Below, one piece after another: positions 1 to 34,322 of a stretch of 34,322 nucleotides of DNA. Position 1 is the first letter of the stretch. Each line of letters begins with the position of its first letter. This DNA comes from Acidobacteriota bacterium. GTDB taxonomy: Bacteria; Acidobacteriota; Thermoanaerobaculia; Thermoanaerobaculales; Thermoanaerobaculaceae. Under the pieces are notes generated by a model. It searched no databases. It was not told where the DNA came from and saw only the letters and a list, made by a program, of their open reading frames with translations. The stretch covers positions 366 to 34,687 of the forward strand of contig PMLC01000051.1 in assembly GCA_003158745.1 (NCBI GenBank). The letters run 5' to 3'. Position numbers and translations under genes: made by a program.

Positions 1-697
1 GACCTCCATCACCACTTGGTTATACACGACTAGAATGGGGGTGTCAATTCCCTCCTCCGGAGAAGTTCAGGCAGTCGGAGAGAGCTCGCAAGCCTCGATC
101 CCAACTTCCACCGGGACCGATCTTCGGGTTTTGGGTCAAATGCCCGAGGTCCTTGGCCAGGCGAGTGGGAACCCATCCACATGTCGTCTGTCGAGGATGC
201 CCTGGGAGCCCAAGGATGATCGTGAGCTCGAGTCTCCTCGACCCCGCCATCTTCTCTCGTGATGGAGGCAAGGGGAGCCTCGTGGCCACCCCGCTCTCTA
301 CCACCCGCCGTCGGCGAGTCTCGTCGACACCACGCCCTTCGGCCTCAATCGGCCTTCCTCAAAATAGTCCGATTTCAAGCGCTGGATCGGCCCACAACGC
401 CGTCCAATGTCGTTCCTGGCCTCACCACACCTGACTTCCCCTCGCGCGGGAAACCGTCCCAAGAGGGGACGCGCCGCGCCGACCGTGGGCGCACTCGCGA
501 CACGCCTCGGGATCACGAACTTCCCGTTCGCCCCAGGTCGCCTCCAAGTGATCGCCCTCACCGCCGGCACCTGGGTCTGCAAGTGCATGTTTGGTAGACT
601 TAATGCGTGACAATCCAAGGTCGGAAACGGTTTGGCGCCGAGACGCGCCGGCTCCCTGTCCTCCCAGGACTCGGGTCGCGAAACGGGAGATCCCTCC
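1..697. other. Left-end region with no supported gene
   Basis: No reading frame here has the composition, start signal or motifs of a real gene. The frames that stay open on either strand are arginine-, proline- and serine-rich, as expected from noncoding G+C-rich DNA. I see no tRNA, no hairpin followed by a T run, and no copy of the repeat families found further right. A -10-like hexamer (GACAAT at 609-614) lies upstream of the next gene without a good -35. The stretch is best read as the 5' flank of the pseudokinase gene. Confidence 0.5.
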
Positions 698-3358
698 GTG
701 TATACAACTGAACCTCGCGAGATCACCGAGAGCTTCCGCCTCGAGCGGGTGCTCAAGTCCAGCCGGTCCGCGATCGTCTTCCGGGCCGTTGAACCCAACA
801 CCGGTGCGATGGTGGCGATCAAGCTGATACCGCCAACCTCACCCATAGGCCTTGAGGCCTGTCGGGAGCGATTCCTGGCGGCCATGGGCGTCCTTGCGTC
901 TGCTGGCCCGGAGCCTTTTCCGACGCTCCTCGACTACGGGTTCTGTCCCGACGGAAGTGCTTTCATGGTCATGGAGCTCGTCGAGGGCGACCGACTCGAT
1001 TCGCTCGCCGGGACACCGCCGGGGCGTGTCCTCGCCCTTATCCTCGAAGTCATCGACGGGCTCGAGGCACTCCAACAAGGCGGTGTCTCGCACGGCAACA
1101 TCGCGCCGGAGAACCTCCTCGCGCTGAGCCAGGGCTACACAGAGCACATCAAGATCCTGGGGTTCGGGACCGCGGCGTTCCACAGCGGCTTCGCGACAGC
1201 GGGAGCCGTCGTTCTCACCGAAGGGCCGGCGCAGTTCGCGGCTCCCGAGCAGCTGGATCCCACCATTGCGCCGGTGGCTGACTGGCGGTCCGATCTTTAC
1301 GCGCTCGCTGCCACAACTTGCTACCTTCTCCAGGCGGAAGTCGCGGCGGCCGATGCACCGGCACCGGACGTCTCGCTCCCGCCCCATGTCCGTACGAGCC
1401 TGCAGGACCCGCCCGCGCTGCAGAAGGTCTTGGCGCAGGCCCTCCGCAGAGACCCGGCCGCGAGGCCGGCGAGCTTCGACGAGTTCCGCCAAGCGATCCA
1501 GCGTGCTCTGGCCGAGGCGCCGGCCGAGCCCGTGGCCGACGAGTTGGTCACCCCGACTCCATCCATCAGCGTCGGCACCTCCCTCCCTCCCGAACCCCCG
1601 GCCGGCGAGCCGCTAGCTGGAGGGGCGGCGGGAGGGCAGTTCGCAGTCCCGGAGAAGGGTGAGGACACTTCCCCTGCGCGGATCACGCCGATCTTCCCGA
1701 AGCAATCGGAGGAGGAACCTCGTCCCGAGTCCGTGTCCGCCGAACCGGACCAGGTCACGCCCGAACTACTGACTTCGGGCCGCGAGACAACTGGAGCGGC
1801 TCTCGCCACGATCCCGGCCGACATGCCGACCGCCCCATCCAAGGCCGAGACGGAGCCGCCCGTGCCGCTCCATCCTGAGCCGCTGCCGACACCTGCTCCG
1901 GCCGGGGAACCTCTGCCGGCCCCGAAGCAGCACCCCGAGGCCGCCGCAACGCCTCCCGCCCGCGCGCTCGCGCCGATCCCTGAGGGAGACCACGCTGCAC
2001 AGCACGGCCAACCTCTGGTACCCCAGCCGGTAACCGAGCCGCCCGCGCAAGCCCCCGCCGCGCCTGCCAAGCCTGCGGCCAAGCCGTCACGCAAACGCCG
2101 CATCGCGCCGTTGGCCATCGGGATTGCGGCGGTGGTTGTGCTAGGGTCAGTGACCGGGTGGTTTTGGATTGGAAGCCAGCAGCCGGAACGACTCGCTCCT
2201 CACGCAGCGCCGACGGCAGCGCCCCGTAAGCCGTCGCCGTCCCCCCAACCGGTGCAGGTGAACGCTGCCGCCGTGCAACTCGAGAAGGCCGAGGCGGCCG
2301 TTGCGCTCGGCGAGCTGGCGGCGGCGGGCGCCGCGTTCGACGCGATCTCGCCGGAAGACCTGGGAGGCCTCTCGCAGCCCGAGCAGGAGAGGTACAAGAC
2401 CATCCGGGCCACGTACGGGACCATGAGGCGGCAAGCCCTTACCAAGGCGATGCAGAGGGCTCTCGCCGCCGGCAACATCAAGGTGCTCACCGACACCGTG
2501 CGGGAAATCTCGAACGAAGAAGAGGCCGTGTTCAAGCGTGACGCGGATTTCTCGGCATCGATCGAGGAGGCCCATCGAGCGCTCAACCTCCAAGCCACTC
2601 TGTTGAAGGCCCAGCGCCAGGGGGATCTGGCCCAGGTGCTCCAGAATTCGAGCGTTCTGGTCGAGGTCGTCCCGAAATACGCTCTGGCCGCCGAGGCGCG
2701 TGAGAAGGCCGCAGCGGCGCTCGAACGCGAAGCCGACACCCTCGCGGCGAAGGGGAGCTTCGACCTCGCGCTCGCCCGCCTCGACACCGTGCGGCGCAGC
2801 TGGCCGACCCGTACCGGACTTCAGGATCGTCTCGAACGCGTCAAGACGGAGCAGGAGACCGATCAGAGATTCACGGCCCTGATGGCGCAGGTGCAGCAGA
2901 CAGAAGCGGGCAAGGCGCCGGAGAAGGGGCTGGAGCTGCTCAAGTCCCTGCCGCCCAACGCCCAGACAGCGGAACGCGTTCAGCAGATGCGCGAAAGACT
3001 GACCAAGCAGCTCGAACAGCTCGATGCGCAGCCTCCGACGCTGGCGCTCGCCCCGGGCCTCAAGCTCGAGTACAAGAAGGGCGAAGCGGTGATCCTCGCC
3101 TTCAAGATCCAGGATGACCACGGAGTCAAGGACGCTCAACTTTTCGCTCGGGTCGAGGGAAGCGGGAAGTATGTAGAACTGCCGTTGCGCCGGGGCACGG
3201 GCGCAGACTGGTCGGCCGAGATCTCGGCGAGCTTCCACCAGAACCAGACAGTCGACTTCTACGTGGCAGCGAGTGACTACTCGGGCCACACGGCGCAGCT
3301 CGGCAAAGCACAGGAACCCCTCAAGTTGAAGCGCAAGAAGAACATCTTCGGGTTCTAA
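698..3358 (+). CDS. Transmembrane pseudokinase (PknB-like fold, catalytic residues lost)
   Basis: The first ~270 residues follow the PknB-type Ser/Thr kinase order, but the catalytic set is broken. The glycine loop is LKSSRSAIVF with no glycines. The VAIK lysine (K42) is kept. The HRDIKPEN loop reads HGNIAPEN (132-139), so Arg, catalytic Asp and Lys are all replaced. DFG reads GFG (155-157). The activation-segment end AAPEQ and the following helices are recognisable. A Pro/Ala/Glu-rich linker leads to one membrane helix near residues 470-488, then an Ala/Glu-rich helical region and a C-terminal beta-rich domain of about 100 residues. The predicted topology is pseudokinase inside, sensor outside. 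I chose GTG 698 because GGGAGA precedes it by 7 nt. A TTG at 632 in the same frame is possible and adds 22 residues. The role is unknown; a scaffold or ligand-responsive regulator is inference. Confidence 0.85.
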   Translation: MYTTEPREITESFRLERVLKSSRSAIVFRAVEPNTGAMVAIKLIPPTSPIGLEACRERFLAAMGVLASAGPEPFPTLLDYGFCPDGSAFMVMELVEGDRLDSLAGTPPGRVLALILEVIDGLEALQQGGVSHGNIAPENLLALSQGYTEHIKILGFGTAAFHSGFATAGAVVLTEGPAQFAAPEQLDPTIAPVADWRSDLYALAATTCYLLQAEVAAADAPAPDVSLPPHVRTSLQDPPALQKVLAQALRRDPAARPASFDEFRQAIQRALAEAPAEPVADELVTPTPSISVGTSLPPEPPAGEPLAGGAAGGQFAVPEKGEDTSPARITPIFPKQSEEEPRPESVSAEPDQVTPELLTSGRETTGAALATIPADMPTAPSKAETEPPVPLHPEPLPTPAPAGEPLPAPKQHPEAAATPPARALAPIPEGDHAAQHGQPLVPQPVTEPPAQAPAAPAKPAAKPSRKRRIAPLAIGIAAVVVLGSVTGWFWIGSQQPERLAPHAAPTAAPRKPSPSPQPVQVNAAAVQLEKAEAAVALGELAAAGAAFDAISPEDLGGLSQPEQERYKTIRATYGTMRRQALTKAMQRALAAGNIKVLTDTVREISNEEEAVFKRDADFSASIEEAHRALNLQATLLKAQRQGDLAQVLQNSSVLVEVVPKYALAAEAREKAAAALEREADTLAAKGSFDLALARLDTVRRSWPTRTGLQDRLERVKTEQETDQRFTALMAQVQQTEAGKAPEKGLELLKSLPPNAQTAERVQQMRERLTKQLEQLDAQPPTLALAPGLKLEYKKGEAVILAFKIQDDHGVKDAQLFARVEGSGKYVELPLRRGTGADWSAEISASFHQNQTVDFYVAASDYSGHTAQLGKAQEPLKLKRKKNIFGF

Positions 3359-3387
3359 GGAACTTACCGCCGCGGTCCCTCCCGGCG

Positions 3388-4728
3388 TCAGGCGGAACCG
3401 AGCTGTTCCCGGGCGATTGCGGCGATCCCCTCGGCGGTTTCGCGCGCAAGCGTGTCCTCCTCCGCTTCGACCATGATTCGAAGCAACGGCTCGGTGCCCG
3501 AGTAGCGGACAAGTACGCGGCCGCTGTCGGACAGGTGCATCTGCGCCGATTTGACCGCTACTGCGAGTTCAGGCACCTCCTCAACGGGGCGGCGCATCCC
3601 GACCCTCACGTTCAGAAGCACCTGCGGGAACCGTTGGAGGTCCGCCAGCTCCTCGAGTGTGGCGCCGGCCCGCTGCGCGACCGCGAGGATGTGGGCCGCG
3701 GTAAGCAGCCCGTCACCGGTTACCGAGAAGTGGCTGCAGATCACGTGGCCCGACTGCTCGCCGCCAAGGGCTGCGCCCTCCCGCTGCATCGCTTCCCACA
3801 CCTCACGGTCTCCGACGGGACACCGCACAAGCGCTATTCCATCTCGCCTCAGCGCAGTCTCAAGCCCCAGGTTCGACATCACGGTTGCGACGACGGTCGG
3901 CCCCGGCAGCTTTCCCTCCGCCAGAAGCGCCCGGGCCCACATCAGCAGGGCATCGTCGCCGTCGAGCACGCGTCCGGTCCGGGTGACTAGGATCGCCCGG
4001 TCCGAATCGCCGTCGAGTGCGACCCCGGCGTCGAATCCGACGCGCCTGACTTCCGTCGCGAGCAACTCGGGGAACAGCGCACCGCAACGGGCATTGATGT
4101 TGCGTCCGTCGGGTTCGGCGTGGATCATCGTCACCTTCGCTCCGAGCGCCTCGAAGAACGCCCTGGCGACCGGAGAAGCAGCACCGTTGGCGGGATCCAC
4201 CACCACCCGTACACCTTCGAGTGCGCGAGGAGGCAGCGAGGCCAGAAGCAACTCGACGTAGCGGTCGCGAGCTCTAGGGTCGACGCACGGCATGGGCGCC
4301 ACCGCGACCTCTGCAGGCATCGCGGCGAGCCTTGCCTCGAGGCGTCGTTCCTCTTCGGCCGGCCATTTGGTCCCGCCCCGGTTCACGAGCTTTACGCCAT
4401 TGTCGGCCGCAGGGTTGTGCGACGCCGAGATCACGACCCCCGTGCCGTATCCGCCGCGATCGCGGAGCAGGTGCGACACCGCCGGTGTCGGGAGCACGCC
4501 CCCCCAATGCACCTCGCCGCCCGCAGCCACCAACGCGCCGCCTAGCCAATCGGCCAGCACCGGCGTGGAGGCGCGTGTGTCGCCCGCCAGCAGGACCACC
4601 GGCGGCAGCGTCGCGTCGCGCAGGTGCGCCGCCAGGGCGGCGCCCAGTCGCGTCAGAGTGGGGCGGTCCAGCGGATACTCGAACGCCACGCCCCTCATTC
4701 CGTCGGTCCCGAAGAGCCCAGCGGTCAC
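3388..4728 (-). CDS. glmM: Phosphoglucosamine mutase GlmM
   Basis: Converts glucosamine-6-phosphate to glucosamine-1-phosphate, the cytoplasmic step before UDP-GlcNAc in peptidoglycan precursor synthesis. The 446-residue protein has the full family length. Visible motifs are GTDGMRG near the N-terminus, the phosphoserine loop ISASHNP with the active serine at S103, the metal loop DGDSDRA, and the C-terminal phosphate-binding RYSGTEPLLRI. The start is GTG, and its GTGA overlaps the stop of cdaR by 4 bp, so translation is probably coupled. It is the last gene of folP-cdaA-cdaR-glmM. In several bacteria GlmM binds the diadenylate cyclase CdaA and restrains it; the gene order here fits that partnership. 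It converges on the pseudokinase gene with a 29-bp gap. A second, different hexose-phosphate mutase lies at 23409-24833. Confidence 0.97.
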   Translation of the reverse strand: MTAGLFGTDGMRGVAFEYPLDRPTLTRLGAALAAHLRDATLPPVVLLAGDTRASTPVLADWLGGALVAAGGEVHWGGVLPTPAVSHLLRDRGGYGTGVVISASHNPAADNGVKLVNRGGTKWPAEEERRLEARLAAMPAEVAVAPMPCVDPRARDRYVELLLASLPPRALEGVRVVVDPANGAASPVARAFFEALGAKVTMIHAEPDGRNINARCGALFPELLATEVRRVGFDAGVALDGDSDRAILVTRTGRVLDGDDALLMWARALLAEGKLPGPTVVATVMSNLGLETALRRDGIALVRCPVGDREVWEAMQREGAALGGEQSGHVICSHFSVTGDGLLTAAHILAVAQRAGATLEELADLQRFPQVLLNVRVGMRRPVEEVPELAVAVKSAQMHLSDSGRVLVRYSGTEPLLRIMVEAEEDTLARETAEGIAAIAREQLGSA

Positions 4729-5405
4729 CGGCGCCTCCCGCCGCGAGAATCGCTGAGGGCCGGGGTGATCTCAACGATGACCCGCACGGCAAGCGGTTCC
4801 ACGATCCGCATCAGGGGCTGGGGAGAACGCACCGCTACGAGCGTGTCCACCGGAGAGTCCGCACCGTCGACGCTCACCGGGTCCGTGGGAACCGCCTGTA
4901 GCCTCTCGAGCTGGAGGTGCGGACCGCTGACTACGACCGTTTGAGGCTCTACGGCCACGGCCCCGACTACCATACCGGCGGCCGGCTCTCCGGAAACACG
5001 GGGCTTGACCGGGACGCGCCGGTGGCCCACCCGCTCCAAGCGGAGTGGTACCTGCGAGGGCGTCACGGCCAGCACTTCGACGCCTGCAGGCACGATCACG
5101 TTGTGCGTCTCCACCGCAAAGTCGCGCTCCCCCTCGCTGACGCCGCGCAAATCGATCACGACCCCGGTCTGGGTCTGGTCGAGGGCGCGCAGGCGCGAGA
5201 GCGGCCCCCGCACCCGGAGCGAGAGGAAGCGAGGCACGTCCGAGGTGATGACGGTGTCGGCGGGGACGTTGACCAGGGTGACGGGGGTGTCGAGCTGACG
5301 TTCCGAGATGCGCTCTCTCCGGTCGAGAGCGCTCGCATACCAGACCAGACACGCAAGCACGACCGCCAGTACCATGTTCCCGGGAGAGCGCGGCACGAAT
5401 CTCAA
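4725..5405 (-). CDS. cdaR: YbbR-domain protein CdaR, regulator of diadenylate cyclase
   Basis: A 226-residue protein with one N-terminal membrane helix (about residues 10-27) and two YbbR-like beta repeats beyond it. This is the layout of CdaR proteins, which sit outside the membrane and modulate CdaA. Conserved-looking pieces are the LDTPVTLVNVP strand after the helix, VVIDLRGV in the first repeat, and a second repeat starting near VPVKPRVSG. The start is TTG at 5405 within a TTGA overlap with the cdaA stop; GTG at 5396 is the alternative. Four repeats are common in Firmicutes CdaR, so this is a short version. Assignment comes from fold pattern plus the cdaA-cdaR-glmM order. Confidence 0.9.
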   Translation of the reverse strand: MRFVPRSPGNMVLAVVLACLVWYASALDRRERISERQLDTPVTLVNVPADTVITSDVPRFLSLRVRGPLSRLRALDQTQTGVVIDLRGVSEGERDFAVETHNVIVPAGVEVLAVTPSQVPLRLERVGHRRVPVKPRVSGEPAAGMVVGAVAVEPQTVVVSGPHLQLERLQAVPTDPVSVDGADSPVDTLVAVRSPQPLMRIVEPLAVRVIVEITPALSDSRGGRRR

Positions 5406-6202
5406 GCCGCACCCCCTGAGCGGCCCAGAACCAGCAACTCGAGAAGGAGGTCCCGTAAACCTCTCCGATCGAGGTCCTCACGCAAGTGCCCGCCTTCAGC
5501 CACCGTCAGCGCTCCCCGTTCCTCCGACACCACGACCGCGACCGCATCCGTCTCCTCCGCGATGCCCAGCGCCGCCCGGTGCCTAGAGCCGTAGGTGGTC
5601 GAAAGATCGGCGCGCACCGACAGCGGGAGGAAACACCCGGCCGCGGCGATGCGGTTGCCCTGAACGATCGCGGCACCGTCGTGCAGCGGGGTGCCCGGCG
5701 TAAAGAGATTCACAAGCAGGTCGTACGAAAGGTGCGCGTCGATGGGAATCCCCGTTTCAACGAACGTCCGAAGACCCTCGTCACGTTCGATCACGATGAG
5801 GGCCCCATAGCGGTGCGAGACCAGCGTCTCGCAGGCGAGCACGATGTCGTTGATCATGACCTGCCGCGGCGAGATCGCGGATGTCCACCGCAGCAACGGC
5901 GTTCGTCCGATAGCCGCGAGAATGCGGCGGATCTCGTGCTGGAACAGGACGATAATTACGAACGGGAGGTAGAACAGCATCTCCCGCAAGACAGTCGCCA
6001 GCGTGATCAGGTCGAGAGCCTGCGCCGCCAGATAACTGCCGCCAAGGATGAATATCCCCCACAGCATGGAGACGGCGCGCGTCCCCTTCACGGCGGTGAG
6101 CAGCAGGTAGAAGACGACCGCTACGAGGCCGATGTCGATGAGGTCCCGGACACCCACCTCCAGGTGCGTAATCTCGCGCACGGCCGCGAAGACGGTACTC
6201 AT
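5402..6202 (-). CDS. cdaA: Membrane diadenylate cyclase CdaA (DacA)
   Basis: Makes cyclic di-AMP from two ATP. The 266-residue protein has three hydrophobic helices in its first ~95 residues and then a DisA_N (DAC) catalytic domain. Both catalytic signatures are intact: LHDGAAIV with D175-G176-A177 and SRHRAALG with R207-H208-R209. The ATG start overlaps the folP stop (ATGA), and the stop overlaps the cdaR start. The operon context (folP upstream, cdaR and glmM downstream) ties c-di-AMP to cell-wall precursor supply, as known for cdaA-cdaR-glmM operons. I see no c-di-AMP phosphodiesterase or c-di-AMP riboswitch in the window, so the degradation and effector side must lie elsewhere. Confidence 0.96.
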   Translation of the reverse strand: MSTVFAAVREITHLEVGVRDLIDIGLVAVVFYLLLTAVKGTRAVSMLWGIFILGGSYLAAQALDLITLATVLREMLFYLPFVIIVLFQHEIRRILAAIGRTPLLRWTSAISPRQVMINDIVLACETLVSHRYGALIVIERDEGLRTFVETGIPIDAHLSYDLLVNLFTPGTPLHDGAAIVQGNRIAAAGCFLPLSVRADLSTTYGSRHRAALGIAEETDAVAVVVSEERGALTVAEGGHLREDLDRRGLRDLLLELLVLGRSGGAA

Positions 6203-7035
6203 GCGGCCCCCTCGAGGGCGGACAGCACCGTGAAGAACTGGATCGTCTCGGCGACATCGTGCACCCGAACCATGACGCGTCGCAGCCGCACCGTCCCAGC
6301 GATCGAGGCGAGGGATCCCGCCAGCCTCGCGTCCGGACTGGCGCCTGCCACGAGCTTTCCAATGAACGATTTGCGCGACGTGCCGACCACGACCGGGTAG
6401 CCGAGCGCGGCCAGATCGGGCAACGCCGAGAGCAGCCGGAGGTTGCCCGCCACGTCCTTGGCGAAACCGATGCCCGGATCGACCATCACGCGGTCCGGCG
6501 CGATGCCGGCCGTCACGGCCACCGCCGCGCGATCGACAAGAAACTGGTGCACCTCGGCAACCACGTCCAGGTATTCGGTATGGTGCTGCATGGTGCGCGG
6601 CTCGCCCCGCATGTGCATGAGCACGATACCCGCGCGGCGACCGGCCACGACCTCGAGCATCCCAGGGCCGCGACCGCCGGTCACGTCGTTCACGAGGCTG
6701 GCCCCGGCAGCGAGCGCAGCTTCGGCGACGCCCGCCCGGGACGTGTCGACTGAGACCGGGGTCCCCGGACGAAGCCGCGTCAACTCTGCGATCACAGGGA
6801 CGATGCGCTCGATCTCGATCGTCTCGTCCACTCCGTCCGACCCCGGGCGCGTGGATTCACCTCCCACGTCCACCACGTCGGCGCCGGCCTGGATCATCTC
6901 GAGAGCGTGTCCGACGGCTTCGCCACGTGTAAGGAAGCGTCCTCCGTCGGAGAACGAGTCGGGCGTGACGTTGAGGACACCCATGACCGCAGGGCGGCCT
7001 CTGCGCCACAGGCCTTCCAGGCCTCGCTCCACCAT
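6199..7035 (-). CDS. folP: Dihydropteroate synthase FolP
   Basis: Condenses 6-hydroxymethyl-dihydropterin pyrophosphate with p-aminobenzoate to give dihydropteroate in folate synthesis. The 278-residue protein carries both family signatures: MGVLNVTPDSFSDGG (18-32) and the DVGGESTRPG loop. Further conserved pieces are NDVTGG, the MHMRGEP loop, DPGIGFAK and the GTSRKSF pterin/sulfa-site loop. I chose ATG 7035 because a promoter (TTGGAA, 18 bp, TACAGT) ends 6 nt before it, so the mRNA would start at the ATG; an in-frame TTG at 7071 lies inside that promoter. First gene of the c-di-AMP operon, overlapping cdaA by 4 bp and divergent from the DsbA-like gene. Confidence 0.95.
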   Translation of the reverse strand: MVERGLEGLWRRGRPAVMGVLNVTPDSFSDGGRFLTRGEAVGHALEMIQAGADVVDVGGESTRPGSDGVDETIEIERIVPVIAELTRLRPGTPVSVDTSRAGVAEAALAAGASLVNDVTGGRGPGMLEVVAGRRAGIVLMHMRGEPRTMQHHTEYLDVVAEVHQFLVDRAAVAVTAGIAPDRVMVDPGIGFAKDVAGNLRLLSALPDLAALGYPVVVGTSRKSFIGKLVAGASPDARLAGSLASIAGTVRLRRVMVRVHDVAETIQFFTVLSALEGAA

Positions 7036-7041
7036 GTGCCA

Positions 7042-7071
7042 ACTGTACAGGAGACGGTGTGATCGTTCCAA
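7042..7071 (-). promoter_or_regulatory. Predicted sigma-70-type promoter of the folP-cdaA-cdaR-glmM operon
   Basis: On the minus strand TTGGAA (7071-7066) is followed after 18 bp by TACAGT (7047-7042). The seventh base after the -10 box is the A of the folP ATG (7035), and no Shine-Dalgarno lies in between. The transcript is therefore predicted to be leaderless. The spacing and hexamers are seen directly; promoter activity is inference. Confidence 0.55.
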
Positions 7072-7200
7072 GAGCTAGGGGCCGCATCCGCTGCATGCGA
7101 ATCCCGACCCTGCTGGTCACGCGTTTCGTCGTTGCGCCTGCTACGCATAGCGAATCCGGCTCTCTGGTATCCTTCACCGGCGTTGAGCCGGAGGGCGAGC

Positions 7201-8376
7201 ATGCGACGTAGCGCGGCAGCGACGGTTTTGCTTCTTGTGACGGTCCCATGCGGGGCTCAGGTGTCCGAGCAGACGATCAAGGCCTTCGCGCGGGCAGCCA
7301 TGAACTATGCACCGGGGACCTCGATCTCTCTCACCGAGGTCATACCCGGCACGACGCCTGTCGGTCCCTACCAGGCAGTGCGCGTCGAGCGGACGAGCCT
7401 CAAGCCCGACGCAAAGGACAACCTCGCGATGGTGTTCGACGCGCAAGGGGGGACGGTGGCCGTCGGCCTTCTCTTCCCGCTTCCGGCGACCGATCCCCCA
7501 GTCACCGTGGAAACGCTGCCCGTGTTCGTCCAGCAGTTCCTTCCGCAGGCGCTCGGCAACTGGTTGGGAAACAAGGTGAAAGTTCCCTGGCCGATGAGCC
7601 CGGCCAATCCGGGCCCTCTGGTCCCCCTAGTCGCGCAAGTAGCGACTGGGTACGGCTGGATGCAGATGCCGGTGGCGGTGACCGCCGACGGCAAGTACCT
7701 GGTGATCGGCAATACGTGGCCTCTTGCCCGCGACCCTCGGGCCGTGCGGCGAGAGATCCTCGACCACGCCGAGGTGCAATGGGATCCAGGCCACGAGAAC
7801 GCCATGGTCAAGGTTGTGGAGTTCTCCGATTTCCAGTGTCCGGGCTGCAAGCTGGGGTGGACCAACGTCAAACCGGTGCTGAACCAGTTCGGCGACAAGG
7901 TCCGCCATGGCATCGTGACCTTTCCGCTCGTTTCACTCCATCCGTGGGCGTTCCGCGCCGCGGTTGCGGGCTACTGTCTCGGCCAGTTCTGGCCCGAGCG
8001 CGTCATCGAGCTTAAGGAGGAGTGCTACCGCCTCCAGGACACTTTGAGCGTCGAGTCGCTGGACGACGTCGTGTTCGGTTTTCTCGCTGCGAACGGGTTG
8101 AGCAAGGAGAAGTTCCTGGGCTGCTACCTCAAAGACCCTTCCGTGGATGCGGTGCTTCGCCACCTCGACCTCGGGTACCGCCTTGGTGTCTTCGGCACGC
8201 CCACGTTCTTCGCCGGCGGCGAGCCACTCCCCTGGGGAGAGCCGGAGTGGTTCGCAAAGCGCCTCGAAGCGATCATCGCTGCCGGCGGTCATCCAGAAAC
8301 CGCGGCGGAGATCGTCGCCAAGGCTCCGACGCCCTCGCCGACGAAGAGCCCGGCGCCGGCTACTCCCAAGAAATAG
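7201..8376 (+). CDS. Exported DsbA-like thioredoxin-fold protein with a separate N-terminal domain
   Basis: Begins MRRSAAATVLLLVTVPCGAQ, a signal peptide with a likely cleavage near residue 20; the segment PCGAQ could mark a lipoprotein, but the lipobox is weak. Residues ~25-190 form an unrecognised domain. From ~190 to 370 it is a DSBA/thioredoxin fold: FSDFQCPGC places the redox pair at C213-C216, and GTPTFF gives the cis-proline loop. The C-terminus is a Pro/Ala/Lys tail. The 391-residue length exceeds plain DsbA (~200), as expected for a two-domain envelope thiol oxidoreductase. ATG 7201 is preceded by GGAGGGCGAGC, a good ribosome-binding site. A -10-like TATCCT lies at 7168-7173. It diverges from folP and converges on mrp with a 30-bp gap. 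Substrate unknown. Confidence 0.85.
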   Translation: MRRSAAATVLLLVTVPCGAQVSEQTIKAFARAAMNYAPGTSISLTEVIPGTTPVGPYQAVRVERTSLKPDAKDNLAMVFDAQGGTVAVGLLFPLPATDPPVTVETLPVFVQQFLPQALGNWLGNKVKVPWPMSPANPGPLVPLVAQVATGYGWMQMPVAVTADGKYLVIGNTWPLARDPRAVRREILDHAEVQWDPGHENAMVKVVEFSDFQCPGCKLGWTNVKPVLNQFGDKVRHGIVTFPLVSLHPWAFRAAVAGYCLGQFWPERVIELKEECYRLQDTLSVESLDDVVFGFLAANGLSKEKFLGCYLKDPSVDAVLRHLDLGYRLGVFGTPTFFAGGEPLPWGEPEWFAKRLEAIIAAGGHPETAAEIVAKAPTPSPTKSPAPATPKK

Positions 8377-8406
8377 GATAGGTCCTACCACGCCGGGTCG
8401 GCTCGC

Positions 8407-9453
8407 CTACGAGCGTTCGACCTGGCTCCTGATGGCCTGGGCGATGGCCACGAAGGCCTCAGCCGCTGCCGAGTCGGGGTGCGAGGCGACGATCGGTGTG
8501 CCCGCATCGCCGCCCACGACGATCTCAGGGTCAATGGGAATGTCCCCCAGGAACGGCACGCCGAGTTGCTCGGCGGTGCGCTTCCCCCCGCCGTGCTTGA
8601 AGATCTCGCTCCTGGCGCCGCAGTGGGGGCAGACGAACGCCGACATGTTCTCGATCACGCCCAGCACGGGAACGTTGACCTTCTGGAACATCGCGAGCCC
8701 CTTTCGGGCGTCGATGAGCGCGACGTCCTGAGGCGTCGTGACGATGACCGCACCATCCAGAGGTACTTGCTGGGTCATGGTGAGCTGGGCGTCGCCTGTC
8801 CCGGGGGGCAGGTCCACCACCAGGTAGTCGAGCGTGCCCCAGTCAACGTCCTCGATGAACTGCTGCAGAGCCTTCATCACCATCGGCCCGCGCCAGATCA
8901 CAGGCTGGTCGGGGTCCATCAGGAACCCGAGCGACATCACCTTGACGCCGTTGCCGTCGACCGGGAGGATCTTCTCTTCGGGGGTCACCCGCGGCTTGTC
9001 CGTGCATCCCATCATCATCTGCTGGGATGGACCGTAGATGTCGGCGTCGAGCAGGCCGACGGTCACGCCGTCGCGGAGCAAAGCAAGCGCGAGATTGGCC
9101 GCCACGGTGGACTTCCCGACGCCGCCCTTGCCCGACGCGACGGCGATCTTGTAGCGAACGCCGGGGAGCGCCACACGGGCCGGCGCCGCCACCTGGGGAG
9201 CCTGGGGCGCCTGCACCTTGCACTCGAGCTTAACCTTCGTGACGCCCGGCAGCACCTCGAGCGCGGCCCTGGCATCCCGCTCAACCGCCTGGCTCGCCGA
9301 CGGGTTGGCCGTCGACATCACGATGTCAACCTCCACCGAACCACCATCGACCCGTATACCGTGGACGAAGCCGAACGACACGATGTCCCGGGTCAGCCCC
9401 GGGAACTTGACCTTCTTGAGAGCCTCACGGACACCTGCCTCAGTCAACGCCAT
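8407..9453 (-). CDS. mrp: Mrp/ApbC/NBP35-family Fe-S cluster carrier ATPase
   Basis: A cytoplasmic P-loop ATPase that carries and transfers Fe-S clusters. Residues ~1-80 form a MIP18/DUF59 domain, followed by an Ala/Pro/Gln hinge. The ATPase core starts with the deviant Walker A GKGGVGKS (108-115). Further in are DADIYGPS, the VDLPPGTGD loop and the CPHC pair near residue 275 that holds the bridging cluster. At 348 residues it matches full-length bacterial Mrp. I chose ATG 9453 because GGAGGG sits 4 nt upstream; a GTG at 9465 would overlap that site. Downstream of a stand-alone DUF59 gene and plsC on the same strand; Mrp and DUF59 proteins both act in Fe-S assembly, so the pairing makes sense. 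Confidence 0.95.
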   Translation of the reverse strand: MALTEAGVREALKKVKFPGLTRDIVSFGFVHGIRVDGGSVEVDIVMSTANPSASQAVERDARAALEVLPGVTKVKLECKVQAPQAPQVAAPARVALPGVRYKIAVASGKGGVGKSTVAANLALALLRDGVTVGLLDADIYGPSQQMMMGCTDKPRVTPEEKILPVDGNGVKVMSLGFLMDPDQPVIWRGPMVMKALQQFIEDVDWGTLDYLVVDLPPGTGDAQLTMTQQVPLDGAVIVTTPQDVALIDARKGLAMFQKVNVPVLGVIENMSAFVCPHCGARSEIFKHGGGKRTAEQLGVPFLGDIPIDPEIVVGGDAGTPIVASHPDSAAAEAFVAIAQAIRSQVERS

Positions 9454-9592
9454 TTCACCCTCCACACCGCCGGCGCAATAGGTTTTGCGCAGGTGGGGAT
9501 CGTCCGAAACCTACCGACGACCATCACGAACCGGCCTCAGGATCCGGTGCCGCGCCTGTGCGGGAGTGCTGATTCCTCCCCAAGCCCGATGT

Positions 9593-9898
9593 TCAACTCG
9601 CCCAGCCGAAGTGGTTGCGCACAGCTTCGGAGGCCATCGCGGGGCTCCACGGCGGATCCCAGACGATCTCCACCGTCACGTCGCCCGCCCCGGTACCCCT
9701 CCGGATCGCCGCCTCAGCGTCCGCCGAGATGCGGCGTACCAGCGGGCAGCCTCGTGTGGTGAGGGTCAGCTGGACCCGCACGCGATCGGGGGGCGCGACC
9801 TCCACCCCGTAGACCAGCCCGAGATCCACGACCGAGAAAGGGATCTCTGGATCCATCACGGTCGACAACGCATCCCAGACCTTTTCTTCATTGACCAT
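9593..9898 (-). CDS. MIP18-family (DUF59) Fe-S assembly protein
   Basis: A 101-residue single-domain protein of the MIP18/PaaD/SufT group. It shows the conserved start VWDALSTVMDPEIPFSVVDLGLVYGVEV, the LTTRGCPL cysteine loop, and a C-terminal IVWDPPWSP motif. Such proteins help deliver Fe-S clusters to target enzymes. Its ATG lies 11 bp inside the 3' end of plsC, so the two are cotranscribed. The gap to mrp downstream is 139 bp and shows no terminator. With no paa or suf genes adjacent, a general role next to Mrp is more likely than a phenylacetate role. Confidence 0.9.
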   Translation of the reverse strand: MVNEEKVWDALSTVMDPEIPFSVVDLGLVYGVEVAPPDRVRVQLTLTTRGCPLVRRISADAEAAIRRGTGAGDVTVEIVWDPPWSPAMASEAVRNHFGWAS

Positions 9899-10670
9899 CG
9901 CCCACGCTCCTCAACGCACCACTCCCATCGTATGAAACCATCTTTCGCACGCCCGCATTGCCTCGCAACCTCTCGATCTCCATCCTGACCAGTTTCATCA
10001 GTTCGCCCTTGTCCGTCACTCCCCGACCGGTCGTCGGGATCGGGTCGCCGAACCGAACCGTAATGACGCCGGGACGAATGAAGTAGTTGTGCTTTGGCAG
10101 GCAATGCCGCGGGCCGTCGAGGCCGACCGGGACGATCGGGATCCCGGCCTTGATCGCGATCAGGAAACCGCCGCGTTGAAACGGCAGCAACCCACCGTCC
10201 GTCGAACGGGTCTCTTCCGGGAAGATGAGGACAGAACGGCCAGAGCGGATCCGGGCGGCAGCCTCCTCGAATGACTTCACAGCCTCCCGGCGGTTCTCGC
10301 GGTCAACTGGGATGAAACCCATCGAAGCGATCGCCCAGCCGAAAAGCGGCCAGGAGAAAAGCGACTTCTTGGCGAGGAAGCGCACCTGCACTGGGATCTC
10401 GGCGAGCAGAGCCGGGATGTCGAGCCACGACTCGTGATTGGCCATGAAGAGCACGGGTTCGCCTCGCGGCACACGCTTGCGACCCTCGCTTCTGAGGCGC
10501 ACGAAGCCTCCGAGGAGGATGCCGCGCCCCCAAATCCGCGCTCCCCGCAGGGTCCAGTCGCCGCGGGGCGGGATGAAACCGATGAGGGTACCGATGATAC
10601 CGGCCAGGATGGTGCTGACGATCCCCAGCACCACAAACACCAGCATTGCGAAGGCCCGGACTACGATCAC
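9888..10670 (-). CDS. plsC: 1-acyl-sn-glycerol-3-phosphate acyltransferase (PlsC family)
   Basis: Acylates lysophosphatidic acid to phosphatidic acid at the inner membrane in phospholipid synthesis. Family blocks are in order: a hydrophobic N-terminal segment, the NHESWLDIPAL catalytic block (NHxxxxD), the FIPVDRENR block, the FPEETRSTDG block, and the IPIVPVGLDGP block. The start is GTG 10670 (260 residues), because a TACAAT box ends 6 nt before it; ATG 10646 is the alternative. The frame stays open upstream to 10877 but there runs through a repeat region and is not protein-like. The 3' end overlaps the DUF59 gene by 11 bp. Confidence 0.92.
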   Translation of the reverse strand: MIVVRAFAMLVFVVLGIVSTILAGIIGTLIGFIPPRGDWTLRGARIWGRGILLGGFVRLRSEGRKRVPRGEPVLFMANHESWLDIPALLAEIPVQVRFLAKKSLFSWPLFGWAIASMGFIPVDRENRREAVKSFEEAAARIRSGRSVLIFPEETRSTDGGLLPFQRGGFLIAIKAGIPIVPVGLDGPRHCLPKHNYFIRPGVITVRFGDPIPTTGRGVTDKGELMKLVRMEIERLRGNAGVRKMVSYDGSGALRSVGDGQ

Positions 10671-10676
10671 GAGTGG

Positions 10677-10682
10677 ATTGTA
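10677..10682 (-). promoter_or_regulatory. Predicted -10 box of plsC
   Basis: Minus-strand TACAAT lies 6 nt before the GTG at 10670, the same geometry as folP, again without a Shine-Dalgarno. No convincing -35 is visible 16-18 bp upstream (CTGTGC at 17 bp). The same GGGTACAATC string occurs before mfd on the plus strand. Confidence 0.4.
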
Positions 10683-10699
10683 CCCTCGCGGGAGACAGG

Positions 10700-10935
10700 G
10701 CACAGGAAGACAGTGGTCCGTGGTCCGAGGAGACAAGCAGAAGAGCGGCGGGGCTGAGGAGCCGAGGAGCCAGAGGCAGTTCGCAGGTTCAAAGGTCCAG
10801 AAGTTCGCACGTTCAGAAACGGCGAGAACGATAGGAAATGGGAAGAAGGCAGAAGGGAGAAAGTAGCGGAAAGACAAGACAAACCTTCCGTCGCCCGCCT
10901 TTCCTCTCCCGTCTTCCCTCTTCCCATATCCTCCT
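10700..10935. repeat. Short-word palindromic intergenic repeat, copy A
   Basis: The left part has GTGGTCC twice in tandem (from 10713), then octamer words of the GCNGAGGR type (10738-10770), then words like GTTCGCAG and GTTCAAAG up to 10819. A separate palindrome follows. Its purine-rich arm at about 10833-10862 (core ATGGGAAGAAGG) pairs with a pyrimidine-rich arm at 10899-10927 (core CCCTCTTCCCAT), across a loop of about 36 nt. The words match copies D (29763-29898) and E (31210-31458), so this is one dispersed family. It lies between plsC and ftsH. Confidence 0.75.
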
Positions 10936-10974
10936 GTTACCTCTCAAACGAACGCAGGGCCTTGCAGCACGGCG

Positions 10975-11103
10975 AGTAGCCGCGCTGCCGCCGTTGGGCC
11001 AGATGCAAGGAAGGCGAGCGGCGAGCAGCGCAGCGTAGCCGGAGGCTACGTGCGAGGCGCGAGCCTGACGCCGCAGATGGTCCGACGCCGGCGGCGCCGG
11101 AGG
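10975..11103. repeat. Dispersed palindromic repeat family 2, copy next to the ftsH 3' end
   Basis: Shares two long identical blocks with 31515-31664. The first is 32 nt (10987-11018, identical to 31521-31552). The second is 36 nt (11063-11098, identical to 31605-31640). Between them is a perfect 7-bp inverted repeat CGTAGCC-gga-GGCTACG (11034-11050). The outer blocks are loosely complementary (GGCCAGATGC near the start, GCAGATGGTCC near the end). The element stops 5 bp before the ftsH stop codon. Confidence 0.85.
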
Positions 11104-12984
11104 TCAGACGGCTTCGGCGGAGGGGACCGGGTGACCTGGGCCCTTGAGCTTGTCCACCGGCACGCCGGTATGCTCGGAGACCATCCGGTAGACCTCTTCC
11201 CCCTCGAGCACTTCGCGCTCGAGAAGTGCTGCTGCGATCCTGTCGAGCACCGGTCGGTTCTCGGTCAATGTCTGCTGGGCCCGCCCGTAGGCGTTCTCCA
11301 CGAGGCGCTTGATCTCGCTGTCAATCTCGACCGCCGTGGACTCGGAGTAGTCTTGGTGGCGGGCGAACTCCTTGCCGAGGAATATTGCCTCTTCGCGCTT
11401 GCCGAAGGTGAGCGGCCCCATCGCGGACATCCCCCACTCGCATACCATTTTGCGGGCGAGTTCGGTGGCTCGCTCGAGATCGTTGCCGGCCCCGGTGGTG
11501 ATGGCCTCGTCCCCGAAGACGATCTGCTCCGCCAGGCGACCGCCCATCAGCACAACGAGTTCATCCGAAAGGAACGACTTGGCGTGAAGGTACCTGTCCT
11601 CCTCGGGGAGTTGCTGGGTCAGGCCGAGCGCGAGCCCGCGCGGGATGATCGTGACCTTGTGCAGCGGGTCGGCGTTCGGCAGTACTGCCGCGATCAGAGC
11701 GTGGCCTGCCTCGTGAAACGCCACCACACGCTTCTCCTCTTCGGAAAGTGCGAGTGAGCGGCGCTCCGCCCCCATCATGACCTTGTCCTTGGCGAACTCG
11801 AAGTCCTCCATTGCAACCGCGGTCTTGTTGAATCGCGCCGCCCGCAGAGCCGCTTCGTTGACCAGGTTGGCAATGTCGGCGCCGGAGAACCCGGGGGTCG
11901 AGCGAGCGAGCACCGGCAGGTCGACGTCCGGTGCGAGGGTGATCTTCGCCGTGTGCACCTTGAAGATCTCGGCCCGGCCGTTGAGGTCGGGACGGCTTAC
12001 TACGATGCGCCGGTCGAAGCGTCCGGGGCGGAGCAGCGCGGGGTCGAGGACGTCCGGGCGGTTTGTGGCCGCAATCAGGATCACGCCGTCGTTGGACTCG
12101 AATCCGTCCATCTCGACAAGCAGGGCGTTGAGAGTCTGCTCGCGCTCGTCGTGGCCCCCGCCGAGGCCGGCTCCACGGTGGCGTCCAACCGCATCGATTT
12201 CGTCGATGAAGATGATGCAGGGCGCGTTTTTCTTGCCCTGCTCGAACAGATCCCGCACGCGCGACGCGCCAACCCCGACAAACATCTCCACGAAGTCCGA
12301 GCCGGAGATCGAAAAGAATGGCACGTCGGCCTCGCCCGCTACGGCGCGGGCCAGCAGCGTCTTGCCGGTCCCCGGCGGGCCCATCAGGAGCACGCCCCGG
12401 GGGATCTTGCCCCCGAGCTTCTGGAACTTCTGCGGGTCGCGGAGGAACTCGATGATCTCCTGGAGCTCTTCCTTGGCCTCGTCCACGCCCGCAACGTCCT
12501 TAAATGTCACGCCCTTCTTCTGTGGGTTGAGTAGGCGGGCGCGCGACTTGCCGAAAGCCATCGCCTTGTTACCGCCGGCCTGCATCTGACGGTAGAAGAA
12601 GTACCACATCACCGCGAGCAGCACGAACGGCAGCCACGACAGGAGTGCGGTCCATATCGAACCCTGCGACGCCTGTTCAGCCTTGATCTTCACGTTGTGC
12701 TCGCGCAGCAGGCCGACGAGCTTGTCGTACCCGGGCGAGTAGGTCACGAAGTCGAACGGGCGAGCTGCGAGCGAGTGCGCCGCAGTTGCCTCAGGAGAAC
12801 GCCCGTAGACCTCGTCCCCGCGGATCAACACCTCGGTGATCTGGTTCTTCTCAACGCGATCCAGGAACTCGGAGAAGGCAATCTCCTTCGTTCCCGCCCG
12901 GGTGGTGGTGATCCAATTCCAGAGCAGCACCACCGACACGATGATGACGACGAACAGCAGCAGGTTCTTCACGTTCTGGTTCAC
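11104..12984 (-). CDS. ftsH: ATP-dependent zinc metalloprotease FtsH
   Basis: Membrane-anchored AAA+ protease that degrades unstable and misassembled membrane proteins. The 626 residues show helix 1 (8-24), an external domain, helix 2 (about 113-131), Walker A GPPGTGKT (202-209), Walker B IIFIDEID, the SRH region [19 protein letters not shown], and the zinc site HEAGH (424-428). The GTG start at 12984 is preceded by GGAGA at 4 nt. It follows hpt (81-bp gap) and tilS on the same strand, a neighbourhood common in many bacteria. In many genomes folP and glmM follow ftsH directly; here that block is separated from ftsH by plsC, mrp and the DsbA-like gene. Confidence 0.98.
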
Positions 12985-13065
12985 GTACTCTCCGCGTTCC
13001 TCCGGCGGTCTCCTGCGCGGGCGCCAAGCTCAGACGAGGGCGCTCTCACGAAGCCAGCGCACCGG

Positions 13066-13584
13066 TCACACACCCTCAAGGGTGTTGATGTCGGGAAGAT
13101 TCCCCCACCGGCCCTCGTATTCCATCCCGTACCCCACCAAGCGCCCGGGCGGCACGTCGTTGAACACCACATATTTGGGTTCCAACGCAACCCGGCGCAA
13201 CAGCGGACGGTTGATGAGCGCCGCGACTTCCAGACTCGCAGGGGTCTGCAGGGCAAGATGCGTCAGCAGGTAGTTTTCGGTCACACCCGAATGGCAGATG
13301 TCTTTCAAGATGAGAGCGTGCGCGCCTTCCAGGTGAACGTGAGTGGCGTATGTCAGCTCGATGATCGCGCCGCGAGGCTCTGTCTGGTGCATCACGTTGA
13401 CGAGCTCGAAGCGAACGGCGCCCGGAATGGTCCGCAAGAGGTCTGCAAGGAAGACCGTTGCACCTTTCAGCATGCCCACCAGCACCAGCTCACGGCCGGA
13501 GTAGTCTGCTCCGATTCGCTTGCCCAACTCGGCGACGCGCGCCGCGATCATCTCTGGTGCAATCACCTGTCGTGGCGTTCCCAT
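13066..13584 (-). CDS. Hypoxanthine phosphoribosyltransferase-like protein with altered PRPP loop
   Basis: A 172-residue protein of Hpt length and order. LVGMLKGATVFLADLL matches the N-terminal PPi loop. VGYGMEYEGRWGNLP matches the C-terminal purine-site region. The central PRPP loop, normally close to VLIVEDIVDTGLTL, reads LILKDICHSGVTENYL (91-106). The first of the two acidic ribose-binding residues is K94, and the aspartate usually taken as catalytic is H98. Only D95 is kept. The flexible-loop region before it (MHQTEPRGAI) also differs from the usual SSYGDGT type. It lies in the canonical hpt slot between tilS (22-bp overlap) and ftsH. Either this is a divergent lineage-specific enzyme or it has lost catalysis; sequence alone cannot decide. 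Confidence 0.8.
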   Translation of the reverse strand: MGTPRQVIAPEMIAARVAELGKRIGADYSGRELVLVGMLKGATVFLADLLRTIPGAVRFELVNVMHQTEPRGAIIELTYATHVHLEGAHALILKDICHSGVTENYLLTHLALQTPASLEVAALINRPLLRRVALEPKYVVFNDVPPGRLVGYGMEYEGRWGNLPDINTLEGV

Positions 13585-14885
13585 GGCTCCTCCAGCCCTA
13601 CCGCAACCCCTTCGGCGCCGTCCTCACCCCACCCCTCGGCGACCCCGACCGCAGGAAGCCAAACAATCGTATCACCCGCCAGCAGCACCGGCCATGCCTG
13701 TCGCCACTGGGCCGGCAAGCCCTTCGCCGCGAGCCGGCGCATCACCGCGGCGCCGCCGAACCGCTCTCCCGGTACAACCGAGCGCCAGCTCACCACGCGT
13801 TCGCGCAGGCGGGAGTGGAGCGTCGCCCGGTGCCGCGCGCTCGGTGACAATGAGCCTCCCAGCACGCCGACGAACCCGCCCGGCAGCTCGACCCTCGAAG
13901 GAAGGGCTACAGGCCGGGGAGCGAACGGTTGAATGGGCGGCGGCTGAAGCAGTAGCGTGTTGCCGCGCAGCCGCAGCACCCACCGACGTCCGAGATCCAC
14001 CGCCGCCGGCTGCCCGCTCTCGAGCATGCCGCTCACCCCATCGAGCTGCCGGCGAGAGGGCGGCTCGGCCAGCGGTAGGCGCCCCGCCAGCTCGAGCACC
14101 CAGCGACGCAGGAGCGGTGCCGGCAAAGCCGCCACAAGCGCCGACGGGACGGGCCGGCCGACCTCGGGCCACACCCCGTGCTCCGCGAGCAGACCAGAAA
14201 GGAGCACTTCGTCAGCAGCGAGGGATGAGGCGAACGCAGCAATGTGTTCCGGGGCGTGCGGGAACGCCGCGACGATCGCCGGGAGCACACCATGGCGCAC
14301 CCGAGCCCGCGGATAGGCAAGGTCGGCGTTGCTCCCATCCTCGCGCCACGAGAGCTCCCGTTCCGCGAGGTATTCCCTCAGTGCAGCCCGGGGCACGTCA
14401 AGGAGCGGCCGGACGACGAGCCCTACCCGCCGCCGGATGGCCGCGACGCCGCGCGGACCCGAGCCTCGGAACAGTTTCAGGAGCACAGTCTCGGCCTGGT
14501 CGTCTCGGGTATGGGCGGTGGCCACGGCCGCACAACCCAGCCGCTCCCGTACGGCTTCCAGGGCCCGATACCGCTCCCGGCGCCACCACGCTTCCGGCGA
14601 AGTTCCGCGGGGCCGCTCCGGCGCCAGGTGCTCCACAACCAGCTTCACCCCGAGGCGGTTACACAGTTCTCTGCAGTATGCTGCGTCGCCGTCCGCCGCG
14701 ACCCCGCGTTGGTGGTGATGCACATGTGCCGCGGACACCACGCACCCGAGATCGGAGACCGATTCGTGGAACAGGCTGAGGAGAGCAACCGAGTCCGCAC
14801 CCCCCGAGAGCGCGACCAGGATGGGGCGCCCGAGGATGTCGGGGAAGTGACGGCGAAAAGCGGCGGCGAAGCCGTTCAGGGTCAT
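13563..14885 (-). CDS. tilS: tRNA(Ile)-lysidine synthase TilS
   Basis: Attaches lysine to C34 of the CAU-anticodon isoleucine tRNA, changing both its codon reading and its charging. The 440-residue protein has the N-type ATP pyrophosphatase loop SGGADS (27-32), the HVHHHQRG block, AHTRDDQAET, and the TilS C-terminal substrate-recognition domains (PPGGFVG-like segments near the end). The ATG lies 5 nt after the CCA end of a tRNA gene with a CAU anticodon, leaving no room for a Shine-Dalgarno outside the tRNA. It overlaps hpt by 22 bp. Transcription almost certainly starts at the promoter ahead of the tRNA. Confidence 0.95.
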   Translation of the reverse strand: MTLNGFAAAFRRHFPDILGRPILVALSGGADSVALLSLFHESVSDLGCVVSAAHVHHHQRGVAADGDAAYCRELCNRLGVKLVVEHLAPERPRGTSPEAWWRRERYRALEAVRERLGCAAVATAHTRDDQAETVLLKLFRGSGPRGVAAIRRRVGLVVRPLLDVPRAALREYLAERELSWREDGSNADLAYPRARVRHGVLPAIVAAFPHAPEHIAAFASSLAADEVLLSGLLAEHGVWPEVGRPVPSALVAALPAPLLRRWVLELAGRLPLAEPPSRRQLDGVSGMLESGQPAAVDLGRRWVLRLRGNTLLLQPPPIQPFAPRPVALPSRVELPGGFVGVLGGSLSPSARHRATLHSRLRERVVSWRSVVPGERFGGAAVMRRLAAKGLPAQWRQAWPVLLAGDTIVWLPAVGVAEGWGEDGAEGVAVGLEEPWERHDR

Positions 14886-14890
14886 GGACG

Positions 14891-14965
14891 TGGTGCCGGC
14901 GAGTGGACTCGAACCACTGACACGGGGCTTATGAGACCCCTGCTCTGCCTCTGAGCTACGCCGGC
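14891..14965 (-). tRNA. tRNA with anticodon CAU (elongator Met, or less likely Ile2)
   Basis: The 75-nt gene folds fully. The acceptor stem is GCCGGCG/CGCCGGC (7 pairs), the D stem GCTC/GAGC, and the anticodon stem GGGGT/GCCCC with loop CTCATAA and anticodon CAT. The variable loop is GTGTC and the T arm AGTGG-TTCGAGT-CCACT. The discriminator is A73 and CCA is encoded. The G1-C72 pair and the absence of the three stacked G-C pairs next to the loop argue against initiator tRNA. Elongator Met is the default call. Ile2, the TilS substrate, also has a CTCATAA loop and A73 and cannot be excluded. Confidence 0.95.
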
Positions 14966-14978
14966 ACGTAGCCTGCGA

Positions 14979-15007
14979 ATTCTATCCTCAACCCCTCCAA
15001 CGGACAA
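14979..15007 (-). promoter_or_regulatory. Predicted promoter of the tRNA(CAU)-tilS-hpt-ftsH unit
   Basis: Minus-strand TTGTCC (15007-15002), a 17-bp spacer and TAGAAT (14984-14979). Transcription would begin near 14972, giving the tRNA a leader of about 7 nt. It is the best -35/-10 pair I found in the window, and no other promoter is visible before tilS. Confidence 0.65.
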
Positions 15008-15109
15008 GCGCTCGTTCGGACCCGAATCGACTGCGCCCGGGCACGCGGTCGGGCTCGGACGGACGACCTGCAACTTGCGCAGCGACCACGGCGAGGCGAT
15101 ACTCGAGGG

Positions 15110-15313
15110 GTGCCTGGACGCAACCTTGGGGTCTGTGACACCTGCGAAAAAGAGCGCCCTACCTGGGCTCTTACGAAGTGTCACATTTGCGGCCATGTCA
15201 CGTGCCATAAGTGCGCAACTCTGGCGTATGGAAGGTACTTCTGCTCCAGACGCTGCGCGCTCTTCTTCTTCCACGATGAGGGGCTGGAGGAAGACGAAAC
15301 CGAGGAGTCTTGA
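15110..15313 (+). CDS. Small eight-cysteine (zinc-ribbon-like) protein
   Basis: A 67-residue protein with four cysteine pairs: C9-x2-C12, C24-x2-C27, C32-x2-C35 and C45-x3-C49. It ends in an acidic tail (EGLEEDETEES). The pattern could hold two zinc ions, but I cannot name the family. The GTG start at 15110 lies directly behind a GAGGGG stretch, so the initiation site is uncertain. The stop lies 53 bp before the preferred start of the aminotransferase-like gene on the same strand, and the two probably form one transcript. It is divergent from the tRNA-tilS unit. A nucleic-acid or protein-binding adaptor is possible but is inference. Confidence 0.75.
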   Translation: MPGRNLGVCDTCEKERPTWALTKCHICGHVTCHKCATLAYGRYFCSRRCALFFFHDEGLEEDETEES

Positions 15314-15366
15314 GCACAGGCAGTGAAGCCGGTAGACTTGGTGGCTCACGGAGGCAGGACCGGACG

Positions 15367-16623
15367 ATGGGACAACGGGCAGACGAATTGTTGGCGCAGG
15401 CGCGGAAGGACGTGCCGCTGGCGGGCCGGCGAGGGGAGGAGTCTCTGCTCCTCGCCAAGGCGAAGGGCTGCCAGGTCTTCGACGCCGACAACGTCGCCTA
15501 CCTCGACCTGCTGGGCGGTGCCGGGACAAACCTGCTGGGTTACGGCAATCAGTACCTGCTGGACGCCGTCCGGCGCGCCTCGACGATGGGGCTTGCCAGC
15601 GGGTTCCATATCGCCGCCGAGCTGGAGCTCGTCGAGTTGCTGCGGGAGCACACGCCAGCTCTCTCACCCTGGGCCGTCACCCCATCCGAGAGCGAGGCCT
15701 GGGAGCTCGCACTGCGTTGGTGCCGACGGGACACCGGACGACGCCTGGTCATCGTCTTCGACGGCAACCGGCGCGGCGCGGTTGAGACTTTCCATGTCAC
15801 GGCTTCGGGTCCACTGGGTGTAAGCCAGCCCATGGTCGCGGGTATCCCTGCAGAGCTCGCGCGCCTGGTCCGGGTTGTCCCCTGGGGCGATGCCGAGGTT
15901 CTTTCGAACGTACTAGCCGAGGTGGGTGTCGACACGGCGGCGGTGGTCCTCGATCCGATTGCGGCTCAGTTCGGCGTGATCAGGCCGACCCCCGAGTTCA
16001 TCCTGGCGGTGGCAGCGGCCACGCGCGCGGCCGGCGCGAGGCTAGTGCTCGACGAGACGCTGACCGGTTTCCGCCTCGCCCGAGGCGGCGCGGCCGAGGT
16101 CTTCGGGATCGAACCGGACGTGGCCGTCTTTGGTGGCGTTCTGGGCGGCGGCGTGGCGCGCATCGGCGCGGTCGCATGGGCACGAACTCTGGCGGCCACA
16201 CCCAGCGACGAGTTGCCGGGCCCTCCCCCACCGATCGCGATCATGGCGGGGGTTGCCACTCTGTCCGTCCTGCGAAATGAAAGCGTCCACCAGCGCCTCG
16301 AAGAGCGGGGAGCCGACCTCGAGGCCGGGGTGACTACGCTCGCAGAACGCTTCTCCCGCCCTCTGCGCTGTGCTCGCGTCGGCTCCATCTTTGCGTGCGC
16401 CTTCTCCCGCCAGGGGGTCACGGACGGGAATTCGTTCGCGAGGGTCGACCAGGATACTTGGGGGCGGTTTGCGCGCTCGTGCCGCGAAGCCGGCCTGCTG
16501 CTGCCGGCCCGCTCGCCGGTTCCTTCCTTCCTCTCGCACGCTCACGGCGATAAGGACGTCGAGCAAGCCCTCGCGGCCATGGAAGCCGCCCTCAAAAAAA
16601 TGCAGAAGGAAGACGAGCTGTAG
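15367..16623 (+). CDS. Class-III aminotransferase-fold protein lacking the PLP lysine
   Basis: The 418 residues follow glutamate-1-semialdehyde aminomutase and other class-III aminotransferases from end to end. FDADNVAYLDLLGGAGTNLLGY matches the N-terminal substrate strand, and LVLDETLTGFRLARGG carries the pyridine-nitrogen aspartate (D229). The usual LGKIIGGG loop with the Schiff-base lysine reads FGGVLGGG (255-262), so glycine 257 replaces the lysine. The usual SGTEA loop reads PSESEA (106-111), and the YHG cofactor-stacking motif reads NRRG (134-137). Loss at three separate cofactor sites suggests a non-PLP pseudoenzyme rather than a sequencing error. ATG 15367 has GGAGG 13 nt upstream; an in-frame TTG at 15310 overlaps the previous stop and is a fair alternative. 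True substrate or partner unknown. Confidence 0.85.
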   Translation: MGQRADELLAQARKDVPLAGRRGEESLLLAKAKGCQVFDADNVAYLDLLGGAGTNLLGYGNQYLLDAVRRASTMGLASGFHIAAELELVELLREHTPALSPWAVTPSESEAWELALRWCRRDTGRRLVIVFDGNRRGAVETFHVTASGPLGVSQPMVAGIPAELARLVRVVPWGDAEVLSNVLAEVGVDTAAVVLDPIAAQFGVIRPTPEFILAVAAATRAAGARLVLDETLTGFRLARGGAAEVFGIEPDVAVFGGVLGGGVARIGAVAWARTLAATPSDELPGPPPPIAIMAGVATLSVLRNESVHQRLEERGADLEAGVTTLAERFSRPLRCARVGSIFACAFSRQGVTDGNSFARVDQDTWGRFARSCREAGLLLPARSPVPSFLSHAHGDKDVEQALAAMEAALKKMQKEDEL

Positions 16624-16630
16624 GAGCAAA

Positions 16631-16755
16631 GCCGACAGTTCTCCCCCAACCCACCGCCCAGCTCACAGCCGACACTTCCCCCACCCGATAAGACTGCTGA
16701 CAGGTCTCCCCCACCCAAACCGCCAGCTCACAGCTGACAGTTCCCCCACCCAAGA
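16631..16755. repeat. Direct repeats of a CAGCTCA/C-rich unit (short-word repeat region B, left half)
   Basis: Two 28-nt copies (16659-16686 and 16724-16751) differ at only two positions. Each reads as heptamers CAGCTCA-CAGCYGA-CA followed by a TTCCCCCACCC tail. Two shorter partial copies (about 16634-16653 and 16697-16716) carry the same C-rich tail. The unit is loosely complementary to the TTGGCTG array that follows (CAGC-NN-ACAGC pairing), so 16631-16829 forms an imperfect palindrome like the other word repeats. It lies between two genes that converge. Confidence 0.75.
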
Positions 16756-16787
16756 GACGTGCTTGGAGGAGGGGAAGCTGATGGCAG

Positions 16788-16829
16788 TTGGCTGTTGGCT
16801 GTTGGCTGTTGGCTGTTGGCTGTTGGCTA
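16788..16829. repeat. TTGGCTG heptamer tandem array (six units)
   Basis: Five perfect TTGGCTG units are followed by a sixth, TTGGCTA. The CTA of the last unit is the stop codon (TAG) of the response-regulator gene on the minus strand, so the array starts exactly at the end of that coding region. Confidence 0.95.
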
Positions 16830-17243
16830 TTGCTTGTCGGACGCAGGCCGGCCTGGGAGCCCTAGGAACTCGGGGAAGTGACGCCCAATCGCCTTCACCA
16901 GATCCTCCGGTTCGAGCGGCTTCTCGAGGTACTCGTCCACCTTATACTGCAGACGAGCCTCGGATTCCCAGCGGCGGCTCTTGTAAACCGCTGTTACGAT
17001 GAATATGGCCGGCTGGTAGTCGACGGCCTTCTCGCGCAACTGGCTCACGACGTCAAAACCGGAGAGCATCGGCATAAGCGCATCGAGGATCACGAGTTGC
17101 GGGCGTTTCGACAGGAGCGTATCGAGCGCCTCGCGGCCGTCTGCGGCCTGGAGCACCTCCAGCCCGTGTTCCTGCAGAACTTCGGACATCAGAGCCCGAA
17201 ATATCCGGCTGTCATCGGCGATCAAGACGGTCTTGAGAGCCAT
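16827..17243 (-). CDS. Single-domain response regulator (CheY-like)
   Basis: A 138-residue receiver domain with no output domain. The acidic pair D10-D11 follows VLIADDSR; the phosphoacceptor is D54 in LVILDALMP; FIVTAVYK carries the switch Thr; and K107 follows LEKPLEP. All key receiver residues are intact. The ATG is preceded by GGGAGGGAAAAC, a strong ribosome-binding site. It lies downstream of the STAS and RsbW-like genes on the same strand (195-bp gap), so it may feed phosphorylation into that partner-switching module. No histidine kinase is adjacent. The last ~10 residues (PGRPASDKQ) look unstructured, and the stop codon lies in the heptamer array. Confidence 0.93.
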   Translation of the reverse strand: MALKTVLIADDSRIFRALMSEVLQEHGLEVLQAADGREALDTLLSKRPQLVILDALMPMLSGFDVVSQLREKAVDYQPAIFIVTAVYKSRRWESEARLQYKVDEYLEKPLEPEDLVKAIGRHFPEFLGLPGRPASDKQ

Positions 17244-17438
17244 GTTTTCCCTCCCCCGACCTCAACCAGCCGTTGTCGCATCGCGCCGCCCGCGGCATGA
17301 AGGCGGCTTCCTTCCCAGTCCTGCCGCAGCGAGAAACCACCGCGCGAGCAGTCGAGGCGGGCCCAAAATTCAGAACGCGCATCGCGACCCACGCCGGAGT
17401 TGCACCTTGCAAGGCTGCATGGGACGAAGAACCTTCGG

Positions 17439-17777
17439 CTACTTGAAACTGGCGACCGCCTCCGTCTCATTGTCGAACACGTCGAAGACCGTGATGAGCT
17501 GCGTGACCTGAAGGATGTCATTGATCTTCTGCGTGAGGTTGAGGAGCTTCATCTTGCCGCCCTTGCGGGCGAGCGTCGTGAAGCACCCGACCATCTCGCC
17601 GATCCCCGAGGAGTCGATGTGGCTCACGCCTCCGAGGTTCAAAAGGAGGTGGAGCTTCCCTCCGGCGACCGCGTCTTCGATCTGCTTGCGAAGCTCGACA
17701 TCGCCAGCCCCGATCGTGATCTTCCCTTCGAGGTCCAGTATCCGCACGTCACCCACGTCTCTCACCCTGGTTTTCAT
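17439..17777 (-). CDS. STAS-domain anti-sigma factor antagonist (SpoIIAA/RsbV-like)
   Basis: A 112-residue STAS protein. It shows VRILDLEGKITIGAG in the first strands and the phosphorylation loop SHIDSSGIGEMVGC, whose DSSG serine is the usual kinase target. In partner switching, the unphosphorylated form binds an RsbW-type kinase and frees its target. The start is certain: ATG with AAGGAGG 4 nt upstream, overlapping the stop of the RsbW-like gene by 4 bp (ATGA), so the two proteins are made together. No sigma factor gene is adjacent, so the controlled target is unknown. Confidence 0.95.
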   Translation of the reverse strand: MKTRVRDVGDVRILDLEGKITIGAGDVELRKQIEDAVAGGKLHLLLNLGGVSHIDSSGIGEMVGCFTTLARKGGKMKLLNLTQKINDILQVTQLITVFDVFDNETEAVASFK

Positions 17778-18205
17778 TTCGTCCTCCTTCCGTTCAGTCT
17801 CTTGACGAGCTCGAGGCGCGTGCCTCCCCGCTCGCCGATGTGGAAGTTCACCTCGTCCATGAACTGGCGCATGTAGTAGACGCCGCGGCCACTGGAGAGG
17901 AGCAAGTTGCCGGGGTCGGTCGGGTTGGCGACCTTCTCGGGGTCGAAACCGTCACCCTCGTCCTCGACCACGATGCGCAGTTCGGCGCCGGGCTGCAGCA
18001 CCATGTGCACGAAAACCCGCTTGTCCGGGTTAAGCTTGTTGCCATGTTTGATCGCGTTGGCAAGCGCCTCCCGCAACGCCATGCCCACCCAGTAGGTGAC
18101 CTCATCGTCGACCCTGTTCGAGCTGCACATCTCCGCGAGAACTTGCTCGGCCAACTCAATGTTCTCGTAGGACGAAAGAAGCTGGAGCCGAGCGTCTCGA
18201 GTCAT
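17774..18205 (-). CDS. RsbW/SpoIIAB-like serine-kinase anti-sigma factor (HATPase_c_2)
   Basis: A 143-residue GHKL-fold ATPase. The N box is ALREALANAIKHGN, the G1 box VEDEGDGFDPEKV, and the G2 box SGRGVYYMRQFMDEV; all are intact. It probably phosphorylates the STAS protein encoded by the next gene (4-bp overlap). ATG 18205 shares its CATG with the ATG of the metallopeptidase gene on the other strand. An upstream in-frame ATG (18223) would add MLYFRR. A TATACT box lies 8 nt before ATG 18205 and there is no Shine-Dalgarno, so a near-leaderless start is plausible. Confidence 0.9.
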   Translation of the reverse strand: MTRDARLQLLSSYENIELAEQVLAEMCSSNRVDDEVTYWVGMALREALANAIKHGNKLNPDKRVFVHMVLQPGAELRIVVEDEGDGFDPEKVANPTDPGNLLLSSGRGVYYMRQFMDEVNFHIGERGGTRLELVKRLNGRRTK

Positions 18206-19388
18206 GCGCCGGAAGTATAGCATCGCCCTGGCGGGAGTCCTGCTCGCGGGTGCCGCCGCCGCGGCACCCTGCCCGACCGCAATCACGCAGATCGCCGGTC
18301 GGGTCGCCCAACTACGGCAGGTGCCTCCGCCGTTCGCGCCACCGTGCCGCCTCATAACCTCCTCTGAGCTGCGCGGCGTGCTCGACCGCAAGCTCCGGCG
18401 AGACCTCCCGGTCGCGCCCGAGCTCTTCATTCAGGCTCTCTTCCGTTTGGGGTTCATCGAAGACGACTCTCGGAGCGTCTACGACCACATCCTCACCTTC
18501 TACACCACTCAGGTTCTCGGCTTCTACGAGCCCGAGACCGACGAGATGATCGTGGTCGACTCACCTGCGGCATCCCGCGTCGAAGGCGCGCTTGTGTGGG
18601 CCCACGAACTGGAGCACGCGGCCCAGGAGCACCGCTTCCACCTCCCGAGCCGCCTGCTCGCGATTCGCGGGGACAGCGACCAGCAGCGTGCCGCCTCCGC
18701 CATCGCCGAAGGCGAAGCGATGCTCGTGATGTTTCTCCTCAACTCACCGGGATCAGGCGCCGAACAGTTGTCGGCGGCCGAGTCCACCGTGGCCACCCAG
18801 GCCCGGGCATTGGCACCCAATCCCGAGGTGCCGGCCTACTTCGTCGCGGACCTGGTGTTCCCCTACACCGCGGGTTTTTCCGCGGCCTTACGTGCTTACC
18901 GCTCGGGCGGCTGGGAAGCCGTCGATGGACTCCTGGCTCATCCTCCCGCCAGCACGTCCGCGCTCCTCCACCCCGATCGTCCGGCAGCCGCCGGGTCGGT
19001 CCCGGCACGCGAACTCCCGCCGGTCCCCGATGGGTGGGAGGAAGTCCTCACCGACTCGGTTGGGGAGTGGGGTCTGGCCTTCCTTCTCGGCAGGCGCACC
19101 GGGACCAATCGGGCCGACGCCGTCGCCTCCGAGTGGGACGGCGACCGGCTCCGGCTGATACGAAATCGCTTCCGCTCCGACAGCTGGGCGCTGGCCTGGC
19201 GGCTGCGTTGTCGCACCGTTCGGGCGCGGCAGGCACTATCCGAGGCGTTGCAGCAATTCCTCCCGCCCGTGATGGCGCGCCTGACGCCCGCCGGCCAGCC
19301 TCAGCTCACTTGGGTTGCTTCGGGGCGGACCCTTGAGCTGCGGGCGGCTTGGCCACAGCCGCCGCCGTCACGACGGTCGCCATCTTGA
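18204..19388 (+). CDS. Exported HExxH zinc metallopeptidase-like protein
   Basis: The 394-residue product begins MRRKYSIALAGVLLAGAAAAA, a signal peptide with cleavage near residue 21. The pattern TTQVLGFYEPETDEMIVVD comes before HELEH (134-138), and EGEA with E169 follows about 30 residues later. This matches the two histidines and downstream glutamate of a gluzincin-type zinc site. I know this layout from putative metallopeptidases of environmental bacteria but cannot name a characterised enzyme. The rest, about 220 residues, is helical and Trp/Arg-rich. The ATG has no clear ribosome-binding site. It overlaps the cyclophilin gene tail to tail by 83 bp. Secretion to the envelope is inferred. 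Confidence 0.85.
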   Translation: MRRKYSIALAGVLLAGAAAAAPCPTAITQIAGRVAQLRQVPPPFAPPCRLITSSELRGVLDRKLRRDLPVAPELFIQALFRLGFIEDDSRSVYDHILTFYTTQVLGFYEPETDEMIVVDSPAASRVEGALVWAHELEHAAQEHRFHLPSRLLAIRGDSDQQRAASAIAEGEAMLVMFLLNSPGSGAEQLSAAESTVATQARALAPNPEVPAYFVADLVFPYTAGFSAALRAYRSGGWEAVDGLLAHPPASTSALLHPDRPAAAGSVPARELPPVPDGWEEVLTDSVGEWGLAFLLGRRTGTNRADAVASEWDGDRLRLIRNRFRSDSWALAWRLRCRTVRARQALSEALQQFLPPVMARLTPAGQPQLTWVASGRTLELRAAWPQPPPSRRSPS

Positions 19389-19923
19389 TCACGACCGGCT
19401 GGAGCGGGACGTTCTGGAATTGACCGGCATTGCCGGTCTGGACGCCGGCGATGGCGTCGACCACGGACATCCCTTCCACCACCTTGCCGAAGACGCAGTA
19501 ACCCACGCCGTCCTGCGCCTGTGCCTTATCTAGGAAGCCGTTGTCCGCAAGGTTGATGAAAAACTGCGAGCTGGCGGAGTTCGGGTCGGACGTGCGTGCC
19601 ATCGCGATCGTGCCGCGCTTGTTGGCCAGGCCGTTGGCCGACTCATTGACGATCGGCTCGCGGGTCTGTTTTTGCTCCATGCTGACGGTGAATCCTCCCC
19701 CCTGGACCATGAACTTCGGGATCACCCGATGGAAGATCGTCTCGGCGTAGAAACCGCCCTTGACGTACTCGAGGAAGTTGTTCACCGTGACCGGAGCTCT
19801 CGCCTGGTCAAGCTCAATCACGATGGCTCCTTTGCTTGTCTCCAGCTTGACGTGTGGGTTCGCCGGTTCGGCCGGCATCGCGATTGTCGCAGCCACCACG
19901 AACAGCATCAAAAACCTGATCAT
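19306..19923 (-). CDS. Exported cyclophilin-type peptidyl-prolyl isomerase
   Basis: Catalyses cis-trans isomerisation of X-Pro bonds. The 205 residues begin with a signal peptide (MIRFLMLFVVAATIAMPAEP), so it acts outside the cytoplasm. The cyclophilin core is complete: TSKGAIVIELD, APVTVNNFLEYV, the active-site block FHRVIPKFMVQGGGFT, SASSQFFINL and VFGKVVEGMSVVD. The C-terminus has a low-complexity Ala/Pro/Lys tail (VAKPPAAQGSAPKQPK) of about 25 residues, which is the part encoded opposite the metallopeptidase gene. AGGGA lies about 8 nt before the ATG. It is the last gene after the Ser/Thr kinase on the same strand (27-bp gap). Confidence 0.95.
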   Translation of the reverse strand: MIRFLMLFVVAATIAMPAEPANPHVKLETSKGAIVIELDQARAPVTVNNFLEYVKGGFYAETIFHRVIPKFMVQGGGFTVSMEQKQTREPIVNESANGLANKRGTIAMARTSDPNSASSQFFINLADNGFLDKAQAQDGVGYCVFGKVVEGMSVVDAIAGVQTGNAGQFQNVPLQPVVIKMATVVTAAAVAKPPAAQGSAPKQPK

Positions 19924-19950
19924 CGACTTTTCCCTTTCTTGCGGGCGGCC

Positions 19951-21840
19951 TCACCGGCCGCGAACCGCGGTGAGCGAGAATCGCGGCACTGACTGCTCGC
20001 CGTCCATCTCGATCTTGAGAACGTAGCGCCCGTCACCCCTAAGGCCTGCCCGCAGAGTTTGTTCGCCCAGCAGGGCTCCGGCGGCGTCCTTGAGACGTAC
20101 GACCAGCGAATGGTCGCCGGCCTTGACCTTGAACGCGTCCTCGATGATGCCCGAGCCTTTCTTCTTGATACCGAGAAGACCCTTGACCCTGAAATCGAAA
20201 CCCCTTTCGGCGAGCGGCTGTCCATCGAGATCGATCGTCAGCCTCCCGACAGAGAGGGGGCAGTTGAAGTAGAGCTCGAGCCGTGCATCCCCAACTGGAC
20301 CGACCGGAGCCGGTATGGGGATCGCGGCTGCGACCGGCGTGAGGGAGGGCTGCGCCCGCGGCACCCGCTGGTGCTCCTTTGCGAGATCGAGGAAGTCCCT
20401 CGTGACGGGGTCTTCAGGGATCATGTCCAGCACCTGCTGGAAGCGGCTTTGGGCCTCCCGCCACCGTCCCGCCTTGAGGAACTCCTTCCCCTCCTCGCGC
20501 AGGCCGGCTGCCTGCCGGTCGCGCACCGCGGCGTCGCGTTGGTTGGTCGTCTGGTCGATCGCGCGCTCCCGCAGGATGCGGGCGAGTGTGCTGTAAGGAG
20601 CCTCCTCCAGGATCGGACCAAGCAGCGTCAGGGCTTCGGCAGACCGCTGCTGCGCGACGGCTTCGGCGGCCCGCCGCTGGGCATCCGCCAATCGGTGCCG
20701 ACGCGCTGGCTCACCCGGCGCGGGGCCGCCGAAGGGGCCACGGTCAACCTTGCCGGCCAGCATGGCCATCAGCAGGACCGGAGGCACGATCACGGCCGCC
20801 AGCAGAACCGCGACCCATCGCCATTCGATCGGAAGACGCCAGACGCTCCCGCGCGCTTCCCGTTCCCCCTCGCTCGGTTCGGGAACGGGCGCGGTCGGGA
20901 CCACCGAGGTGGCGCGGGTCGCGGTCGGCGCCGCGCCGACCGCACCCGGCTCGGCAGGGGCCGGCTGAGGCGCCGGCGGTGTGAACTGGCTGACGTCGCC
21001 TGTCACGCCGGCCAGCACGCGTCGGAGCGCTTCGAGAGCGCGCGCCACGTCGGCGCCCCTCGAGTAGCGGCGGTCCGGGTCTTTCTCCAGCAGCTTGAGC
21101 ACAATCGGGTTGAACGCGGGCGGCAGGCCCGGGCGGACCTGCGACGGGATGCGCGGTGGCTCGTGCACGATCTTGTACGCGACCTCGGTGAGAGTGTGGC
21201 CGGGAAAAGGGCGTTGTCCGGTCAGTAGTTCGAACAGCACGACGCCGAGCGAAAACAGATCGCTGCGGCCGTCAACGACCCCCCCCGCCACCTGCTCCGG
21301 CGACATGTAGTTGGGGGTCCCGATAAACTGCCCCGTGGCGGTGAGGTTCGAGGATTCGAGCCGGGCGACGCCGAAATCCGTGATCTTGACCATACCCTGC
21401 GGTGTGAAGAGGATGTTGGCGGGCTTGATGTCGCGGTGGACGACGCCTTTGGTGTGCGCGTAGTCGAGGGCTGCGGCGAGCGCAGCGGCGATGCGCGCTA
21501 CCTCAGAGTAGGCGAAGCCGTGGCCGGTCCGGAGGAACTCCCGGAGACTCCGGCCTTCGATGTACTCCATGGCGATGAACGAAAGCCCGGTGTCGTCGTC
21601 CACGCCCGCGTCGAACACCGTGACGATGCCCGGGTGGTTGAGGAGCCCGGCCGCCTGCGCCTCCCGCAGGAATCGCTGCCGGAACTCCTCGGCCTCCTCG
21701 GCGTCTTCCGGAATCGTGAGCGTCTTGAGGGCGACGCGCCGGCCGATGACCGGGTCCCGGGCAAGGTAAACGACGCCCATCGCCCCCTTCCCGAGGACCG
21801 ACTCGCTGACGTACCGCCCCAATCTTTCGGGCTCCACCAC
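19951..21840 (-). CDS. Transmembrane Ser/Thr protein kinase (PknB-type, catalytically intact)
   Basis: The 629-residue protein has all kinase motifs: glycine loop LGKGAMGVVY (16-25), K39 in VALKT, HRDIKPAN (135-142), DFG (155-157), GTPNYMSPEQ and the DLFSLG helix. A Pro/Ala linker follows, then one membrane helix around residues 343-365. The external part has a helical region (about 380-480) and a C-terminal beta domain with LEYKNC-type and DGRYVLKIEMDG strands. It starts at GTG-GTG, 5 bp after the ftsB-like stop, so either GTG could be used. It sits in an operon with enolase, an FtsB-like protein and a cyclophilin, suggesting an envelope or division role. Compare the pseudokinase at 698-3358, which has the same layout without the catalytic residues. 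Confidence 0.95.
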   Translation of the reverse strand: MVEPERLGRYVSESVLGKGAMGVVYLARDPVIGRRVALKTLTIPEDAEEAEEFRQRFLREAQAAGLLNHPGIVTVFDAGVDDDTGLSFIAMEYIEGRSLREFLRTGHGFAYSEVARIAAALAAALDYAHTKGVVHRDIKPANILFTPQGMVKITDFGVARLESSNLTATGQFIGTPNYMSPEQVAGGVVDGRSDLFSLGVVLFELLTGQRPFPGHTLTEVAYKIVHEPPRIPSQVRPGLPPAFNPIVLKLLEKDPDRRYSRGADVARALEALRRVLAGVTGDVSQFTPPAPQPAPAEPGAVGAAPTATRATSVVPTAPVPEPSEGEREARGSVWRLPIEWRWVAVLLAAVIVPPVLLMAMLAGKVDRGPFGGPAPGEPARRHRLADAQRRAAEAVAQQRSAEALTLLGPILEEAPYSTLARILRERAIDQTTNQRDAAVRDRQAAGLREEGKEFLKAGRWREAQSRFQQVLDMIPEDPVTRDFLDLAKEHQRVPRAQPSLTPVAAAIPIPAPVGPVGDARLELYFNCPLSVGRLTIDLDGQPLAERGFDFRVKGLLGIKKKGSGIIEDAFKVKAGDHSLVVRLKDAAGALLGEQTLRAGLRGDGRYVLKIEMDGEQSVPRFSLTAVRGR

Positions 21841-21845
21841 CCCCC

Positions 21846-24833
<2,988 letters not shown>

Positions 24834-24863
24834 CGCCGCTCGCCAGGAGGCTACCACAACCGG

Positions 24864-25010
24864 TTGAAAGCGGGCACGTTGGTGCTCGCTCTCCTGCCAG
24901 CGTCGGCCTCTGCTACGGTGGTGACCGTGACGAGCGTGCTCCCTCCCGAGCTCGCGCTGTGGCGGCGGCTCGCCGGCGTGCCCGGCCAGCCTCGAGGTGG
25001 CCAGCCGTGA
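24864..25010 (+). CDS. Candidate 48-residue small protein ahead of the cysteine desulfurase gene
   Basis: An open frame from TTG 24864 would encode a peptide starting MKAGTLVLALLPASASA, which looks like a signal peptide, and ending PGQPRGGQP. Its TGA overlaps the GTG of the next gene (GTGA). AGGAGG lies 13 nt before the TTG, which is too far for a convincing site. It could equally be noncoding 5' leader, so this is a weak call. Confidence 0.2.
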   Translation: MKAGTLVLALLPASASATVVTVTSVLPPELALWRRLAGVPGQPRGGQP

Positions 25011-26176
25011 AGATGCCGATCTACATGGACCACAACGCAACGACGCCGGTGGATCCCGGAGTCCTCGAAGCGATGCTCCCGTGTTTCTCCGAGCATTTCG
25101 GCAATGCCGCGTCGCGGACGAATCCATACGGGTGGGTCGCTTCGAAGCTCGTGGAGCAAGCTCGCTCGGCTCTCGCGACCGGCATCGGAGGGCACCCCGA
25201 GGAGATGGTCTTCACCTCGGGCGCGACCGAGTCGAACAACCTCGCAATCAAGGGCCTTGCCTTGGCGCTCAAAGGTCGCCGAGAGCACCTCGTGACCTGC
25301 GCCACGGAACACAAAGCGGTCCTCGACCCCTGTGCCGCGCTCACCAGGGAAGGGTATGCGACAACGGTTCTGCCGGTGGATGGCCGGGGCTGTCTCGACC
25401 TGGTGCGTCTGACCGACGCCCTCACGCCGGGGACGGCTCTCGTTTCGATCATGCTCGCCAACAACGAGACCGGAACCCTGCACCCGATCGCCAAGATCGC
25501 CGAGATCTGCCGGGAGCGCGGCGTCGTCTTGCACTGCGATGCGACCCAGGCCGTCGGCAAGGTGGCAGTCGACGTGAACGAACTGGGCGTCGACCTCATG
25601 TCGTTCTCCGCCCACAAGATCTACGGACCGAAGGGGGTCGGCGCGCTGTTCGTACGGAGGAGAAAGCCGCGGCTGCACCTCGTGCCGCTCCTCGACGGCG
25701 GCGGCCACGAGCAGGGGATGCGATCCGGCACGCTCAACGTGCCGGGGGCCGTGGGTTTCGCCCGTGCGCTGGAGATCGCTCTCGCCCGGATGCCGGCCGA
25801 GAGCGCACGCCTCGCCACCCTCCGGGATCGGCTCGAACATGCGGTCACGTCGCGCCTCGAGGCCGTTACAGTGAACGGTGATGCGGAGCACCGCCTCCCG
25901 AACACGGTGAATGTGTCGTTCGCCGGCGTGGACGGGGCGGCCCTCCTCGTCGGCCTCGAGGAAGTCGCGGTGGCCTCGGGGTCCGCTTGCACCTCGGCTG
26001 ACCCCAGGCCGTCGCACGTGCTGATGGCAATGGGCCGAAGCAAGGAGCTCGCCAACGCCAGCATTCGTTTCTCGCTAGGCCACGGGAACACGACCGAGGA
26101 GGTCGACGTCGTCGCCGATGCGGTCGTCCGCGAAGTCATGCGCCTGCGCACGAACTCCCCCCTCTGGCGGAAGTAG
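25007..26176 (+). CDS. Cysteine desulfurase (NifS/IscS family)
   Basis: Removes sulfur from cysteine as an enzyme-bound persulfide for Fe-S clusters and thio-modified cofactors. The 389-residue protein starts MPIYMDHNATTPVDP and shows TSGATESNN, the ATEHKAVL histidine, ANNETGTLHP, HCDATQAVGK, the PLP lysine K204 in SFSAHKIYGPKG, and the persulfide cysteine C328 in SGSACTS. The short SGSACTS loop is of the NifS/IscS class-I type. GTG 25007 has GAGGTGG 7 nt upstream and is preferred over ATG 25013. No iscU, nifU or mnmA is adjacent; mrp and a DUF59 gene elsewhere in the window handle Fe-S clusters. It is divergent from the mutase gene. Confidence 0.95.
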   Translation: MKMPIYMDHNATTPVDPGVLEAMLPCFSEHFGNAASRTNPYGWVASKLVEQARSALATGIGGHPEEMVFTSGATESNNLAIKGLALALKGRREHLVTCATEHKAVLDPCAALTREGYATTVLPVDGRGCLDLVRLTDALTPGTALVSIMLANNETGTLHPIAKIAEICRERGVVLHCDATQAVGKVAVDVNELGVDLMSFSAHKIYGPKGVGALFVRRRKPRLHLVPLLDGGGHEQGMRSGTLNVPGAVGFARALEIALARMPAESARLATLRDRLEHAVTSRLEAVTVNGDAEHRLPNTVNVSFAGVDGAALLVGLEEVAVASGSACTSADPRPSHVLMAMGRSKELANASIRFSLGHGNTTEEVDVVADAVVREVMRLRTNSPLWRK

Positions 26177-26189
26177 CAGGCCGAAAACG

Positions 26190-26330
26190 AGTTCAGAGTT
26201 GAGAGTTGAGAGTGAAGAGTTCAGAAGCAGTAGCAACCAGCGATCTTCGTTGGACGCATCGCCTTTCGGAGGTTGCCCCGCGATCCCTGCTGTTCAACTC
26301 TTAACTCTTCACTCCTAACTCCTCACTCCG
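26190..26330. repeat. Short-word palindromic intergenic repeat, copy C (GAGAGTT words)
   Basis: The left arm (26191-26230) is heptamers: CAGAGTT, GAGAGTT, GAGAGTG, AAGAGTT. The right arm (26288-26329) is their reverse complement class (CAACTCT, TAACTCT, TCACTCC, TAACTCC). The middle has two further stems: GCGAT/ATCGC (26240-26262) and GCAACC/GGTTGC (26233-26276). It fills the gap between the desulfurase stop and the mfd promoter region. The design matches copies A, D and E but with a different word. Confidence 0.8.
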
Positions 26331-26349
26331 CCCGCAGAACCGGTGCGGG

Positions 26350-26355
26350 TACAAT
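26350..26355 (+). promoter_or_regulatory. Predicted -10 box of mfd
   Basis: TACAAT in the string GGGTACAATC, identical to the box before plsC. It lies 26 nt upstream of ATG 26382 and argues against the in-frame GTG at 26343, which would lie upstream of the transcript start. No good -35 is visible. Confidence 0.35.
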
Positions 26356-26381
26356 CTCCTCCCGGCCTGCCATACCGGCCG

Positions 26382-29300
26382 ATGGAGGCGAGGGCGGGCG
26401 AAGCGCCAGATGTGATCGCCGCCGGTGTCGAGCGCGTGCGCCGGAAGCTCCTCCCAGGGGGAGCGCCGCACGCGGTGGGTGGGGTATGCCCCGCGGCCCG
26501 CAGCCTCGCGGTCGCAGCGCTCGCCGCCGGACCCGGCACGACGATCGTCATCGTCCCGACCGAGCGCGATGCGGAAGAGCTTGTCGCCGGTCTCGAACTG
26601 CTGGCGCCCCAAGCTCCCGCAGCCGCCCTGCCGGCCGAGGCCGTCGAGGCGTACCTGGGCCGCACGCCACCGCTCGGCGCGACCGCCGCCGCGGCGACTG
26701 CACTCGCAGGCCTGGCCGGAGGGCGCGTCCGGCTCCTCGTGGTGCCAGCTCGCCTCCTGCCCTACCCATTCCCCGAACCGGAGTCGCTGCTGCGACGCGC
26801 CCCTATCGTTCAGGCCGGAAGCCGACTCGACCCCGGCGATTTCGGGAGGTCTCTCGTCGAGGCGGGCTACCGTCGGGTCGAGGTCGTCGAGGAAGCCGGC
26901 GATTTCGCCCTGCGGGGCCAGGTATTCGATGTCGGCACGCCCGACCGCTTCGTCCGCATCGTGCTCGAGGTCGACACCGTCGAGGCAATGCACGAGTTCG
27001 ACCCGAGCAGCCAGCGCTCGGCCGAAGAGGTGCCCGAGGTTGCCGTCCCCCCGTTGCGTCTCTTCCCGAGCGGAGATGATGCGCGCGCGCTGCTCGCAGC
27101 ACGGCTCGGGGAGGAGGGATGTGGCGCAGCCGCAGCAGCCGCGCTCGCGGGCAGCGACCCGGCTCTCTGGGAGGGGTTTCTGGGCTGGACGGAGCCGCAC
27201 GCAGGAGTCTGGGCGCTGTCCGGCCATCTCGTGGTGTGCGAGCGCGAGGCGGTGCGCGCCGAGATCGAGCGGAGCTCCCAGGCCCTCCGCCGGGCGCGCG
27301 ACACGCTGGCTCGGGACGGCGCCGTCCTTCCGGCACCCGAGAGCTGGCTCACAGCGGCGGACGAATGCATGGGGGCGCTCGGGACTGCGGACCGCATCGA
27401 GCAGCTGGCGCTCGAGGACGGGACCGCATGGGTCCGGCTTGCTACCAGCCCGACCCCCAATCTCGCCTCTCGCCCCCAGGCGCTGATCGACGAGCTGCGC
27501 GCCGGCGCGGCCAAGCGCTACTCCCAGGTGCTGGTGGCCGCCTCCGGCGGCGAGACCCAACGCCTGATGCACCTCCTGAGCGAGGCCGAGATCCCGGTCC
27601 GGCAGGGGTGGCCGCTCGATACGATCGTCGGGGTGGTGCCCGGCCGCCTCGAGCGCGGCTTCGTTTTTCCGGAGACAGGACTCCTCGTGTACGGCCGCGC
27701 CGACCTCACGAGTCTGCCCGCCCCCACGCGCCAGCGGCGATCTCTCGCCCGCGTGCTGGCCGAGATGCGGGACCTCGCGGTCGGCGATTTCGTGGTGCAC
27801 GCGGACCACGGCGTCGGGAGGTTCAACGGTTTCCGCACGCTCGCCCTCGAAGGGGAGGAGCACGAGTGCGTGGAGCTCGAATACGCGGGCGGGGGAAGGC
27901 TTCTGGTCCCGCTCGAGCGTGCCGACGTCCTCGAGAAGTACTCGGGCGCCGAGGGCACGCCGCCGCGCCTCGACCGGCTGGGAGGCACGACCTGGGCGCG
28001 CACGAAATCCAAGGTCAAGCGCGCACTGAAGGACATGGCCGAGGAGCTGCTGAAGGTTCAGGCGCAGAGGGAGCTGGCCGCGGGCTTCGCCTTCTCAAAG
28101 GACTCGCCGTGGCAGCGCCAGTTCGAGGAAGCCTTCGAGTACGAGCCGACCGCCGACCAGGCGCAGGCGATTACCGAGGCCAAGCGGGACATGGAGTCGC
28201 CGCGCGCAATGGATCGGCTACTCGTCGGTGACGTCGGCTACGGCAAGACCGAGGTCGCCATGCGCGCCGCCTTCAAGGTGGTGATGGACGGCAAGCAGGT
28301 CGCGGCGCTGGCACCCACCACCATCCTGGCCGAGCAGCACCTCCGTACGTTCGTGAGGCGCTTCGCCGGCTTTCCGGTCGAGATCCGCTGGCTTTCGCGT
28401 TTCGTGCCCGCCGCCGAGCAGCGGAAGGTCGTGGCCGGCGTCGCCGAGGGCACCGTGGACGTCGTGATCGGGACGCACCGGCTGCTGGCCAAGGACGTGC
28501 GCTTCCGCGATCTGGGGCTCTTGATCGTGGACGAGGAGCAGCGTTTCGGGGTCGCTCAAAAGGAACGCCTCAAGGCGCTTAAGTCGAGCGTGGACGTACT
28601 CGCGATGTCCGCGACGCCGATCCCGCGGACGCTCAATCTGGGCCTTCTCGGCCTGCGCGACGTTTCGATCATCGAGACCCCGCCCCGGGACCGCCTGGCG
28701 GTGCAGACACACGTATTGCCGTTCCGGCGAGAGGTGATCCGGGAGGCCATCCTCACGGAGCTCTCGCGCGGCGGCCAGGTGTTCTTCGTGCACAACCGCG
28801 TGGCGTCGATAGGCGCCATGGCCGAACTGGTGCGCCGGACCGTCCCGGAGGCGCGCGTGGCCGTGGCACACGGACAGATGGACGAGCGGGAACTCGAGAA
28901 GGCGATGGATGCGTTCGTCGAAGGCCGGGCCGACGTGCTGGTTTCCACCGCCATCATCGAGAACGGCCTCGACATCCCCAACGCCAACACCCTGATCGTG
29001 AACCGAGCGGACCGCTTCGGCCTCGCGCAACTCTACCAGCTGCGCGGCCGCGTGGGACGCTCCGATCGTCTCGCGTTTGCGTACTTGCTGGTGCCCCCCG
29101 AGCGCTCGCTTAGCCAGGAGGCGCGGGCTCGCCTGGCCGCTATCCTCGAGTTTGCCGAACTCGGGGCGGGGTTCCGGATCGCCGCGAGGGACCTCGAGAT
29201 CCGCGGTGCCGGCAACCTGCTCGGCGCGGAGCAGCACGGCCACCTGCGAGCCGTAGGCTATGAGACCTATTGCCACCTGTTGCAGGAAGCGGTGGGCGAG

Positions 29301-29762
29301 CTCCGCGGCGAAGCTGCACCACCGCCGACGACCTCGGTGGAACTGCGCCTCGGCCTCGACCTGCGTCTGCCGGAGAGGTACATCCCGGAGGAGACGCTGC
29401 GGCTGGCCGTCTACCGGCGCATCGCCGGCACCCGTACGGACAACGAGCTCGCATCCTTGAGGACCGAGTACGTCGACCGCTTCGGTCCCGCTCCGCTCCA
29501 GCTTGACCACCTGGTGCTGCACCAGCGCATCCGCAGGCGAGCGGAGGCGAGCGGCATGACGAAGATCAGACGTAGCCCGCTCGGATGGGAACTGACCTTC
29601 GATCCGTCCCACCCGGCCGCACACCCGACCGCCATGACGCTTCTTGGAGCCGCCGAGGAAGCCACCCTCTCGCCCGCCGGCGTGTTGCGCCTCCCGATCG
29701 AGCACCTGGATTTTGTGGCGGCAGCGGCGGCGCTTGCCGAGCTGCTCCCGCCGCAGGTGTGA
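26382..29762 (+). CDS. mfd: Transcription-repair coupling factor Mfd
   Basis: Translocase that removes RNA polymerase stalled at DNA lesions and recruits UvrA. From the preferred ATG it has 1126 residues, normal for the family. In order: the UvrB-like N-terminal region with the LRGQVFDVGTPDRFVRI-type block, the RNA-polymerase-interaction domain starting VVHADHGVGRFNGFRTL (about residue 470), the RecG-like helicase with Walker A GDVGYGKTEVA (about 615), DEEQRFGV (about 716), SATPIPRTLNL, the VFFVHNRV motif IV, STAIIENGLDIPNANTLIV, QLYQLRGRVGRS, and the C-terminal TRCF domain. GTG 26343 in the same frame is an alternative but contains the -10 box. Palindromic repeats flank the gene on both sides. 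Confidence 0.97.
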   Translation: MEARAGEAPDVIAAGVERVRRKLLPGGAPHAVGGVCPAARSLAVAALAAGPGTTIVIVPTERDAEELVAGLELLAPQAPAAALPAEAVEAYLGRTPPLGATAAAATALAGLAGGRVRLLVVPARLLPYPFPEPESLLRRAPIVQAGSRLDPGDFGRSLVEAGYRRVEVVEEAGDFALRGQVFDVGTPDRFVRIVLEVDTVEAMHEFDPSSQRSAEEVPEVAVPPLRLFPSGDDARALLAARLGEEGCGAAAAAALAGSDPALWEGFLGWTEPHAGVWALSGHLVVCEREAVRAEIERSSQALRRARDTLARDGAVLPAPESWLTAADECMGALGTADRIEQLALEDGTAWVRLATSPTPNLASRPQALIDELRAGAAKRYSQVLVAASGGETQRLMHLLSEAEIPVRQGWPLDTIVGVVPGRLERGFVFPETGLLVYGRADLTSLPAPTRQRRSLARVLAEMRDLAVGDFVVHADHGVGRFNGFRTLALEGEEHECVELEYAGGGRLLVPLERADVLEKYSGAEGTPPRLDRLGGTTWARTKSKVKRALKDMAEELLKVQAQRELAAGFAFSKDSPWQRQFEEAFEYEPTADQAQAITEAKRDMESPRAMDRLLVGDVGYGKTEVAMRAAFKVVMDGKQVAALAPTTILAEQHLRTFVRRFAGFPVEIRWLSRFVPAAEQRKVVAGVAEGTVDVVIGTHRLLAKDVRFRDLGLLIVDEEQRFGVAQKERLKALKSSVDVLAMSATPIPRTLNLGLLGLRDVSIIETPPRDRLAVQTHVLPFRREVIREAILTELSRGGQVFFVHNRVASIGAMAELVRRTVPEARVAVAHGQMDERELEKAMDAFVEGRADVLVSTAIIENGLDIPNANTLIVNRADRFGLAQLYQLRGRVGRSDRLAFAYLLVPPERSLSQEARARLAAILEFAELGAGFRIAARDLEIRGAGNLLGAEQHGHLRAVGYETYCHLLQEAVGELRGEAAPPPTTSVELRLGLDLRLPERYIPEETLRLAVYRRIAGTRTDNELASLRTEYVDRFGPAPLQLDHLVLHQRIRRRAEASGMTKIRRSPLGWELTFDPSHPAAHPTAMTLLGAAEEATLSPAGVLRLPIEHLDFVAAAAALAELLPPQV

Positions 29763-29769
29763 GAAACCG

Positions 29770-29898
29770 TGGGTCGTGGATCGTGGTTCGATGAAGCGAG
29801 CAGAGGAGCGGAGGGGCTGAGGAGCAGAGGGGCAGAGACGAAGCGTCATCGTGCCTGTTTGATGCTCCTCTGCTCCCCTGTTCCTCTGCCCCTCTGCT
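29770..29898. repeat. Short-word palindromic intergenic repeat, copy D (GCAGAGGA octamers)
   Basis: The left arm (29799-29833) is octamers GCAGAGGA, GCGGAGGG, GCTGAGGA, GCAGAGGG. The right arm (29864-29898) is complementary over 35 nt with about 6 mismatches, giving a hairpin with a 30-nt loop. Before it, GTGGATC-GTGGTTC (from 29776) repeats the GTGGTCC word of copy A. It lies between mfd and the phosphofructokinase gene. No T run follows, so it is not a standard intrinsic terminator. Confidence 0.88.
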
Positions 29899-29993
29899 GT
29901 GTGCGGACTCGGCAGTGCCCGACCGCTGCCAGCGCCTCTCCCCGGGAATTCCCACTGCGCTAGAATCCTCCGCTTGAGACAAGGAGCACGAGC

Positions 29994-31202
29994 ATGAGCA
30001 ACGTGAACACCATCAAGGGAACGATTGCGATCCTGACCGGGGGCGGCGACGTCCCGGGACTCAACCCCGCGATTCGCGCGCTCACCGTGCGCGCACTGCG
30101 AGAGGGCTACCGCGTGTTGGGGATCCGGCGTGGTTGGGCCGGGATCGTGGAGCTCGAGCGCGACAAGGGCAAGCCCCACGAGGACCATGTGATCGAGCTG
30201 TCCGAAGAAGCCGTGAACAAGGTCGGGCGGACCGGCGGTACGTTCCTGCACACCTCGCGCACCAACCCGTCGAAGGTCACGCAGGCGCAGCTCCCGCCGC
30301 ACCTCAGGGACAAGTACCCGGGCGACATCGTGGACGTCACCCCCGACGTACTTGCCAACCTCGAGTGGCTCGGCGTGGACACCCTGATCCCGATCGGCGG
30401 CGACGACACGCTGTCGTATGGAGTGCGCCTCCACAAGGAGGGCGTGCGAGTCATCGCGATCCCAAAGACGATGGACAACGACGTGCCGGGCACCGACTAC
30501 TGCATCGGGTTCTCGACCTGCGTGACGCGCACGATCGAGATGACGCATGACCTGCGCACCTCCGCCGGGAGCCACGAGCGCTTTCTCGTGATCGAGGTGT
30601 TCGGCCGCTACGCCGGCTTCACCGCGCTCCTCCCCACCATGGCGGGCGCCGCCAACCGCTGCGTAATCCCCGAGCACGTCTTCGACATCGAGCGGCTGTG
30701 CGAGCTGCTGACCGAGGACCGCCACACCAACCCGTCGAAGTACAGCGTCGTCCTGGTCTCCGAGGGCGCCACGTTCAAGGGCATGGAGGAGATGGTGTTC
30801 GAGGACCACGAGACCGACGCGTTCGGCCACAAGAAGCTCGGGGGCATCGGCGACCGCATCTCCCGCGTGTTGCGCGACCTCTCGCCGAAGTTCAACAACG
30901 GTCGGCGCATCAACGTCATCAACCAGCGGCTCGGCTACCTCGTGCGCTGCGGCAACCCCGACGCCCTCGATTCAATCGTTCCGATGGCGTTCGGCAACCT
31001 GGCGATGGACCTCGTGCTCGACGGCGTCGCGGGACGTCTCGTCAACGTCCGCAACGGCCGCTACGACAACGTCCCGATCGACGTCGTCGCCAGCCGGAAG
31101 AAGACCGTGGACGTTCGCAAATTCTACAGCCCCGAGCGCCTGCGGCCGATCTACGAGCGCTTCGAGGCCAAGCCCCTGTTCATCATGACGAGCGACTACT
31201 GA
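29994..31202 (+). CDS. 6-phosphofructokinase, predicted PPi-dependent type
   Basis: Phosphorylates fructose-6-phosphate in glycolysis. The 402-residue protein starts with ILTGGGDVPGLN and keeps the family core. The phosphodonor motif is GGDDT (135-139), with D138 where ATP-dependent enzymes have glycine (GGDGS), and the active-site loop is PKTMDND (157-163), with K158 where ATP enzymes have glycine (PGTIDND). Both are the recognised marks of PPi-using enzymes, although some GGDDT proteins still use ATP. Further motifs are EVFGRYAGFTAL and NQRLGYLVRCG. ATG 29994 has AAGGAG 7 nt upstream. A TAGAAT at 29961-29966 may be the -10 box. Palindromic repeats lie on both sides. Confidence 0.93.
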   Translation: MSNVNTIKGTIAILTGGGDVPGLNPAIRALTVRALREGYRVLGIRRGWAGIVELERDKGKPHEDHVIELSEEAVNKVGRTGGTFLHTSRTNPSKVTQAQLPPHLRDKYPGDIVDVTPDVLANLEWLGVDTLIPIGGDDTLSYGVRLHKEGVRVIAIPKTMDNDVPGTDYCIGFSTCVTRTIEMTHDLRTSAGSHERFLVIEVFGRYAGFTALLPTMAGAANRCVIPEHVFDIERLCELLTEDRHTNPSKYSVVLVSEGATFKGMEEMVFEDHETDAFGHKKLGGIGDRISRVLRDLSPKFNNGRRINVINQRLGYLVRCGNPDALDSIVPMAFGNLAMDLVLDGVAGRLVNVRNGRYDNVPIDVVASRKKTVDVRKFYSPERLRPIYERFEAKPLFIMTSDY

Positions 31203-31209
31203 GAAGACA

Positions 31210-31458
31210 GGGGTCCGGGGTCCGAAAAGACGGGCAGAGGAGCGGAGGGGCTGAGGAGCAGAGGGGCCAAAGACCGTTCGAAGGTCCGCAAGTCCGAAGG
31301 TCCGAAGGTCCGAAGGTTCACCTAGGAAAGACCATTTCTCCGCTCCCGCCCCTATTCCTTGCATTCGTCTTGGCCTCTGAGCTTTCGAACCTTCGAACGT
31401 GTGAACCTGCGAACGGTCTTTGGCCCCTCTGCTCCCCTGCACCTCTGCCCCTCTGCCG
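31210..31458. repeat. Short-word palindromic intergenic repeat, copy E (largest, two word classes)
   Basis: The left arm (31232-31319) starts after GGGGTCC-GGGGTCC. It has GCNGAGGR octamers followed by GTCCGAAG octamers (GTTCGAAG, GTCCGCAA, then GTCCGAAG three times). The right arm (31382-31458) carries both classes in reverse complement and reverse order. The 26 bases 31255-31280 and 31410-31435 are perfectly complementary. The intervening 60 nt are pyrimidine-rich and unpaired. It lies between the convergent phosphofructokinase and upp genes. Confidence 0.92.
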
Positions 31459-31514
31459 TCGTTAGAGTGCGGGCGGCCGCGCCGAACGGGGGGCCTCGGC
31501 CAACGCCGGGTAGG

Positions 31515-31664
31515 CGCGCCGCCGCCGTTGGGCCAGATGCAAGGAAGGCGAGGCGGTCGGACCGGAGCGTAGCCGCAGGCTACGTGAGGATCCGGACCGC
31601 CGCAGCCTGACGCCGCAGATGGTCCGACGCCGGCGGCGCCATCGGCCGACGCCGGTGGCGCCCG
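31515..31664. repeat. Dispersed palindromic repeat family 2, copy next to the upp 3' end
   Basis: Shares the 32-nt block (31521-31552) and 36-nt block (31605-31640) with 10987-11018 and 11063-11098. The centre CGTAGCC-gca-GGCTACG (31568-31584) is a perfect 7-bp inverted repeat. Here the flanks GCGGTC (31553-31558) and GGACCGC (31594-31600) also pair, extending the stem. A partial extra CGACGCCGGTGGCGCC follows. It ends at the upp stop codon, as copy 1 ends at the ftsH stop. Confidence 0.9.
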
Positions 31665-32285
31665 TCAGGTGCCGTAGAGGCGGTCGCCGAAGTCGCCCAA
31701 CCCCGGGAGGATGTACTTCCTCGCATCGAGGCCGCTGTCGACCGCCGCAGTGTAGATCTCGACCTCCGGCACGGCCTTCTCGAGGTGGGCCACGCCCTCG
31801 GGCGCGGCGACGATCGAGACGAGGCGCACGCCGCGCGCGCCCATCCCCTGGAGCCCTTCGACCGCCATCGCGGCGGAACCACCGGTCGCCAGCATCGGGT
31901 CCAGCAGGAAAACCACCGCGTCACCGAGGTTGCCCGGCACTTTTTCGTAGTATCGGCGGGCGACCGCGGTGGCCTCGTCGCGTTCCAGCCCGAAGTAGCC
32001 CACGTGCGCCGACGGCACCAGATCGAGGAAGGCGCCCAGCATCCCGAGGCCTGCCCGTAGCACCGGCACCGCAACCACTCGTACCGTGACACGGCTTGCC
32101 TGAGCGACCTCTAGCGGGGTCTCGACCGTGCCGGCGACGGTCGGGATGTCTCGCGTCGCCTCCGAAACCAGCAGCAGCGAGATCCGGTGGGACAGGATTC
32201 GAAAGTCGTCGCATGGGGTGGTCCGGTCGCGCAAGCGGGTCAGAATGTCCTGAAGCAGCGGGTGCTTCACCACATGGAGGGTCAT
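31665..32285 (-). CDS. upp: Uracil phosphoribosyltransferase
   Basis: Salvages uracil to UMP with PRPP. The 206-residue protein has full family length. It starts [18 protein letters not shown], shows [11 protein letters not shown] and the PRPP loop [12 protein letters not shown] with intact residues, and ends with the uracil-site block [20 protein letters not shown] 32285 fits the conserved start; in-frame codons further upstream are not needed. No Shine-Dalgarno is visible, but TATCGT lies 8 nt before the ATG, so the mRNA may be nearly leaderless. It is a single gene, divergent from the copper ATPase and convergent with the phosphofructokinase. Confidence 0.97.
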
Positions 32286-32293
32286 GGTGCCCG

Positions 32294-32299
32294 ACGATA
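32294..32299 (-). promoter_or_regulatory. Possible -10 box of upp
   Basis: Minus-strand TATCGT lies 8 nt before ATG 32285, with no ribosome-binding site in between. No clear -35 is visible. It is listed because the geometry matches the boxes before folP, plsC and the RsbW-like gene. Confidence 0.3.
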
Positions 32300-32393
32300 C
32301 CACGCAGGAACAGGCAGTTGGTCGTTCCTACCGCGCCGCAACAATTCATCCCTGTTCGGTTATGCGGTAATGTATATGCGGCTGGGAGGCGGT

Positions 32394-34322
32394 ATGCACG
32401 ACGGCAAAAAGGGACATCGGATGACGGCGGCACCGGGCGAGAAGGGGCTCCTCGGCCTCGACCCGGTGTGCGGGATGGAGGTTCTCGAGAAGCCGAACGC
32501 GGTCTCTCGGCGGCACGGTGAAACCACGTACTACTTCTGCTGCGCCGGTTGCGCCGCCAGGTTCAACGCCGACCCGGAGCGTTTCATCGCCAAACTCGGC
32601 AGCGCGCCGATGGCCCCGCGCATGACGCCGCTGATGCCGACGATACCCGCTTCGACGAAACCGGCGTCCGTCGGGAAACTCCTCGGCACCGATCCCGTTT
32701 GTGGCATGCAGGTGTTGGAGAAGCCGAACGCGATCTCGCGTCAGCACGGCGGGACAACCTATTTCTTCTGCAACCCGCGCTGCGCCGAGCGCTTCGATGC
32801 CGACCCCGAGGGGATCCTGGCCGCACCCGGGAGCCACGGGATGCACCGGTCTCCCACGCCGTCCGCCGAGGCGGGTGCGGCTCCGACGACCGCCACGGCC
32901 GAGTACGTTTGTCCGATGTGCCCCGAGGTCCACGAGGTCCGGCCCGGCGCCTGCCCATCCTGCGGGATGGCGCTCGAGCCGGCGATACCAGAGGCGGCCA
33001 CCCGCACCGAGTACGTCTGCCCGATGCATCCCGAGGTGGTGAAGGCGGGTCCGGGCGAATGCCCGATCTGCGGCATGGCTCTCGAGCCGCGCGCGGTTCC
33101 GCTCGAGGAAGCGCCCAACCCCGAACTCGTGGACATGACGCGGCGGTTCTGGATCAGCGCGGCGCTCGCCCTGCCGCTGCTGCTCATCGCGATGGGCGGG
33201 ATGGCGCCCTCTCTCCGCCATGCCTTCGAGACGCCCTGGATGCCGTGGCTGCAGCTCGCACTCGCGACTCCGGTCGTGCTGTGGGGCGGGGCCCCGTTCT
33301 TCGTCCGCGGATGGCGCTCGATTGTGACCTGGCGGCTCAACATGTTCACGCTGATCGCGATCGGCACCGGCACCGCGTTCGCTTACTCCCTGGTGGCGAC
33401 GGTAGCTCCCGGGGTCTTCCCGGAGTCGTTCCGGATGCACGGCCGTGTCGCGGTGTACTTCGAGGCCGCCGCCGTCATCACCGCGCTGGTCCTGCTCGGG
33501 CAGGTCCTCGAGCTTCGCGCCCGCGCCCGCACCGGCAACGCGATCCGCGCCCTCCTCGGCCTCGCGCCCAAGACCGCCCGCGTCGTCCTCCCCGACGGCA
33601 GCGAGCGCGATGCTCCGCTCGAGCAGGTGAAGCCGGGCGACCGCCTGCGCGTTCGGCCCGGCGAGAAGATCCCGGTGGACGGCACCGTCGAGGAGGGCGC
33701 CTCGTCGGTGGATGAGTCGATGATCACCGGCGAGCCGATTCCGGTCGAGAAGACCGCGGGAAGCAAGCTCACGGGAGCCACCGTGAACGCAACGGGCAGT
33801 TTCGTGATGCGCGCCGAGCGGGTGGGCGCCGATACGCTGCTCGCCCACATCGTGGCGCTGGTCTCGCAGGCCCAGCGCTCGCGCGCGCCGATCCAGCGCG
33901 TCGCCGACCGCGTGGCGGCGGTGTTCGTGCCGGTCGTCGTCGCGGCCTCGGTCCTGACCTTCCTGGCCTGGGCGCTTTTCGGCCCCGAGCCGCGGCTCGC
34001 CCATGCCCTCGTCAACGCCGTCGCGGTGCTGATCATCGCGTGCCCGTGTGCGCTCGGCCTCGCCACACCGATGTCGATCATGGTGGGCGTCGGCCGCGGC
34101 GCGCGCTCAGGTGTGCTGATCCGGGACGCCGAGGCGCTCGAGGCGTTCGAGAAGATCGACACCCTGGTAGTGGACAAAACCGGCACCCTCACCGAGGGGA
34201 AGCCGCACATCACGACCGTCGTAACCGGCGCGGGGTTCTCCGAGGACGAGATCCTCAGCGTAGCGGCGGCCCTCGAGAAGGGTTCCGAGCACCCCCTGGC
34301 CTCCGCCGTGCTCGCCGCGGCG
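32394..34322 (+). CDS. Copper-type P1B ATPase with two YHS and two heavy-metal-binding domains (3' end cut by window)
   Basis: Pumps heavy metal, probably Cu(I), across the membrane using ATP. The 643 residues present show two YHS domains starting DPVCGM (from residue 23 and about 104), and two HMBD motifs (YVCPMCPEV...[10 protein letters not shown] and YVCPMHPEV...[10 protein letters not shown]). Membrane helices, the [12 protein letters not shown] actuator loop, the CPC metal site (550-552) and the phosphorylation site DKTGTLT (594-600) follow. The ATP-binding half is partly beyond the edge. CPC plus YHS/HMBD points to the CopA/CopB side of the family, and there is no N-terminal HMA domain. 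Start candidates in frame are ATG 32370, 32376, 32394 (GGGAGG 4 nt upstream) and 32421 (AAAAAGGGA 6 nt upstream); 32394 or 32421 are the best. Divergent from upp. Confidence 0.92.

Follow-up and report, generated by a model that had tools for sequence, protein, structure and literature searches.

The window, that is, the whole stretch of 34,322 nucleotides analysed here, contains two convergent genes, pfk and upp, which flank an intergenic region (31203-31664) holding a long inverted repeat (Table 1). Both genes had been named in the original prediction and were confirmed; upp is 73% identical to the upp of the Acidobacteria MAG RBG_13_68_16, the nearest named relative found.

Table 1. Features of the pfk-upp intergenic region and related elements elsewhere in the window.
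Feature	Positions	Strand	Basis
pfk, 6-phosphofructokinase family; hairpin arm begins 23 nt past its stop codon	29994..31202	+	
upp, uracil phosphoribosyltransferase, convergent to pfk	31665..32303	-	
Left (5') arm, G-rich words	31226..31313	+	Gapped inverted repeat, score 55
Right (3') arm, reverse complement words	31376..31463	+	Gapped inverted repeat
Left outer word block, octads GCNGAGGR	31233..31268	+	Repeat families D2, D3; word frequencies
Left inner word block, octads GTYCGAAG	31276..31317	+	Repeat family D1, spacing 8, 8, 8
Right-arm inner word block, GTYCGAAG on - strand	31384..31414	-	Repeats I3, I7
Right-arm outer word block, GCNGAGGR on - strand	31423..31457	-	Repeat family D2
Left half of 26-bp perfect stem, contains word junction CAAAGACCGTTCG	31255..31280	+	Exact complementarity
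Right half of 26-bp perfect stem	31410..31435	+	Exact complementarity
Loop of pfk-upp hairpin, 62 nt	31314..31375	.	67% pyrimidine measured over 31320-31380
Separate dispersed repeat, about 130 nt, 24 nt from upp stop	31507..31642		
Further copy of the 130-nt repeat, after ftsH	10973..11098		
Word palindrome, GCNGAGGR only, between mfd and pfk	29799..29898	.	
Word palindrome, heptads AGAGTNN, between aminotransferase class-V gene (25007-26176) and mfd	26189..26328	.	
Word palindrome, heptads of GGGAAGA kind, downstream of ftsH	10833..10932	.	

The inverted repeat had been described as a giant two-part word palindrome with a 26-bp perfect stem, and this description holds. The two halves of the stem match at 26/26 positions, and the score of 55 for the gapped inverted repeat compares with a mean of 14 and a maximum of 20 among 200 dinucleotide shuffles of the region. 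Taken without gaps, the arms (31233-31306 and 31384-31457) span 74 nt and are 85% complementary, and no longer inverted repeat exists in the window. The words follow one another in the order that had been reported: octads GCNGAGGR, which make up the outer part of each arm, octads GTYCGAAG, which make up the inner part, then a gap, then both reversed, with the octads in register at 8-nt spacing. The gap, which had been called pyrimidine-rich, is indeed so, the enrichment being mild. As RNA, the whole element is predicted to fold at -140 kcal/mol (z -7.7), and a search of Rfam 15 with it matched no family. The word junction of the 26-bp stem was also found in two other sampled regions (three in total). 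In addition, the junction GGCCAAAGACCGTTCG is common to both arms, and their match with each other (score 55) exceeds that with any other arm (37 and 40), mostly via this junction, which makes local copying of one arm from the other probable.

We then considered a sample made of 1.04 Mb of the window genome (3.7 Mb in 163 contigs, a metagenome-type assembly), 738 kb of a congener termed G001 and small pieces of 19 other class members, genes in the sampled stretches being predicted with a simple purpose-written hexamer-based caller. A scan for elements limited to perfect, ungapped arms proved too insensitive. The original prediction had held a functional repeat family to be unlikely should the arrangement occur only once in the genome, and it does not. 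Hairpins built from repeated words, hereafter word palindromes, are present in 84/544 intergenic regions of the 1.04 Mb, a 28% sample of the genome, and the pfk-upp element by itself has 78 matching places. This genome contains well over a hundred long repeated-word hairpins just past gene ends. Contigs C3, C23, C49, C67, C74, C132, C158 and C160 begin or end inside word arrays; the assembly is therefore probably interrupted by these repeats, whose true copy number should be higher.

Intergenic tandem arrays of the window genome have almost exclusively a period of 7 (n=123) or 8 nt (n=77), together 200/212, and dinucleotide shuffles yielded one array at period 8 and none at period 7. Their density reaches 1.78 per kb of intergenic sequence vs 0.022 per kb of coding sequence, a difference of about 80-fold. 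About six main words (GCNGAGGR, AGAGTNN, ACAGTNN, the GGGAAGA kind, GTYCGNAN and CGTGGNY) cover most arrays; within the words, constancy reaches 90-99% at most core positions, and two or three positions are free to vary. Arrays have three or more units each, and the arms measure 36-42 nt (median). Neighbouring arrays of the same word are inverted in 56 pairs vs direct in 8. Of the clear cases, 44 have the G-rich word in first position and 2 in second, which by symmetry is the same polarity on both strands. By automatic labels, 3/41 strings of composite palindromes are exactly mirrored. We thus rejected mirrored order as a rule, and only a minority of elements resemble the pfk-upp one in having two words in mirrored order. 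A single array is all that is present in 44/128 array-bearing regions of the window genome, and these cannot therefore be simple hairpins; reading them as Rho-binding sites, C-rich in sense, was rejected, as they are G-rich in sense in 37 cases vs 17. Long hexad arrays (GGTCAGG / CACGGT kinds) with several inverted repeats were also seen in and between predicted genes at loci L092-L095 (G020cat 45022-46892), and possibly correspond to a repeat-protein gene or a satellite.

If the arms were under strict selection for pairing in RNA, G·U mismatches should exceed A·C mismatches in gene sense. We did not observe any such excess at tandem sites of the two genomes pooled and read in gene sense (84 vs 90). 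Nor does the left arm of a single-word element fit the right arms of other elements with the same word any less well than its own (0.59 vs 0.60 and 0.53 vs 0.55, among others), so that pairing stems from the use of one word in both arms and not from base-by-base covariation. On these two grounds, arm covariation as a proof of RNA structure was rejected for single-word elements. The pfk-upp element is partly an exception, its own arms matching best, mostly via their shared junction. By comparison, the separate repeat of about 130 nt located in the same intergenic region, which has 42 matches in the genome, covaries strongly: among 13 aligned copies, double changes affect 17/40 pairs, and G·U outnumber A·C by 47 vs 6 on the strand antisense to the adjoining gene. 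Arm covariation can thus be detected in this genome, and the word palindromes are devoid of it. The sampled tandem copies of this 130-nt repeat all have one orientation (13/13) and most of them abut a stop codon, mostly 0-36 nt away; it starts with CGTGTAGCC, recalling the GTAG foot of REPs, and has no Rfam match.

One way to account for such arms is a mutational generator that, by template switching at hairpins, slippage or block copying between loci, keeps writing inverted heptad and octad arrays, which then survive mainly just past stop codons, where nothing gets broken. This explanation, which we hold to be unlikely, draws support from the nearly exclusive periods of 7 and 8 nt, from own-arm pairing that is no better than cross pairing and from the many single arrays. 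It is also favored by the sharing of multi-unit strings, since three-unit strings common to different regions exceed chance for the words F2 (46 vs 19.7) and F6 (23 vs 9.6). However, identical successive units are rarer than chance for these same two words (11 vs 21.6 for F2, 8 vs 17.1 for F6), the opposite of what fresh slippage would leave, and we rejected fresh slippage as their origin; a third word (F3 kind), unlike F2 and F6, has 9 vs 3.5. Rare identical neighbours together with shared strings indicate that perfect repeats seem to be lost and that some block copying takes place between loci. The strict G-rich-first polarity is not readily expected from a generator either.

Concerning their placement, word palindromes occupy 26% of the convergent, 15% of the tandem and 6% of the divergent regions of the window genome. 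Among regions of 120-180 nt of this genome and G001, the corresponding numbers are 14/33, 27/143 and 0/37. In tandem regions, the median distance is 10 nt from the stop codon to the arm and 49 nt from the arm to the next start, and in long tandem regions 18/28 lie at most 40 nt from the stop vs 3/28 at most 40 nt from the next start. Arms that hug the stop even where long regions leave free space argue against a mere generator. An mRNA 3'-end structure was one of the two readings first proposed for the pfk-upp element, and it fits with elements lying a median of 10 nt past stop codons and avoiding divergent regions. Other class members, pooled in a small sample, have a weak 3'-end bias or none, so the 3'-end claim rests on the genus of the window. 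It was also fair to remark that tandem words of this kind are not required of a terminator, and no U-tract lies past the 3' arm. More generally, the frequency of T is not raised after 3' arms, where neither U-tract nor T-run was found. U-tracts after stop codons are uncommon in this genome (27/408). Mutual exclusion with canonical terminators was rejected, array-bearing regions having no fewer U-tracts or canonical terminators.

The preference for convergent regions would also suit a DNA-level element placed at the ends of transcription units in the manner of BIMEs, that is, a cruciform or a protein-binding site (supercoil relief, gyrase or nucleoid protein) whose words are read by a protein family. 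It is also favored by the fixed core and free positions of each word and by G·U and A·C mismatches that do not differ, as expected if pairing occurs in DNA or is not selected. However, many unrelated words at the same place in one genome are hard to square with a sequence-reading protein, and we regard this explanation as improbable.

The second reading first proposed, a non-autonomous replicating repeat, is weakly borne out. Multi-unit strings are shared between regions above chance, so that some copying occurs, but the loops are mostly unrelated and REP marks are not specifically enriched at arm ends. In its mobile form, a MITE or REP moved by a resident transposase, it appears highly improbable to us. 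Y1 transposase genes exist in 9/9 genomes of the genus, and the junction CAAAGACCGTTCG is common to three sampled regions. Against this, 129 loops compared with one another gave few hits, mostly between other repeats; arm length, word and period all vary; the stem of known REPs measures 5-13 bp (PMC3733652); and the GTAG foot is not specifically enriched at arm ends, where GGAG and GAAG are commoner but both belong to the words. Of two Y1_Tnp genes inspected, one has a word palindrome nearby, a composite one at about 10878-11066 of locus L130, in a place resembling that gene's 3' end.

We then compared gene ends between relatives. Among 45 orthologous 3' flanks of the window genome and G001, an array or hairpin is present in both for 10, in one only for 8 and in neither for 27 (odds ratio 22, p 1e-4), a count in which convergent regions enter twice, ortholog numbers are small and the mean protein identity of the orthologues is 84%. 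When unique regions between two orthologues are counted, with one shared region that holds a different repeat scored as not a word palindrome, the numbers become about 4, 3 and 22 (p 0.0015). This persistence at orthologous gene ends speaks against a mutational generator. The latter is nevertheless the main rival: it explains the arm statistics equally well, and in the end it is opposed only by orthologous persistence and by arms that hug stop codons.

The words themselves are not kept. Both arms carry a different word in G001 at 26176-26381, at 31202-31664 and at one more site. To illustrate this, the first of these regions has AGAGTNN in the window genome and GGTCAAA in G001, and the pfk-upp region has GCNGAGGR and GTYCGAAG in the former and GGTCAAACGG words in the latter. 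In more distant relatives, arrays of TTAGGAA, TTTCGAA, GGGTCGT or AGCTCTC kinds are found 3' of pfk. In the genus g10 (loci L020, L023 and L027), perfect stems of 21 bp, each closed by a 3-nt loop, lie past pfk, and their sequence varies between species: the stems of G021 and G030 differ by one compensatory pair change, that of G025 is of unrelated sequence, and that of G021 is also devoid of a U-tract. Among 60 genomes searched, the three-unit GCNGAGGN pattern occurs 134 times in the window genome, 25 times in G001, never in three congeners and 43 times in a genome of another family. Word inventories thus turn over fast between genomes, congeners included, a wild change that favors a generator. 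Arm covariation in relatives, which the original prediction had put forward as a check, is therefore to be answered in two parts: hairpins do persist at orthologous sites, but their arms do not covary base by base. That the hairpin is kept at the same places in relatives, often in other words, suggests that its shape matters more than its sequence.

Altogether, we give about an even chance, judging from sequence comparison, to the pfk-upp feature being a 3'-end hairpin of pfk, and possibly of upp, that belongs to a genome-wide class devoid of U-tracts and held at the level of architecture. This reading builds on the observed anatomy and copy number, on a place just past stop codons and on persistence at orthologous ends despite word change in both arms. 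We propose that the arms would pair in the transcript into a long stem, which could nucleate in any register since each unit of either arm can pair with all units of the opposite one. Slipping and re-pairing in many registers, as first suggested for the pfk-upp element, would be consistent with the data. Such a stem might mark the 3' end and shield it from 3'-5' exonucleases once transcription has ended downstream, through Rho or otherwise, and the stem itself may slow RNA polymerase. Selection would see two arms of one word, inverted, and not single base pairs; the word would therefore be replaceable and the arms free to vary at their free positions. Nucleation in any register and cheap mutations at free positions would explain both the absent covariation and the easy replacement of words, and the scarcity of identical neighbouring units would reflect the loss of perfect repeats by slippage. 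According to the summary in PMC13289151, GC-rich 3' hairpins that are devoid of a U-tract and halt 3'-5' exonucleases after Rho termination are a known bacterial kind of 3' end. The genus does have Rho, and in nearly all of its genomes full-length Rho is accompanied by a second Rho-like gene (in the window genome at 62597-63688 of contig C19), the score of which against the Rho model, about 450 bits, falls short of the cut-off. On the other hand, several observations count against a 3'-end hairpin: the absence of any base-level sign of RNA pairing, U-tracts and canonical terminators that are not fewer, the many single arrays and the weak or absent bias in small samples of other families of the class. 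An extension of the 3'-end reading, possible though short of an even chance, would be a sequence-free inheritance: selection for 3'-end function would keep the site and the inverted word-array architecture, and from time to time both arms would be respelled with another word of a small dictionary common to the genome, leaving sister species with orthologous ends that are spelled differently.

A parallel can be drawn with several known systems. Like Rho-independent terminators, word palindromes are hairpins past a stop codon, but they have long mismatched tandem-word arms, long loops and no U-tract. Like REP and BIME sequences (PMC3733652), they are dispersed intergenic palindromes downstream of genes; unlike REPs, which have one conserved short palindrome and a GTAG or CGTC foot (PMC3733652), they have neither. 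The TAACTGA repeats of Beggiatoaceae and cyanobacteria (PMC4679880) are likewise intergenic tandem heptads present in hundreds, but these are direct, mostly just before start codons and hardly ever inverted (PMC4679880), whereas word palindromes are inverted and lie past stop codons. Tested or published features speak against REP, MITE and TAACTGA identities. In Neisseria and Pasteurellaceae, inverted pairs of one uptake word (DUS/USS) serve as terminators, with most in tail-to-tail and least in head-to-head regions (PMC1852404). The likeness lies in a short dispersed word in inverted pairs at gene ends and in a similar distribution among region types; paired uptake sequences differ in having one unit per arm, one word per genome and A/T tails, whereas we find tandem units, many words and no T tail.

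The closest known kind is that of the inverted GGGAATC heptads of Xanthomonas. These degenerate heptads (GGGAATC / GGGANTN) occur as 70-75 inverted pairs in each genome, for the most part on the coding strand and at most 50 nt past stop codons; divergent regions are avoided, the place is largely conserved between two species and the length varies; their function is unknown, a G-quadruplex having been proposed (PMC4692102). Like them, word palindromes are made of tandem units with fixed and free positions, inverted, with the G-rich strand first, near stop codons. Unlike them, they do not rely on one G4-capable word: several words are present per genome, octads as well as heptads, with two-word composites, and words are replaced at orthologous sites. 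GGGANTN is not among the main words, most of which, such as AGAGTNN, ACAGTNN and GTYCGNAN, lack GGG runs, so that a G-quadruplex cannot be the common factor. We found no multi-word inverted heptads of Acidobacteria in the open-licence literature searched.

So far, the heptads of Xanthomonas and Nostoc have been regarded as G-quadruplex sequences whose role is unknown. Here, words unable to form a quadruplex occupy the same place with the same polarity and inverted pairing, so what is common must be either the inverted word pair or the process that generates it. If the hairpins are functional, these high-GC bacteria that possess Rho would use 3' ends that are invisible to terminator finders based on U-tracts and, because the words turn over, to homology search. 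The pfk case readily provides orthologous sites that differ in spelling. The elements described here are thus a many-word variant of the Xanthomonas heptads.
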